A stretch of DNA of 64,000 bases, from positions 20,459 through 84,458 of the forward strand of contig CAINDP010000044.1 in the NCBI GenBank assembly GCA_903847405.1, read 5' to 3'. This document shows, piece after piece, positions 1 through 64,000 of the stretch. The notes under the pieces were generated by a model. That model did not search any database. It was not told the origin of the DNA and saw only the letters and a program-made list of their open reading frames with translations. Every line of letters starts with the position of its first letter. The first letter of the stretch is position 1. A program made the translations under genes and the position numbers. Source of the stretch: an uncultured Myxococcales bacterium (GTDB lineage: Bacteria; Myxococcota_A; UBA9042; DTJE01).

Positions 1-2
1 AC

Positions 3-218
3 GTCAACATCCGCGCGGGCATCTCGGTGCTGGCCTACGTCCAATCTGCCCGAAGTGCCCATCTGGACGGGCCAACCGACTGGGTGGCTCACTACAACGA
101 GGGCGTGCTGGTATCCTCGGGAGGGCCGGGGGAGCGGTACGCCCGCCGGGTGAAGTACCTGATGCGGCGCCATCGGCTGCTGGCCGAAGAGCGCTATCGT
201 TCGTTCCGCGGCTGGTAG
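3..218 (+). CDS. C-terminal fragment of a lytic transglycosylase-like (SLT) protein, truncated at window start
   Basis: Frame open from base 3: VNIRAGISVLAYVQSARSAHLDGPTDWVAHYNEGVLVSSGGPGERYARRVKYLMRRH; resembles SLT-domain C-termini (VAHYNEG...YARRVK). Confidence 0.6.
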   Translation, partial: VNIRAGISVLAYVQSARSAHLDGPTDWVAHYNEGVLVSSGGPGERYARRVKYLMRRHRLLAEERYRSFRGW

Positions 219-245
219 TCAACCGCCAACAACAATAGGAAGACG

Positions 246-2789
246 ATGAACATCCATTCCTTCCAGGTGAAGCCGAACCTCCCGCCCGTCCTGGCGCCGC
301 TGCGCGAACTGGCCATGAACGTGTGGTACTCGTGGAACTGGGACGCGGTCCAGTTGTTCATCCGGCTGGATCCGGTGCTGTGGGAGAAGTGCGGCCAGAA
401 CCCCGTTCTGATGCTGGGGCAACTGTCCCAGGACGCCCTGGACGCCGCGGCCCGGGACGAGTCCTTCGTCAGCAACCTCAACCGCGTGCACGATCAGTTC
501 CGGCGCTACCTTTCGCAGCCCGGTTGGTTCACCGAGAACCACGGGGCCGAGCGCCGGTTCCTGACCGCCTACTTTTCGACCGAGTACGGCCTGGACGAGG
601 GCCTTCCGATCTACTCCGGCGGCCTGGGCGTCCTGTCGGGCGACCACCTGAAGAGCGCGTCGGACCTGGGCCTGCCGCTGGTGGGCGTGGGCCTGCTGTA
701 CCAGAAGGGCTACTTCCGGCAGATCCTGAACGCCGACGGCTGGCAGCAGGAACTGTACCCGGACAACGACTGGTACAACATGCCGGTCCACATCGAAACC
801 GGGGACGACCACAACCCCCTGACCATCGACGTGGATCTGGCGGGCGAGCGCGTGCTGGCCCGCGTGTGGCGCGTGCAGGTCGGGCGGACGCCGCTGATCC
901 TGCTGGACACCAACGTGGACGGGAATGCGCAGCATCACCGCGAGATCACGTCGACCCTGTACGGCGGCGACCGCGAGATGCGCATCCGGCAGGAGATGGT
1001 GCTGGGCGTGGGCGGTGTCCGGGCGCTGCGGGCGCTGGGGATGGAGCCCACGGTCTTCCACATGAACGAGGGGCACTCGGCGTTCCTGGCCCTGGAGCGC
1101 ATCCGCACGCTGATGAAGGACTTCGGGGTCACCGCCGGCGCCGCCCGGGAGTTCGTGGCCGCGACCAACGTGTTCACGACGCACACGCCGGTCCCTGCCG
1201 GCAACGAAACGTTCGACCCGGCGCTGGTCCTGAAGTACCTCCAGCCCATCGCCAGCGAGATCGGGCTGTCGGCGCAGGAATTCCTGGCGATCGGCCAGGA
1301 CGGTCCCCAGGCCGGGAAGACCTTCGGCATGACGGTCCTGGCGCTGCGCAACGCCTCGTTCGCGAACGGGGTCAGCAAGCTGCACGGCGAGGTGGCCCGG
1401 ACGATGTGGAAGGACCTGTGGCCGGGGCTGCCCGAGGCCGAGGTGCCGATCACGTCCATCACGAACGGCATCCACACGCGGTCGTGGATCAGCCACGACA
1501 TGGCCGAACTGTACCTGCGCTACCTGGGGCCCCGGTTCATCGAGAACCCGGGGGATGCCTCGGTGTGGGACCGGATCGACTCGATCCCGGCGTCCGAACT
1601 GTGGCGCATCCACCAGATCCGGAAGGAGCGCCTGGTGTTCTTCGTGCGCAAGCGTCTGGCCGCCCAGTTGCGACGGCAGGGTGCGGGCCCGGCGTCGCTG
1701 CGGACGGCCGAGGAGGTCCTGGATCCCCAGGCGCTGACGATGGGCTTTTCGCGGCGGTTCGCGACATACAAGCGCGCAAGCCTGCTGTTCCGGCAGCCCG
1801 AGCGGCTGGTGCGCCTGCTGACCGATTCCCAGCGCCCGGTGCAGATCCTGTTCGCCGGGAAGGCCCACCCCCAGGACCTGCCCGCGAAGGAAATCATCAA
1901 GTCGGTCGTGGGGCACGCCCGGGACGCCCGGCTGCGGCACCGGATCGTGTTCCTGGAGGACTACGACATCAACGTCGCGCGGTACCTGGTGCAGGGCGTG
2001 GACGTGTGGCTGAACACCCCCCGGCGCCCGCTGGAGGCCTCGGGCACGTCGGGCATGAAGGCGGCCGCGAACGGCGCGCTGAACTGCAGCGTGCTGGACG
2101 GGTGGTGGGAAGAGGGCCACGACGTGGACACGGGCTGGGCCATCGGCGACGCCGAGGTGTACCCGGACCCGGAGGAGCAGGATCGCATCGAATGCGAGTC
2201 GCTGTACCACCTGCTGGAAAACGAGATCGTCCCCCTGTTCTGGGACCGGGACCGCAGCGGGATGCCGCGCCAGTGGCTGACCATGATGAAGGCCTCGATC
2301 AAGAAGCTGGGTTCCGTGTTCAACACCCACCGCATGGTCCGCGAATACACCGAGCGCGCGTACCTGCCGGCCCATCGCCTGGGGCGGCGGTGGCTGGACG
2401 AAAGCCTGGAAGGCGCGACGGCCCTGAACCTGTGGCGCCAGCGCGTTGATTCTGCGTGGCCGCAGGTGTCCGTGCGCCTGGACGAAACCCCGGCCCGCGA
2501 GATCGGCGTCGGCACCACGCTGGAAGTCCCGGTGCGCGTGCGGCTGGGCTCGCTGTCCCCCGAGGACGTGGCCGTGGAAGTGCGGTATGGGCCCCTGGCT
2601 CCGGACGGCGAGATTCGGGATGCGGTCGTCAGCCGTGCCGAACTGGTCCGCAGCGAGGGCGCCGAGCACCTGTTCCTGGCGAAGCTGCCTTGCACCGTGA
2701 CCGGCCGATGCGGCTTTGCTGCGCGCATCCTGCCCCTGCACAAGGACCTTCTGGCCCCCTACACCCCGCTGCGCATCACCTGGGAGTGA
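246..2789 (+). CDS. glgP: alpha-glucan (glycogen) phosphorylase, GT35
   Basis: 847 aa; N-terminal NVWYSWNWDA region, TEYGLDEGLPIYSGGLGVLSGDHLKSASDLG, and EASGTSGMKAAANGALNCSVLDGWW near the PLP site. Confidence 0.93.
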   Translation: MNIHSFQVKPNLPPVLAPLRELAMNVWYSWNWDAVQLFIRLDPVLWEKCGQNPVLMLGQLSQDALDAAARDESFVSNLNRVHDQFRRYLSQPGWFTENHGAERRFLTAYFSTEYGLDEGLPIYSGGLGVLSGDHLKSASDLGLPLVGVGLLYQKGYFRQILNADGWQQELYPDNDWYNMPVHIETGDDHNPLTIDVDLAGERVLARVWRVQVGRTPLILLDTNVDGNAQHHREITSTLYGGDREMRIRQEMVLGVGGVRALRALGMEPTVFHMNEGHSAFLALERIRTLMKDFGVTAGAAREFVAATNVFTTHTPVPAGNETFDPALVLKYLQPIASEIGLSAQEFLAIGQDGPQAGKTFGMTVLALRNASFANGVSKLHGEVARTMWKDLWPGLPEAEVPITSITNGIHTRSWISHDMAELYLRYLGPRFIENPGDASVWDRIDSIPASELWRIHQIRKERLVFFVRKRLAAQLRRQGAGPASLRTAEEVLDPQALTMGFSRRFATYKRASLLFRQPERLVRLLTDSQRPVQILFAGKAHPQDLPAKEIIKSVVGHARDARLRHRIVFLEDYDINVARYLVQGVDVWLNTPRRPLEASGTSGMKAAANGALNCSVLDGWWEEGHDVDTGWAIGDAEVYPDPEEQDRIECESLYHLLENEIVPLFWDRDRSGMPRQWLTMMKASIKKLGSVFNTHRMVREYTERAYLPAHRLGRRWLDESLEGATALNLWRQRVDSAWPQVSVRLDETPAREIGVGTTLEVPVRVRLGSLSPEDVAVEVRYGPLAPDGEIRDAVVSRAELVRSEGAEHLFLAKLPCTVTGRCGFAARILPLHKDLLAPYTPLRITWE

Positions 2790-2870
2790 TTGCGCTTTGC
2801 GGCGAACCTCGACGCGCCCCCGACCGCGTCGGATTCCCCCTTCAAGCATTCCAACTGATCGGGAGGCGGC

Positions 2871-3674
2871 ATGGTCCGGGAAACCCGCCAGGTCCAGGTG
2901 GACGACGTCGAACTTGCCTTCCGCGTCGTGGGCGAGGGGCCGCCCCTGCTGCTGGTGATGGGGCATACGGGAACCCAGGACCAGTGGCCCCTGGCGTTCG
3001 TCAATGCGCTGGCCCGCGATCACCGGGTCATCACGTACGACCATCGGGGCATGGGTGACTCGTCGTCGCCGCCCGGGGAATGGACCATCGAACGGCTGGC
3101 GGATGACGCGGCCGGTCTGCTGGCCGCCCTGGGCACCGGGCCCGCCGACGTCCTGGGGTGGTCCCTGGGAGGGTTGGTCGTGCAGGAACTGGCGCTGCGG
3201 CATCCCGGCGCCGTCCGGCGACTGGTCCTGCTGGCGACCTCCGCCGGGGGGGCCGAGGCCCTGCTGCCGGACCCGGAGGTGTTGGCAGTGCTGCACGACG
3301 ATTCGGTGATCGGCGCCCAGCGCGCCCGCCGGATCCTGGCACTGCTGCTGCCCGCCGCGTGGCTGGCTGCCCATCGGGCCTTCCTGATGGAGTATCCGCG
3401 TCCCCGTCACGTGGCGTCGCAGGACGCCGCCCGCCGCCAGTGGAGGGCGGTCACCTCGTGGCAGGGGGCCTGGGAACGCCTTCCCGGACTGCGCGTGCCC
3501 ACCCTGATCGTCACCGGGGACCAGGACGCCGTGACCCCGCCGGAAAACAGCCTGCACCTCGCAGGACGCATCCCGGGGGCCTGGCTGGTCCGCCTGGAAG
3601 GGGGAGGGCACGGCGTGCTGTACCAGGTCCCCCGACGCCTGGCGCAGATCGTCCACGTGTTCCTGGAGGATTGA
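2871..3674 (+). CDS. alpha/beta hydrolase
   Basis: 267 aa; nucleophile elbow GWSLGG, oxyanion region GHTGTQDQW, DQDAVTP, C-terminal GGGHG. Confidence 0.9.
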   Translation: MVRETRQVQVDDVELAFRVVGEGPPLLLVMGHTGTQDQWPLAFVNALARDHRVITYDHRGMGDSSSPPGEWTIERLADDAAGLLAALGTGPADVLGWSLGGLVVQELALRHPGAVRRLVLLATSAGGAEALLPDPEVLAVLHDDSVIGAQRARRILALLLPAAWLAAHRAFLMEYPRPRHVASQDAARRQWRAVTSWQGAWERLPGLRVPTLIVTGDQDAVTPPENSLHLAGRIPGAWLVRLEGGGHGVLYQVPRRLAQIVHVFLED

Positions 3675-3767
3675 TTCCAGGGCCTTCCGGCGCCGCCCCC
3701 ATTTGACTCGCACCGCCGATGCAGGGAAGATCGTCCGGACAAATATGCGGTTCCCCGGGGGGAGTGC

Positions 3768-6194
3768 TTGGCGCGATCCTGCGTCGACGACAGGGAAGCG
3801 GACGCGCGGCGGGCGGCGACGCGGCCGCGGCGGCTCCCGGGTCATGCATCGACGCACCTGCGGAACCTCCTGCTGACGATCTTCCTGCTGTTCCTGGCCT
3901 GCCTGCTCGCCGGGACCGCTGCGTACTACCGGATCCAGAGCGACCAACTCCTTGACGACCAGCGGGTCGCCCTGGAGGAGGTCGCCGACCTCAAGGTGCG
4001 CCAGATCGAACAATGGATGGCCGAGCGCAGGGCCGACGCGGAGGTTCTGCGGGAGAACGGCGCGATATTGCCGTCGCTGCAGCAACTCGCTTCCGGGGAA
4101 CCGAACCTCCGGGCGCGGGAAGACGTCCAGGCCTGGTTGGCGCCCATGCAGCGCAGTTACGGGTACCTGGGCATCGTGGTGCTGTCCTCCGACAATCGCG
4201 CGCTGGCGTGGGTCCCGGAAGGCGTGCCGATGAACCTGGGACCGGAGGACCTTCAGGACGCCCGGGAAGTCCGCGGGAATCCCGACCTTGTGCGGATCGG
4301 TCTGCACGTGCAGGAACCCGCGGAAAGCGTCGTCATCGACATCGCGATCGCCTTGAGGGCCGGGGGGGGCACGCGACCGGAAGACCCCTTCGTGGCCGTC
4401 TTCCGGATGGACGCCGACAAGGCCCTGATCCATTACGTCCAGGACTGGCCCGCCCAGAGTCCCTCCGCCGAGGCGCTGCTGGTCCAGCAGGACGGGGACG
4501 AGGTGGTGTACCTGACGGGGACCCGGCTGGGCCGGCATCGGCCGCTGGCCCTGAGGGTGCCGATCGGATCGCCGTCCCTGCCCGCGGCGCGGGCCCTGCG
4601 GGGCGATCATGGGGTGTTCGAGGGGATCGACTACCGGGGCGTCGAGGTGTTGTTTGCGACCCGGAAGGTTTCGGGGACCGGATGGGCGCTGGTCGCCAAG
4701 AAGGATTCCCTGGAAGTCCAGGCGCCCCTGCGATTCCGGATGGCCTGGGCCCTGTTCGCGCTGGTCCTGACGTCGCTGGCCGCAGCGCTGGGCCTTCGGC
4801 TGGTCTGGCGCGGGGCCGAGGCGGAACTGGTGCGGGAGCGCCTGGCCACGGCCGCGGATCGGGCCGAACTGTCGAAGCTGTACCAGACCCTCGGCGACGT
4901 GAACGCCGCCGTCATCCGGACGCGGGACCGGAGGGTCCTGCTGGATCGGGTGTGCGAGATCGCGGTGCAGATGGGAGGATTCCGGCTGGCCTGGGTCGGG
5001 TGGCCCGATGCCGAAACGAACCGGATCGTTTCCCTGGCGCGGCACGGGGAGGCGGCCGGATTCCTGGACGATGCCCGCATGTCGAACCTGGATCAACCGG
5101 AGGGACGCGGTCCCACGGGGACGGCCCTCCGGGAAGGTCGGATCGTCGTGTGCGAGGACGTCCAGTCCGACCCGAGGATGCAGCCCTGGCGGGTCCAGAT
5201 GATGGCCTACGGGCTGGGATCGGCGGCGGCCTTCCCGCTGACCGTCCGGGGCGCCGTGGTCGGCGTGTTCTCCCTCTATGCGGTCGAGACCTCGGCATTC
5301 GCGCCCAGGCGCCTGGACCTGCTGGAACGTCTGGCGGCCGACGTGTCGTACGCGCTGGAATTCCTGGAGGAAGCTGACCTGCGTGAGGAAGCCGAGGAGG
5401 CGATCCGGCGGCTGAACGTCGAACTGGAGGAGAGGGTACGCCGGCGAACGGCGCAGGTGGACGCCGTGAATCGCGAACTGGAGTCCTTCGCCTACTCGGT
5501 TTCGCACGACCTCCGCGCGCCGTTGCGGGCCATGGACGGCTTCGCCCAGGCCCTCATCGAGGACTGCAGCGACCAGGTTCCGCCCCAGGGCCAGGTGTAC
5601 CTCCAGCGCATCCAGGCGGCGTCCCAGCGCATGGGACACCTGATCGACGACCTGCTGCGGCTGTCGCGGGTCACCCGGGCCGAGATGCGGAACGAGCGGG
5701 TGGACCTGTCGGCGCTGGTGAACCGGATCGTGGCCGAACTGCGCGCCGTCGAGCCGGATCGGCAGGTCCTGGTGACCGTGCAGCCGGGCCTGGAGGCTGT
5801 CGGGGATGCGAACCTCCTGTGGATCGCCCTGGACAACCTCCTGGGAAACGCCTGGAAGTTCACGCAGAGGCGGCTGGTCGCGCACATCGACGTGGGCGCC
5901 CGGGTGCGCGGCGGCGTGCACGAGTTCTATGTGACCGACGACGGGGAAGGGTTCGATCCCAACCTCGCGGGCCAGTTGTTCGCGCCGTTCCAGCGCCTTC
6001 ACTCGGCCAGCGAGTTCCCCGGGACCGGGATCGGACTGGCCACGGTCCAGCGGGTCGTGGCAAGGCATGGCGGGCACGTGGGGGCCGTGGCGATGCCGGG
6101 GGAAGGGGCGACCTTCTGGTTCACCCTGGGGGAAACTGCAACGGAGGGCGATGCCCATGAAACCGATCCTGCTGGTCGAAGACAGCCAGGATGA
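3768..6194 (+). CDS. membrane sensor histidine kinase (TM, GAF, HisKA, HATPase)
   Basis: Two hydrophobic segments, GAF-like region, H-box YSVSHDLRAPLRAMDGFAQ, N-box LDNLLGNAWKFT, G-boxes. TTG start at 3768 is provisional. Confidence 0.88.
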   Translation: MARSCVDDREADARRAATRPRRLPGHASTHLRNLLLTIFLLFLACLLAGTAAYYRIQSDQLLDDQRVALEEVADLKVRQIEQWMAERRADAEVLRENGAILPSLQQLASGEPNLRAREDVQAWLAPMQRSYGYLGIVVLSSDNRALAWVPEGVPMNLGPEDLQDAREVRGNPDLVRIGLHVQEPAESVVIDIAIALRAGGGTRPEDPFVAVFRMDADKALIHYVQDWPAQSPSAEALLVQQDGDEVVYLTGTRLGRHRPLALRVPIGSPSLPAARALRGDHGVFEGIDYRGVEVLFATRKVSGTGWALVAKKDSLEVQAPLRFRMAWALFALVLTSLAAALGLRLVWRGAEAELVRERLATAADRAELSKLYQTLGDVNAAVIRTRDRRVLLDRVCEIAVQMGGFRLAWVGWPDAETNRIVSLARHGEAAGFLDDARMSNLDQPEGRGPTGTALREGRIVVCEDVQSDPRMQPWRVQMMAYGLGSAAAFPLTVRGAVVGVFSLYAVETSAFAPRRLDLLERLAADVSYALEFLEEADLREEAEEAIRRLNVELEERVRRRTAQVDAVNRELESFAYSVSHDLRAPLRAMDGFAQALIEDCSDQVPPQGQVYLQRIQAASQRMGHLIDDLLRLSRVTRAEMRNERVDLSALVNRIVAELRAVEPDRQVLVTVQPGLEAVGDANLLWIALDNLLGNAWKFTQRRLVAHIDVGARVRGGVHEFYVTDDGEGFDPNLAGQLFAPFQRLHSASEFPGTGIGLATVQRVVARHGGHVGAVAMPGEGATFWFTLGETATEGDAHETDPAGRRQPG

Positions 6195-6579
6195 CGAACT
6201 GCTGGTGATTCGGACCCTGAAGAAGAACCACATCGCGAACGAGATCCTGGTGGCCCGGGACGGTGCGGAGGCGCTGGACTACCTGTTCGGCCAGGGCACC
6301 CGGCTGGGGCACGCGCCGCTGGACCCGCAGGTCGTGCTGCTGGACCTGAAACTGCCCAAGCTGTCGGGGCTGGACGTCCTGCGGGAAATCCGGAAGGACC
6401 CGCGGATTCGACTGGTGCCGGTGGTGGTGCTGACGTCGTCGGACGAGGACGGGGACGTCGAGGAGTCCTATCGGCTGGGCGCGAACAGCTACGTGAAGAA
6501 GCCGGTCGCCTTCCCGGAATTCTCGGAAGCCATCCGGAACGTGGGTCTGTACTGGATGGTCATCAACCGCCCGGCATAG
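6151..6579 (+). CDS. single-domain response regulator (Rcp1-like receiver)
   Basis: MPMKPILLVEDSQDDELLVIRTLKK...VVLLDLKLPKLSGLDVLREIRKDP...VVVLTSS...YVKKP; overlaps the upstream kinase gene by 44 nt. Confidence 0.92.
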   Translation: MPMKPILLVEDSQDDELLVIRTLKKNHIANEILVARDGAEALDYLFGQGTRLGHAPLDPQVVLLDLKLPKLSGLDVLREIRKDPRIRLVPVVVLTSSDEDGDVEESYRLGANSYVKKPVAFPEFSEAIRNVGLYWMVINRPA

Positions 6580-6606
6580 TGCCGCGGCCGGCGGGTTCGA
6601 ACCGCG

Positions 6607-7824
6607 TCACACGTCCAGGCGTCGACGGGCGTCGTCCAGCAGGCGGGCGATCGGGAGGCCGTGCGGGCAGGCGCGCTCGGCAGCGGTCCAGTCCGCCCCG
6701 GCCAGGCGGGCACGGTCGGCGGCCGGGATGGCGTGGAAGGCTTCCCGGGCCCGGTGGATGTCACCGTAGGCGTTGTCGTACATCAGGCAGCGCATCGCGT
6801 CGGCGACCGGGGCCCCGCCGGATGCGTCCTCGCAGGCCCCGCACGCGCGGCAGAATGTTTCGTGGGTCTCGGCGGCGAAGCGGTGGAGGGCGTCGCGGTC
6901 GTCGAGGGCCAGCGTGGTCCTGTCGAAGGCCGCCGCCACGTATTCCTGCAAGGTTCCGAAGGAGGTCATCCGGGCGCAGATCGTCGCGATGGCCGGGTGC
7001 TCCCAGAGGGCCTTCAGCATCGCCTGCTCGGGCGTGAAGCCGCGCTTCAGGAAGCCCGCCGCCATGCGCGCCTCGGCATCGTCGGAGGGGGTGATGGGCC
7101 CGCCGCCCTTGAACTTCATGCCGATGATGCCGACGCCTGCTGCGCGGCAGGATTCGAGGGCGGCGGCCATCTTCCGATCCGCCAGCAGGCGGTAGTTCAC
7201 GGCGGTCATCACGACGTCGATCCACCCGAGGGAGGCGGCCGATTCCAGCAGGTATTCCATGCGTTTGTGGCAGCTGAACCCGAAGTGGCGGATGCGCCCC
7301 TCGGCCTTGTTGCGCGCGGCCCACTCCTTGACCTGGGGCGTCAGGACGTCCGCGTCCTTGATGCCGTGGAGCAGGTAGAGGTCGATGGTGGGGGTCGACA
7401 GGCGCCGCAGGGACTGGTCGAGAAGGGTCGTCATCCCCGCGGGGTCGGTCGCGTCGGACTTGGTCACCAGGAACACGCGGGCGCGGTCCTCGGGGCTGCG
7501 CTGGAAATACCGGCCGAAGCCTTCCTCGCTGTTCCCGTTTTCGTAGCAGTCCGCCGTGTCCCAGTGGGTCACGCCCCAGGCCAGGGTCTGGCGCAGGAAC
7601 AGTTGGGCGGAGCGCGTGTCGAACATGCCGCCCAGGGCCAGCATCGGGACGTTCACGCCGGTGCGTCCCAGGGGGCGGGTCGGGATGGGCTTCGGGGTCA
7701 GGGGCGGGGCCGCCTGGGCGGGGGCCGCGTGCGCCTGGGCGAGGGCCGCGGGTGCGCCGAGGATCGTCGCGCCGGTGAGGCAGCCGACCTTCAGGAAGCC
7801 GCGTCGGGTCAGGCGATGGTCCAT
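6607..7824 (-). CDS. aldo/keto reductase with Tat signal and C-terminal Cys cluster
   Basis: MDHRLTRRGFLKVGCLTG Tat motif; RPLGRTGVNVPMLALGG, DTADCYENGNSEEGFGR; CRACGACEDA near the C-terminus. Confidence 0.88.
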   Translation of the reverse strand: MDHRLTRRGFLKVGCLTGATILGAPAALAQAHAAPAQAAPPLTPKPIPTRPLGRTGVNVPMLALGGMFDTRSAQLFLRQTLAWGVTHWDTADCYENGNSEEGFGRYFQRSPEDRARVFLVTKSDATDPAGMTTLLDQSLRRLSTPTIDLYLLHGIKDADVLTPQVKEWAARNKAEGRIRHFGFSCHKRMEYLLESAASLGWIDVVMTAVNYRLLADRKMAAALESCRAAGVGIIGMKFKGGGPITPSDDAEARMAAGFLKRGFTPEQAMLKALWEHPAIATICARMTSFGTLQEYVAAAFDRTTLALDDRDALHRFAAETHETFCRACGACEDASGGAPVADAMRCLMYDNAYGDIHRAREAFHAIPAADRARLAGADWTAAERACPHGLPIARLLDDARRRLDV

Positions 7825-7833
7825 GGGGTCCTC

Positions 7834-9768
7834 CTATCCCCTGCCCATGGAGCGGCGGGGGTCACGGGACTCGTTCTCGCTGGTGATGCGGACGGCACGG
7901 AGGCCGACCACGGGGCACTCGTGTTCGCAGACCCCGCAACCCGTGCAACGGCCGGGGTCGATGTAGGGCCGGTGCAGGCGGACGCGCAGTTCGACCCGCG
8001 CCCCGGCGGCCAGTAGCGCCCCGTCCTCGGGCCGCGCCAGGACCACCTGGTCCGCCGTGTTGTCCCGGACCCGCAGGCCCGGTTCCGGGGTGCCGACGAC
8101 GGCCACGAGGTAGTCCCCCCCGGCGACCCGGCCCGGGCGCAGGGGCGCGCCGTCCAGTCGCACGGTGGCGTCGTCGATCGCCGCGACGTCCCAGGGCCCT
8201 TCCCGAAGGGTTTCGACCCAGGATTCCAGCACGATGGCCTTCGGGCTGACCGGGCAGTTTTCCTGGCACACGATGCACGGCCGGCCCATGGCCCAGGGCA
8301 GGCACCGGCCGCGATCGATGAAGGCGCAGCCCATCTTGAGGGGCCCGGTGGCGTGGTGGTCGCCGCGGCCCAGCTTTTCGTCCAGCGTGAAGGGGCGGAT
8401 GGCGGCCGTGGGGCAGACGAAGCCGCAGGCGACGCAGTTCGGCTGGCAGCCGCTGGTGCCGATGCGGTTGTTCAGGACCGGGGTCCAGAGGGCCTCGACC
8501 CCGGTGTCGATGCCGGCGGGCTGGAGCACGCCGGTCGGGCAGATGCGCATGCACTGGCCGCAGCGCAGGCAGCGGTCCAGGAACTCGGGTTCTGGCAGCG
8601 CGCCCGGAGGACGCACCAGGGCGGGCGGGGTCGAGGCGCCGGCCTCCCCGGCCAGGCGCAGCAGGGGGGGCAGCGCCAGGCCCGACGCCAGCGACAGCAG
8701 GACGCCCCGGCGCGACACGTCGGGCAGGGGCCGCTCGCCGGCCTCGGACGGGCGCGTCCGGAAGGTGATCACGCCCTCCTTGCACGCCGGCAGGCAGTTC
8801 ATGCACAGGACGCACTCGGCGGTGCGGATCGTGCCCGAGGGCTCGCATGCGCCCTCGCAGTCCGCGTCGCAGGCCTTGCAGTTCGAGCAGGCGGGCGTCG
8901 TCCGGGCCACCCGCCACAGGGAATTGCGCCCCAGCAGTCCCATCAGGGCGCCGGACGGGCACAGGAAGCGACAGTAGAAGCGGGGGATGGCCAGGTTCGC
9001 CAGGAGCGACGCGGCCAGGAGGATCCCCAGCAGCGCGCCGCCCTGGACGTGCCGGGGCGCCGAAAAGAACAGGCCCACGGTACGGTCCAGCAAGGGCAGG
9101 ACGACGGTGTCCATCCCGCGGGTCAGGAAGGCGATGGGCGACAGCCAGCCGACGAGGTCCGTGGAGGCGAAGACCTCGTCGCCGGGAAGGACCCGGCCGG
9201 CCAGCATCCACAGGACGACCAGCGCCAGGGACCACGCCGCGGCGCGGCCCCGGGAACGGACGACGCGCGACAGGGCCAGGTACGCCAGGACGACGGCCCC
9301 GAAGGCGACCGCCGCCTGCACCGTCATGGGCCACCGGGCGCCCGGGCTGGCGCTGCCCCGGACGAGGTCGGCGGCGGCGGATGCCAGGAGGACGGCCAGC
9401 AGGTAGTACTTGACGCCCTGCCACTGCGAGGGCCGGTTCACCCGGGCCCGGTCGCCGCGCAGGAAGGACCGGCCCATCCAGCCGATGGCCTGGTGGAGCG
9501 TGCCGAAGGGGCAGATCCATCCGCAGAACGCACGGCCGACGATCACCGTGAGGGCGACGGTCGCCAGCGCCCAGAGCATGCCCGCGTACAGGGTGCCGGT
9601 GGCCAGGGTGGTCGCCAGGGCGGGCAGGGGGTCCAGTTCCAGGAACAGGTTCACGGGCCAACCGCGCACCTGGAACCGCCCTTCGCCGAAGGTCGTCACG
9701 GCGCAGAACCACAGGAACCATCCCAGGAAGAAGATCTGGGACACGCGGCGAACCGTTACGATGCGCAT
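7834..9768 (-). CDS. fused NapH-like/NapG-like polyferredoxin membrane protein
   Basis: Starts MRIVTVRRVSQIFFLGWFLWFC; GRAFCGWICPFGTLHQ, FYCRFLCPSGALMGLLG, then CLRCGQCMRICPTGV, CIVCQENCPVSPKAI, CTGCGVCEHECPV. The start (cat at 9766-9768) overlaps the upstream stop. Confidence 0.88.
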   Translation of the reverse strand: MRIVTVRRVSQIFFLGWFLWFCAVTTFGEGRFQVRGWPVNLFLELDPLPALATTLATGTLYAGMLWALATVALTVIVGRAFCGWICPFGTLHQAIGWMGRSFLRGDRARVNRPSQWQGVKYYLLAVLLASAAADLVRGSASPGARWPMTVQAAVAFGAVVLAYLALSRVVRSRGRAAAWSLALVVLWMLAGRVLPGDEVFASTDLVGWLSPIAFLTRGMDTVVLPLLDRTVGLFFSAPRHVQGGALLGILLAASLLANLAIPRFYCRFLCPSGALMGLLGRNSLWRVARTTPACSNCKACDADCEGACEPSGTIRTAECVLCMNCLPACKEGVITFRTRPSEAGERPLPDVSRRGVLLSLASGLALPPLLRLAGEAGASTPPALVRPPGALPEPEFLDRCLRCGQCMRICPTGVLQPAGIDTGVEALWTPVLNNRIGTSGCQPNCVACGFVCPTAAIRPFTLDEKLGRGDHHATGPLKMGCAFIDRGRCLPWAMGRPCIVCQENCPVSPKAIVLESWVETLREGPWDVAAIDDATVRLDGAPLRPGRVAGGDYLVAVVGTPEPGLRVRDNTADQVVLARPEDGALLAAGARVELRVRLHRPYIDPGRCTGCGVCEHECPVVGLRAVRITSENESRDPRRSMGRG

Positions 9769-10760
9769 CAGTCCACCGCCTCCCGCCGGGGCTTCAGCGA
9801 TTCCCAGTCGACGGTCCCCATGCCGGCGGCGGAGGCCATGCCCAGCCAGGGAAGGTCGCCCGCGACACGGCCCAGCAGCGTCGCCCCGAAGGCGTCCGCG
9901 GCGACCTGGTCCAGCGAGGCGATCAGGGTGTTGCGGATTTCCACGTCGTCGAGGGCCCCGCCGGTCGGACCGTTGCGGCGCATCACGGCGGTTCCGTCCA
10001 GGATCACGAGGGTGGGGCGAACCATCACCGCCAGGTCCCGGATGATTTCGCTGATGCGCTGGTGGAACAGGTTGCGCCGGCCACCCAGCAGCCCGTACCA
10101 GTTCTTCAAGGCCATCGTCGCGCCGCTGCGGGAGTGGTCCTTCACCGGGCAGATGCCGATCACGCGGTCGATGCCGTCGAAGGGTTCCGCGAGGATCGGC
10201 CAGTCCCGGATCAGCGTGGACCCGGGCAGCGACAGGGACCGGAACAGGGACTCCCGGGGAAGGACGACGGTCGCGCCCGCCTGCTCGGCCGCCTCGGCGA
10301 TGCCCGACAGGCGGAACGAGGTGGCGGGATCCCCGACCGGGTTGTCGGTGACGATCACGGAGCGGGCCCCGGCGCCCAGGCACAACCGGACCATCGCCCC
10401 GACCAGGTCGGGGTGCGTGGTGGCGCACAGGTCCGGAGGTGTCGCGAATCCCGCGTTGGGCTTCAGGAGGACACGATCGCCCGGCCGGATGAAGCGGCCG
10501 ATCCCCCCCAGGGCGTCGATGGAGCGCTCCAGCGTCCGTCGCCGATCCCGCCCGGTGATGATGGCCAGGCGGGGACCGTCGTCCCGCAGGGACCAGTCCG
10601 GAAGGGGAGGGCCGGAGGCGGTCGACGCCGTGACACCGGTCGGGGCGCTGGTGTCGTGGAGGGCCAGCCCCGCCGTGCCGGCCAGGGCCAGGGTCGCACC
10701 GGCCCGCGCTGCGCGGATCAGGAACTCGCGGCGGGAACCTTCGTCCGAACCTGCCTTCAC
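9768..10760 (-). CDS. DUF362 domain protein, Tat-exported
   Basis: GTG start: MKAGSDEGSRREFLIRAARAGATLALAGTAGLA (Tat); DRVLLKPNAGFATPPDLCATTHPDLVGAMVRLCLGAGARSVIVTDNP is DUF362-like. Confidence 0.85.
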   Translation of the reverse strand: MKAGSDEGSRREFLIRAARAGATLALAGTAGLALHDTSAPTGVTASTASGPPLPDWSLRDDGPRLAIITGRDRRRTLERSIDALGGIGRFIRPGDRVLLKPNAGFATPPDLCATTHPDLVGAMVRLCLGAGARSVIVTDNPVGDPATSFRLSGIAEAAEQAGATVVLPRESLFRSLSLPGSTLIRDWPILAEPFDGIDRVIGICPVKDHSRSGATMALKNWYGLLGGRRNLFHQRISEIIRDLAVMVRPTLVILDGTAVMRRNGPTGGALDDVEIRNTLIASLDQVAADAFGATLLGRVAGDLPWLGMASAAGMGTVDWESLKPRREAVD

Positions 10761-11743
10761 GGGTCTACCTCGGGACGATCCGCCTGGAGGGTCGTCCACA
10801 GGGATGCGGCCAGGGCATCGGCGACCGGCCGCGAATCCGCCTCGTGGATGCCGGCCACCAACGTCCCCCGCGCGAACGCGATTTCCGTCCAGCCTGCCGC
10901 GTCCAGTGCCCAGGCGCCGGGGATGCCGGCCGGGGCCGGGACCGCAGCGGCCCCCTGCGCCACCAGGGCGTCGCGCCAGGTTGCTGCGAGCGCTGCGGCC
11001 TCCTCGGGCGTTCCCCGGGAGCACACGAAGGCCGTGGCCTCCTTGTCCTGGATCCGGTAGCGTGCGATGTGGACCCGGTCGAATCCGTCCAGGCCGAAGG
11101 CGCTGGTGGCCAGAAGCGCCTCGGTCCCGGCCACACGGCCCTCCACCGGCAGCAGTTCCCCCTGGGCGGCCGCGGCTCCGTCCCCGGTGTTGGCCGCCGC
11201 GAACGCCCCGGCGAAGGACCGTGCCAGCGCCAGCGCGGACGTGCCGCCCCGGGCCGCCAGGACTTCCAGGTAGAACCTGCCCGTGGCAACGAACAGGCCG
11301 TTCGACACGGCGTACGAGTGGCGGCCGATCAAGGCGTCGGGTGCCCCGGCGCGGCGCTGCTGGGACCAGGCGGAGTAGGCGTTCTGCGGGGACCCGAGGT
11401 CGTACACGCACGCTTCGACGACGTCGGGATCGCCCACCGCGGCGGCGAACCGGCGACACCGCAGGCCCTGGAACCCCGCGGCGAGGTAGAGGTCCGCCCG
11501 GCCGTCGATCTTGTCGGACAGGGTCGTGGCGTCGAAGCGCTCCTGCGGGGATGCGGCAATGGCGCCCGACGGCAGCGCCAGGGCGTCGCCCGGACCGGAA
11601 GGCGCGCCCGGTACGAGTCCCAGGCGGAACCGTTCCGGATCGTACCGGTACTGCTGCAGGAACAGCGCGGTGCCGATTGCGACCAGGGCCAGCAGGATGG
11701 CCAGACCCACCCGTGTCTGGATCGCCGAGGAGGGATGCTTCAC
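10757..11743 (-). CDS. DUF6599-like membrane-anchored protein
   Basis: GTG start MKHPSSAIQTRVGLAILLALVAIGTALFLQQY; FDATTLSDKIDGRADLYLAAGFQGLRCRRFA...ACVYDLGSPQNAYSAWS resembles DUF6599. GTGA overlaps with both neighbours. Confidence 0.72.
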   Translation of the reverse strand: MKHPSSAIQTRVGLAILLALVAIGTALFLQQYRYDPERFRLGLVPGAPSGPGDALALPSGAIAASPQERFDATTLSDKIDGRADLYLAAGFQGLRCRRFAAAVGDPDVVEACVYDLGSPQNAYSAWSQQRRAGAPDALIGRHSYAVSNGLFVATGRFYLEVLAARGGTSALALARSFAGAFAAANTGDGAAAAQGELLPVEGRVAGTEALLATSAFGLDGFDRVHIARYRIQDKEATAFVCSRGTPEEAAALAATWRDALVAQGAAAVPAPAGIPGAWALDAAGWTEIAFARGTLVAGIHEADSRPVADALAASLWTTLQADRPEVDP

Positions 11744-12585
11744 GGCGCAACCACCCGCCCCGGTGCCCCGTTCGCCCCGGCGACGGTATGGCAGTTGGCG
11801 CAGTTCAGGTCGGTCTGTGCCGTGGTCATGTAGCGCGGGGTGCCGGTTCCCGACAGGTGCGCCTTGTAGGGCAGGGCGATGGACCACTCGCCGGTGTCGA
11901 ACCAGAAGTTGCCGGCAGCGTTGGTCGTCTTGGTCCGGATGACCTTGTCGGCCCCCTCGATGACCACCAGCACGTCCTGGACGCCGTTGCAGTCGGTTTC
12001 GTCGTGCAGCGCGCCCATCACGGTGCCCGCGATCATGTAGGACGGCGATTCGTACTTCGTGCTGTGGCAGGTGATGCAGTTGCCGCCGGGGCTCATCTGG
12101 AACCCCTCGCCGTCGGCCTGGGTCCAGTGGCGACCGCTGGTGCAGGTCGGGGTCCAGGCGTTGTCCACGGCGGGAACGTCCGGGACGTCGACCGGGGTGT
12201 CCTCGGAAACCACGGCGCCGCAATCCCGCATGCCCGTGTCGATCCATTCCAGGAACAGGCCCAGGTCCACGTCGGGAATCCTGCCGCTGGGTGGCATCGC
12301 CCCTTTCTGCATGAACCCCTTCGCCGCCGTGGCGGAGGGCGCCGTCGTCGCGTAGGTGTCGAAGTCCGCGCCTGCCGGTGCCCCCTGGCGCGCCGCACCC
12401 GATTTCGCCGAGTCGTGGCAGGAGGCGCAGAAGCGCGCCATCAGCGGTTGGATGTCGTTGCACCACGTGACGCCGGCTGCGGGAAGGTCGAGGGGGCCGA
12501 CGTCGCGGTCCTGCACCGCGTCGATCTTGGTGCCGCAGGACACCGTCGCCAAGAGGATCGCCGCCAGGCCCACGGAGCGGTTCAT
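11740..12585 (-). CDS. c-type cytochrome lipoprotein with three CxxCH motifs
   Basis: Lipobox MNRSVGLAAILLATVSCG; CASCH, CITCH and CANCH; carboxypeptidase-regulatory-like segment between the motifs. Confidence 0.82.
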   Translation of the reverse strand: MNRSVGLAAILLATVSCGTKIDAVQDRDVGPLDLPAAGVTWCNDIQPLMARFCASCHDSAKSGAARQGAPAGADFDTYATTAPSATAAKGFMQKGAMPPSGRIPDVDLGLFLEWIDTGMRDCGAVVSEDTPVDVPDVPAVDNAWTPTCTSGRHWTQADGEGFQMSPGGNCITCHSTKYESPSYMIAGTVMGALHDETDCNGVQDVLVVIEGADKVIRTKTTNAAGNFWFDTGEWSIALPYKAHLSGTGTPRYMTTAQTDLNCANCHTVAGANGAPGRVVAP

Positions 12586-12741
12586 CGTTGTCTCCTGTCG
12601 ACAGTGCCGACGGCCGAAACTTGCGTCGTGGGGATGATAGCCCGATCGGGAGCCGCCGGAAAGTGGCGAACCCCTTGCGAACCCCTTGCCGCCAACCCGC
12701 GGAAGGGCTATTTACGGCGTGTCGCGGGGGAGGGGGCGCTG

Positions 12742-14769
12742 ATGGCGGATCCGGTGGTGCGTATTGCGGGTGACCTGGGGTTCAGTGTCGAAAGCGACGG
12801 GGCGATCGGAGTCTCGCTGACGAACGGCGAACTGGTGGCCTCGGGAATGCAGTTCATCGTGCGCCTGGTCGACGGCCGGTTCCTTCGTCCCGATGCGGGC
12901 GCCTCGGTCGTGGAGGCCCGCGAGGGCCTCGTGAAGACGCGCATCCGGCTGGGCAACGGCGCCCTGGAGGTCCGGGCGGACTGGACGTTCGACGGGGTCC
13001 GGGTGGATGGCACGGCGACGATCCACAACCTGGGCGCCGAGCCCCTGGCGCTGGACCGGGTGCTTCTGTGCACCCTGCCGGACGGCCTGGCGATCGACGG
13101 GGAACCGGCGCGGTGGTCCTTCTACAAGATGGGCTGGAACGTCGCCTCCGCGTCGGGGTTCCTGCCCTTCACCGCGGCCGAATCCCAGTTCTTCATGCGG
13201 CTGCCCTTCCGGTGGCTGCCGTCCTCGGTGCGGCACATGATGTACAACGAGGGGACGTCATTCTCGGACCGGCCCGGCGAGTTCCAGTCCGAGTGGCTGG
13301 GCGCCTTCGCCGGTCCCGGCGGGAAGACCCTGGTCTGCGGGTTCGCGGGTTCGGGCCGCCACTTTTCGCAGGTGGTGGCCTCGGCTCCGGATGCGTTCCT
13401 GCGCCTGGAAGCCCTGATGGACGGCGCGATGCTGCTGCCGGGGGCGGAAAAGGCGCTGGAGCCGATCCTGTTCCTGTCCGCAGACGACCCCGACACGGCG
13501 TTGCAGGGCTACGCCCGGGCCGTGGCCGTCCAGGACGGCGCCCGCGTGAACCCGATCCGCCTGTGGTGCTCGTGGTACTCCGGCTTCTACGATCGGGTCA
13601 CCGAGGAGGCGTTCGTCGAGAACGCGCGCCTGGCCCGGGCGGCCGACGTCCCCGTCGAGTACTTCCAGTTGGACGACGGCTACCAGCGGTGCGTCGGGGA
13701 CTGGCTGATCACGAACGACCGCTTCCCGTCGGGCCTGGCGGCCCTGGCCGCCACGATTGCCGACCTCGGCTTCCAGCCCGGCATCTGGACGGCGCCCTTC
13801 GCCCTGTCGCGGAAGTGCCAGGCCTTCGTCGACCATCCCGACTGGGTCGTCGCCGACCGGCGCGGGCGCCCCGTTCCCGCCGGATTCATCATGGGCAAGT
13901 TCGGTCCCCGGTACTACTACGGCCTGGACACCACGCGCCCCGAAGTGATCGAGTGGATCGAAACCCTGTACCGCACGCTGCGGGCCATGGGGTGGCGGCT
14001 GTTCAAGGTGGACTTCCTGACCGCCGCCTCGGTGCCCGGGGTGCGTCACGATCCGACCGTCACGCGTGCGGAAGCCTATCGTCGGGGCCTGGAAGCGGTC
14101 CGGCGGGGTGTCGGTGACGACGCGCTGCTGCTGTCGGGCATCGGGCCCGTCCTGGGCAACGCGGGCCTGATGGACATCCAGCGCCTGGGCCCCGACACGT
14201 CGTTCGGCGGCGCGTCCTGGCGCAACCGGATGCAGCGCTGGATGAACGATCGCATGACGCCGGGGTTCTACAACAACAGCCTCGGGTCCCTGGCGCGCAG
14301 CTTCACCGACGGCATCCTCTGGAGCGGCGACGGGGACGCGCTGATCCAGCAGGGGGCGCCGGCGGGCGAGGCCCGGACGCAGGCGGCGATCGCGCTGCTG
14401 TGCGGCGGGACCCTGTCCCTGGGCCACGACTACCGCAAGGGACCCTTCGACCTGGAAATCGTGCGCGAACTGGCGGGCCGCACCGGTCCTGCCCGGGTGC
14501 CGGACCGCGTCGCGGGGCCCGTTCCCAGGCAGGTGTTCACCGACGGCCTGTTCGAGGGGCGGCCCGTGCGCTGGCTGGCCCTGGCGAACCTGGACGACAC
14601 GCGGACGGCCGTGGCCCCGCATCCGGAGGCCCTGCCCGGCGGGAATTCCTGCGAGGCCGTGGAAACCGGCACCGGCGCCACGGTCCTTCTGGACCCCGCG
14701 TGCGCACTGGCCGTCGAGGGACGTGGTGTGCGGCTGTTCCGGATCACGCTGCCCGCGCAGGGCGTCTGA
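12742..14769 (+). CDS. GH36 alpha-galactosidase (melibiase-like)
   Basis: 675 aa; VEYFQLDDGYQRCVGDWL, GIWTAPFALS, LFKVDFLTAASVPG, LLSGIGPVLGNAGLMDIQRLGPD typical of GH36. Confidence 0.88.
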   Translation: MADPVVRIAGDLGFSVESDGAIGVSLTNGELVASGMQFIVRLVDGRFLRPDAGASVVEAREGLVKTRIRLGNGALEVRADWTFDGVRVDGTATIHNLGAEPLALDRVLLCTLPDGLAIDGEPARWSFYKMGWNVASASGFLPFTAAESQFFMRLPFRWLPSSVRHMMYNEGTSFSDRPGEFQSEWLGAFAGPGGKTLVCGFAGSGRHFSQVVASAPDAFLRLEALMDGAMLLPGAEKALEPILFLSADDPDTALQGYARAVAVQDGARVNPIRLWCSWYSGFYDRVTEEAFVENARLARAADVPVEYFQLDDGYQRCVGDWLITNDRFPSGLAALAATIADLGFQPGIWTAPFALSRKCQAFVDHPDWVVADRRGRPVPAGFIMGKFGPRYYYGLDTTRPEVIEWIETLYRTLRAMGWRLFKVDFLTAASVPGVRHDPTVTRAEAYRRGLEAVRRGVGDDALLLSGIGPVLGNAGLMDIQRLGPDTSFGGASWRNRMQRWMNDRMTPGFYNNSLGSLARSFTDGILWSGDGDALIQQGAPAGEARTQAAIALLCGGTLSLGHDYRKGPFDLEIVRELAGRTGPARVPDRVAGPVPRQVFTDGLFEGRPVRWLALANLDDTRTAVAPHPEALPGGNSCEAVETGTGATVLLDPACALAVEGRGVRLFRITLPAQGV

Positions 14770-14772
14770 CCG

Positions 14773-15618
14773 CTACTCCCAGGGCACCGTCAGGACCGCT
14801 TCGGACATCCCGGGGGCGTTGGCCCACCGCACGATCCCCTGCCGCGGATGCAGGATCACCTGGGACACCAGGGGCTCGCCCCCCCCGACGTACTCGCCGG
14901 ACAGGGTCACGCGCAGTTCGGCGCAGTCCAGGGTCGCTTCCAGGGGCAGCGGGCACGGGGCGGCGTACGAGATCGCCTGGATGTCCAGCGCCACCTGGAG
15001 ATTCTGCGGCTCCCCGCCGGAGGACGCGACCGTCACCTGCGTGTCGATGTGGTGGGGCGTGCCCATGGGCGCCAGGTCCATCGGGATCACCAGGGGCGTC
15101 GGGAACCACTGCCCCTGGGGCTCCAGGTACAACGGCAGGTGGGTTTCGGATCCCAGCACCGTGATCTTCCACGGCGTTTCGTGATTGAAGTACAGCGCCA
15201 TGGCGTCCTCGGGGATGCCGGCCACCAGCCTGCCGAACAGCAGCCGCGTCCAGGCGCCATTGCCCCCCACGTCGGGCTTCACCTGTCCTTCCTTCAGGCT
15301 GGCCGGGACGTCCGCTTCCGCCTGGTCCAGCGAGAACTTGACGTGGTAGGTGGCCGTGACGCCCGTCATGGCGGTCCAGATCCCGTCCCACGTCACGCCC
15401 GCCCAGTAGGGATGGGGATGGCCCGGGGCGTTCACGTCGATGGCCGGTCCCGGGTCCGGAGCCCCCGGGTCGTCGGTCGCGGCGGGATCGGTCGGGACGT
15501 CGGGCGTGACGGCGATTTCGGCACCCGGGTCCGCGCCCGCGGTGGTGCCGGACGCGCACGACGTCGCAGCGACCAGGCAGAGCAGGGCCATGCACCAACG
15601 GGACTGGACATGCGTCAT
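14773..15618 (-). CDS. putative lipoprotein, function unknown
   Basis: MTHVQSRWCMALLCLVAATSCASG lipobox followed by an acidic/Pro linker VTPDVPTDPAATDDPGAPDPGP. Confidence 0.75.
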   Translation of the reverse strand: MTHVQSRWCMALLCLVAATSCASGTTAGADPGAEIAVTPDVPTDPAATDDPGAPDPGPAIDVNAPGHPHPYWAGVTWDGIWTAMTGVTATYHVKFSLDQAEADVPASLKEGQVKPDVGGNGAWTRLLFGRLVAGIPEDAMALYFNHETPWKITVLGSETHLPLYLEPQGQWFPTPLVIPMDLAPMGTPHHIDTQVTVASSGGEPQNLQVALDIQAISYAAPCPLPLEATLDCAELRVTLSGEYVGGGEPLVSQVILHPRQGIVRWANAPGMSEAVLTVPWE

Positions 15619-15686
15619 CGGGGTCTCCCGGGTCGAGTCGAGGGGGAGTCTACTCCAGGGCGGCGAAAGGGGGGATGGGGGAATTG

Positions 15687-16772
15687 CTACAGGTTCCCGC
15701 GGCGCGCCTGCTCCACCTCGATCGCCTCGAAGAGGGTCTTGAACGAGGTTCCGCCGAAGGTTTCGGCGCCCCGGCGCTCGATCAGTTCCAGGAACAGCGT
15801 CGGGCGGTCGGTCACCGGCCGGGTCCACGCCTGCAGCAGGCAGCCCTTGTCGTCGTGATCCACCAGGATGTTCAGGCGCTCCAGGGTGTCACGGTCCAGG
15901 TGGCATTGGCCGGCCAGTGCGCTGATCCGGTCGTAGTAGCCCTCGGGCACCGGAAGGAATTCCAGGCCGTTTTCCTTCATGGCCGTCGCGGTCTTCACGA
16001 TGTCCCCGGTCGTCAGGGCCAGGTGCTGCACGCCCGCCGTCATGTGGTAGTCCAGGAACTCCTGGACCTGGCTGCGCCGGCTGGCGACGGCAGGCTCGTT
16101 GATCGCGATGCGGATGCGCTGGTCCGGGCTGGTCACGATCTGGCTGTGCAGCGCGGTCCGGTCCGTCTGGACGTCCTTGCCCTCCCAGGTTTCCTGCGTG
16201 TGGAATCCCAGGATGTTTTCGTAGTACTCGACCCAGCGATCCAGTTGCCGGCCCTCGACGTTCACCGTGAAGTGGTCCAGGCCGGTCAGGCCCGAATCGT
16301 AGCCCGGGCGCTTGCGGGATTCGAAGCCGGGCAGGAACGGGCCGTCGTAGCCGCCGCGCGCCACGAAGGAGTGGACCGTGTCGCCGAAGGCCTTGATGGA
16401 CGCGATGCGGACGGTGCCGTGGCTGTCCGACACGGCGCAGGGGCGCTGGACGAAGGTCGCGCCGCGCTTCTCCAGGACCTCGCAGACGCCGTCCAGATCC
16501 TCGACCTCGAAGGCCACATCCTTGACCGAATCGCCGTGCAGCGCCAAAAAGATGACGCGGGGGTCCTCGTGGGTCAAAGGCGACGTGATGACCAGGCGCA
16601 GGTCGCCCCGGGCCAGCGCATACGACGCGGATCCGGGGTTGCCCGTTTCGGGTCCCCGGTAGGCCACGAGGTCCAGGCCCAGGGCCTTCCGGCAGAAGAA
16701 GGACACCAGGCGGGCATTGCCCACGATCAGTTCCACATGGTGCACGCGTCGAATCGGGATGGGATGGGTCAT
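15687..16772 (-). CDS. hpd: 4-hydroxyphenylpyruvate dioxygenase
   Basis: 361 aa; VHHVELIVGN, GLDHFTVNV, VQHLALTTGDI and C-terminal FLELIERRGAETFGGTSFKTLFEAIEVEQARRGNL. Confidence 0.92.
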   Translation of the reverse strand: MTHPIPIRRVHHVELIVGNARLVSFFCRKALGLDLVAYRGPETGNPGSASYALARGDLRLVITSPLTHEDPRVIFLALHGDSVKDVAFEVEDLDGVCEVLEKRGATFVQRPCAVSDSHGTVRIASIKAFGDTVHSFVARGGYDGPFLPGFESRKRPGYDSGLTGLDHFTVNVEGRQLDRWVEYYENILGFHTQETWEGKDVQTDRTALHSQIVTSPDQRIRIAINEPAVASRRSQVQEFLDYHMTAGVQHLALTTGDIVKTATAMKENGLEFLPVPEGYYDRISALAGQCHLDRDTLERLNILVDHDDKGCLLQAWTRPVTDRPTLFLELIERRGAETFGGTSFKTLFEAIEVEQARRGNL

Positions 16773-16844
16773 GGCAACCTCCGTGGTACGTCACGGAGAA
16801 GTTTGGTCCGTATAGCGGCGTTGGCAAGGGGGGGGGCCGGATGT

Positions 16845-17348
16845 CTACAGAACCTTGGCGGCCTTGATGGCGATGACCTGGGACGGGAAGGCCTCGCTGA
16901 CGTTGTTGGAAGTCACGGGAACCGCAGCGATCGCGTCCACGACGTCCATGCCCGCCGTCACGTGCGCGAACACGCAGTAGCCGAACCCGTCCGACGTCGG
17001 GGCCGTGTGGTCCAGGAACGTGTTGTCGATCAGGTTGATGAAGAACTGGGAAGTGGCGCTGTTGACGTCGCTGGTGCGGGCCATGGCCAGGGTGCCGCGC
17101 TTGTTCTTCAGGCCGTTGCCGGCCTCGTTCTGGATCGCCGCCTTGGTGGGCTTCTGGCGCCGGGCGACGTCGAAGCCGCCGCCCTGGGCCATGAAGTTCT
17201 TGATCACCCGGTGGAAGATGGTGCCGTTGTAGTAGCCGGAGTTCACGTACTCCAGGAAGTTCGCGGTCGTGATCGGGGCCTTGTCGGCATCCAGTTCGAT
17301 CGTGATGTTGCCCTTGTTCGTTTCCAGCAGCACCTGCGGATTCGCCAT
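16845..17348 (-). CDS. peptidyl-prolyl cis-trans isomerase, cyclophilin type
   Basis: LLETNKGNITIELDADKAPITTANFLEYVNSGYYNGTIFHRVIKNFMAQGGGF; SATSQFFINL; VFAHVTAGMDVVDAIAAV. Confidence 0.95.
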   Translation of the reverse strand: MANPQVLLETNKGNITIELDADKAPITTANFLEYVNSGYYNGTIFHRVIKNFMAQGGGFDVARRQKPTKAAIQNEAGNGLKNKRGTLAMARTSDVNSATSQFFINLIDNTFLDHTAPTSDGFGYCVFAHVTAGMDVVDAIAAVPVTSNNVSEAFPSQVIAIKAAKVL

Positions 17349-17366
17349 GAGTGTCCTCCTTGTCCT

Positions 17367-19403
17367 CTACTTCCTGAGTTCCTTGACCACCCGGTCCGCG
17401 CCATAGACCTTCTTCAACGTTTCCAGGATGGCGGCCGACGACACGGCCACCGTCCGGTTCACGGACTCATCGAACCAGAACGCGCCGCCCAGGGACTGCA
17501 GGTTCCCGTCGAACACCAGCCCGACCAGTTCCATCTTGCGGTTGAACACCGGGCTGCCGGAGTTCCCGCCGATGATGTCGTTCGTGGTCGCGATGTTGAA
17601 CGGGGTCTTCAGGTCCAGGCGCTTCTTCGCGTCCAGCCACGTCTTCGGCAGGGCGAAGGGGTCCTTGCCCGTGTGGCGTTCAAAGGCCCCCGCGAGGGTC
17701 GTCACCGGATTGACCTTCTTCCCCTTTTCCAGGTAGCCCTTCACCGCGCCGTACGACAGGCGCAGGCTGAACGTCGCGTCGGGGTACGTCTTCTTCCCCA
17801 TGGCCTCGAAGTGGGCCTTCGCGATGATCTCGCTGTTCTTGCGGACGACCGAATCGACCTCGTCGTCGAAGCGCTTGCGCACGGCCCGGGCGTCGGGATC
17901 GACCAGGCGGGCCAGCACAATCATCGGGTCGTCGGACGCGTCCACCGCGGCCTTGCCCCCTTCCCACAGGGCCTTGCGCACGGCCACGTCGGCCAGTTTC
18001 GTGCCGCGCACCGCCGCCGTCGCCAGGCTCTCCGGGGACTCCTTGCCCAGGATGCGTCGGACGGTCGGATCGTCCGCGGTCAACAGTTCACGCAGCTTGG
18101 TCAGGCCGAACGACAGCCACGCCTCCTGGACGTCCGGATAGATGGGCGCCGTGCTGAAGAGGCGCTGGGTCAGCGTGGGCAGGGACGAGTCGGTGTACTC
18201 GCGCAGGCGGGCCTCGTTGGGCTTCTCGCGCTCGGCCGTCCCGCGGACCAGCATGCGCGCGATGCCGAACAGATCGCTGGGGAAGGCGCCGCCGGCCTCC
18301 AGGAGGTAGTAGGCGTCATAGAAGTCCCGGAAGGTCGCTTCCGCACGCGCAATCGCGTCCCAGGCCCCCGCCTTTGCCGGGTCCTGCACGAACAGGCGCA
18401 GGGCACCCTCGTCGTCGACCTTGCGGCCGAACTGGACCGGGTCCAGCAGCGCCCGCCATTCGCCCAGGATCGCCTTGTACGAGTTCTCGACGAAGAACAG
18501 GCTTTCCTGGCTGGTGCGCCGGGCTTCGGGGGACTGCTTGCCGAACTGGGTCAGCATGCCGCGGGCCTCGGCCAGCCGTGCCAGGCGCGCCGGGAAGGCC
18601 ACGTCGCGCAGGAAGGTCAGTTGCGCGATCGTCATCAGGCGCTGTGTGCGGCCGGGGTGGCCCGACACGAAGGTCAGGTCGCCTTCACGAGCGCCCTTCG
18701 GGTCCATCCGGAAGAAGTCCGGCGTCACCGCGGGCTTGCCGTTTTCGTAGACGCGCAGCAGCGACATGTCCAGGTCGTACCGGGGGAACGTGAAGTTGTC
18801 CGGGTCGCCGCCGAAGAAGGCGATGCGGAACTCGGGGGCCGCGACCAGGCGGACGTCCTGGTACCGCTTGTAGCGGTACAGGTGATAGGCGCCGCCGTGG
18901 TACAGGGTGACCACGTCGCAGCGCCACGTGCCGTCCTGGGCGCAGTCGTGCTCGATGCGCGACATCTCGGCCTTCTGTGCCAGGCCGAAGGCCGCGGCAT
19001 CCTTGCCCGCCGTCGCGGCCGTCACGCGGTCGGTGACGTCCTGGATTTCGACCAACTGGTTGATCTCGATTTCCGGGCACTTCGCCTCGTCGCCGATCGC
19101 GGCCGCCACGAAGCCGTTCTCGCTGAGGTCCTTTTCCGCGGTGGACAACTGCTGGATGCACTCGGAAGCACAGTGGTGATTGGTCAGGACCAGGCCGCCG
19201 GCGGACACGAACGAACCGCTGCAGCCGCCGGCCAGCCGGACGGACGCCAGGCGCGCCCGGGTCAGCCATGCGGTGTCGGGCGCGAAGCCGTACTTCGCCT
19301 TGACCGCATCGGACGGAAAATCGTTGTACAGCCACATGCCTTCGTCGGCACGGGCGGGAAGGGCGGTGGCCACCAGGGCCGCGACGATCAGGAAACGCTT
19401 CAT
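17367..19403 (-). CDS. S46 family peptidase (dipeptidyl-peptidase 7-like)
   Basis: Signal MKRFLIVAALVATALPARADEGMWLYNDFP; GSFVSAGGLVLTNHHCASECIQQLS; catalytic Ser IIGGNSGSPVFNRKMELVGLVFDGN. Confidence 0.93.
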   Translation of the reverse strand: MKRFLIVAALVATALPARADEGMWLYNDFPSDAVKAKYGFAPDTAWLTRARLASVRLAGGCSGSFVSAGGLVLTNHHCASECIQQLSTAEKDLSENGFVAAAIGDEAKCPEIEINQLVEIQDVTDRVTAATAGKDAAAFGLAQKAEMSRIEHDCAQDGTWRCDVVTLYHGGAYHLYRYKRYQDVRLVAAPEFRIAFFGGDPDNFTFPRYDLDMSLLRVYENGKPAVTPDFFRMDPKGAREGDLTFVSGHPGRTQRLMTIAQLTFLRDVAFPARLARLAEARGMLTQFGKQSPEARRTSQESLFFVENSYKAILGEWRALLDPVQFGRKVDDEGALRLFVQDPAKAGAWDAIARAEATFRDFYDAYYLLEAGGAFPSDLFGIARMLVRGTAEREKPNEARLREYTDSSLPTLTQRLFSTAPIYPDVQEAWLSFGLTKLRELLTADDPTVRRILGKESPESLATAAVRGTKLADVAVRKALWEGGKAAVDASDDPMIVLARLVDPDARAVRKRFDDEVDSVVRKNSEIIAKAHFEAMGKKTYPDATFSLRLSYGAVKGYLEKGKKVNPVTTLAGAFERHTGKDPFALPKTWLDAKKRLDLKTPFNIATTNDIIGGNSGSPVFNRKMELVGLVFDGNLQSLGGAFWFDESVNRTVAVSSAAILETLKKVYGADRVVKELRK

Positions 19404-19470
19404 CCGGGGATCCTCCAGATTCGGACGGCGGACTCTAGCGCGAGGCCGGGGGTGGGGGCAAGTGTTCCCC

Positions 19471-19548
19471 GGGCGCGGAGGCGCAGGCGATGGGTTTCCG
19501 AAGGAAACTCTCGCCGGAGACGAAGCCGACTCGGGGCGATTCAATGGG
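19471..19548 (+). repeat. dispersed structured repeat copy A (overlaps the stop codon of the 19541-20047 gene)
   Basis: gggcgcggaggcgcaggcgatgggtttccgaaggaaactctcgccggagacgaagccgactcggggcgattcaatgg. Confidence 0.88.
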
Positions 19549-20047
19549 ACCCGGGCGCGGGGCCGTCAGGGAGGGTGTCGGCAGGTTCGTCGAGGTCGGC
19601 AGGCAGGTCTGGTACGGCCGCTTCGTCCAGCGGCACGTCGGGCAGCGACCCCATGTCGGTGCCGCCGATGCCGCCGAGGTCGGGGTACGTGAAAGGCGCG
19701 TCCAGCGGCACGTCGGGCGCTTCACCGACGTCGCGGCCGGCCAGGTCACCCGGGCCCATCGGTACGTCCGGGAGCACGCCTACGTCGGCGCCGCCGATCT
19801 CCGGGTAGGTCCAGGGCGCGTCCATCGGGACGTCCGGGGACTGCCCGTAGTCCGAGCCTGCGAGCTGCGCGATGTCCCTTGCCGCCGTCGCGTCGCACCC
19901 CGTGATGCCGCCGGCCAGCGCCACGACGGCGCCGCCCGCGACCACGGCACGGCGTCCCGACCACAGGGCCAGATCCAGCAGCGACGGGTAGGCCGGCGCG
20001 ACGGGTGCCGGGCGTGACGGATCGGGCGGGTTCGACGAACGCTTCAT
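19541..20047 (-). CDS. repeat-containing lipoprotein-like peptide; candidate substrate of the adjacent radical SAM enzyme
   Basis: 168 aa; MKRSSNPP...GRRAVVAGGAVVALAGGITGC (lipobox-like ITGC) then four PDVP repeats, two with DAPWTYPEIGG/DAPFTYPDLGG. SD-like GGGAGAAAG upstream of the ATG. Confidence 0.72.
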   Translation of the reverse strand: MKRSSNPPDPSRPAPVAPAYPSLLDLALWSGRRAVVAGGAVVALAGGITGCDATAARDIAQLAGSDYGQSPDVPMDAPWTYPEIGGADVGVLPDVPMGPGDLAGRDVGEAPDVPLDAPFTYPDLGGIGGTDMGSLPDVPLDEAAVPDLPADLDEPADTLPDGPAPGSH

Positions 20048-20112
20048 GACGCTTTCTCCCGGGACGGAAGGCATCGTACGGAAACGGGGGGGAAGGATGC
20101 AAGCCCGCGTTC

Positions 20113-21297
20113 TCAGGAGGTCACAAGATTTGCCGGTCCCTCCCCCGCCCGGTCGGTTTCGTCGAACAGCCCGTCCGGGTCCAGCCCGCGGCAGGCCAGC
20201 GCGGACAGCGCGTCGGGGCTGCCGTAGAAGCGGCGCCGGAAGGTCGCGTTGCCCTCGGCGAACAGCGGTTCCGCCAGTCGGTCCGCCGCGGCGATCAGGA
20301 CCTCCTCCAGGCGGCACAACCCTTCCGGGAAGGCGTCGATCCGTCCTGTCAGCGCCCAGCGGATGCAGGACCCGCCGAACGAACAACGGTGGGCGATCGC
20401 GCAGGTCCGGCACCGCACCGGGGTGCCGTCGTGGCATCCCAGAAAGCGTGCCCGGGCCGCGGAATCGAAGCCGGTGTCGATGTGCCCGATGACGCAGCCG
20501 GTGCCGTCGTCCGCGCCCACCATGCGATCGCACGGATACATCCTTCCCGACGGCGCCACGACGAACTGCCCGCGGCCGCAGGCGCAACGCGTGATGCGGA
20601 CCAGGCGATGCAGGACGTGCCGGGCGATTTTGGCGTCCAGGATCGGAACGCTGACGGGCCGCCCCGCCCGGTACGTGTCGGCGACCGCGTCGGCCACCTC
20701 GCCCAGGGAAATCGCCAGGGCCGCGACCGCCGCATCGTCCCAGGCCGCGTTGTAGTCCAGGGCCAGGTGATGCCGGCGCACCCCCAGCGACGTGACGTGG
20801 TCGAAGCAGGCGCGCACCCGGGCTGCCTGCGACGGCCCCACGACCGTGATGACCGGCAGGTCCGGCATGCGGGGCAGCAGGGCGCGCAGGTTCGCGACGA
20901 CGACCGCGTGGGATCCGGAACCGCCGGCGAACGGGCGGGCGCGATCGTGCACGTCCGCCGGGCCGTCCAGGCTGATCGCCACGCGAAACCGCCGTCCGAC
21001 CACGAAGTCCGCCCGCATCCCCGACAGCAGCGTCCCGTTCGTGGTCATGCGGTACCGCACCGGCCGACCCGTATCCCGGGACGCCGCATCGCACCGCTCC
21101 ACGGCGGCGACGATGGAATCGAACGCCAGCAGCGGTTCGCCCCCGAAGAACGCGATGTCCACGGGCCCCGCGCCTTCCCGGAAGGCCAGGTCCACCGCGC
21201 GCTCCATCACGTCCTGCGGCATCGCGCGGGCGAACGGGGCGCCGTTGTAGCAGTAGGTGCAGTGGAGGTTGCAGGCGTGCGTGAGGAAGAGTTCCAC
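20113..21297 (-). CDS. radical SAM/SPASM protein (anSME/peptide-maturase type)
   Basis: CNLHCTYC (CX3CX2C) in ELFLTHACNLHCTYCYNGAP; FFGGEPLLAF; SPASM-like Cys set CACGRGQFVVAPSGRMYPC...CRTCAIAHRCSFGGSC. Confidence 0.92.
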   Translation of the reverse strand: MELFLTHACNLHCTYCYNGAPFARAMPQDVMERAVDLAFREGAGPVDIAFFGGEPLLAFDSIVAAVERCDAASRDTGRPVRYRMTTNGTLLSGMRADFVVGRRFRVAISLDGPADVHDRARPFAGGSGSHAVVVANLRALLPRMPDLPVITVVGPSQAARVRACFDHVTSLGVRRHHLALDYNAAWDDAAVAALAISLGEVADAVADTYRAGRPVSVPILDAKIARHVLHRLVRITRCACGRGQFVVAPSGRMYPCDRMVGADDGTGCVIGHIDTGFDSAARARFLGCHDGTPVRCRTCAIAHRCSFGGSCIRWALTGRIDAFPEGLCRLEEVLIAAADRLAEPLFAEGNATFRRRFYGSPDALSALACRGLDPDGLFDETDRAGEGPANLVTS

Positions 21298-21331
21298 GGG
21301 GGGATTGTACGCGTTTCCCGTGACCGGAGCG

Positions 21332-22450
21332 TCAGGTCCAGCGGAACCAGCGCAGCCCGACGGTCAGGGTCAGCAGCGCGCCGCCGGTCAGGGCCAGCAG
21401 CGGCAGGGCCACGTCCCCCAGGCCCGCGCCCTCGTTGATCACCGCGCGAAGCCCATCGTTCAACAAGGTCAAGGGCAGCGGCCGGATGAACGTCTGCATC
21501 CAGTCCGGGAAGTGGGACGCGCTGAAGAACACGCCGGACAGCACGAACATGGGCAGCATGATGATGTTCATCAGGCCCGACACCGTTTCGGTGGACGTCG
21601 TCCGGGAGGCGGCCACCAGGCCCAGGCCCGCGAAGGCCATGGCGCCGGCGATGGACAGCAGTGCGGCGGCCAGGATCGATCCCTGGAACTGCACGTCGAA
21701 GACCGGCACCGCGAAGGCCAGGATCGCCGCGACCTCGGTCACCAGGAACACCATCCGGGCGATCAGGAACGAGCCCACGAAGTGCGACCGCTTCATGGGC
21801 GTGGCCGCCAGGCGCTTCAACAGTTTGCGCTTGCGGGCCTCGACCAGGGCGTAGCCGATGCCCCACATGCTGGACGACATGACGTTCATGCCGATCAGTC
21901 CCGGGATCAGGAAGTCGATATAGCGCGACCCGGGGGCCTGGACGAGGTCGGTGCGGGTCGCAACGGCATCCTTCCGGCCCGCCGCGCGCTGCAGCAGGTC
22001 GTCCACGCGGCGGCGCGTCGCATCGGCCTCGGGGTTGGTCGGGTCGAACAGGAAGCGGGCCTCGTCGTCCCCGCCCACGGCCAGGACGATCCGCGCGCCC
22101 TGGAAGCGGCGGCGGGCTTCGTCCTCGGACACCGCCACGACGCCCAGGGCCGGGTCCTGCTGCAGGACCTCGACGCGCGCGGCCTGGCGGGGACCGTCCA
22201 GTACGGCGATCGGGATGGCCTTCGGGTCGGTGCCGCCGCTGAAGGCGACGCCCAGGGCCAGGGCCAGCACGGTCGGGAAGCCGTACGTCCAGAAGATGGC
22301 GGCCGGCTCGCGGAAGAACTCCCGCAGGCGCGCCAGGACCAGTTCCCACAGCGGGCTCCAGATGCGGGCCGGGGGCGTGGGGACGGCAGGCGTTGGGACC
22401 GGCGTCGCCGCGTCGGGGGTGATGGGAGGTTCCTGGGTCCCCGGGCTCAT
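21332..22450 (-). CDS. ABC-2 type transporter permease
   Basis: 372 aa with a large periplasmic loop and C-terminal TM helices; PMFVLSGVFFSASHFPDWMQTFIRPLPLTLLNDGLRAV. ATGA overlap with the upstream ATPase gene. Confidence 0.9.
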   Translation of the reverse strand: MSPGTQEPPITPDAATPVPTPAVPTPPARIWSPLWELVLARLREFFREPAAIFWTYGFPTVLALALGVAFSGGTDPKAIPIAVLDGPRQAARVEVLQQDPALGVVAVSEDEARRRFQGARIVLAVGGDDEARFLFDPTNPEADATRRRVDDLLQRAAGRKDAVATRTDLVQAPGSRYIDFLIPGLIGMNVMSSSMWGIGYALVEARKRKLLKRLAATPMKRSHFVGSFLIARMVFLVTEVAAILAFAVPVFDVQFQGSILAAALLSIAGAMAFAGLGLVAASRTTSTETVSGLMNIIMLPMFVLSGVFFSASHFPDWMQTFIRPLPLTLLNDGLRAVINEGAGLGDVALPLLALTGGALLTLTVGLRWFRWT

Positions 22451-23370
22451 GCATCCCCCCGCAGCGTTCGCCCGGTCAGCACCACGAACACGTCGTCCAG
22501 CGACGCCTGGTGGGTGGACAGGGCGGTCAGGTTCGCGCCGCTGCGCTGCAGGCGATCCAGCAGCGCCGGCACGGCTTCGTGGGCGGCGTCGACCGTCAGG
22601 CGCCAGCGATCCAGCACCTGGCGCACCTCCCGCACGCCGGGCAGCCCCTCCAGCGCCTCGGCCGTCATTTCCGGAACGGAACCGAACTCCAGGACCTGGG
22701 AGCCGCCCACGCGACCGATCAGTTCCGCGGGCGTGCCCAGGGCGATCACCTTGCCCTTGTCCACGATCGCGACCCGGTGGCACAGGCGCTCGGCCTCCTC
22801 CATGTAGTGCGTGGTCAGCAGGCACGTCTTGCCCCGGCGCACCACGTTGCCCACGACCTCCCAGAGGTCGCGCCGGGCCTGGGGATCCAGGCCCGTGGTG
22901 GGCTCGTCCAGGAACAGGAGGTCGGGATCGCCGACCAGGGCGCACGCGATGGCCAGGCGCTGCTTCTGGCCGCCGGACAGCTTCATGACCCAGTCGTCCT
23001 TCTTGTCCGTCAGGGCGACGGTCGCCAGGACCTCGTCGGGGTCCACGCCGTGGTCGTGGAAGGAACGGAACAGGATGACGATTTCGCGCACGGTCAGGCG
23101 GTCCGCCAGGGTCGTTTCCTGCAGGGCGATGCCCAGGCGCTGGCGCAGGGCGTTGGCGTCGCCGTTCCAGGTCTGGCCCAGCACGCGGACCACGCCGGAG
23201 GTCGGTTCCAGCAGGCCCTCCAGGATTTCCACCGTGGTCGTCTTGCCGGCGCCGTTGGGCCCCAGCAGGCCGAAGCATTCGCCCTCGGACACCTCGAGGT
23301 CGATGCCGTTGACGGCCGTCACCTCGCCGTACTTGTGGACCAGGTTGTGCACTTCGATGGCCAGGGGCAC
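22447..23370 (-). CDS. ABC transporter ATP-binding protein (CcmA/DrrA type)
   Basis: Walker A GPNGAGKTTT, signature LSGGQKQRLAIA, Walker B LLFLDEPTTGLDP. GTG start inferred at 23370 (VPLAIEVHNLV). Confidence 0.92.
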   Translation of the reverse strand: MPLAIEVHNLVHKYGEVTAVNGIDLEVSEGECFGLLGPNGAGKTTTVEILEGLLEPTSGVVRVLGQTWNGDANALRQRLGIALQETTLADRLTVREIVILFRSFHDHGVDPDEVLATVALTDKKDDWVMKLSGGQKQRLAIACALVGDPDLLFLDEPTTGLDPQARRDLWEVVGNVVRRGKTCLLTTHYMEEAERLCHRVAIVDKGKVIALGTPAELIGRVGGSQVLEFGSVPEMTAEALEGLPGVREVRQVLDRWRLTVDAAHEAVPALLDRLQRSGANLTALSTHQASLDDVFVVLTGRTLRGDA

Positions 23371-23554
23371 GACGCGACTCCGCTGGGGGCGGCGGCCGGA
23401 CGATCCGGCGGCCACGCCAGCAAGGTAAGTCGCACGCGGGGGGAAGGGAAGGGCAAACGGGGGATTGATTTTGCGACCCCAACGTCCCTAGACTCTGCGC
23501 GGGCGGGAGGGCCGACGCGGTCGCCTCCGTTCAACCCCTGACCCGGAGGTCCCC

Positions 23555-25471
23555 ATGCGTCGCCTGACGGTCCTCGCGTTCGCCTCGATGGCCTGGCTGG
23601 CCTGCGGTTCGTCCAGCGGGGGCAGCGACACGTCGTCCCAGGACGTGCCCTTGAACCCCGACATCCCGATCGCCGACATCACCTACGACCAGCCCGGCGA
23701 CGACGTGCCGCCCGCGGACGACGTCGTCGTGGATCCGGACGCGGTGGCGTCCACCCGGCGCATCGAGTTCCTGGTCGACACGTCGCTGCCGATCCAGATC
23801 GGCGCGAAGCAGCCCTACACGATCCGCGGCAAGGTCGTGGATGCGACCACGGGCGAGGGCGTCCCCAACGTCTCGGTCGCGTTCAAGATCGTGAAGTGCA
23901 CCGAGGGCCTGGGCGGCGCCGAACTGCTGGACTACGACAGCGCGATGACCACCGCGGCCTCCATCACCGAGCCGAACGGTCGCGTGGACGGCGTCTTCCT
24001 GGCGGGCGAGTCCGTCGGCCTGGTCTACACGGTGGAACTGACCGCGAAGGACATCCCGGCGGCGCGGGTGGACCTGATGGTCGCGAACATGGACTGCGCG
24101 AAGGTGAAGGTCGCGATGACCTACGCGGGCAACCTGTCCCCGGCCGCGTCCTACCTCATCACCGTCCTGCCCCCCGAACACAAGTGCGCCGACCTGACGG
24201 CCGGCGACCTGCCGAACCCGGTTGCCGAGGCCGCGGGCAGCGATTTCGTGGTCGGCGGCGAGGTGCCGTGCGTGCAGCCGAACGCGACGTTCACCGTGGT
24301 CGTGACCGCCAAGGAAGCCTGCCCATTCGCGTTCGGTTGCGTCGAGAACGTGGCGACCCCGGCGAAGGACGGCACCGTCGAGACGGCCGTGGACCTGGCG
24401 GGCGTGGACGTGTCGCTGGACGGCGCCTACACCGGGACGCACAACTTCAAGCTGACCGACGCGTTCCCGGACTGCACGGGGCTGACGACGGCCGGGGAGT
24501 GCGCGGCGCCCGCCGGCCTGTCCTTCGGGAAAGTCGCCTGCTGCTACCTCGGGGCGATCGAGGGCTTCTTCCAGACCGATGCCGCCGGGTTCGCGACCGC
24601 GATGAAGGGCGGCGCGGCCTCGTGGAGCGGCGGGAAGATCCCGGCGGGCCGGGAATCGGATTTCAACCAGGCCGTGGATTCCGCGATGGCCACGTTCCTG
24701 GCCGCCAACACGCCGGCCTGGGTCGCCCAGTACGCGGCCGTCAGCAAGGGCGCACTGCCCGCCGTCCGGCAGGTCAACCTGACCTCGACCCTGACGCTGC
24801 AGGCCGCCACCCCGGAGGGCGACTACCCGGCCACCGAGGCGTGGACCGCGTACACCCTGTACTGGAAGGTGGGCTGCGACCCCGCGGACCCGCTGTACTA
24901 CCAGTGCGGCAAGGCGACGTACGCGATGGGGTCCTTCGGCGGCGTCGGCTACACGCCCGTGATTTCCCCGTCCACCCTCACGGTCGCGCGCGGCGCGGGG
25001 AACCTGTTCAACGTCGGCGAGCACACGATCGCCATGAACCCGGGACGGTTGCTGGCGTTCATCGTCAACGATCTGGCCGCGAACGCCCTGACCGGCGGGA
25101 AGATCCGCGACGGCATCTTCAAGGACGGCGCAGCCAAGAACGTGCTGGAGGCCGCGGACCTCTGGATCGCCTGCCCGACGATCGCGGCGTCCCTGTTCGG
25201 CAGCATCTCGACGTGGTTCACCGGTACCCAGGCGGACCTGCAGACGCTGTGCGCAACGTCGGTGGACGGCCTGCTGGCGCCCGTGACGGTCCTGCAGACG
25301 GCCGTGACGCAGACGTCGTCGCTGAAGGTCACGGGCAGCGGTTCGTGGACCGACACGAATTGCGACCTCAAGACCGATCGCTTCCAGTCGGGCGCTTACG
25401 CGGGAACGTTCCAGCCTGCGTCGGGCGACCCCGTGGCGATCACGGGCAGCCTGTCGGCGACCCGGAACTGA
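23555..25471 (+). CDS. large surface lipoprotein with Ig/CNA-B-like N-terminal domain
   Basis: MRRLTVLAFASMAWLACGSSSGG lipobox; acidic PDIP/DVPP linker; YTIRGKVVDATTGEGVPNVSVAFKIV. Confidence 0.8.
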   Translation: MRRLTVLAFASMAWLACGSSSGGSDTSSQDVPLNPDIPIADITYDQPGDDVPPADDVVVDPDAVASTRRIEFLVDTSLPIQIGAKQPYTIRGKVVDATTGEGVPNVSVAFKIVKCTEGLGGAELLDYDSAMTTAASITEPNGRVDGVFLAGESVGLVYTVELTAKDIPAARVDLMVANMDCAKVKVAMTYAGNLSPAASYLITVLPPEHKCADLTAGDLPNPVAEAAGSDFVVGGEVPCVQPNATFTVVVTAKEACPFAFGCVENVATPAKDGTVETAVDLAGVDVSLDGAYTGTHNFKLTDAFPDCTGLTTAGECAAPAGLSFGKVACCYLGAIEGFFQTDAAGFATAMKGGAASWSGGKIPAGRESDFNQAVDSAMATFLAANTPAWVAQYAAVSKGALPAVRQVNLTSTLTLQAATPEGDYPATEAWTAYTLYWKVGCDPADPLYYQCGKATYAMGSFGGVGYTPVISPSTLTVARGAGNLFNVGEHTIAMNPGRLLAFIVNDLAANALTGGKIRDGIFKDGAAKNVLEAADLWIACPTIAASLFGSISTWFTGTQADLQTLCATSVDGLLAPVTVLQTAVTQTSSLKVTGSGSWTDTNCDLKTDRFQSGAYAGTFQPASGDPVAITGSLSATRN

Positions 25472-25498
25472 TCCTCCGCGTTCCCGCCCGACGAACCC

Positions 25499-25927
25499 CT
25501 ACTGGATGAAATAGCCCGCCGACCGCCACGCGCCGTCCTTGTCCAGCACGAACGTGACGGTTTCGATGGCGGACGCGCGTCCCTGGAACGACGTCTTGAA
25601 CTGCATCACGACGTAGCGGCCCGCCGGCGCCCCCGGGGGCGACATCGTTTCGGTGGCGCGATCGAGGGTGCGGGACCGGCGCTTGCCGAGGGGCTTGCGG
25701 GTCGCGTCCAGGGCGGCGGTCCAACGCGCCTGCCCGATGGAGCCGCGGAAGAAACTGGACGCCTCCTTCCAACTGTCGGCGTAGCGGCCGTCATCGACCA
25801 GGGACAGCCAGGCCGTCGCGCCGGCCACCGCCGCCTTGGTGGCATCGGGCGGGGCCGCGAATCCGCGGGTCGATGCCAGCGCCATCGCCGCCATCACGCA
25901 CAGTGCGACACGGGTCTTCATGGGCAT
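25499..25927 (-). CDS. DUF4019-like secreted protein
   Basis: Signal peptide; WLSLVDDGRYADSWKEASSFFRGSIGQARW...KPLGKRRSRTL...GRYVVMQFKTSFQG. Confidence 0.8.
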   Translation of the reverse strand: MPMKTRVALCVMAAMALASTRGFAAPPDATKAAVAGATAWLSLVDDGRYADSWKEASSFFRGSIGQARWTAALDATRKPLGKRRSRTLDRATETMSPPGAPAGRYVVMQFKTSFQGRASAIETVTFVLDKDGAWRSAGYFIQ

Positions 25928-25992
25928 TCCTCCACGGGGCGGGCAGGTCCGGGGTCAGGCTACCACCGGGAACCCGGTTGTCAACGCGGCTG

Positions 25993-26751
25993 CTACGGCA
26001 CCCTGCCGACCCGCATGCCCAGGGGCCATCGCACCGGGCGGGGCAGGGCGGGATCGCCCCAGGCCGCCTCCAGCGCCGGCAGGGTTCCGGCCAGCGGGTC
26101 GCAGCCCAGCGCGACGCCGGCACGAATCGTCGCGGACCACGTGCGAAGGTAGCCGACCAGGTGCGGCAGGTCCCACCGGACCTCCAGGTCGATCGGCGGC
26201 GGCGCGAGGGGGGCGAAGGGGAACGGCAGGTTCCGGTAGCCGTCCTCGACGTGGCGGCGTTCCATGGGCCAGTAGGGACCCACGACGTTGCCGTAGTAGC
26301 CCTCGACGATCGCGTCGATCGGGGGCGTGATGAACGCCCGGGTATAGCACCAGGCCGCGATGACGCTGCCCGGCCTCGCGACGCGCCGGACCTCGGCATA
26401 GAAACGGTCCAGGTCGAACCAGTGCAGGGCGACGGCGACCGTCACGAGGTCCACGGATGCATCGGGCAGTCCCGAAGCCTCGGCCGGCGCGACGCCGTAG
26501 GTGACGGCCGGGTGGGGGGCCGCGTGGGCCACCTGCTCGGCCGAGGGGTCGGTCGCGAAGACGTGACCGAAGTGGGCCGCCAATCCCCGGGCGGCCTGAC
26601 CGGTCCCGGTGCCGCAGTCCCAGGCCGCCTCGTGTCGCGGACACTGGGCCGCCAGCCAGGAGTAGAGGGACGCCGGGTACGCGGGACGGAAGCGGGCGTA
26701 GGACTCGGCGACCGTGCTGAAATGGTCTTCGAAGGAGGGGGATGGTGTCAC
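25993..26751 (-). CDS. class I SAM-dependent methyltransferase
   Basis: DHFSTVAESYARFRPAYPASL; AWDCGTGTGQAARGLA; VTVAVALHWFDLDRFYAEVRRVARPG. GTG start inferred. Confidence 0.88.
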   Translation of the reverse strand: MTPSPSFEDHFSTVAESYARFRPAYPASLYSWLAAQCPRHEAAWDCGTGTGQAARGLAAHFGHVFATDPSAEQVAHAAPHPAVTYGVAPAEASGLPDASVDLVTVAVALHWFDLDRFYAEVRRVARPGSVIAAWCYTRAFITPPIDAIVEGYYGNVVGPYWPMERRHVEDGYRNLPFPFAPLAPPPIDLEVRWDLPHLVGYLRTWSATIRAGVALGCDPLAGTLPALEAAWGDPALPRPVRWPLGMRVGRVP

Positions 26752-26956
26752 GATCGCTCCTGTCCGGGTGCAAGCGTCCGCCCTGGCGGCCGGTACGTCA
26801 AGGACGAATCCCGTGGAATGACGCGGTCGCTGGCGATCATCGTTGACACCCCCCCCCGGATCGGGCAAATAGGCTGCCGCACAAGGCTCCAGTTGACTTT
26901 GACACGGCGGATTATGGGCGGGTGACTGCCTTTTTGTCATCCGGAAGGGAGGAGGA

Positions 26957-27160
26957 GTGGGCGAATCGAAGCTGCGCGTGATCGTGTGTGCCGACCTCGA
27001 GGAAGCCGAGGCCCGCTGGCACGAGTGGACCCGGAATGGATATCAGGCCGAGCGTCCCGAGTGGGTCGCCCGGGTGGACTGGGATACGACGCCGATCGGC
27101 GGGCTCGGTGAGTACCAGAAGGACCGATACGTGATCATCCTGCGCAAGACCATCGTCTGA
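26957..27160 (+). CDS. small protein (67 aa), unknown function
   Basis: GTG start preceded by a strong SD (AAGGGAGGAGGA); MGESKLRVIVCADLEEAEARWHEWTRNGYQAERPEWVARVDWDTTPIGGLGEYQKDRYVIILRKTIV. Confidence 0.55.
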   Translation: MGESKLRVIVCADLEEAEARWHEWTRNGYQAERPEWVARVDWDTTPIGGLGEYQKDRYVIILRKTIV

Positions 27161-27281
27161 CCCCGCGCCCGAAACCCGGTTCCCCTGCGCGAAAAGGGGT
27201 TGATCTCGCCCGCGCGGATGGGTAGAAGGGGACGGGTCCGAACCGTCACTGGTCCCTGGTCGAACGAGGAGGTCCACGTCC

Positions 27282-28868
27282 ATGGCTGAACGCGAACTGC
27301 TGCTGGGCGACGAGGCGGTGGCGCTGGGAGCGATCCACGCGGGCATCAGCGGGGCATACGGATATCCGGGCACCCCGTCCACGGAACTGTTTGAATTCGT
27401 GCAGGGCTGCGCGGAGGCCGAAGGCATCCACGCCGTCTGGTCCGCGAACGAAAAGGTGGCCTACGAGGAAGCGCTGGGCATGTCCTTCGCCGGCAAGCGC
27501 AGCATCATCAGCATGAAGCACGTCGGCCTGAACGTGGCCGCCGACGCCTTCGTGAACTCGGGCGTGACCGGGATCCACGGCGGGCTGGTCCTGTGCGTGG
27601 CCGACGACCCGGGCATGCATTCGTCCCAGAACGAGCAGGACTCGCGCTACTACGCGAAGTTCGCCCTGGTGCCCTGCCTGGAACCGGCGGACCAGCAGGA
27701 AGCCTACGACATGGCCCGCGTCGCCTTCGACCTGTCCGAGCAGACGAAGCTGCCGGTGGTGATGCGCATCGTGACGCGCCTGGCGCACAGCCGCGCCGAC
27801 GTCGTGACGGGGGACCGCAGTCCGCAGAACGCGATGAACCCCCTGGCCGACACGTTCAACTTCACGCTGCTGCCGACGATCGCGCGGGTCCTGTACCAGC
27901 GCCTGACCGACAAGCAGCCGGACCTGGAGGCGCGGTCGGAGCGGTCGCCGTGGAACGTGCTGCTGGACGGCCCGGACCACAGCCGCGGCGTGATCGTGAA
28001 CGGCATCGCCTGGAACTACCTGGGCGAGGCCTACGAGGGGAGGATTCCCTACCCGGTCCTGAAGGTCGGCCAGTACCCGGCGCCGGTGGCGAAGATCCGC
28101 GCCCTGCTGGAAATGGTGGACGAGCTGGTCATCCTGGAGGAGGGCTACCCCTTCCTGGAGGAAATGATCCGGGGCGTCACCGGCGTCCACGGCAAGCGCA
28201 TCCGCGGCAAGCTGGACGGCGCGGTCCCGCGCTGCGGCGAACTGACGCCGATGATCGTGGCGAAGGCCATGGGCCTGCCGGTGCCCGATGGCATGGCGCC
28301 CACGCTGGAGGTGGTTCCGAACCGGCCGCCGACGCTGTGCCCGGGGTGCGGCCATATCGACGCGTTCGCCATCATCAAGGCTGCCCTGGCACCCTGGGGC
28401 GACGTGCGGATGTTCGGCGACATCGGCTGCTACACGCTGGGCTACTACCCGCCGCACAACGCGATCGGTTCCTGCGTGGACATGGGCGCCAGCATCAGCA
28501 TGGCGTCCGGCGCGGCCCACGCGGGCATGCACCCCGTCGTCGCGGCGATCGGCGATTCGACCTTCGGGCACTCGGGCATGACGGGCCTGATGACCGCGAT
28601 CCGGGAAAACACGCCGATGACGCTGGTGATCCTGGACAACGGCACGGTTGCCATGACCGGCACGCAGAAGACGATGTGCACGGGCGAGGACCTGGTGAAC
28701 ATCGTCAAGGGGCTGGGCGTGGACCCCGACCATTTCAAGATCATCGAGCCCCACCGCGCCAAGGCGGCGGAACAGGCGGCGATCCTGCGGGCGGAATTCG
28801 AATACCGCGGCACCTCCGTGGTCATCGCCCGTCGTCCCTGCGTGCAGATGAAGCGGAAGGGCGGCTGA
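27282..28868 (+). CDS. iorA: indolepyruvate:ferredoxin oxidoreductase, alpha subunit (thiamine-PP dependent)
   Basis: 528 aa; GAYGYPGTPSTELFEFVQ, NEKVAYEEALGMSFAGKRSIISMKHVGLNVAADAFVNSGVTGIHGG, LCPGCGHIDAFAIIK, GDSTFGHSGMTGL. Lacks the usual C-terminal ferredoxin Cys motifs. Confidence 0.9.
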   Translation: MAERELLLGDEAVALGAIHAGISGAYGYPGTPSTELFEFVQGCAEAEGIHAVWSANEKVAYEEALGMSFAGKRSIISMKHVGLNVAADAFVNSGVTGIHGGLVLCVADDPGMHSSQNEQDSRYYAKFALVPCLEPADQQEAYDMARVAFDLSEQTKLPVVMRIVTRLAHSRADVVTGDRSPQNAMNPLADTFNFTLLPTIARVLYQRLTDKQPDLEARSERSPWNVLLDGPDHSRGVIVNGIAWNYLGEAYEGRIPYPVLKVGQYPAPVAKIRALLEMVDELVILEEGYPFLEEMIRGVTGVHGKRIRGKLDGAVPRCGELTPMIVAKAMGLPVPDGMAPTLEVVPNRPPTLCPGCGHIDAFAIIKAALAPWGDVRMFGDIGCYTLGYYPPHNAIGSCVDMGASISMASGAAHAGMHPVVAAIGDSTFGHSGMTGLMTAIRENTPMTLVILDNGTVAMTGTQKTMCTGEDLVNIVKGLGVDPDHFKIIEPHRAKAAEQAAILRAEFEYRGTSVVIARRPCVQMKRKGG

Positions 28869-28872
28869 CAGC

Positions 28873-28960
28873 CGCCCGCCCGAGCACGGAGGCGGAGGCA
28901 TCGGGATTGCGCATGCAATCTCATGCCGCAGCCGGAGTCGACTCGGGCGCTCTGAATGGT
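28873..28960 (+). repeat. 88-bp tandem repeat unit 1, divergent copy (F1) of the dispersed structured repeat family
   Basis: gcccgagcacggaggcggaggcatcgggattgcgcatgcaatctcatgccgcagccggagtcgactcgggc; near-identical to the next 88 bp. Confidence 0.9.
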
Positions 28961-29048
28961 CGCCCGCCCGAGCACGGAGGCGGAGGCATTGGGATTGCGC
29001 ATGCAATCTCATGCCGCAGCCGGAGTCGACTCGGGCGCTCTTAATGGA
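28961..29048 (+). repeat. 88-bp tandem repeat unit 2 (F2)
   Basis: Differs from F1 at only a few positions (catcggg/cattggg; ctctgaatggtc/ctcttaatggag). Confidence 0.9.
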
Positions 29049-29058
29049 GGTACCCATC

Positions 29059-29832
29059 ATGAAGTACGACATCATCCTCGCCGGCGTCGGCGGCCAGGGC
29101 ATCCTGAGCATCGCGTACCTGCTGGATCACGCGGCGATCGCCCGGGGCTTGCGGTTCAAGCAGGCCGAGGTGCACGGCATGGCGCAGCGCGGCGGGGCGG
29201 TCTACTCGCACATGCGCATCAGCGACGCGCCGATCCTCAGCGACCTGATCCCGGAAGGCCACGCCGACATGATCCTCAGCGTGGAACCGCTGGAGGTCCA
29301 GCGCTACCTGAACTACCTGCGGCCGGGCGGCGTGGTCATCAGCAACGACGAGCCGGTCAAGAACATCGCGGACTACCCGGCGGACGGGCTGGTGGACGCG
29401 GCCCTGATGGCGCTGCCCCGGGCCATCCTGGTCGACGCGGCGGGCATCGCCTCGGCGGCGAAGATGTCCAAGGCGCAGAACATGGTCATGGTCGGTGCGG
29501 CCACGCCGTTCCTGCCGTTCCAGTGGGCGGAGTTCGAACCCTTCGTCCAGCGGTTGTTCGGCGCCAAGGGCGATCACGTCGTCCAGGCGAACATGACGGT
29601 GCTGGAGGCGGGTTGGCGCGTGGGCGCCTTCGCGAAGGAACTGCTGGACGCGGGCGTGTCGTCGGCCCTGGTCGGGCGGTTCCTGGCGCGGCTGCAGCCG
29701 ATGACGCTGGACCCGGCGGCGGCCCGGGGCTACGCCGGAGTGCTGGAAGGGGTGCGGGCCCAGGCGTTCCTGGCGACCGAGGGGGCGCGCGTGGCCTGTG
29801 ACACGGCCCTGCTGAACACCCTGTCGGCTTGA
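29059..29832 (+). CDS. iorB: indolepyruvate:ferredoxin oxidoreductase, beta subunit
   Basis: MKYDIILAGVGGQGILSIAYLLDHAAIARGLRFKQAEVHGMAQRGGAVYSHMRIS; SD GGAGG upstream of the ATG at 29059. Confidence 0.92.
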   Translation: MKYDIILAGVGGQGILSIAYLLDHAAIARGLRFKQAEVHGMAQRGGAVYSHMRISDAPILSDLIPEGHADMILSVEPLEVQRYLNYLRPGGVVISNDEPVKNIADYPADGLVDAALMALPRAILVDAAGIASAAKMSKAQNMVMVGAATPFLPFQWAEFEPFVQRLFGAKGDHVVQANMTVLEAGWRVGAFAKELLDAGVSSALVGRFLARLQPMTLDPAAARGYAGVLEGVRAQAFLATEGARVACDTALLNTLSA

Positions 29833-29875
29833 GTTTCAAGCGCCCAGGTCCGGGCGATCCTCGTGGAGGTGTTGC

Positions 29876-32161
29876 ATGTCGATGGAGCAGGTGGCGATTC
29901 GTTTGATCCGGGCTGCGGCCGCCGAAGGGCGCGACACGCTGCTGGAACCGGAACTGTACACGCTGCTCCAGGCGGGCGGTGTCGCCACCCCGGCGTTCTA
30001 CTGCGTGAAGGCGGGGGACGAGGACCTGCCTGCGCCGCTGGTCCTGCCGGGCGTGAAGGCCGTGGTCAAGGTCGTGTCGCCGCAGATCACCCACAAGACC
30101 GAGATGGGCGGCGTGCGGATCGTGGCGAACACCCCGGCCGCCATCGCGGCGGCGGCGCGGGAAGTCCGGGAAAACGTGCGGCAGCGCGGCGGCGATGCCC
30201 TGGCGGCGACGGTGCGCGAGGTCCTGGTCAGCGAGTTCGTGAGGGGCGATGACGCCCTGGGCGGGCAGTTGTTCGTGGGACTGCGGCACAGCGACGACTT
30301 CGGCCCGGTGCTGGCCGTGGGCTTCGGCGGGCTGGACGCCGAGGAGATGGCCGAGCGCTTCACGCCGGGGCAGGGCACCGTGCTGGCGTCGCCCGTCCTG
30401 ACGACCCCCGAGGAACTGCACGCGAAGCTGGCCGCGTCCTTCGTGGGTCGGCGGCTGTCGGGGTCCACCCGGGAGGCGAAGCGCCGTGCGACGGACGCCT
30501 CGGTCATCGAGGTCCTTCGGTTCTTCGGGCAGGTCGCGACCGACCTTTCGAACCAGCCCCAGAACGGCTTCATCGTGACCGACTTCGAGGTCAACCCGTT
30601 CTTCGCCACGGGCGATCGCCTGGTGGCCGTTGACGCGTTCCTGAAGTTCCGGATGGGCGTGGTGCCCTTCCGCACGACCCTCCTGGGGCAGGTCGAAACG
30701 CTGCTGCAGCCCAGGACCGTCGCGATCATGGGCGTGTCGGCCAAGGACCTGAACCCCGGGCGCGTGATCCTGCGCAACCTGCTGCGCGAGCAGTTCCCCC
30801 TGGAGAACATCCGGGTCATCCGGGCGGACTGCGCCGAGGTGGACGGGGTGGCGTGCTGCCCGTCGATCACGGACCTGCCCTGGCGGGCGGACCTGGTGGT
30901 GGTGGCCGTGGGCGCCCAGCAGGTGCCGGACATCATCCAGGAGGCGCTGCGGACCGCGAAGGTCACGTCGATGGTCCTGATCCCCGGCGGCATGGGGGAA
31001 ACCGAGGAGGGCCAGGAGGCGGACCTGGCGGTACGGAAGGCCATGGCCGAAGCGCGGGCCGCGGGGGCGTATTCGCCGGTGCTGGTGGGCCCGAACTGCC
31101 TGGGGATCCGGTCCCGGCCCGGGCGCTACGACACGCTGTTCATCCCGTCGATGAAACTGCCGCTGCCCGAGGCCGGCGGGGTCCAGAACGTGGGCCTGGT
31201 GTGCCAGAGCGGCGCGTTCATGATCACCCGGATGAGCGACCTCCCGTTCCTGGACCCCCGCTATTCCATCAGCACGGGCAACCAGTTGGACCTGTCGCTG
31301 ACGGACTTCGTCGAAGCGCTGCTGGACGAAGGCGTGGTCGAGGTCCTGGGTCTGTACATCGAGGGCTTCCAGCCCCTGGACGGCCTGCGGCTGGCGAAAC
31401 TGATCCAGCGGGCGCGCAAGGCGGGAAAGGACGTGCTGGTCTACAAGGCCGGGCGGACGTCCGAGGGCCGGACCGCCAGTTCCAGCCACACCGCGTCGAT
31501 CAGCGGCGACTATGCCTCCTGCGCGGAACTGCTGAAGGACGCCGGGGCGCTGGTGGCGTCGTCGTTCGAGGAATTCAACCTGCTGCTGACCTTCCTGTCG
31601 ATGCTGCGCGGGAAGCACGTGAACGGAACGCGGCTGGCCGCGCTGTCGAATGCCGGCTACGAAACCGTCGGTATCGCGGACAACCTGCTGACGTCGCCGA
31701 AGTTCTCGCTGGCGACCTACAGCCCGGCCGGTGCGGCAAGCATCCAGGGGATCCTGGCGGCGAACCGGCTGGGCGCCCTGGTGAACCTGCGCAATCCGCT
31801 GGACATCACGCCGATGGCGCCGGACAAGGTCTACGCGGACTGCCTGCAGGCCATGGTGGACGATCCCAACATCGACGCGGTCGTGGTGGGCGTCGTGCCG
31901 CTGACGCCGGCCATGAAGACGCTGCCGCCGGGCGTGGATCCGCGCGGCGTAGACACCGTGGAGGCGCCGACGGGGCTCCCGGCGCTGCTTCCGCCCATCG
32001 TGGCCGCGTCGTCCAAGCCGGTCGTCGTGACCGTGGACTCGGGCGTGCTGTTCGACCCCCTGGTCGCCGGCCTGCGCCGCGGGGGCGTGCCCACCTTCCG
32101 CAGCGTGGACGCGGCGATGCGCGCGTTCCAGCGCTACCTGGCCTACCGAATGGGGGCTTGA
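29876..32161 (+). CDS. acyl-CoA synthetase (ADP-forming), ATP-grasp domain followed by CoA-binding/CoA-ligase domains
   Basis: N-terminal ATP-grasp (AVVKVVSPQITHKTEMGGVRI), C-terminal TVAIMGVSAKDLNPGRVILRNLL, GPNCLGIRSRPG, VYKAGRTSEGRTASSSHTASISGDY. Confidence 0.92.
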   Translation: MSMEQVAIRLIRAAAAEGRDTLLEPELYTLLQAGGVATPAFYCVKAGDEDLPAPLVLPGVKAVVKVVSPQITHKTEMGGVRIVANTPAAIAAAAREVRENVRQRGGDALAATVREVLVSEFVRGDDALGGQLFVGLRHSDDFGPVLAVGFGGLDAEEMAERFTPGQGTVLASPVLTTPEELHAKLAASFVGRRLSGSTREAKRRATDASVIEVLRFFGQVATDLSNQPQNGFIVTDFEVNPFFATGDRLVAVDAFLKFRMGVVPFRTTLLGQVETLLQPRTVAIMGVSAKDLNPGRVILRNLLREQFPLENIRVIRADCAEVDGVACCPSITDLPWRADLVVVAVGAQQVPDIIQEALRTAKVTSMVLIPGGMGETEEGQEADLAVRKAMAEARAAGAYSPVLVGPNCLGIRSRPGRYDTLFIPSMKLPLPEAGGVQNVGLVCQSGAFMITRMSDLPFLDPRYSISTGNQLDLSLTDFVEALLDEGVVEVLGLYIEGFQPLDGLRLAKLIQRARKAGKDVLVYKAGRTSEGRTASSSHTASISGDYASCAELLKDAGALVASSFEEFNLLLTFLSMLRGKHVNGTRLAALSNAGYETVGIADNLLTSPKFSLATYSPAGAASIQGILAANRLGALVNLRNPLDITPMAPDKVYADCLQAMVDDPNIDAVVVGVVPLTPAMKTLPPGVDPRGVDTVEAPTGLPALLPPIVAASSKPVVVTVDSGVLFDPLVAGLRRGGVPTFRSVDAAMRAFQRYLAYRMGA

Positions 32162-32280
32162 CGACGCCCCGGGAAACGCCCCGATGCCGCGTCCCGCCGT
32201 CACCTCAGACCGTCGCTGCTGTCGCAATCTTGTCCGGGCGGACGTCTGAGGGTAGCCTTCCCTTGGAACAGGAGGCCCGG

Positions 32281-32847
32281 ATGGAAGGTCGTCGCAAGTC
32301 CGATCGTCAGCCCGAACCGGATGAAGCCCCCGCCCCGGGCGGGTATCACGCCGCCGTCCGCGACCCGCTGACGGGCGTCTACGTGCGACAGTATTTCAAC
32401 GAGTTCCTGTTGCGGGAGTGCGCATTCGCCTCCCGTCACGGGAGCCTCCTCAGCGTGATCCTGGTCCAGGTGGACGCCCTGGACGCCCTGAAGACGCAAT
32501 GGGGTCCCAAGGCGGCCGAGGTCGTGCTGGCCGGCGTGGCCGGCAAGATGCGGGGGACGCTGCGGGCCGAGGACATGATCGCCAACTGGGACGAGGGGAC
32601 CTTCGCCCTCATCCTGCGGGACGTGGACACGGGGACCGCATCCATCGTGGCCGAGCGTCTGCGGCGGACCGTCGCGGCGGCGAAGGATCTGTTCGACGGG
32701 TTCCCCGTGCGGCCGACCGTCAGCGTCGGCCTGGCCACGACGCACCTGGATCCGGGAGGCCGTCCGACGGACCTGGTTGCCGGGGCGCTGGGGAACCTGA
32801 AGCGTGCGGCGGATGCCGGCGGCAACCGCGTGGTGCCGGGGTTGTGA
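32281..32847 (+). CDS. GGDEF-domain protein with degenerate signature
   Basis: RDPLTGVYVRQYFNEFL; NWDEGTFALIL at the GGDEF position; VRPTVSVGLA. Confidence 0.82.
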   Translation: MEGRRKSDRQPEPDEAPAPGGYHAAVRDPLTGVYVRQYFNEFLLRECAFASRHGSLLSVILVQVDALDALKTQWGPKAAEVVLAGVAGKMRGTLRAEDMIANWDEGTFALILRDVDTGTASIVAERLRRTVAAAKDLFDGFPVRPTVSVGLATTHLDPGGRPTDLVAGALGNLKRAADAGGNRVVPGL

Positions 32848-32878
32848 AGTTCCAGGGGCCCGGAAACCAGGACGCATC

Positions 32879-33502
32879 ATGGCAACGGCCTTCGTGATCG
32901 GGATCGCGGGTGGAACGGGGTCGGGCAAGACGACGGTGGCGGACCTGATCGCCGAGGATCTGGGCCCGGATCGCGTCGCCATGATCATCCAGGACCACTA
33001 CTACCGGGACCTGTCGCACCTGTCCTTCGAGGAGCGGGCCCGGTTCAACTTCGACCACCCCGGCGCCATCGACGCCGCGCGGATGGCGGAGGACGTCCGG
33101 GCGCTGAAGGCGGGGCTGCCCGTCGAGCGCCCGGTCTACGATTTCAAGACGCACACGCGCCTGCCCCGGACCGTGCGGGTCGAGCCCCGGGAAACGCTGA
33201 TCGTGGAAGGCATCCTGGTGCTGGAACTGGAGGAGATCCGGTCGCAGATGGACGTGAAACTGTACGTCGAGACCGACGACGACCTGCGGTTCATCCGACG
33301 GTTGCGTCGCGACGTGTCCGAGCGGGGCCGCACGGTCGAAAGCGTCATCGAGCAGTACATGAAGACCGTGCGTCCGATGCACCTGGAGTTCGTCGAAAAG
33401 AGCCGGCGTCACGCCGACATCATCCTGCCCTGGCGCGAGTTCAACCAGACCGGGGTCAGCATGCTGGTCCGGATGCTGCGGTACGGCGTCCAGGACTCGT
33501 AG
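32879..33502 (+). CDS. udk: uridine kinase
   Basis: IGIAGGTGSGKTTVADLI, QDHYYRDLSHLSFEERARFNFDHPGAID, PVYDFKTHTR, EGILVLELEEIR, DIILPWREFNQTGVSML. Confidence 0.94.
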   Translation: MATAFVIGIAGGTGSGKTTVADLIAEDLGPDRVAMIIQDHYYRDLSHLSFEERARFNFDHPGAIDAARMAEDVRALKAGLPVERPVYDFKTHTRLPRTVRVEPRETLIVEGILVLELEEIRSQMDVKLYVETDDDLRFIRRLRRDVSERGRTVESVIEQYMKTVRPMHLEFVEKSRRHADIILPWREFNQTGVSMLVRMLRYGVQDS

Positions 33503-33512
33503 GGCCCCCGCG

Positions 33513-34070
33513 TCAACCCGCGCGCCGCAGCAGCACGGCACGGCTGAACCGGATCCCGGTCAGCGGCGTCGCCGAAAACCCTGCCGCCTTTGCCCGCGCC
33601 ACCTCGTCGTCGAACTGCGCACGGCCGACGTGAACCGACGGCTCGACCACCAGGAAGGTACCGCCCGGCGCCAGGGAATCGCGGACCTGGGCCAGGAAGG
33701 CATCGACGCCCGGCACCTCGTGCAGCATCCAGAACGCCAGGGCGAAGGCGATGCCGGGGGGCAGGGGCAGCGGCTCGGCGGGCTGGGCAGCCCGGGTTTC
33801 GATCCGCGACTGGAGCCCCTCCCGCGCGGCGCGCCGGTTCACGGCCTCCAGTTGCCGGGCCTGCAGGTCGATGGCGAGGACCCGCCCCGACGGGCCCACG
33901 GCGCGGGCCAGACCCAGCGAGAAGTGCCCCATGCCGCAGCCGATGTCGGCGACCATGTCCCCGGGGTGGACGAAGGGGCCGACGATGCGCTGCGGATCGT
34001 GGATCAGCCGGCGGACCGGGTTGTCGAACGTCCAGGTCAGCCACCAGGGACACAGGAAGGGGTGCGGCAT
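33513..34070 (-). CDS. class I SAM-dependent methyltransferase
   Basis: VADIGCGMGHFSLGLARAVGPSGRVLAIDLQARQLEAV; FWMLHEVPGVDAFLAQVRDSLAPGGTFLVVEP. Confidence 0.9.
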   Translation of the reverse strand: MPHPFLCPWWLTWTFDNPVRRLIHDPQRIVGPFVHPGDMVADIGCGMGHFSLGLARAVGPSGRVLAIDLQARQLEAVNRRAAREGLQSRIETRAAQPAEPLPLPPGIAFALAFWMLHEVPGVDAFLAQVRDSLAPGGTFLVVEPSVHVGRAQFDDEVARAKAAGFSATPLTGIRFSRAVLLRRAG

Positions 34071-34203
34071 GGGGGCCTCCGGTTTGCGCCCCCCGGAGGA
34101 TAGCGCGGGTCGCCTGGAACGGGAACCTCGGACCCTGCGGAAAGGCGTGGATTGTCGTGCGGGTGTTGGCGTAGAATCCCGCTGTTTCCACTGGGGGTTC
34201 GGA

Positions 34204-36696
34204 ATGCGCGTGCTGGGCTGTGCGATCGTGGCCATGATGCTGACGGTGGGGTGCGGGGGCGGGAGTACGGCGACGGACACGGCCCTGCCGGACGTGGCCG
34301 GGGACGTCACCCCCGACGTGCCGACGGACGTGCCCCAGGGCGACGTGCCCTCCGAAGAAGGGGACGTTCCGCTGGTGGATCTGCCCGAGGAAGTCGCCGA
34401 CGCGCCGGCGCTGCCGGACCCGGCCTTCATCCACGCGGTGCGCGAGCACGCGGACAAGGTCGTGGACTCGCCGGCGCTGATCGACGAGCCCGTGCAGTAC
34501 AGCATGGGCAGCATGCCGGACCCGGAGGTGCGGAAGATCGTCGTGGTGGGTGACACCGTGTGGGTGGGCACCGGCTCGGGCATCGCCCGCTACAACGCGG
34601 TCACGGACGTGTTCGACGGCATCGGGCTGCCCCAGGACCCCTCGCATCCCGGCCCCCTGGCCATGACCGTCCTGGACATGGCCGCTTCCCCGGACGGCAC
34701 CTTGATCGCCGTCGCGCTGCGGAACGCGTTCCATATCCTGGGGGCCGACGGGGACATCCTGCGTTCGTTCACCACCGAGGATCCCACCATCGCCATCGAC
34801 GTCCAGAACGACGGGTCGCTGGTCGTGGGAACCCAGACCGACATGTGGGCGGCGCCCGCGGCGGGCGATTTCACATCGATCGTGTATTCCGAAGGGTGGG
34901 ACGTCCGGGACGTGCTGTACGCCGGCGGCAGCCTGTTCACGGTGACGACCAGCGGCATGGTCTACCGGGACGACCAGCCCCTGACGTTGCCGGAGGAACC
35001 CGGTGTCGCGATCGGGCTGGCCCGGGCCGGCGACGACGGCGTGTTGATCGCGTGCACGAACGGCATCGCGCGGGCCGATTTCAGCGGGGACGTCGAAACG
35101 ATCCTGCTGCCGGGGAAGGGCGGGCTGCCGACCGACATGGTGACGTCGGCGGTGCAGTCCGGGAATTCCGTGCTGGTCGGGCACGCCATCGGCGCGTCGG
35201 CCGTCACGATCGCCGGCGGCGTTCCTGCGTCGGCCTTCGATCACTACGTGGGCGAGCGGTGGATTGCAAACAACGCGGTCATGGCCGTCGCGATCGATTC
35301 CAGCGGATCGCGCTGGCTGGGCACGCCCGGCGGCGCGACGCGCGTCCGGCTCAGCAACCGGCGCATCGCCGACAAGGTGGGCCCGACCTTCGATCTGTGG
35401 ATGGCCCATTTCTGGCGCATGGGCGGCTTCCTGATGTCCGACGCGGGGACCGACGACGCGTGGAACCCGACGGTCTGGACCACCAGCGACTACGACAACG
35501 ACGGTCTGTGGACCCAGATGGGCATCGGCGCGCTGTGCATGGCCTACAGCGTCACCCAGGACGAGAAGTACTACCAGGCCGCCCGCAAGGCCATGGACAA
35601 CATGTTCCTGCTGATCGACGTACCCGCCGTGGACTTCGAACAGACCAGCCTGGGCCGCGGGTTCATCACGCGCTCGCTGGTGCGGGAGGACGAGGGCGCG
35701 CTGTACACCAGCAAACTGACCCAGACGAACTGGCACCCGGTGACCTACAAGGGCCTCAACTACGTCTGGAAGGACGACACCTCGTCCGACGAAACCACCG
35801 GGCATTTCTTCGGCTTCCCCCTGTTCTACGACCTCTGCGCGAAGGACGACGCCGAGCGGGCCGCGGTGGCCGAGCATGCCGGGGCCCTGGCGAAGTACAT
35901 CGTGGACGGCGGGTACACCCTGCGGGACCTGGACGGCATGCCCACGTCGTTCGGGCACTACGAGCCGTCGCACGTCAGCATCGCGGTGGACGGCCTGGTG
36001 ACGTGCAGTGACAACGGGTACTCGATCGACGACTGCGTGGGCGCGATGTACGGCGCGGGTTGGCTGAACGGGATCGAGATTCTGGGCCACCTGCTGGCGA
36101 CCTGGCACATGACGGGCGACCGGTTCTTCTACGACGCCTACGAAACCCTCATCAGCACGCACCGGTATGACGAGGTTGCCGTAACCTCCCGGGACGCGGA
36201 AACCGTCACGAACCCGAAACTGGCGAACCACTCCGATCACGAACTGGCGATGCTGGCCTACGCGACCCTGATCCGGTACGAACCGAATGCCGACCGTCGG
36301 GCGAAGTGGATCGATTCGCTGCTGGGAATGTACGAGTTCGAAATCCCGGAACGGCAGCCCCTGTGGGCCGCCATCGTGGCCCTGGCGACGGCGGGCCAGG
36401 CGGAGGTCCCCGCGGCGGTCCAGACCCTGCGCGAAATGCCGCAGGACCTGCGGGATTGGGCCGTGGACAACACCCACCGGAAGGACGCGGTCCATGGACC
36501 CAGCGACCGCTTCGAGAACCCGCAGTGGACCACGGTCTTCCCGTATGACGAAATCCGCACGATGTGGTGGAACGGGAACCCCTACGCGGTGGCCGGCGGT
36601 TCCTGGGGCCGCAACACGGTCAGTCCCACCGCGTTCCAGTTGGCGTATTGGGCCCAGCGGTATGCCGGCATCCTGGTCGATCCGCCCGCGAAGTAG
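34204..36696 (+). CDS. large lipoprotein: propeller-like N-terminus, helical-toroid-like C-terminus
   Basis: MRVLGCAIVAMMLTVGCGGG lipobox, PDVPTDVPQGDVP linker, GDTVWVGTGSGIARYNAVTDVF propeller-like strands, then W/Y-rich helical region. Confidence 0.78.
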   Translation: MRVLGCAIVAMMLTVGCGGGSTATDTALPDVAGDVTPDVPTDVPQGDVPSEEGDVPLVDLPEEVADAPALPDPAFIHAVREHADKVVDSPALIDEPVQYSMGSMPDPEVRKIVVVGDTVWVGTGSGIARYNAVTDVFDGIGLPQDPSHPGPLAMTVLDMAASPDGTLIAVALRNAFHILGADGDILRSFTTEDPTIAIDVQNDGSLVVGTQTDMWAAPAAGDFTSIVYSEGWDVRDVLYAGGSLFTVTTSGMVYRDDQPLTLPEEPGVAIGLARAGDDGVLIACTNGIARADFSGDVETILLPGKGGLPTDMVTSAVQSGNSVLVGHAIGASAVTIAGGVPASAFDHYVGERWIANNAVMAVAIDSSGSRWLGTPGGATRVRLSNRRIADKVGPTFDLWMAHFWRMGGFLMSDAGTDDAWNPTVWTTSDYDNDGLWTQMGIGALCMAYSVTQDEKYYQAARKAMDNMFLLIDVPAVDFEQTSLGRGFITRSLVREDEGALYTSKLTQTNWHPVTYKGLNYVWKDDTSSDETTGHFFGFPLFYDLCAKDDAERAAVAEHAGALAKYIVDGGYTLRDLDGMPTSFGHYEPSHVSIAVDGLVTCSDNGYSIDDCVGAMYGAGWLNGIEILGHLLATWHMTGDRFFYDAYETLISTHRYDEVAVTSRDAETVTNPKLANHSDHELAMLAYATLIRYEPNADRRAKWIDSLLGMYEFEIPERQPLWAAIVALATAGQAEVPAAVQTLREMPQDLRDWAVDNTHRKDAVHGPSDRFENPQWTTVFPYDEIRTMWWNGNPYAVAGGSWGRNTVSPTAFQLAYWAQRYAGILVDPPAK

Positions 36697-36717
36697 GCCC
36701 CGCGCCGCGAGGCCGAT

Positions 36718-37281
36718 CTAGCCGACGTTCGAGCGCAGCGGCTTCGGCGTTCCGAAATCCTTCAGCCACGCACGATCCCGCGCACCGTCCCGCGCCTTCT
36801 TTTCCTGGAAGGCCGCCACCACTTCGGGCGGCAGGTGGGCGAAGGCGTCCTTCAGTTGCAGGGGGCGGCGCAGGGGCTCCTGGCCGATTTCCAGGGCGTC
36901 GCACAGGTAGATGATGCGATCACCCGAGTCCAGGCGATCGACGATGCGCAGTTCCATCCAGCCGCAGGTGCCGGGCAGGACCGGCAGCCCCGAGCGGGTC
37001 TGGCCCAGGGGGATGCCGGCGAACTTGTCCACGTCCTGGCTGGACGACAGGCCGAAGACCCGCAGCCACTCCAGTTGGTCCTCGGCCAGCAGGTGCAGGA
37101 CGAAGCGGCCGGTCTCGCGGATCAGCGTGTGCGTGAAGTTGAGGGGCGACAGGACCACGACGACCCGCGTGGCCTCGGGGACCAGGGACGCGGGGAGGGT
37201 CCAGGTGGTGACCTGTCCCGCGATGCGATCCCCGCTGCGCGCCGTGATGACGTAGACCTCGTGGTTCGTGTGCTGGAACAT
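36718..37281 (-). CDS. flavin reductase-like FMN-binding protein
   Basis: MFQHTNHEVYVITARSGDRIAGQVTTWTLPASLVPEATRVVVVLSPLNFTHTLIRETGRFVLHLLAEDQLE. Confidence 0.82.
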   Translation of the reverse strand: MFQHTNHEVYVITARSGDRIAGQVTTWTLPASLVPEATRVVVVLSPLNFTHTLIRETGRFVLHLLAEDQLEWLRVFGLSSSQDVDKFAGIPLGQTRSGLPVLPGTCGWMELRIVDRLDSGDRIIYLCDALEIGQEPLRRPLQLKDAFAHLPPEVVAAFQEKKARDGARDRAWLKDFGTPKPLRSNVG

Positions 37282-37296
37282 GCGCACCCCCGATCG

Positions 37297-38124
37297 TCAG
37301 GTGGCCTCGAGAACCTGGCTTGCCAGCAGCGCCAGCGTGACCAGCGCCAGGAGCATCCGGTACCAGCCGAAGCCGGCCAGGCTGCGCCGCGTGAGGTAGC
37401 CGACCATCCAGCGGATCGCCAGGGCTGCCGACACGAACGCGGCGACCAGTCCGATCGCGACGGACGCGCCGCCCAGGTTCGTCAGCATCGCCGCGCCCGA
37501 GGACAGCGTTTCCTTCCCGGTTGCGGCGAACAGGGTCACGACGCCCAGCAGGAAGCTGAATTCGACCGCCGCCGTCAGGCTGAGGCCCACTGCGAGGCCC
37601 CCGAGGATGGTCGCCAGGCTGCGGCTGACCCCGGGCCACATGGCGACCACCTGGACCAGGCCGATGACGAGGGCCGTGCGGGCGGTCAACTGCTCGATGG
37701 TGGCGCCGGCGCCGGCGTCGATGCCCTCCCGGCGGCGCGACACCCAGACGATGACCGCCCCGCCCACCAGCCACGCCGCGGCGACGACCCAAAGGTTGAA
37801 CAGCGAGGCCTTGATGACGCGACCGAACAGCAGGCCGACGACCCCCGCCGGGACGAAGGCCAGCACCAGGTGCAGGCCCAGGCGGAACCCCGCCGGATCG
37901 CGACCGACCAGGCCCCGGAAGACCGACCGGACGCGGGACCAGAACAGGCCGACGACCGCCAGGATCGCGCCGAACTGCACGATGATCGCGAATGCGGTGT
38001 CGGACTCGGTTTCGCCAATCCCCATCGCACGCTGGGCCAGGATCAGGTGGCCCGTGGACGACACGGGGAGGAACTCGGTGACGCCCTCGACGATGCCGAG
38101 GACCAGGGCCTGGAGCCAGTCCAT
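37297..38124 (-). CDS. uppP: undecaprenyl-diphosphatase
   Basis: MDWLQALVLGIVEGVTEFLPVSSTGHLIL; MWPGVSRSLATILGGLAVGLS. Confidence 0.95.
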   Translation of the reverse strand: MDWLQALVLGIVEGVTEFLPVSSTGHLILAQRAMGIGETESDTAFAIIVQFGAILAVVGLFWSRVRSVFRGLVGRDPAGFRLGLHLVLAFVPAGVVGLLFGRVIKASLFNLWVVAAAWLVGGAVIVWVSRRREGIDAGAGATIEQLTARTALVIGLVQVVAMWPGVSRSLATILGGLAVGLSLTAAVEFSFLLGVVTLFAATGKETLSSGAAMLTNLGGASVAIGLVAAFVSAALAIRWMVGYLTRRSLAGFGWYRMLLALVTLALLASQVLEAT

Positions 38125-38150
38125 GACGACCTCACGAAAACCGGTTCGAC

Positions 38151-38236
38151 TGTTCCTCTCGAGCGCGCAGGCGCAGGCGACGGGTTTCCTCAGGAAACTC
38201 TCGCCGTAGCCGAAGCCGACTCGGGACGATCCAATG
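38151..38236 (+). repeat. dispersed structured repeat copy B
   Basis: gagcgcgcaggcgcaggcgacgggtttcctcaggaaactctcgccgtagccgaagccgactcgggacgatccaatg; matches copies A, C, D, E. Confidence 0.92.
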
Positions 38237-38358
38237 TACGACGGGGGAGGGGGGTGGTCAACGTGACGGCCATCCGGCCGAAGGCGCAAGGGCGGACACC
38301 GGGCGCGCGATGGTCGTCCGATTGACAGCAACCGGGGCCGCCGCTAGCATCCGCGACC

Positions 38359-39342
38359 ATGAAGAAGCGCATCCTTTCCGGGATCCAGCCCTCAGGTCGC
38401 CTGCATGTCGGAAACTGGTTCGGCGCGATCCGCCAGCACGTGAGGCTGCAGGACGAAGGCCACGACTGTTTCTACTTCGTGGCCAACTACCACGCGTTGA
38501 CGTCCACGCAGGACCGCGAGCGTCTGACCGACGCGACGCGGCACATCGTGATGGGCTACCTGGCCCTGGGCATCGATCCGGAACGCAGCACGCTGTTCCT
38601 GCAGAGCGACGTGCCCCAGGTGGTCGAACTGGCGTGGTTCCTGAACTGCGTCTGCCCGATGGGCCTGCTGGAGCGCGCGACGTCCTACAAGGACAAGGTG
38701 GCGCGCGGCATGATGGCGAACGTCGGGTTGTTTGCCTACCCGGTCCTGCAGGCGGCGGACATCACGGCGTACGACGCGAACCTGGTGCCGGTGGGCGCGG
38801 ATCAAAAGCAGCACCTGGAAATCACGCGGGACCTGGTCGGCAAGCTGAACCAGGTGTACGGCGCGAACCTGCTGGTCGAACCCGAACCGTTCATCGTGGA
38901 ATCGGTGGCGGTCGTGCCGGGGCTGGACGGCCAGAAGATGTCGAAGTCCTACGACAACACCATCGAGATCTTCACGGCCCCGAAGGCGACGTCCAAGCGC
39001 GTGATGCAGATCGTGACGGACTCGACGCCCCTGGAAGACCCGAAGGACCCGGCGACGTGCAACGTGTTCGCGCTGCTGAAGCTGTTCGCGACCGCGGAAG
39101 AAACGGCGGAAATCGCCGATTCGTACCGCCGCGGGGGGTACGGGTACGGACACGCCAAGAAGCGCCTGGGCGAACTGGTCAACGAGGCCTTCGGGCCTGC
39201 CCGGGAGCGCTATGCCGAACTGGAGGCCCACCCCGATCACGTGACCGACGTGATGCGCGAGGGGGGGAAGAAGGCGAGGGCGGTGGCGGAAGCGACCCTG
39301 GCCCGCGTTCGCGAAGCCGCCGGGATCCTCACGAACCGCTGA
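38359..39342 (+). CDS. trpS: tryptophan--tRNA ligase
   Basis: MKKRILSGIQPSGRLHVGNWFGAI (HVGN motif), KMSKS motif, DQKQHLEITRDL. Confidence 0.96.
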   Translation: MKKRILSGIQPSGRLHVGNWFGAIRQHVRLQDEGHDCFYFVANYHALTSTQDRERLTDATRHIVMGYLALGIDPERSTLFLQSDVPQVVELAWFLNCVCPMGLLERATSYKDKVARGMMANVGLFAYPVLQAADITAYDANLVPVGADQKQHLEITRDLVGKLNQVYGANLLVEPEPFIVESVAVVPGLDGQKMSKSYDNTIEIFTAPKATSKRVMQIVTDSTPLEDPKDPATCNVFALLKLFATAEETAEIADSYRRGGYGYGHAKKRLGELVNEAFGPARERYAELEAHPDHVTDVMREGGKKARAVAEATLARVREAAGILTNR

Positions 39343-39375
39343 CGGGCGTCCGGCGCCGTCGCCCGGTCCTGCACC

Positions 39376-40995
39376 TCACGAATCCCACCCACGCCCCGGT
39401 TCGATGCGGGCCCACCGCGACACGATCGACTCCGCAGCCCGCAGGCCGTCCACCGCGGCAGACACGATCCCGCCCGCGTGGCCGGCGCCCTCGCCCGCGG
39501 GGAACAGGCCCGCGATGGGGGATTCGCAGGCGTCGTCCCGGGGAATGCGGACCGGGGAGGACGTACGGGTTTCGACCCCCGTCAGGATCGCATCGGGTCG
39601 GGCGAACCCGGCCATGCGGCGGTCCAGGAAGGGCAGGGCCGCGCGCAACGTGGCGGTCACGGGGCCGGGCAGGCACGCCGAAAGGTCGCAGGGCCGGACG
39701 CCCCGGGGGAAGGACGGCGCGATCCGACCGAAGGTCGTGGAATCGCGGCCCGCCAGGAAGTCCCCGACGGTCTGGGCGGGGCCGACATGGCCGCCGCCGC
39801 CGGCCTCGAAGGCCAGGCGCTCGTGGTGTCGCTGGAATTCGGCGCCCGACAGGGGGGTGCCGCCGGGGAAGTCTTCCGGACCGACGGTGACCACCAGCGC
39901 GCTGTTGGCGTTGCGGCCGTCCCGGGCGTGGAGGCTCATGCCGTTCGTGACGACGTGTCCCGGTTCGCTGCAGGCCGCGACCACGGTTCCGCCCGGGCAC
40001 ATGCAGAAGGTGTACGCACCGCGGCCCGACGGGGCCTGCCAGGCCAACTGGTACGATGCGGGCCCCAGGCGCGGGTGTCCGGCCAGATCGCGGTACTGGG
40101 CGCGGTCGATGTCCGCCTGGAGGTGCTCGATGCGGACACCCACGGCGAAGGCCTTGGGCTCCAGCGCCAGACCGCGCCGGACCAGCATGGCGAACGTGTC
40201 CCGCGCGCTGTGGCCGATGGCGAGGATCGCCGCGCCGCAGGGGATCCGCTCGCCCCCCCCGACCTCGACGCCGACGATGCGGCCTCCTTCGACGATCAGG
40301 TCCGTGACCGGCGCGTTGAAGCGGACCTCCGCGCCCAGGTCCAGCAGCGTCGCCCTCAGGACGCGGATCACGTCCCGGAGGCGATCGGTGCCCACGTGGG
40401 GGCGCCAGGACCAGGCGACCTCGTCGGGGGCCCCCGCGCGGACCAGTTCGTCGGTCACCAGGGCGCATCGCGGGTCCTTGATGCGTGTGGTCAGTTTTCC
40501 GTCGCTGAAGGTTCCGGCGCCGCCCTCGCCGAACTGCACGTTGCTGTCGGGGTCCAGGACGCCGGTGCTCCAGAACCGCGCGACCGCCCCGACGCGGGCC
40601 TCCACCGGATCGCCGCGTTCCAGCAGGATCGGCCGGTAGCCCAGGCGTGCCAGCAGCAGCCCGGCGAACAGACCCGCGGGCCCGGTGCCGATGACGACCG
40701 GGCGCGCGGCCAGGACCTGCGTGCCGGACGGGGGCGGGGCATAGTGGAAGTCGGGGGTCGGCTCGACGTCGGCATCGCCGTGCAGGCAGGCGAGGGCGCC
40801 GGCCTCGTCCCGGACCGCGACGTCCACGGACAGGACGAAGGCCAGGGCGCCCCGGCGGCGGGCGTCGACGGAGCGGCGGACCACGCGCAGCGACCGGATC
40901 CGGCCGGTTCCCACGCGCAGGCGGGCCGCGACGATACCCAGGACCTTGTCGTCGTCGGCTTCGACCGGCACCCGGACACCGGACACGCGGATCAC
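39376..40995 (-). CDS. FAD-dependent dehydrogenase (COG2509-like)
   Basis: RPVVIGTGPAGLFAGLLLARLGYRPILLERGDPVEARV; GEGGAGTFSDGKLTTRIKD; C-terminal LFPAGEGAGHAGGIVSAAVDGLRAAE. Confidence 0.9.
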   Translation of the reverse strand: MIRVSGVRVPVEADDDKVLGIVAARLRVGTGRIRSLRVVRRSVDARRRGALAFVLSVDVAVRDEAGALACLHGDADVEPTPDFHYAPPPSGTQVLAARPVVIGTGPAGLFAGLLLARLGYRPILLERGDPVEARVGAVARFWSTGVLDPDSNVQFGEGGAGTFSDGKLTTRIKDPRCALVTDELVRAGAPDEVAWSWRPHVGTDRLRDVIRVLRATLLDLGAEVRFNAPVTDLIVEGGRIVGVEVGGGERIPCGAAILAIGHSARDTFAMLVRRGLALEPKAFAVGVRIEHLQADIDRAQYRDLAGHPRLGPASYQLAWQAPSGRGAYTFCMCPGGTVVAACSEPGHVVTNGMSLHARDGRNANSALVVTVGPEDFPGGTPLSGAEFQRHHERLAFEAGGGGHVGPAQTVGDFLAGRDSTTFGRIAPSFPRGVRPCDLSACLPGPVTATLRAALPFLDRRMAGFARPDAILTGVETRTSSPVRIPRDDACESPIAGLFPAGEGAGHAGGIVSAAVDGLRAAESIVSRWARIEPGRGWDS

Positions 40996-41009
40996 CAGGA
41001 CCTCCAGCG

Positions 41010-43361
41010 CTAGGGCTTGGCAGCCGTTTCGGGAGCCGGGCACTTGTCGCGCGCCGACGGCATCTCCTTGCCCGGTGGGTGCTCGATCGGCTCGCGCGTC
41101 ATGACGGCGAAGGTGCTCAGGATGTCCCTCGGATCCCGGCGACCCGGGCGCGACACCAGCGTCGTATCGACGGCGTAGGACCCGTCGTCCTGCCGCTTCA
41201 CCACGATCGCGTGCTCCGATTCGTCCAGGACCATGACGGGCATGGTCACGCCCTTGCCGTCCCAGACCCAGTTCGCGATTCGCTGGCTCATGCGCCGGAA
41301 GTTCCACTTCAGTTTCAGGCGGTACTCGCCCGCGGGGACCTCCGGCAACCGCAGTTCGACGACGTCCTCGACCGATCCGAAGGGCTCCAGGACGCGCTTG
41401 CCGATGATCTTCGCAATCTTCCAGAACTCGTGACGCACCAGGGGGCGGCCCTGGGCATCCTCGACCCCCCGGCATCCCAGGATCGGCGACCGGGGATCGA
41501 CGAAGTTGTCGGCGTCCAGCGCCCCCATGCGGTCCACCACGGCCCCGGCGGAATCCAGCAGTTCCGCCTCCAGCCAGATTTCCTGCACGTCGATGGGCCC
41601 CGACGGGAAGTTGTGGCCGACCCGCGCGTTCGAGGTCGTGACGTCCACCCGCAGGCCCCGGGCGGGCGTGAGGCTTTCCGACACCTTCGCGACCATGTCG
41701 ATGATCGGCCCGGCGCTGAGGAAGAACATCGTGGCGAAGTACCGCCGGATTTCCTTCAGGCTGCCCAGGGTGAACGGGTTGATTTCCCCGGCGGGATTCC
41801 TGCTGAACAGGTAGGCGCACGGATCGGCCAGCACCTCGTAGGCCCCGGTATCCAGATCCCCGGCGATGTACCGGGTGGTGTAGTCGATGAAGTCCTGGAC
41901 GTACACGGCGTCCTCGGGCGCCACCTTGGCGCCCAGCAGCAGGTCGGAATTGATCCCCAGGAACCGGTGGTCGAAGAACGTGTACCCGTTCTCGTCCATC
42001 TGGAACCGGGGCATGTGGCAATCCACGCAGTTCAGGACCTCGCTCCACTCGCTGTTGCGCCACTGGTCGAACAGGGTGTGCAGCGTCGCGGGCGGCCCCC
42101 CCGTGACCTCGGAGGGCATGTGGACCAGGTGGCACGTGATGCAGTACTCCGAGCCACGGTACAGGGACTTCCGCCGGAAGTCGCGCAGGTGGCTGCGCGG
42201 GTCCAGGTGCAGCGCCGCGTCATGCCGGGCACGGTCGCGGGACCCCGGAGCGCCGTTCTCGTCGGGGTAGGGCACGGGCGCCTTGATCGTGTACAGGCCG
42301 TTGCCGCGTTCGGCGTCGTAGGTGGTGATCGAGTGGCATGCCGGGCACGAGATCCCTTCCGGGTTGTCGTAGCGCCCCGACGCGTACAGGGCCTCCGCGC
42401 CCGGCGTCAGGGCCGCGATGGGGTCGTGGCAGTTGATGCAGGTCCGGACGTATTCGGTCCCCTCCATCTCGATGAACAGGGCGACCTCCTTCTGGAAGAA
42501 GGCGTTGTCGACCGAGAAGCGATGGGAGGAACCCCGCCACTGGTTGGTGATGTCGTTGTGGCACCCGGGCCCGCCGCATCGCAACGAACCGCCCAGGGGC
42601 GGGTGCGCGTTCGGCTTCAACTGCCCCACGTCGGCCGTCCTCTCGACGGTCGACAGCACGTCCGGCCGGGTCTTGTCGACCTCGGCGCTGCGGTCGATCT
42701 GCTTGGCGTAGTAAAGCCAGCCCACGACCACCAGGAACGCCAGCAGCGCCGCGCTGGACGCCATCCGGGCGACAGGGGCCAGGGGACGGATGCGACGGGC
42801 CGCGAACCAGACCACCAGCAGCGGCAGCGCCAGTCCGTGGATCCGGTGGAACATCAGCATGACGGGGCTGCAGGCGACGGCGATCAGCAGGCCTGTCAGG
42901 AGGCTCTGCAGCAGCACGGCGAAATCCAGGTATGTCCGGCGCGCCTGCAGCAGCGCGGCCGCGGTCGCGCCCTGCCGCGCCATCACCCGGCGGGTCCACC
43001 GCCAGTCCAGCAGCAGGACGGTCGACGTGCAGGCCAGCAGCATTTCCCCCGTGAACGGAACGAAGTTGCTGAAGATCACCAGGGCCAGAACCGGGATCTT
43101 CCACAGCGCGTACCGCAGGCCCAGGGCCCTGCGGAATCGCCGGAAGGCCAGGACCAGGAACGACACCAGGGCCAGGCTGCCCAGGAACACGTGGACCTGC
43201 AGCCGGTCGATGGTCCCGTGGTCCACCTTCAACTGCGGGAACAGTGACAGCCCGTTCAGGCCGGTCAGCGCCAGCAGCGTGAAGACGGCGATTCCGAGCC
43301 GGCCGTCGGGGCCGCGCAGGGTGGCAAGATGATGACGGAAGCGTGACCCGATCTTCATCAC
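41010..43361 (-). CDS. membrane-fused multihaem c-type cytochrome
   Basis: Several N-terminal TM helices, then CGGPGCH (CX4CH), CINCH, CPACH, CITCH and CVDCH. Confidence 0.88.
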   Translation of the reverse strand: MMKIGSRFRHHLATLRGPDGRLGIAVFTLLALTGLNGLSLFPQLKVDHGTIDRLQVHVFLGSLALVSFLVLAFRRFRRALGLRYALWKIPVLALVIFSNFVPFTGEMLLACTSTVLLLDWRWTRRVMARQGATAAALLQARRTYLDFAVLLQSLLTGLLIAVACSPVMLMFHRIHGLALPLLVVWFAARRIRPLAPVARMASSAALLAFLVVVGWLYYAKQIDRSAEVDKTRPDVLSTVERTADVGQLKPNAHPPLGGSLRCGGPGCHNDITNQWRGSSHRFSVDNAFFQKEVALFIEMEGTEYVRTCINCHDPIAALTPGAEALYASGRYDNPEGISCPACHSITTYDAERGNGLYTIKAPVPYPDENGAPGSRDRARHDAALHLDPRSHLRDFRRKSLYRGSEYCITCHLVHMPSEVTGGPPATLHTLFDQWRNSEWSEVLNCVDCHMPRFQMDENGYTFFDHRFLGINSDLLLGAKVAPEDAVYVQDFIDYTTRYIAGDLDTGAYEVLADPCAYLFSRNPAGEINPFTLGSLKEIRRYFATMFFLSAGPIIDMVAKVSESLTPARGLRVDVTTSNARVGHNFPSGPIDVQEIWLEAELLDSAGAVVDRMGALDADNFVDPRSPILGCRGVEDAQGRPLVRHEFWKIAKIIGKRVLEPFGSVEDVVELRLPEVPAGEYRLKLKWNFRRMSQRIANWVWDGKGVTMPVMVLDESEHAIVVKRQDDGSYAVDTTLVSRPGRRDPRDILSTFAVMTREPIEHPPGKEMPSARDKCPAPETAAKP

Positions 43362-43464
43362 GATCTCCCGGGAGGCCGGCAGTATTGACTCCGGCGGCCC
43401 GGCAGGTCAAGTGGCGCGCATGCCGGTTCTTGCCCGTCGGGTCGCGGCGGGTGTATTCCAGCCT

Positions 43465-43550
43465 TTGTTCCTCCCGAGCGCGCAGGCGCAGGCGATGGGT
43501 TTCCGCAGGAAACTCTCGCCGGAGCCGAAGCCGACTCGGGACGATCCAAC
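43465..43550 (+). repeat. dispersed structured repeat copy C
   Basis: tgttcctcccgagcgcgcaggcgcaggcgatgggtttccgcaggaaactctcgccggagccgaagccgactcgggacgatccaac. Confidence 0.93.
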
Positions 43551-43589
43551 AGAGGCCGGCGTTCTCCAGCCCGCCCGCGCGAGGGGACC

Positions 43590-44579
43590 ATGGCGTTCGA
43601 CTACGAGCGGTTCAACCGGCGATACGGCCCGTGGATCTCGCTGGGACTGGGCGTGACGACCGTGGTGTTCGTTCGTCGCGGAGCCGGGTACGCCCCGGTG
43701 GCCGCGGCATTCCTGATCGTGGGGTGGGTGCTGGCGCTGGCCCTGCGCCGCTGGCTGGATGCGTCGAAGAAGGCGGGGGACCAGGCGCAGCCGGGGCGCA
43801 TTCGCAGATTGCTGCCGGCCGCGGCGGCCACGGCCTCGGTCGGCCTGTACCAGAACGTACTCTTCTACCTGGTCCCCATCTGGGCGGCCTCGGCGACCTG
43901 GCCCACGGTGAACGTGGTGTTCCCGGTCCTCCTGGCGGCCATGGCGCTGTTCAGTTGCTTCGAGTACCCCTACCGCGCCTACGTGCTGGACCGGCCGCCC
44001 GTGCTGGGCGTCTTCAGCGCCGTCACGCTGTTCGCGGCCCTGGTGCCCGCGTTCACGGTGCTGCTGGACGTTCCGTTGCGCATGGCGCTGGCCGGCGCCG
44101 CGGTCGTCGCCGGGCTGGCATCCGCCGCGGGGGTCGTGCCGGCGCGGCGCCTGGGCTGGCGCAAGGGATTGCCGGTGTTCCTGGGCGCCCTGGGCCTGTC
44201 CCTGGGGATCCTGGTGTCGTCGGGGCCGTACCTGCCTCCCGTGCCCGTCGTCTGCGTCGGGCATGACGCGGGAACCGCCATCGCGCAGCGGGAACTGGTC
44301 GGACGCGCCGGGTCGTTCCCGACGGGGACCCGCCGGGTCTACGCGTGGTTTTCCGTGGCCGCCCCGGCCCGCTGGCGCCAGCCCGTGCAGTTCCACTGGT
44401 TCCACGACGGCGTTTCGTCGGGGAATCCCATCGATCACGAGGTCACGGGCGGGCGCGAGACGGGCTTTCGCACCTGGACCTGGCGGAACGCTCCGGCGGC
44501 GGGGAACTGGCGCGTCGACCTGGTGACCGACTCGGATCAACTGGTCGGGCGCGTCCGGTTCCGCGTGGAAGAGCCCTGA
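43590..44579 (+). CDS. DUF5924/DUF2914-like membrane protein
   Basis: N-terminal TM domain; C-terminal RVYAWFSVAAPARWRQPVQFHWFHDG...GFRTWTWRNAPAAGNWRVDLVTDSDQLVGRVRFRVEEP is DUF2914-like. Confidence 0.82.
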   Translation: MAFDYERFNRRYGPWISLGLGVTTVVFVRRGAGYAPVAAAFLIVGWVLALALRRWLDASKKAGDQAQPGRIRRLLPAAAATASVGLYQNVLFYLVPIWAASATWPTVNVVFPVLLAAMALFSCFEYPYRAYVLDRPPVLGVFSAVTLFAALVPAFTVLLDVPLRMALAGAAVVAGLASAAGVVPARRLGWRKGLPVFLGALGLSLGILVSSGPYLPPVPVVCVGHDAGTAIAQRELVGRAGSFPTGTRRVYAWFSVAAPARWRQPVQFHWFHDGVSSGNPIDHEVTGGRETGFRTWTWRNAPAAGNWRVDLVTDSDQLVGRVRFRVEEP

Positions 44580-44580
44580 T

Positions 44581-44682
44581 TTGTTGGACCGTCCCGAGTC
44601 GGCTCCGGCTCCAGCGAGAGTTTCCTGCGGAAACCCATCCCGTCGCCTGAAGGCTCGGCCGCCTGCGCGCTCGGGAGGCGCA
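44581..44682 (-). repeat. dispersed structured repeat copy D (inverted relative to C, with ~20-bp internal insertion)
   Basis: ttggaccgtcccgagtcggctccggctccagcgagagtttcctgcggaaacccatc...gcctgcgcgctcgggagg. Confidence 0.92.
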
Positions 44683-44743
44683 ATTGACAGATCGGCCGGG
44701 AAACCACGATTCTTGCACCGTCGACCCCGATTCGAGGTGCGCC

Positions 44744-47140
44744 GTGGCACGGTCCGGCCCCCGTCTGGCGTGGATTCCCTGGCTGTGCGCAGCCGCGATG
44801 GTGTGCCGGGCCGGATCGGCCGACGCCACGCCCCTGCTGCGCTTCCAGATCGATCAACCGGGCGACATCCTGCTGCTGGGCAACACGCTGGTCCAGGACT
44901 GCCGCACCGGCGTACCCGCCCCGGTCGTGGGAACGGTGGGCGATTGCGGGGGCGACGCCTCCACCTCCGAGGACACCGGCGCCGACGTCTTCTGGTCGGC
45001 GGACACGCCCGAATCCGGCAGCGCGACGGCGTCCGTCGGGATCGGCACGTCGGCAGCGCGCTCGTCGGCGGTCCTGGCGCTGCCTCCCGGCGCCGCCGTG
45101 ACCTACGCGCGCCTGTACTGGTCGGCTCCGCGCGCCCTGGACGATCCGATCGCCACGATCGAGGTCCCCGGAGGAACCCGCCAGGATGTCGTGGCTGACG
45201 CGACGTTCACCGCCGCGCGGCCCTCCACGCCCGACACCCGCTTCTACCAGTCCACCGCCGACGTGACGGCCCTGGTCCGGGACGCGACGCCCCCCGGCGG
45301 GACGACGACCTTCCGGGTCGGCGGCGTGGACAGCGTGGACATCGGGACCACCGTGGACGAAATGGCCTACGCCGCCTGGACGCTGGTCGTGGTCACCTCC
45401 GACCCGTCGCAGCCCAACCGCAACCTGACCCTCTTCGACGGCCTGGACGTGGTCGAAAAGAACTCGACGGCGCAGGTATCGATCACCGGGTTCCACGTGC
45501 CGTCCGGCTTCATCGACGCGCACCTGGGCGTTGTGGCCTACGAGGGCGACAGTGCCATTCCCGGGGATGCCCTGTCGTTCAACGGCGCGACGCTGTCCGA
45601 CGCCCAGAACCCTCCGAACAACTTCTTCAACGGGTCGCGCAGCACCCGGGGCGTCGCCCAGTCCATCGCGGGGGATCTGCCCCGCTTGACGGGCGCACCC
45701 GGCAGCCTGTCGGGGGTGGACCTGGACATCGTGGACGTCGGGCCCCTGCTGGCGCCGGGGGAAACCGAGGCCTTCATCCAGGCGTCGACGACCCAGGACG
45801 TGTTCCTGCTGGGCCTGTTCGTGACGTCGATCGCCACGCTGGAGCCGTCCTTCCAGACCACCACCAAGGCGGCCGTCGATCGGAACGGAGGCCTGGTGCT
45901 GCCGGGCGACGAAATCGAGTTCACCATCGTGGCGGCGAACACGGGCAACGACGCGGCGCTGGACGCCGTGCTGATGGACTCGCTGCAGGCGGGTTTGTCC
46001 TACGTTCCCGGAACGATCGAGGTCCTTGACGGGCGGAACGCGGGCGCCAAGACCGATGCGCGGTACGACGATCAGGGGGACTACCTGACGGGTTCCCACG
46101 CTGTGGCTGTGCGCCTGGGGTTGGACGCGGACGGCAACCTGGGAGGGCGGCTGGAACCCGGCGAGTCCGCCACGGTGCGATTCCGTGCGGTGTTCACGGG
46201 GGCGGTCGCCGGGGTGGTGCGGAACCAGGCGTCGATCCTGGCCCGGGGGTTGGGCGGCGCGCCGATGCGGTCCTGGGCCTCGGACGGGGATCCGGACCGG
46301 CCGGGGAGCCAGCCGACTGAATGGTCGTCCGATACGGACCAGGACGGGTTGCAGGATTCGGTCGAGTCGCGCCTGGGCACGCGGTTGGATGCCGTGGACT
46401 CGGACGGCGACGGGCGCGGGGACGCGATCGAAACCGATGGCGGGTTGCCGATCGACACCGACGGCGACGGCGGAATCGACGCCCTGGATCTGGACTCGGA
46501 CGGGGACGCCGCGCCGGATTCCCTGGAAGGATCGGCCGACCTGGACGGCGACGGCGTGCCGGACTGGCGGGATGCCGACGACGACGGCGACGGTGTTCCT
46601 TCGGCGATCGACAACTGTGCCGCGGTCGGGAACCCGGACCAGGCGGACGCCGACGGGGACGAAATCGGGGATGCCTGTGACACGCCGGTGGCCGAGGACC
46701 TCGTCGCGGAAAGCGATGGCGAAACGTCGCCGGACGTGGTGGAAGACGTTGCAGACGAGGGGAGCCCCGACCTGGACCCGGCCGACGCCCTGGAGGCCGT
46801 GGCGGAGGATGCCGGGCCGGCGGACGTCGAAGGGGATTCCAGCGTGCCGGAGGCGGACGGGGGAGCGGAGGGCGACCTTCCGGACCGCGCTCCCGAACGA
46901 TTCGATGCGGGCCCGGAGGCCGATGCGGGCGACAACGGCGGCAGTGATGCCGACGAAGACGACGACGCGACGCCGGTCGTGGAACCCGAGGGGCACCGTG
47001 GCGGCGGGTGCGCTGCGTCGAACGGTCCCGACCGGGGCGCAGTTCCGGGCATGGCTGCGGGACTGGCGTTGCTGCTGTGCGTCTGGGGTGGATTGCGTAG
47101 GTTCGGTTCCGGGCGCAGGGGGCGGGCAGGCGCCTGGTGA
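44744..47140 (+). CDS. surface protein with DUF11-like domain, thrombospondin type 3 repeats and MYXO-CTERM-like tail
   Basis: [45 protein letters not shown]...[25 protein letters not shown]-terminal GGGCAASNG...TM...[13 protein letters not shown] 44744 preferred over TTG 44684; start uncertain. Confidence 0.82.
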
Positions 47141-47143
47141 GGC

Positions 47144-48619
47144 CTAGCGCCGGCGACGACCGCCGCTGCCACCCGCGCCACCGCCACCACCGGCCGGACG
47201 GTCGCCGGCGGGACGCGGCGGCCGATCCGACGGGCCCCGGTCGTTCTCCCGGTGCTTGGAGCCGTGGGAGTTCTCGGGCTGTTCCGAGAGGGGCTTGGAC
47301 GTCAGGAAGGCGTCGATCAGCGTGGCGACCAGGCTCTCGGAGTCCGGGTCGGCCATGATCTCGCGGGCCATGACCTGGAACTCGTCGGGGATGACGCGTC
47401 CGGCCTCGATCATTTCCTTCATTTCACGGATCCGACGATCGGCCAGCATCTTCAGGGTCTCCTCACGCGTGGGCGTTTCCAGCAGTTTCAACTTGATGCC
47501 GTAGGACCACTCCAGGCGGCGGATGGACGTGGTGTCCTTCAGGGTCAACAGCGAAATGGCGCGCCCGTGGCGATCCACGCGACCCGTGCGGCCCGTCCGG
47601 TGGATGTACTGCTGGACGTCGTCGGGCAGGTCGTAGTGGATGACGCAGGGCAGGAACGAAATGTCGATGCCGCGGGCGGCGATGTCGGTGGCGACCAGCA
47701 GGCGCTGGTGCCCGGCCTTCATGCGGGCCATCACGGTTTCGCGATCCGTCTGGCACAGGTCGCTGTTCAGCAGGGCCGCGTCGAAGCCGCGTCGGCGCAG
47801 GTACGACGTCACGGCCTCGGTGGTGTGGCGCATGTTGCAGAAGATGATCGCCGCGGAGGGATCCTCGGCCTCGATCACCCCCAGGAGGGTCCGCATCTTG
47901 GTCTGGGTCGGATCGACGGCGTAGGCCACGTTGTCGATGCGGTCCACGTCCACGCGATCCTGGGACAGGTTCACCTTGACGGGTTCGGGCATGTACTTGC
48001 GGATCAGGCCCTGGAGGTTCGGCGGCAGCGTGGCTGAGAACAGCAGCACCTGCTGCAGGCCGGTCAGGGCGTCGAGAACCTTTCGGATGTCCTCGTAGAA
48101 GCCCGCCGACAGCATTTCGTCGGCCTCGTCCAGGACCAGGGTTTCCACGGAGTCGGTGCGGAAGGTGCGCCGACGGTGGTGATCCAGCACGCGCCCCGGG
48201 GTTCCGACGACGAGGTGCACGCCCGCGTGCAGCTTTTCCAACTGCTCCGTGAAGCGCGTCCCGCCGTAGATGCACACCGACTCGAGGCCCGTCCCCACCG
48301 CCAGTTTTTCGATTTCCTGGTGGACCTGCAGGGCGAGTTCCCGGGTGGGCGCCAGGATCAATACCTGGGGCCTCCGGTCCTCGTAGCGGATCCGGTGGAG
48401 CAACGGCAGCCCGAAAGCCGCAGTCTTGCCACTTCCCGTGCGCGATTGCACGACCAGGTGCCTGCCTTCCTTGACGGGGGCGAAGCACGCGGCCTGCACG
48501 GGCAGGGGCGCCTTGTAACCGGCCTCGCGGACAGCCGTCAGGACGGACTCGCAGAGGCCCAGGGCCTCGAAGGTCGTCGTGGGGATATCGGGGAGGGTGT
48601 TTTCGTCTTGTTCCAGCAC
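47144..48619 (-). CDS. DEAD-box ATP-dependent RNA helicase
   Basis: VQSRTGSGKTAAFGLPLL, PTRELALQ, TPGRVLD, VLDEADEML, SATLP, RGIDI, HRTGRTGR; Gly/Arg-rich C-terminus. Confidence 0.96.
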   Translation of the reverse strand: MLEQDENTLPDIPTTTFEALGLCESVLTAVREAGYKAPLPVQAACFAPVKEGRHLVVQSRTGSGKTAAFGLPLLHRIRYEDRRPQVLILAPTRELALQVHQEIEKLAVGTGLESVCIYGGTRFTEQLEKLHAGVHLVVGTPGRVLDHHRRRTFRTDSVETLVLDEADEMLSAGFYEDIRKVLDALTGLQQVLLFSATLPPNLQGLIRKYMPEPVKVNLSQDRVDVDRIDNVAYAVDPTQTKMRTLLGVIEAEDPSAAIIFCNMRHTTEAVTSYLRRRGFDAALLNSDLCQTDRETVMARMKAGHQRLLVATDIAARGIDISFLPCVIHYDLPDDVQQYIHRTGRTGRVDRHGRAISLLTLKDTTSIRRLEWSYGIKLKLLETPTREETLKMLADRRIREMKEMIEAGRVIPDEFQVMAREIMADPDSESLVATLIDAFLTSKPLSEQPENSHGSKHRENDRGPSDRPPRPAGDRPAGGGGGAGGSGGRRRR

Positions 48620-48705
48620 GGCGGGGAGAATACCAGAACCCGCGGTTCATCGCAAGGAGGCCTTCGGGGCGAAGACCATCGCCTGCGTCTGCGTGCCCGG
48701 GCGGG

Positions 48706-50037
48706 CTAGGCTTGCGCCAGGACCACCGTGACGCGCAGGCCCCCATGGGACAGGTGCAGGTGCCGCGGCGCGCGCAGGCCCAGGGCATCGGCCGCCGCAG
48801 GGGAGGGCGCGACCACCGCCACCGACCAGCCCCACCAGGCCGACGTCAGGCGGCGCCCCACGCGACGGAAGAACGCGACCGGATCGTCGCCAGCGTCCTG
48901 GCGCAACCCGTAGGGCGGGTTCAGGACCACCAGGCCCGGAGGCAGGTCCGGGGCGGGCGTCGTGAAGAAGTCCGCCGCCTCGAACCGGATGTCCGGCCCG
49001 ACACCGGCACGCATCGCATGGCTGCGCGCCAGGTCCAGGACGGTCGCGTCCACGTCGCGGCACAGGATCGGGGCCGGCGCAGCGTCCAGGGCCGCCACGC
49101 CCGCAAGGCGCCGGAGGTGCTCCCAGGTCGCGGCGCGGTCGGACGGCCAATGGCGGAAGAGGAAGTCCCGCGAGCGCCCCGGGGGCAGGTGGCGGGCGAT
49201 GGCGGCCGCTTCCACGCCGAAGGTCCCGGAGCCGCACATCGGATCGGCCAGGACCCGGGTCCCGTCGTACCCGGCCGCCAGCAGGATCGTGGCCGCCAGG
49301 GTTTCCCGAAGGGGCGCACCGCCGTGCTCCAGCCGGAACCCGCGGCGATGCAGCAGTTCGCCGGACGAATCCAGGGAGAGGGTCAGACGGTTCCCGTCCA
49401 GGCGCGCCAGCAGCCGCTGGAGCGGCACGGGGGACGTCTCGGGGTCGCTCTCGTCGACAACGTCTTCCGCAGGACTGTCCACCCAGGTCGGGTCGGGGAG
49501 TCCCAGAGCGCGCAGGTGCCGGGCGATCGCGTCGCGCAGGGGGCGGCCCAGGAAGCCTCCTCCGAACAGCCGCGAACGGGACGTCGAGGCCTGGACCAGC
49601 AGCGGCACCCCCGCCGGAAGGAACGCTTCCCAGGGGCACTCGTGGGCTTCGCGGTAGACGTCCTCGGGGGCCCGGGCCGAAAAATCCATGACCCGCAGCC
49701 ACACCCGGTTGGCGGTGCGAAGGTGGAGGTTCGCGCGGTACCCGGCCTCCAGCTTCCCCCAGAACGTCACGCCGCCCGGGATGGCGGCCACGTCCTCCAG
49801 GCCAAGGGCGCGGGCCTCGACGACCAGCACGGGCTCGACGCCGGGGGCACAGGCGGCGAACCACCCGTGGACCGGGGCGTGGACGTGGCGCTTGACGCGA
49901 CGTTCCAGGTTGACCACATCGGGCGGCGCCGCCGACGGGGCCGTGGCGGCTTCGGGCAAGGCGCCCTGGGCGCGGCCCGATCGATCCAACGCTGCCTGGA
50001 CACGAACCCGAGGGGAATTGGGAGGGCGCTTTTTCAT
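48706..50037 (-). CDS. THUMP-type class I SAM-dependent rRNA (guanine-N2) methyltransferase, RlmL/Trm14-like
   Basis: DPMCGSGTFGVEAAAIA, NPPYGLR motif; N-terminal THUMP-like region. Confidence 0.85.
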   Translation of the reverse strand: MKKRPPNSPRVRVQAALDRSGRAQGALPEAATAPSAAPPDVVNLERRVKRHVHAPVHGWFAACAPGVEPVLVVEARALGLEDVAAIPGGVTFWGKLEAGYRANLHLRTANRVWLRVMDFSARAPEDVYREAHECPWEAFLPAGVPLLVQASTSRSRLFGGGFLGRPLRDAIARHLRALGLPDPTWVDSPAEDVVDESDPETSPVPLQRLLARLDGNRLTLSLDSSGELLHRRGFRLEHGGAPLRETLAATILLAAGYDGTRVLADPMCGSGTFGVEAAAIARHLPPGRSRDFLFRHWPSDRAATWEHLRRLAGVAALDAAPAPILCRDVDATVLDLARSHAMRAGVGPDIRFEAADFFTTPAPDLPPGLVVLNPPYGLRQDAGDDPVAFFRRVGRRLTSAWWGWSVAVVAPSPAAADALGLRAPRHLHLSHGGLRVTVVLAQA

Positions 50038-50155
50038 GGGCGCAGTGTATCACCTCCGCCGTCGCGCTTGTCATCGCACGCGCCCGATGGTAGGGATGTT
50101 CCGCCCCGGAGGCCTCCTCGGCCCCGACGCTCTTCCCTCAACCAGGAGACCTGGC

Positions 50156-51523
50156 ATGGCGACCCCGATGGCGGCCGGCCCCGCGACCTCCGATCCCCGC
50201 GTCCTGTGGCGCTGGCAGGTGCAGACCTTCGCCCTGCTGTGGACCGCGTACGCGTCCTACTACCTCTGCCGCATGAACTTCGCGGTCGCACAGCCGTTGA
50301 TCCTGGCCGAGTTCCCCGACTGGTCGGCGGCGCAGGTCGGCTGGATCCCCTCGGTCTACGCCGCGGTCTACGCCGTGGGGCAGTTCGTCAACGGCCAACT
50401 GGGCGAGAAACTGGGCGCCCGGCGCATGATGACGGTCGCGATGGCCCTGGCGGCGCTGTCGAACCTGGCGTTCTCGATGACGTCCTCGTACACCATGATG
50501 CTGGTGCTGTGGGGCATCAACGGCTACGCGCAGTCCGCGGGCTGGGCCCTGGTCGTCAAGACGCTGACGAACTGGACGCCGTCGAAGCGCCGGGGCCTCC
50601 TGGTGGGCCTGATCTCGACCAGCTACCAGGTGGGCAACGTGATCGCGTGGCTGCTGGCCGGCGTCCTTGCCGAGCAGTACGGCTGGCGCACCGCCTTCTG
50701 GCTTCCCTCGATCCTGCTCGCCGTGATGGGCATCATCTTTGCCATCGGCTTGCGCAACAGTCCCCAGGACGCGGGTCTCCCCCCCGTGCGGGACGACCTG
50801 GGAAACGGCACGACCACCGATTCCAACGGTGTCGTCGTCGACAACGATCGTCCGCTGTCCGCCGCGGAAGTCCTGCGCCTGACGTTCGCGAACAGGATCC
50901 TGTGGGTTCTGGGCCTGGGCTACTTCTGCGCGAACTCGGTGCGGTACGCCTTCATGAACTGGGCCGTGACCTACATGAACGACTTCCACGGCCAGTCGAT
51001 CAAGGGCAGCGCGTTCACCGCGGTCGCCCTGCCGTTGATCGGGGCGGTCGGCGCCGTGTCGGCCGGATGGTTCTCGGACCGGCTCTTCGGCGGCCGTCGG
51101 GCGCCCGTGTGTGCCATCAGCCTGTACTTCCTGGCGGCCGTCTGCCTGGGCTTCATCTTCATTCCCAAGGGCCAGTGGATGGTCGCCACGGCGATGCTGG
51201 GCCTGGCCGGCTTCCTGATCTACGGGCCCGACATGCTGATGAGCGGCGCGGCCACGGCCGACGTCCATCCCCGGGCCACCGCGGCCGCGACCGGCTTCAC
51301 CATGTCCCTGGGCGCGGCCGGCTCCATCCTGTCCGGCGCCGGCGTCGGCTACCTCAAGGACATCTCCCCAAATCTGGTCCTCTCCCTCCAGTCCATCGCC
51401 CCGCCCTCCATCGGACCCCTCCTGGGCGAATGGACCGTGATCTTCCTGGTCCTGGCAGGACTCTCCATGGTCCCTGCCACCCTCATGGTCACTATCTGGA
51501 ACGCGCGTCCCAAGGGGGCGTAA
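50156..51523 (+). CDS. MFS transporter, sugar-phosphate antiporter-like
   Basis: 455 aa, ~12 TM; LLWTAYASYYLCRMNFAVAQPLIL, GQFVNGQLGEKLGARRMMTV, SAGWFSDRLFGGRRAPV. Confidence 0.9.
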   Translation: MATPMAAGPATSDPRVLWRWQVQTFALLWTAYASYYLCRMNFAVAQPLILAEFPDWSAAQVGWIPSVYAAVYAVGQFVNGQLGEKLGARRMMTVAMALAALSNLAFSMTSSYTMMLVLWGINGYAQSAGWALVVKTLTNWTPSKRRGLLVGLISTSYQVGNVIAWLLAGVLAEQYGWRTAFWLPSILLAVMGIIFAIGLRNSPQDAGLPPVRDDLGNGTTTDSNGVVVDNDRPLSAAEVLRLTFANRILWVLGLGYFCANSVRYAFMNWAVTYMNDFHGQSIKGSAFTAVALPLIGAVGAVSAGWFSDRLFGGRRAPVCAISLYFLAAVCLGFIFIPKGQWMVATAMLGLAGFLIYGPDMLMSGAATADVHPRATAAATGFTMSLGAAGSILSGAGVGYLKDISPNLVLSLQSIAPPSIGPLLGEWTVIFLVLAGLSMVPATLMVTIWNARPKGA

Positions 51524-52275
51524 GCCCCCCGGAAACCTCGCTCCAGCGACCCAACGACTACCGGGATTGCGCTCCTTGCTTGGGGCAGGGCTGGGCGGGC
51601 CGGGTGCGGTGCGCGTGGGATTGTGGATGGGCCGGTTTCGGGGGTGCCCCTCCGGGGACGGCGTGCCCGGGGGCGTTGCCCCCGTTCCCGCCTCTGTCCT
51701 CGCCGGCGGCATTTCTTTGGTGCCCCCTCAAGGTGCCGCCGGCTGCGGAGCCCCTCCGCGGCACTCCCGAACCCGGCCCACCGCTGTTCTCACGGGGGAC
51801 AGGCCGGCCCGCCCAGGGCCCCCGCAAGTCGCGGCGTTTCCGGGGTCGGTGGGTGCGTGGAATCGCGCTTTCGCCAGGGCCTACCCCAATCTGGGACGGA
51901 CGCGGTTCGCCGGCAAGCCGGCGTTGTCGTTCTACGGGGGAAGGGAGCAGGAACAGAGCCGGCCCGGCCTCGACAGAGATCCGCGGGCCGGGTCCGGGGG
52001 TGCCAACGGGGAAGCCTCCGGAGGCGCGGTCCACCTTGGGGGGGAAATAATGATTGGACCGCGCCGAGTAGGCAGTTGCCGGCTGGGGGCAGCGCCCCCG
52101 GCCGGACAACGGTTCTCCCGTGGCACCACCGGGACCCGGCCCTCCACGATGTAACGGCCTGGCGATCCTTGTTCCAATTCCCTGTTCCAGGGACCCTGCC
52201 AAACAGCGCGCAAGACGGCCGATCTTTCGAATCGACAGGATTGGGGGGAAGGTGCGGTCGGAAGGGGGGATGGCT

Positions 52276-53022
52276 CTACCGGACCCAGGTGCTCCAGCCG
52301 CGCTGGCGGGCCAGTGTCATCATGTCGTTTTCGGGCTCGCCCTTTGTTCCTACGACCAGGCGCCAGCGGGCCGCGTCGAGCAGCTCGTTGTCGCCCATGC
52401 TGTCGCCGATGGCGAAGGAGGCCATGCCCACGTTGGCGTCCAGGGTTTCGACCTTGCCGGCGTTGCACGTCAACGGCAGCACCAGGCGGTCGCTGACGAC
52501 CAGGCCCTTGCCGGCGACGTGATCCAGCTCGGTTTCGATGCCGTAGGCGCCGTCCACGTCAACGCCCATGTACAGCAGGGCGCGGCGGACGATCCAGGTG
52601 CAGCTGGAGCTGACGACGTAGACCTTCAGGTCGCCTTCCTCGCGCATCCCGTTGATCAGGTCCGCCATCTTCGGGCTGTAGTGGGGCCACTTCGAGGCGA
52701 CCAGGTCGATCCAGGAGGACAGGTCGGCGAACTCGATGCCCGCCATGCACTGGACCGCAAAGCCGTACGCCTTGTTCCGATCCTTCTTCAGCATCCGCTC
52801 GTAGGTGGTCCAGACCTTGGGGTCCAGGACGGGCGGATCGTCGGGGTCCTCGGACTGCGTCAGCAGTTCCATGAAGAACTCGCCGATGTCGTTCTTCCAC
52901 AGCGTCCGGTCGGCGTCGAACGCCACGATCCGCGAGTGGTCCTTCGACTGGACCGCCTCCATGACGTCGGCCTGGAAGCGCTTCGGGAACCCTTGCAGCC
53001 AATCGGGGTAGGTCGGATTCAT
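52276..53022 (-). CDS. HAD-superfamily phosphatase (phosphoserine phosphatase-like)
   Basis: IVAFDADRTLWKNDIGEFF motif I; VYVVSSSCTWIVR; ASFAIGDSMGDNELLDAA. Confidence 0.9.
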   Translation of the reverse strand: MNPTYPDWLQGFPKRFQADVMEAVQSKDHSRIVAFDADRTLWKNDIGEFFMELLTQSEDPDDPPVLDPKVWTTYERMLKKDRNKAYGFAVQCMAGIEFADLSSWIDLVASKWPHYSPKMADLINGMREEGDLKVYVVSSSCTWIVRRALLYMGVDVDGAYGIETELDHVAGKGLVVSDRLVLPLTCNAGKVETLDANVGMASFAIGDSMGDNELLDAARWRLVVGTKGEPENDMMTLARQRGWSTWVR

Positions 53023-53077
53023 TCGAGGATCCCTCGATGGAAGATGCGCGCATTAGAGTCCAGGGCCCCGGGCGTTG

Positions 53078-55759
53078 TCAACGGGACCCGGCCCTCGATC
53101 GCTCGAAAGCAAGCAGCAGCGCGGCTTCCAGCTGCGAAAGGGAGTACGGCTTCTGCAGGAACACGGTCGGGTGCCCCTCGACCTGCAGTTCCGGTACGGC
53201 CTCCTTGCTGTAGCCGCTGGTCAGGAGGATCGGGATTCGGGGGTTCACCGCCCGGATCAGGCGATGAACCTCGGCGCCACCCCTGCGGGGCATCGTCAGG
53301 TCCAGGATGACCGCCACCAGGTCCGGTCGGGACTGGAACGCCGCCCAGGCGGCGTCGCCGTCCGCGGCGTCCACCACCGTCATGCCGAATCGCTGGACCA
53401 TCTGTCGGGTCGCGTCCCGGACCGCGGGCTCGTCCTCCGCCAACAGCAGGGGCCCGCGAAGCGTCCGGACATCGACCTCGTCCCGGTGGGCCGTGTCCGG
53501 TCCGCGAACGGCAGACGGATCCACCGGAAAGTGGACCCGGAACAGGGTGCCCCGGCCCGGCTGGGACTGGATTTCGATGCCCGCCCGGTGGGCGCGCAGG
53601 ATGCCCCGCATGGCCGAAAGCCCCAGCCCCCGGCCCGCGGGCTTGGTCGTGAAGAACGGATCGAAGATCCGCGCCAGGACCTCCTGGGTCATTCCCATGC
53701 CGTTGTCCCGCACCGCCAGGGTCACGTAGGCCCCCGCCGCAAGACCCTGGCCGGGCATCAGGCGTTCGATGTCCTCCGCGGTCAGGAACGTCGCCCGGGT
53801 CGAAAGCTGCACGCAGCCGGCCTCGGCGCCGATGGCCTCGCTGGCGTTCGTAACCAGGTTCATCACGACCTGCTGCAACTGGACCGGGTCCCCACGGACG
53901 GCAGGCAGCCCCGGGGCCAGATCCTGCTCCAGGGTCACCTTCGTCAGGCGGCTGACGCCCAGCAGCCCGCTCATCTCCTCGACCAGGGCGTTCAGGTCCA
54001 CCTGCTCGACCTGGAACGACGCGTGACCGGAGTACGCCAGGAGTTGCCTGGCCAGGCTGGCTGCCCGCTGGATGCTGGCATCCATGCGCTCCAGGAAGTG
54101 CGACGGGTCCTTTCCCTCGTCCACGGCCAGCCGGCACAGCCCCTGGTACCCCTGGATCGACGTCAGCAGGTTGTTGAAATCGTGGGCGATCCCGCCCGCC
54201 AGCAATCCCAGGCCCTCCAGCTTCTGCGCCTGGAGGTGGGCGTCCTCCTGGGCCCGACGCTCGGAAACGTCACGGGCCACCCAGACCACGCAGGCGCGCC
54301 CGTCCACCTCGATGCCCATGGGCGCGACGCGTGCCTCGAAACGCACCAGCCCACGGGCGGTGTCGAGGGCGTATTCCAGCGATTCCACCCGGGCCTTGTC
54401 CAGGGAGCGTCGGATCGTCGAAATCACCTCGGTCGCGACCCCGGTCGGCAGCAGTTCCTGGACCGTTCGGCCGACCAGTTCGTCGGAGGCCTGGGACAGC
54501 CCGGATCGCTCGCCGTTGTGGACCTCGATGAACCGCCCGTCGGAATCCAGGACCAGGATGCCGTCGGGCATGACCTGGGTGACGGCGCGCAGCCGCGACT
54601 CGCTGCGGCGAAGCTGCTCGGTCATGCGATCCGCCAGGTCCCGCGCCCGCAGGCCGGTCCGGCTGATCGATCGGACCAGCGCCGCCAGCAGCAGGGCGAT
54701 CAGCAGGAATGCCGTCCCGACGATCCAGGGCAGTGCGATTTCGGGACCGTGGAAAAAGGTCGGTCCGGCGCTGAACTCCAGCGCCCACCTGCGGCCGGCC
54801 ACCAACCGCTCGACGTGCTCGTCCGGGCCGCCGGGCGCCAGGCGGTGCCACCAGCGCAAGGGGAGATCCCGGCCGCCCTCCAGGAACGGTTGCGGTCCAC
54901 CGGGCCCCGAAACGTCGGACATGCTGACCCGCACGCCGTCCACGGACAGGCGCCCGGTGGCGTCCTGGGCCAGCAACCGCAGCAGGAACACGGCGTTCAC
55001 GTACCCCGTGAAGTGCTCTCGGCGTTCTTCCGCGGTGTCCGGCACCACGGTGCCGTCGTACAGCGCCAGACGAAGGATCAGCCCGGGGCCTGCCGTCGGT
55101 GCCTGCATCACCGGCATCGGTGCGCTGGCCCGCAGCTCCCCCGAGTCCCGGGCCTCGATCAACGACGCCCGTTGCTGTTGGGAACTGGCGGAATTGAATC
55201 CCAGAACGGCAGAATTGACGCCTTCCGGCTCGCCGTACAGGACGATCGTGTCGTCGCCGAATCCCGCACCCGGGTGGATGTGCAGACCGGGGTTTCCATG
55301 CTCGGTTCGAAGCCGCTCCTCGAGGGCCTCCAGCCCGCCCTCGGGAACCGGGACTCCGTACGAAACCCCCAGCAGCCCCGGGTACCGGTCGTCCAGGCCC
55401 ATGGCCCGCAGGAGGATCCGGAAGCGCTGCCGGTCCAGGCGTCCGTTCGCCTGCTCGAATCCCCGCACCCCCCGCAGGAGGTCTTCGCAGACCCGCAGCC
55501 GCTCGGACAGCCGTCCCAGGGACTCGACCACGGCGGCGTCGAACCGTGCCTGCGCGCGCTTTTCCTGGAGGGCTCGGACGACCTGAAAGCCGCCGAGGCT
55601 GGCGGCAATCCCGCCGATCAGGATCCAGCCCGCCAGTCCCGGGCGAAATTGGAGCGTCCCGAGTCGGCTTCGGCTCCGGCGAGAGTCTCCCGTGGAAACC
55701 CATCGCCTACGCCTGCGCGCTCGGGAGGAGCAGATGCGGAGGACATCGCGGACATTCAT
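53078..55759 (-). CDS. hybrid histidine kinase (CHASE, PAS, HisKA, HATPase, REC)
   Basis: CHASE-like VLYGEPEGVNSAVLGFNSASSQQQRASLIEARDSGELRAS; GIAHDFNNLLTSIQGY; NLVTNASEAIG; REC LLAEDEPAVRDATRQMVQRFG...VILDLTMPRRGG. Confidence 0.92.
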   Translation of the reverse strand: MNVRDVLRICSSRARRRRRWVSTGDSRRSRSRLGTLQFRPGLAGWILIGGIAASLGGFQVVRALQEKRAQARFDAAVVESLGRLSERLRVCEDLLRGVRGFEQANGRLDRQRFRILLRAMGLDDRYPGLLGVSYGVPVPEGGLEALEERLRTEHGNPGLHIHPGAGFGDDTIVLYGEPEGVNSAVLGFNSASSQQQRASLIEARDSGELRASAPMPVMQAPTAGPGLILRLALYDGTVVPDTAEERREHFTGYVNAVFLLRLLAQDATGRLSVDGVRVSMSDVSGPGGPQPFLEGGRDLPLRWWHRLAPGGPDEHVERLVAGRRWALEFSAGPTFFHGPEIALPWIVGTAFLLIALLLAALVRSISRTGLRARDLADRMTEQLRRSESRLRAVTQVMPDGILVLDSDGRFIEVHNGERSGLSQASDELVGRTVQELLPTGVATEVISTIRRSLDKARVESLEYALDTARGLVRFEARVAPMGIEVDGRACVVWVARDVSERRAQEDAHLQAQKLEGLGLLAGGIAHDFNNLLTSIQGYQGLCRLAVDEGKDPSHFLERMDASIQRAASLARQLLAYSGHASFQVEQVDLNALVEEMSGLLGVSRLTKVTLEQDLAPGLPAVRGDPVQLQQVVMNLVTNASEAIGAEAGCVQLSTRATFLTAEDIERLMPGQGLAAGAYVTLAVRDNGMGMTQEVLARIFDPFFTTKPAGRGLGLSAMRGILRAHRAGIEIQSQPGRGTLFRVHFPVDPSAVRGPDTAHRDEVDVRTLRGPLLLAEDEPAVRDATRQMVQRFGMTVVDAADGDAAWAAFQSRPDLVAVILDLTMPRRGGAEVHRLIRAVNPRIPILLTSGYSKEAVPELQVEGHPTVFLQKPYSLSQLEAALLLAFERSRAGSR
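55648..55735 (-). repeat. dispersed structured repeat copy E, in frame within the kinase N-terminus
   Basis: ttggagcgtcccgagtcggcttcggctccggcgagagtctcccgtggaaacccatcgcctacgcctgcgcgctcgggag. Confidence 0.92.
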
Positions 55760-55879
55760 GACGGAGCCTCTTGAACGTTCCGATTCCTGATAGCGGACGA
55801 TAGCACGTCGGCTTCGGGGCTGGTATCCTTCGCCCCGCGGCGCCGGACGGGCTCCCGCACGGGACTTGCGAGGTTCGTC

Positions 55880-56704
55880 ATGATCGAAACCACCCCCGGG
55901 GCTTTCGCCTGGCTGCAGCGGATCCGCGCCTTCGCGCTGGACATGGACGGGACGACCTACCTGGGCGGGCGGCTGCTGCCGGGTGCCCGGGACTTCGTGG
56001 ACCTCATGATCGCCCGCGAAACGCCGTTCACGTTCCTGACGAACAACTCGTCGAAGAGTCGGGCGGAGTACGGGCGCAAGCTGCTGGGCCTGGGCCTGCC
56101 CTGCGGCCCTGAGCGCGTGATGACCTCGGGCGAGGCCACCATCCGGTACCTCCTGCGCGAGCGGCCCGGGCAGCGGGTCTACCTGGCCGCCACGCCGTCC
56201 TTCGAGGCCGAGGTGAGGGAGGCCGGCATCGTGCTGGCCGAAGGGCGGGCGGATGCGGACGTGGCGGTGCTGGGTTACGACACCACGCTGACCTTCGATC
56301 GGCTCGTGGCCCTGTGCGACCTGGTGCGGGACGGGAAGCCCCTGGTGGCGACCCACCCCGACGTGAACTGCCCGGTCGACGGCGGGTACTGGCCCGACGT
56401 GGGCGCGTTCCTGGCCCTGATCGAGCGTTCCACCGGCCGGGGCGCGGACCTGGTCGTGGGCAAGCCCGGCCCCCTCATGGTGACGGCCCTGTGCGAACGA
56501 CTGGACCTTCCCGCCGGGGACATCGCCTACGTCGGCGACCGGCTGTACACCGACGTCGCGATGGCGCGGCGCTCGGGCATGCTGGCCGTGCTGGTGCTGT
56601 CCGGCGAAACGACGCTGAAGGACCTGGAAGGAACGCCCGAGCCGCCCGACCTGGTGGTGACGGGCCTGGACGAACTGACGCTGCTGCTGTCGACGCCCCG
56701 GTGA
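55880..56704 (+). CDS. HAD-IIA family hydrolase (NagD/PGP-like)
   Basis: FALDMDGTTYLGGRLLPGARDF, FLTNNSSKSRAEYGRKL, GKPGPLMVTALCERL, YVGDRLYTDVAMARRSGMLAVLVLSGETT. Confidence 0.93.
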   Translation: MIETTPGAFAWLQRIRAFALDMDGTTYLGGRLLPGARDFVDLMIARETPFTFLTNNSSKSRAEYGRKLLGLGLPCGPERVMTSGEATIRYLLRERPGQRVYLAATPSFEAEVREAGIVLAEGRADADVAVLGYDTTLTFDRLVALCDLVRDGKPLVATHPDVNCPVDGGYWPDVGAFLALIERSTGRGADLVVGKPGPLMVTALCERLDLPAGDIAYVGDRLYTDVAMARRSGMLAVLVLSGETTLKDLEGTPEPPDLVVTGLDELTLLLSTPR

Positions 56705-56725
56705 ACGTCGCGAAGGCCCCGGCCC

Positions 56726-58369
56726 CTACAGGATCTGCCAACTGAAGCGCAGCAGAACGCGGTGCTCGGTCTGAAGGCGATCCGATCGGTCCCGATCGTC
56801 CACCAGCCGGAAGATGTAGTTCACCGACACGAACGACGCCAGGCGGATCCCCACGTTGCTGTCCCAGTCGATGATCGGGTGGGCCCAGTCGCTGAACGGC
56901 TCCAGGACGTCCAGTTCGGTGGTCGCCAGGACCCACCGCGTGATGCGCAGCGAACCCACGAAGGTCGCCTCGGCCCCGACCTGGTAGGCGTTGCCGCGAC
57001 GGCGCACGTCCAGCCTGCGGGGGGTGTCCGTGAACGCGCTGGCGGTCAGCAGCCCCCGCGTGTACAGGGCGCGCCCGCCGATGCCCACGCGGATGTTGGC
57101 GTCGAACCAGTACGAACCGGTCACCAGGAACCCCAGGCCCGCGCCGGCCTTCAGCTCGCTGGGCGACAGGGACGGCGACAGTTGGTATTGGCCCTTGTGC
57201 GTCCCCAGGCTGCCGATCGGCGCCCCGTTCGCGTCCACCTCGCGCACTTCGGTGGCCTCGTCGAGGTAGGTGGTTCCCGGGAACAGCGAGGTCGCGGCGC
57301 CGACGCGCACGTACGGTCCCAGCCAGGGAAGGACGCGGTACACGTACAGCGCGTCCAGTTTGACCTCGTCCAGGTCCTTCTGGAACGGCTGCGAGGGAAC
57401 CTTGATCTGCTTTTCTTCCAGCTTCAGGCGCAGGTACAGGTAGTGCTTCAGCGGCTTGTACTGGGCCAGGAAGTCGAAGTAGCCGCCCAGGGTGAAACCG
57501 TTGCCCGACGGGAAGCCGACCATGTCCGAGCGGCGGTTGAACTCGGCATCCGCGCCCAGGACCAGGTGGATGCGCCAGTCCTTCGGCAGCAGGGATTTCG
57601 ATCCGACGGGTTCCACCTGGCCCGCGCCCAGGAACGACCCATCCTCGCGGCTCATGACCAGGCTCAGGTTCACCTGCTCGCCCGGAAGCACGCGGAAGGA
57701 GTAGAAGTCCCGTCGCGCCTGGGGGCTGCCGCCCGCCCGGATCAGCAGGTAGGCGCCGGGCTCCAGGATCCAGGTGCGCACCTCCTCGCCCAGTTCGACG
57801 TCCGCCCCCAGGCCCATGCCCAGGTTGCGCCGTTCGGGCAGCCGGAGCAGTTCGTACGAGCCGCGGAAGGGGGTCGAGCGCTCGTCCACGACCTGGATGA
57901 CGACCGCCGACCACGTGGCCGGGACGACGGTGGTCAGGCCCTCCTTGACCAGCACGCGCCGCCGGAAGCGCTCGGCCATGACGCCGGAGCCCAGGCGGAT
58001 TTCGTAGATTCCCGGGTCCAGGATGGCGCGGCGACCGGGCGCCACGGTCTGGAGGATGCTGCCGTCGCGGACCACCAGCCATGGCGGTTCCAGGCGGGGA
58101 TCGGTCATGGAAGGGACGAACACCGCGCCCTTGCCCGGGGGAATCAGGGTGCCGTCCAGTTCCAGTTGTTCGCGGGGCGGGGGGGAATCCCAGGTTTCCG
58201 GGCGCTCGCCGGGCGCGGGGGCCGGAGGCTGCGGGAGGGCCGTCGCCACCGGTTCCGGGGCATCGGCCACCGGCAGGTCTTCCGCACGGGCCGTACGCCC
58301 CGGCATCACCAGGCACGTCGCCACGATGACCAGGAGCAGCAGTTCCCCCTGCCGGCGCGATGGGCTCAT
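56726..58369 (-). CDS. secreted/outer-membrane beta-barrel-like protein with Pro-rich N-terminus
   Basis: Signal peptide ending ARAE; alternating amphipathic strands with YxF/YxW patterns in the C-terminal half. ATGA-type overlap with the upstream gene. Confidence 0.65.
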   Translation of the reverse strand: MSPSRRQGELLLLVIVATCLVMPGRTARAEDLPVADAPEPVATALPQPPAPAPGERPETWDSPPPREQLELDGTLIPPGKGAVFVPSMTDPRLEPPWLVVRDGSILQTVAPGRRAILDPGIYEIRLGSGVMAERFRRRVLVKEGLTTVVPATWSAVVIQVVDERSTPFRGSYELLRLPERRNLGMGLGADVELGEEVRTWILEPGAYLLIRAGGSPQARRDFYSFRVLPGEQVNLSLVMSREDGSFLGAGQVEPVGSKSLLPKDWRIHLVLGADAEFNRRSDMVGFPSGNGFTLGGYFDFLAQYKPLKHYLYLRLKLEEKQIKVPSQPFQKDLDEVKLDALYVYRVLPWLGPYVRVGAATSLFPGTTYLDEATEVREVDANGAPIGSLGTHKGQYQLSPSLSPSELKAGAGLGFLVTGSYWFDANIRVGIGGRALYTRGLLTASAFTDTPRRLDVRRRGNAYQVGAEATFVGSLRITRWVLATTELDVLEPFSDWAHPIIDWDSNVGIRLASFVSVNYIFRLVDDRDRSDRLQTEHRVLLRFSWQIL

Positions 58370-59109
58370 CGGGTTCCCCCTTCGTCCGGGACGATCAGTT
58401 CGTCGGTGGACGCCGGTGAGCGCGCAGGCGCAGGCGTCACGGGGGCCGTTGCGGCGGACGGATTGTCCTGCGCGGGAGCCGGCATGGACAGCGTCACCGG
58501 GACGCCTCGATCCTGGGAGATGATCCGGTCCAGTTCCGCGGTCACGACCTTCATTTCGTCCCGGAGGATTTCGGACAGGGCCCGCACGATGTAGACCTGG
58601 CGCTGCTCGTGGACACGCCCCTTCCGATCGAATTCGTAGTGCCAGAGGACCCGCTGGTCGGAAAAGCGGATCAGGTCGAACCGCATCGCCAGATGCCCGT
58701 ACCAGGCGTCGCCCGCGTCGTACTCCTCGATCGCCAGCACTTCCGCGCCCAGTTCATAGGCGGGCGATTGGTCGCCGAAGTCCCGCGTGACCTCGCCCAT
58801 CAGTCGTGCCGCGACCAGGTGCTCCTCGACCAGTTCGCGCAACATCTGCTGGGGCTTGGACGCCCACAGCCGGTAGGGGTCGTAGTTGAACTCGAAGGGG
58901 GACTGCCGGTAGACCATCTGGGGGCGGTCGTAGGGCAGGGACACGCGGAACGGCTTGATGCGCATCTTGACCGGGTGGAGCGGGGGCCGGGACTCGGTCA
59001 CGCGATCCGACATCAGCGGATAGGACAGGGTGAAGTACCGTTTCTGGGGCGCGGCGCCGCACCCGGCGGCAACCAGGACGGCCAGTACCACCAGCGCGAC
59101 ATTCCTCAT
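58366..59109 (-). CDS. ABC transport auxiliary lipoprotein (PqiC/LptE-like component of MCE system)
   Basis: MRNVALVVLAVLVAAGCGAAPQKRYFTLSYPL; family-typical YFTL start; coupled to the MlaD gene. Confidence 0.8.
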   Translation of the reverse strand: MRNVALVVLAVLVAAGCGAAPQKRYFTLSYPLMSDRVTESRPPLHPVKMRIKPFRVSLPYDRPQMVYRQSPFEFNYDPYRLWASKPQQMLRELVEEHLVAARLMGEVTRDFGDQSPAYELGAEVLAIEEYDAGDAWYGHLAMRFDLIRFSDQRVLWHYEFDRKGRVHEQRQVYIVRALSEILRDEMKVVTAELDRIISQDRGVPVTLSMPAPAQDNPSAATAPVTPAPARSPASTDELIVPDEGGTR

Positions 59110-60119
59110 GGCAGTTTCCTCTCCTTCTCCTCGGCGCCACCCAGCAGCAGCGACGGGTTTTCGCGGATCTGGCGGCTGAACTCGCTGAGGTTTTCCATCG
59201 TTTCCAGCAGGTACGTCAGGCTGCCGAACAGGTCCTCGCGGCCCCGGAGCACCGTGGTGTCGATGTTCCTGACCGTCCGCTGCAGCGCGGTCATCAGGTC
59301 CTTGAACTGCGCCCCGACGGTGGGCAGGTCCGCCTTGTCCACGGCGACCCGAACCTGTGCCGAGATGCGCTCCACGTTCGTCACGATGGACCGGACCCGG
59401 GTCGGCTCGACCTCGTCGCGCACCCGCTCGGACACCTGCCGCAGGGCCCGCACGGCGGCGGTGGCCTCGACTTCCAGGGTGCGCACCGCGGAGTCCACGC
59501 GATCGCCGGCGCTCTTCAGCGAGGCCGTCAGGTCCCGGACCGCGGGGCGATTCTCTTCGATGGTGCCGGTGGCGCTGAGCACCAGGCCGTCCACGTGATC
59601 CACGACGGCCAGGATCTTCTTCTGGTTCTCGTCGGAAGACAGGCGGTTCAACTGCTCCACCAGGATCTGGATGCGTTCGGCGATGTCTTCGGCACGTACC
59701 GTCAGGCGATCCAGGGTGGACTCGCCGGCCGGGATCTGGCCGCCGGGCGGGATGAACGCCGACTCGGCCGTTCCCCCGGACAGTTCGATGAACTTCAGGC
59801 CCGTGATGCCGGCCAGGTTCACGATCGCCTTCGCGTCCTTCTTGACCGGGGTCCCCGCGTCCAGGCTGACCCCGACCACGACCGTGGCCGGGTCGTCCCG
59901 ATCGATCCGGATGGAGTCGACACGCCCCACGCGGATGCCGTTGAACTTGACCGGCGAGCCTGCCTCCAGGCCGCTCAGCGACATCTGGTAGCGGATGGTG
60001 TAGGTGTCCCGATCCTCGGCAAGGCGCAGCCCGCCCAGCACCGCCAGGGTGCCGACCAGCAGGGTCGTCGACACGGTGAGGAAGACGCCAAGCCGCACTT
60101 TCTGGGTCCGCGTGATCAT
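59106..60119 (-). CDS. MlaD/MCE-domain protein
   Basis: KVRLGVFLTVSTTLLVGTLAVLGG; GLEAGSPVKFNGIRVGRVDSIRIDRDDP; long helical C-terminus. Confidence 0.92.
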   Translation of the reverse strand: MITRTQKVRLGVFLTVSTTLLVGTLAVLGGLRLAEDRDTYTIRYQMSLSGLEAGSPVKFNGIRVGRVDSIRIDRDDPATVVVGVSLDAGTPVKKDAKAIVNLAGITGLKFIELSGGTAESAFIPPGGQIPAGESTLDRLTVRAEDIAERIQILVEQLNRLSSDENQKKILAVVDHVDGLVLSATGTIEENRPAVRDLTASLKSAGDRVDSAVRTLEVEATAAVRALRQVSERVRDEVEPTRVRSIVTNVERISAQVRVAVDKADLPTVGAQFKDLMTALQRTVRNIDTTVLRGREDLFGSLTYLLETMENLSEFSRQIRENPSLLLGGAEEKERKLP

Positions 60120-60922
60120 CGGCCTTGTCCCTCCTCCAGTACCTGCAGCAGGGAACGGGTCCCCGCCGGCGCCCCGACGCCGCGACGGGCGAAGAAATCC
60201 CCGACCTCGGGCACCGTGCAGGTCTTCGCGCCGGCCAGCGGACCGGCGTAGTGCAGGACGCCGCCAGGACCCAGGAAGACCACGTCGTCGGCGATGGCGT
60301 CGATGCTGGCCAGTTCGTGCGTGACGACCACGACGGTCATCCGGAACGTTTCCTTCAGACCCAGGATCAGGTCGTCCAGATCGGCAGCAGTCCGGGGATC
60401 CAGGCCCGCCGAGGGTTCGTCGCACAACAGCAGTTCCGGGTCCAGCGCCATCGCCCGGGCCAGGGCGGCCCGCTTGCGCATGCCCCCCGAGAGCTCGGAC
60501 GGGAACTTCGTCCCGGCATGGCCCAGGCCGACGGCCTGCAGCTTCAGCCGGACCGACTCCTCGATGATGCTGGCCGGCAGCGTGGTGTGCTCCTTCAGGG
60601 GCAACGCCACGTTGTCCGCCACCGTGGCCGAGTTCAGCATCGCGCCCTGCTGGAACAGCAGTCCGACGCGGGACAGGGCCTCGGGCAGGTCCCGTTCGTC
60701 CATCGTGGACAGGTCCCTCCCGGCGACCAGCACCTGGCCGGACCGGGGGCGCAGCAGGCCCACGATGCACTTGAACAGCGTGCTCTTGCCGCACCCGGAC
60801 CCGCCGACCACGGCGGTGACCCGGCCGCGAGGGAAGTCGATCGACAGGTTGGACAGCACCGCGGGCCCGTCGCCATACCCGGCGGTCAGGTCCACGACGC
60901 GGATGATCGGCTCGGCTGCCAC
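60116..60922 (-). CDS. MlaF-type ABC ATPase
   Basis: VVGGSGCGKSTLFKCIVGLL; LSGGMRKRAALARAMALDPELLLCDEPSAGLDP. Confidence 0.94.
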   Translation of the reverse strand: MAAEPIIRVVDLTAGYGDGPAVLSNLSIDFPRGRVTAVVGGSGCGKSTLFKCIVGLLRPRSGQVLVAGRDLSTMDERDLPEALSRVGLLFQQGAMLNSATVADNVALPLKEHTTLPASIIEESVRLKLQAVGLGHAGTKFPSELSGGMRKRAALARAMALDPELLLCDEPSAGLDPRTAADLDDLILGLKETFRMTVVVVTHELASIDAIADDVVFLGPGGVLHYAGPLAGAKTCTVPEVGDFFARRGVGAPAGTRSLLQVLEEGQGR

Positions 60923-60923
60923 A

Positions 60924-62090
60924 CTAGCCCCCGAAGTAGAACAACAGGCTGAAGAAGGCGTCGGCGGCGATCACCAGGAAGATGGCCTGGACCACCGACG
61001 AGGTCGTCGCACGCCCCACGCCTTCCGCGCCGCCGTGGACCGCGAATCCGCGATGCGCCCCCACGAACACGATGATCCAGGCGAAGGCGACGCTCTTGAC
61101 CAGGCCCGTCAGGATGTCCTTGACCTGCAGGGCGCCCGTCAACTGGTCCAGGAACGGCGTCGCGCCCACCTGGAGATAGGTGACCGCGACGAAGAACCCG
61201 CCCAGGATGCCCAGCACGTCGGCCATGACGGTCAGCAACGGCTGCGTGATCGTGATGGCCAGGAAGCGCGGTACCACCAGAAACCGCACGGGGTTGACGC
61301 CCATGACCTTCAGGGCGTCCACCTCCTCCGTGATGACCATCGTCGAAATCTCGGCGGCCACGGACGAGCCGCAGCGGCCGGCGATCAGGATGGCCGTCAT
61401 CAGGGGGCCCATCTCGCGGGTCATCGCGATCCCGATCAGGTCCGCGATATAGATGTTCGCGCCGAACTGCCGCAACTGGAACGCGGACTGCAGCGCCACG
61501 GTCAGGCCGACCAGCAGCGAGATCAGCGACACGATGCCCAGGGACTCCAGGCCGATGCGGACCATCTGCTCGACGACGGTCGCGCCGCGCAGCTTTTCGT
61601 GGCGGCCGAAGATCCCCAGGAACGTGTAGTGCAGGGTGTCCGTGAACAGGACCAGCAGTTCCACCGTGGCAGCCGCAGCGGAGGCCACCGATCCCCCCAG
61701 GCGCTCGAAGAACGTGGTGGGGGGCGGGGCGGAATCGGTGGCGTCGGCATCGCGGACGCGGAACAGGGACAGGGCCTCCCGGGCTTCCGTGCTGGATGCC
61801 ACCAGGCGCAGGGTGCCCCCGGCGCGGACCACCGACGTCTGGACGACGTGGCACAGGGCCGCGCCCGCGGAATCCATCGACGTGACCGCGGAAAGGTCCA
61901 GGCGGACGTCGGGACCCTTGATGCCGCGCAGGCGGTCCTGCAGTTCCTGGTGGAATCGCGGGACCGTCGCCCGATCCAGCGGGCCCTCGGGCCGGAGGTC
62001 CAGGACGATCGCGGGGGGGGCGGAGGGGGCCGGCATCGGGAACTCCCGGCAGTAGGCCCGGATTCGCACGTTTCGGGCGGTCGCGCCCAT
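60924..62090 (-). CDS. MlaE permease with fused N-terminal STAS (MlaB-like) domain
   Basis: STAS-like LDLSAVTSMDSAGAALCHVV; permease RQFGANIYIADLIGIAMTREMGPLMTAILIAGRCGSSVAAEISTM. Confidence 0.93.
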   Translation of the reverse strand: MGATARNVRIRAYCREFPMPAPSAPPAIVLDLRPEGPLDRATVPRFHQELQDRLRGIKGPDVRLDLSAVTSMDSAGAALCHVVQTSVVRAGGTLRLVASSTEAREALSLFRVRDADATDSAPPPTTFFERLGGSVASAAAATVELLVLFTDTLHYTFLGIFGRHEKLRGATVVEQMVRIGLESLGIVSLISLLVGLTVALQSAFQLRQFGANIYIADLIGIAMTREMGPLMTAILIAGRCGSSVAAEISTMVITEEVDALKVMGVNPVRFLVVPRFLAITITQPLLTVMADVLGILGGFFVAVTYLQVGATPFLDQLTGALQVKDILTGLVKSVAFAWIIVFVGAHRGFAVHGGAEGVGRATTSSVVQAIFLVIAADAFFSLLFYFGG

Positions 62091-62118
62091 TTTGCGCGTG
62101 CGCGGAGGCCCGCGTCAA

Positions 62119-64000
62119 CTAGGCGGCGGCGGGGGAGGGAGGGGTTTTGCTGGCGCGCCGGTGCCTTGCGGCCCGCCAGCCCCCCCCCAGGAGCGTCAGC
62201 AGCAACCACGGGGGGGCACCGCCGCCGACGGGCCCGCCCGCACACCCGGAGGAGGCCGTCTGGCCGGCAGGCGGGGAGGGGACGTCCGCCTCGGGCTCCG
62301 GAGGAGTGTCGGTCATGTCGGGGACGTCGGGAACGGCCTCGTCGCGGCCGGCATCGTTCGGGACGGCGGCGTCGGGCGGATCGTCGTCGGGCGTCGGTTC
62401 CGTCGCGGCCCCCGGAAGGATCCCCGCGGTGACGGGCAGGGTCAGTCCGGACGGGTGCGCCGCATCGCGGTAGATCGTCAGGGTCGATGCCGACAGGGCC
62501 GGGTCGGACGCCAGGGGCGCCGAGGTCCCGGGATTCGGCTGGTAGCGGGGCGCAGAGGTCCCCGCGACGGACACCTGGATCGCGTGGCCGGGCGGCAGCA
62601 GGAAGGCGACGGGGCCCACGTCCACGTCGAACCGGGTGGGGGTCCCGGGGACCAGGGGGCGGGCGACGTCCGTCCCGCCGACGAAGCGCCCCCGCCGGAC
62701 ACCGTCCGCCAGCATCAGGATCCGCCCCGAGGGCGTGACCTGGGACAGCCGGACCACCACGTCGCCATCGTCGCTGGAGGAGGAGGCCCAGATGGCGGCC
62801 CGGACGTTGCCCTCGATCTGGACCGGAGTCGTGGCGACCGCCGTGCGGGCCGTCAGGACGCCGGGCAGAGCGTCCACCGCGGCCTGGTCGAAGGGACCCG
62901 CGGGTGTCGTCAGGTTCCCGCCGCCCTTCGACGGGATCGGGGTGGCGGGATCGACGGGGATGTCCGCGGCGATTCCGTCGGCGGGCGGTGGTGGTCCCTG
63001 GAGGCTCCCGTCGTCCCGGAGATACATGGGGACGTCCAGGCCCGCGGGCGGCCATGCATCGGTTGTGCGCCACTCGGCCTCGGCCGTCCGCCCGTCGTCG
63101 GACAGGCGGGTCAAGGCGTACCGGACGGGGGACCAGACCGGACGCGGGCCGTCCTGCAGGCACCAGTCGAAGAAATCGATGAAATCCCACCACAGGTCCC
63201 GGTAGCCCGCCGCGTTGGGGTAGGAAACCTCCCCCTCGACCAGCGGGCTGGATCGGTCATCGGGACCGGACAGCGCGCCATGCGTCCACGGACCCAGCAC
63301 CAGATACTGTGAGCTCCGGGCGTTCGGCGCTGCGCCCGCCTGGAACGTACCGTGGGTCCGGGGGGTGGCGGACGCGAAGATGTCGTAGAACCCGCCGGCC
63401 AGCAGCACGGGCACGCGGACGCGGGCCACCTCGTCGGCGTCCAGGCGCGCCGGGTCCCACCAGGCGTCCCCGGCCTCGTGGGCGCGCCACAGCGAGTAGG
63501 CGTCCGATGCATCCAGGTTGTGCAGCCAGGCGGTCGTCAGCTCGTCGCGCCAGGCCCCACCGGGGAACAGGCCGTCGTACACGTCGGCGGTCGCCACCAG
63601 GACGTTCGCGCATCGAAGGGCCTCCGGGGCGTCGGGCAGGGCCATCAACTGCACGATGCCTTCGGCCGATCCGCCCCAGGTCCCGACGCGGCCGTTGCTC
63701 CAGGGCTGGGCGGCAATCCAGGCGATCGTGTCCGGACCGTCTGCCCAGTCGTCAAAAAAAGGCAGGAAGCGTCCCGCGCTGTCGCCGCGCCCGCGGACGT
63801 CCTGGGACACGACGGCGTAGCCCAGCGCGCCCATGGCCGTCACGAACCCGTCGTCCAGGGCGCGTCCGTAGGGGGTGCGCCGGAGGATCACCGGGAGCAT
63901 CGCCGTCGCATCGCCGGCGGGGATGTGGACGTCGGTCGCCAGCACGACACCGTCGCGCATCGGGACGTCGACGCCCAGGGTGGGGATCGCGGGCGCCGCC
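62119..64000 (-). CDS. CocE/NonD family (X-Pro dipeptidyl-peptidase-like) hydrolase with MYXO-CTERM-like tail, 5' end outside window
   Basis: VPMRDGVVLATDVHIPAGDATAMLPVILRRTPYG; GTWGGSAEGIVQLMALP; LGPWTHG. Frame open to the window end; C-terminal SSGCAGGPVGGGAPPWLLLTLLGGGWRAARHRRASK. Confidence 0.9.
   Translation of the reverse strand, partial: AAPAIPTLGVDVPMRDGVVLATDVHIPAGDATAMLPVILRRTPYGRALDDGFVTAMGALGYAVVSQDVRGRGDSAGRFLPFFDDWADGPDTIAWIAAQPWSNGRVGTWGGSAEGIVQLMALPDAPEALRCANVLVATADVYDGLFPGGAWRDELTTAWLHNLDASDAYSLWRAHEAGDAWWDPARLDADEVARVRVPVLLAGGFYDIFASATPRTHGTFQAGAAPNARSSQYLVLGPWTHGALSGPDDRSSPLVEGEVSYPNAAGYRDLWWDFIDFFDWCLQDGPRPVWSPVRYALTRLSDDGRTAEAEWRTTDAWPPAGLDVPMYLRDDGSLQGPPPPADGIAADIPVDPATPIPSKGGGNLTTPAGPFDQAAVDALPGVLTARTAVATTPVQIEGNVRAAIWASSSSDDGDVVVRLSQVTPSGRILMLADGVRRGRFVGGTDVARPLVPGTPTRFDVDVGPVAFLLPPGHAIQVSVAGTSAPRYQPNPGTSAPLASDPALSASTLTIYRDAAHPSGLTLPVTAGILPGAATEPTPDDDPPDAAVPNDAGRDEAVPDVPDMTDTPPEPEADVPSPPAGQTASSGCAGGPVGGGAPPWLLLTLLGGGWRAARHRRASKTPPSPAAA

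Follow-up and report, generated by a model that had tools for sequence, protein, structure and literature searches.

The junction between an IorA-like gene (POR_N and TPP_enzyme_C domains; positions 27282–28868, plus strand) and an IorB-like gene (POR domain; 29059–29832, plus strand) of an uncultured Myxococcales bacterium holds a head-to-tail pair of copies of a hairpin repeat, which raises the question of what maintains the fold of such a repeat and in which state, RNA or single-stranded DNA (ssDNA), it is maintained. All positions refer to the window, that is, the whole stretch of 64,000 nucleotides that was analyzed. A sequence-only reading of the first copy, at 28873–28960, had noted that three nested pairings recur in related copies with different bases, and had attributed this to selection on a folded RNA or ssDNA hairpin. 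We consider it likely that 28873–28960 belongs to a family of mobile palindromic elements that is genus-specific and non-autonomous and for which a folded single strand is the functional state.

Structure of the element and its copies in the window

The first tandem unit (28873–28960, plus strand, 88 nt) contains a hairpin core at 28878–28948, in which every pairing quoted in the sequence-only reading is present: outer GCCCGAG/CTCGGGC, middle GGCAT/ATGCC, and inner GATTGC-GCAT-GCAATC. The core is made up of an outer stem (28878–28887 with 28937–28948, C28939 and A28941 being bulged), an internal loop (GGA at 28888–28890 opposite GGA at 28934–28936), a middle 3-bp stem (28891–28893/28931–28933), a second internal loop (GGA at 28894–28896 opposite GCA at 28928–28930), a 5-bp stem (28897–28901/28923–28927), and an apical stem (28903–28910/28915–28922) with its loop at 28911–28914; both internal loops are of the form GNA/GNA. 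This fold beats 200 of 200 dinucleotide shuffles (−44.6 versus −35.4 kcal/mol; z −2.7). The second unit (28961–29047, plus strand; hairpin core 28966–29036) is 98% identical to the first and scores 91.2 bits against the covariance model of the family. A tRNA/tmRNA search found none, and no part of the window reached the gathering score of an Rfam 15 covariance model, nor did any match appear at E ≤ 1 around the element.

Relatives of this element occur at five further sites in the window, where the other copies named in that reading were located. They lie at 19467–19536 (plus strand, its copy A, antisense between two minus-strand genes); at 38157–38226 (plus strand, in a divergent intergenic region; the corresponding site of a congener, G001, is shorter by 84 nt); at 43472–43541 (plus strand, copy C) and 55657–55726 (minus strand, copy E), both in divergent intergenic regions; and at 44592–44676 (minus strand), a variant with an enlarged 5′ arm and an 85-nt core. 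This 15-nt-longer variant, in which a GGCCGAGCCTTCAGGCGA-type stretch is inserted in the 5′ arm, was also seen in loci L111 (5766–5850) and L120 (6365–6449). Shortened copies (L118, L119, L121, and L120:2354–2409) are missing either the apical stem or their entire middle and have kept the outer stem, and in one copy (L115, 2389–2489) GGAGCC repeats are expanded in the 3′ arm, which suggests slippage.

Family size and distribution

A covariance model built from 31 copies returned about 126 matches in this genome (G000) and about 129 in the congener G001 (117 were scored in one earlier scan), and 2 in a second congener, G002; these counts include matches near the E cut-off. With the same model, 33 other relatives gave no match, nor did the remaining 49 of the 52 class genomes or the remaining 234 of the 237 genomes in the phylum sample; across these genomes, the hairpin repeat family is genus-specific. 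When a broad DNA pattern was run over GTDB genomes, the matches listed were mostly chance hits in GC-rich DNA, and the real copies among them came only from G001. A single weak match (34.9 bits) in a record labelled Candidatus Kuenenia stuttgartiensis (L214, 4712–4802) has a wholly different outer stem and the same arrangement of GNA/GNA loops, and is possibly convergent or a distant family; a second match in that genome looks like chance or coding sequence. The tandem repeats of another locus, L207, were set aside as resembling the element arms by composition only.

The repeating unit is about 84 nt long and reads roughly as TGTTCC, a 70-nt imperfect hairpin, and CGATCCAA. Spacing within tandems in this genome is mostly 84 nt, and close pairs of copies share the same orientation. 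Two main subfamilies can be told apart, GCCCGAGCAC...GTCGNCTCGGGC and TCCCGAGCGC...GCCGACTCGGGA.

Covariation and strand specificity of the fold

The fold common to the family is a rod: an outer 10-bp stem, a GNA/GNA loop, a 3-bp GGC/GCC stem, a second GNA/GNA loop, a 5-bp stem, an 8-bp apical stem, and a short loop. In an alignment of 111 copies, which was fitted to the covariance model and leans towards structure, standard pairs fill 98.0% of pair cells versus 91.2% after shuffling, two-sided changes occur at 15 of 26 pairs, and cells with two-sided changes number 173 versus 51.5 in shuffled data (0 of 500 shuffles reach this); every slid pairing register fails. Compensatory change that preserves the fold, as the sequence-only reading had it, is a property of the family and far better supported than that reading had stated, and the covariation check it had called for, with a covariance model on genome-wide copies, gave a concordant answer. 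The test was our own imitation of R-scape and not R-scape itself (a FastTree tree, a null that keeps this tree and redistributes substitutions over its branches, and an APC-corrected G-test); its top four scores all fell on structural pairs, with E ≤ 0.05. Two off-structure pairs were also significant; both connect one covarying apical pair with the other, and these two apical pairs change together (GTTTCC/GGAAAC to GATTGC/GCAATC). The covariation exceeds this subfamily contrast, since the middle stem has been replaced independently (GTCGA/TCGAC, GGCAT/ATGCC, GGCAA/TTGCC), as has the apex (GATCGC/GCGATC).

Double changes on paired columns fell on the same branch 28 times (null mean 2.1, maximum 8 in 2000), mostly without a broken intermediate, on copy-level phylogenies that are rough because copies may recombine. 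Such a pattern could also be mutational. Template switching within hairpins, a documented process, can give two-sided changes in one step (PMC8794818), so that covariation alone is no proof of selection, and some of the 28 double changes may have arisen in this manner. If quasipalindrome correction of this kind, rewriting one arm from the other, accounted for the compensatory changes, no structural selection would be needed, and their abundance on single branches speaks for it. Template switching should, however, turn the GNA/GNA loops and the G-T wobble into Watson–Crick pairs, and both are kept in nearly all copies, with N free. That the loops and the wobble have stayed uncorrected speaks for a shape maintained by selection or recognition, and we regard a purely mutational origin as unlikely.

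In each of the two 3 × 3 internal loops, both sides have the sequence GNA, with G and A near-invariant and N free in 93 standard copies; parsimony changes per site are 1.25 for loop G/A, 21.75 for loop N, and 2.69 for stem positions (109 copies). G-A and A-G pairs flanking a free N-N are a stable motif in RNA and DNA alike, and the G-A pairs in the GNA/GNA loops of the element are probably sheared. The apical stem has a G-U(T) wobble at its base, which 106 of 107 copies retain. The quoted (top) strand folds better than its complement for 82 of 82 distinct cores with RNA parameters and for 80 of 82 with DNA parameters; the opposite strand would have A-C and T/C mismatches instead and folds worse, which places the constraint on one strand. 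The evidence thus supports a constrained, strand-specific fold in the family.

Placement relative to genes

Gene placement was taken from our own codon-usage gene caller, and the calls are uncurated. By these calls, intergenic copies are sense in 23 cases, antisense in 20, in divergent regions in 33, and in convergent regions in 4, and 20 copies lie within called genes, even though coding sequence makes up about 90% of the loci. This placement is consistent with copies that enter non-coding DNA and are purged from genes, and involves neither a requirement for the RNA sense nor a bias to 3′ ends.

Copies within genes were found on either strand, and in eight clearly bounded cases the reading frame stays open. 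The insertions translate as PPERAGAGDGFPQETLAGAEADSG or, from the other strand, as RPESASAPARVSSGNPSPAPSRSG. They are often beside Pfam domains, for example between DAO and DAO_C, before Memo, before Radical_SAM, and after APH; a further copy is near the NAD-domain boundary of 2-Hacid_dh, and one falls inside a YdjM match.

These observations bear on the part of the earlier proposal that left RNA and ssDNA side by side: selection on a strand-specific fold stands, and RNA as its target is not established. A structured RNA acting in cis, for instance as an mRNA stabilizer, a processing site, or a leader element, would have its fold kept by selection on the transcript, and would agree with the covariation, with the G-U conserved on one strand, and with the ior copies, which are sense and inside a likely operon. 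The lack of a sense bias, the many copies in divergent promoter regions, and the in-gene copies on both strands argue instead for a role at the DNA level, as an ssDNA hairpin, or for a selfish one. The same ior junction, moreover, is without a copy in G002 and has a shrunken one in G001, and Rfam offers no match. These data lend no support to a folded RNA with a role in cis, and we give this explanation a low probability. That the repeats are intrinsic transcription terminators has next to no likelihood: they are stable, GC-rich, and mostly intergenic hairpins, but TTTT follows within 20 nt downstream in only 1 of 76 copies, only the 4 intergenic copies noted above are in convergent regions, and others are inside genes.

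Gain and loss between congeners

Mobility is indicated by comparison with the congeners. Most of the copy-bearing genes of this genome that we compared are without the copy in a congener, and flanking homology gives lengths of 84, 84, 81, 84, 84, 81, 81, and 99 nt for the eight clearly bounded in-gene insertions (the last 81-nt case was measured against G002, and the 99-nt case is the variant with the 85-nt core). At two less clearly bounded in-gene sites, the lengths came to 90 and 36 nt. Because the congeners are only about 80% identical, boundaries can be placed to within a few bases. At the ior locus, a copy upstream of iorA is present in G001 and missing in G000 and G002, and the iorA–iorB junction retains only an apparent shrunken remnant in G001 (CTCGAGCACGGAGGCGGAGTCGCCTCCGG) and nothing recognizable in G002. 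The empty sites and the differences at the ior locus show that copies have been gained and lost between species, and some "empty" sites may be deletions, as the remnant in G001 illustrates.

No target-site duplication stood out above shuffled flank pairs except the element's own TCC/TCC, in a comparison that could miss short ones. In 47 of 76 non-tandem copies, position −10 of the 5′ flank, outside the apparent 84-nt unit, is C, possibly a target preference.

Comparison with known mobile repeats

Dispersed, mostly intergenic hairpins at more than 100 per genome, with one strand distinctive and internal mismatches conserved, recall REP sequences. A model is offered by the E. coli TnpA-REP enzyme, which works on only one of the ssDNA strands and needs a bulge in the stem for its activity (PMC8266576). 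The family could then be a true REP family moved by a RAYT (TnpA-REP) transposase that has disappeared or falls within a gap of the assembly. Dispersed palindromes with a strand-specific, internally mismatched hairpin, as in E. coli (PMC8266576), and the one Y1_Tnp gene of this genome would suit that explanation. However, GTAG is found in 3 of 76 5′ flanks and 0 of 76 3′ flanks, GGAG in 4 and 0, with low to moderate counts of their reverse complements; the 70-nt core is longer than the 20–40 bp of REPs (PMC3733652); tandems are head-to-tail and not inverted; and there is no bias to 3′ ends. The Y1_Tnp gene (locus L066, contig C82 of G000, about 35045–35383), the sole one detected in this genome, is flanked by a different palindrome, and its locus has no match to our model. 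That inverted palindrome (AAGTGGGACAGTCACCC; L066 1295–1348 and 2169–2193), which flanks the RAYT-like Y1 transposase gene, is unrelated to the element. Searches for the mobilizing enzyme found no Y1_Tnp in the copy-rich G001 or in G002, the genomes being 92–97% complete, and no transposase was recognized by eye among the genes called between close copy pairs. With no GTAG tag and no element-flanked RAYT gene, we do not file the element as a REP, and a RAYT origin seems very improbable.

The family also resembles the Rickettsia palindromic elements (RPE), which are palindromic, dispersed, non-autonomous, and genus-restricted, and are found both between genes and in-frame within protein genes (PMC10969869, PMC3733652). 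The eight clearly bounded in-gene copies share this in-frame insertion into protein genes. Set side by side by descriptions and not by sequences, the two differ in unit length (about 84 nt versus about 150 bp for RPE) and in the two GNA/GNA loops and head-to-tail tandems of our element. RPE are grouped with CGTC-tagged repeats, and our element has in common with these that no dedicated transposase is known (PMC3733652). In our family, CGTC occurs in 12 of 76 5′ flanks and 2 of 76 3′ flanks (its reverse complement in 4 and 5), too seldom for an end tag. With MITEs, the element has in common its short length, non-autonomous nature, inverted-repeat structure, and insertion polymorphism, but neither a target-site duplication nor a parent insertion sequence was found, and the hairpin spans the whole unit whereas the terminal repeats of MITEs are separated. 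Integron attC sites are likewise imperfect hairpins that are used in folded, single-stranded form and have extrahelical bases (cited in PMC8266576); the present element, by contrast, is dispersed singly among housekeeping genes and not in a cassette array (R and L boxes were looked for by eye).

Proposed explanation and implications

Our preferred explanation is the mobile palindromic element put forward at the outset, operating in the manner of REPs and RPE. It would insert as a unit of about 84 nt, at times in head-to-tail tandems, mostly between genes and sometimes in-frame within them, and the state conserved would be one particular strand folded as a rod. This strand would be exposed as ssDNA during replication and recognized in its folded form by an enzyme acting in trans, with the GNA/GNA loops as part of what is recognized. 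More tentatively, and with the odds against it, the family may represent a new class of ssDNA mobile hairpin outside Rickettsia and relatives, marked by a pair of GNA/GNA (tandem G-A) internal loops that a non-Y1 enzyme reads, and able to enter even genes for enzymes, where it adds an in-frame linker of 27–28 codons.

If the mobile-element explanation is right, this family would show cleanly that evolution can keep a dispersed bacterial palindrome as a folded single strand and not as a linear sequence, and its more than 100 natural variants separate constrained positions (stem, loop G/A) from free ones (loop N). In-frame insertions into enzymes beside domain boundaries offer, in a bacterium unrelated to Rickettsia, a parallel to the elements of that genus, and the in-gene copies are natural experiments on the tolerance of proteins to 27–28 extra residues. 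With 126, 129, and 2 copies in three congeners, the search for the mobilizing enzyme becomes a tractable comparison.
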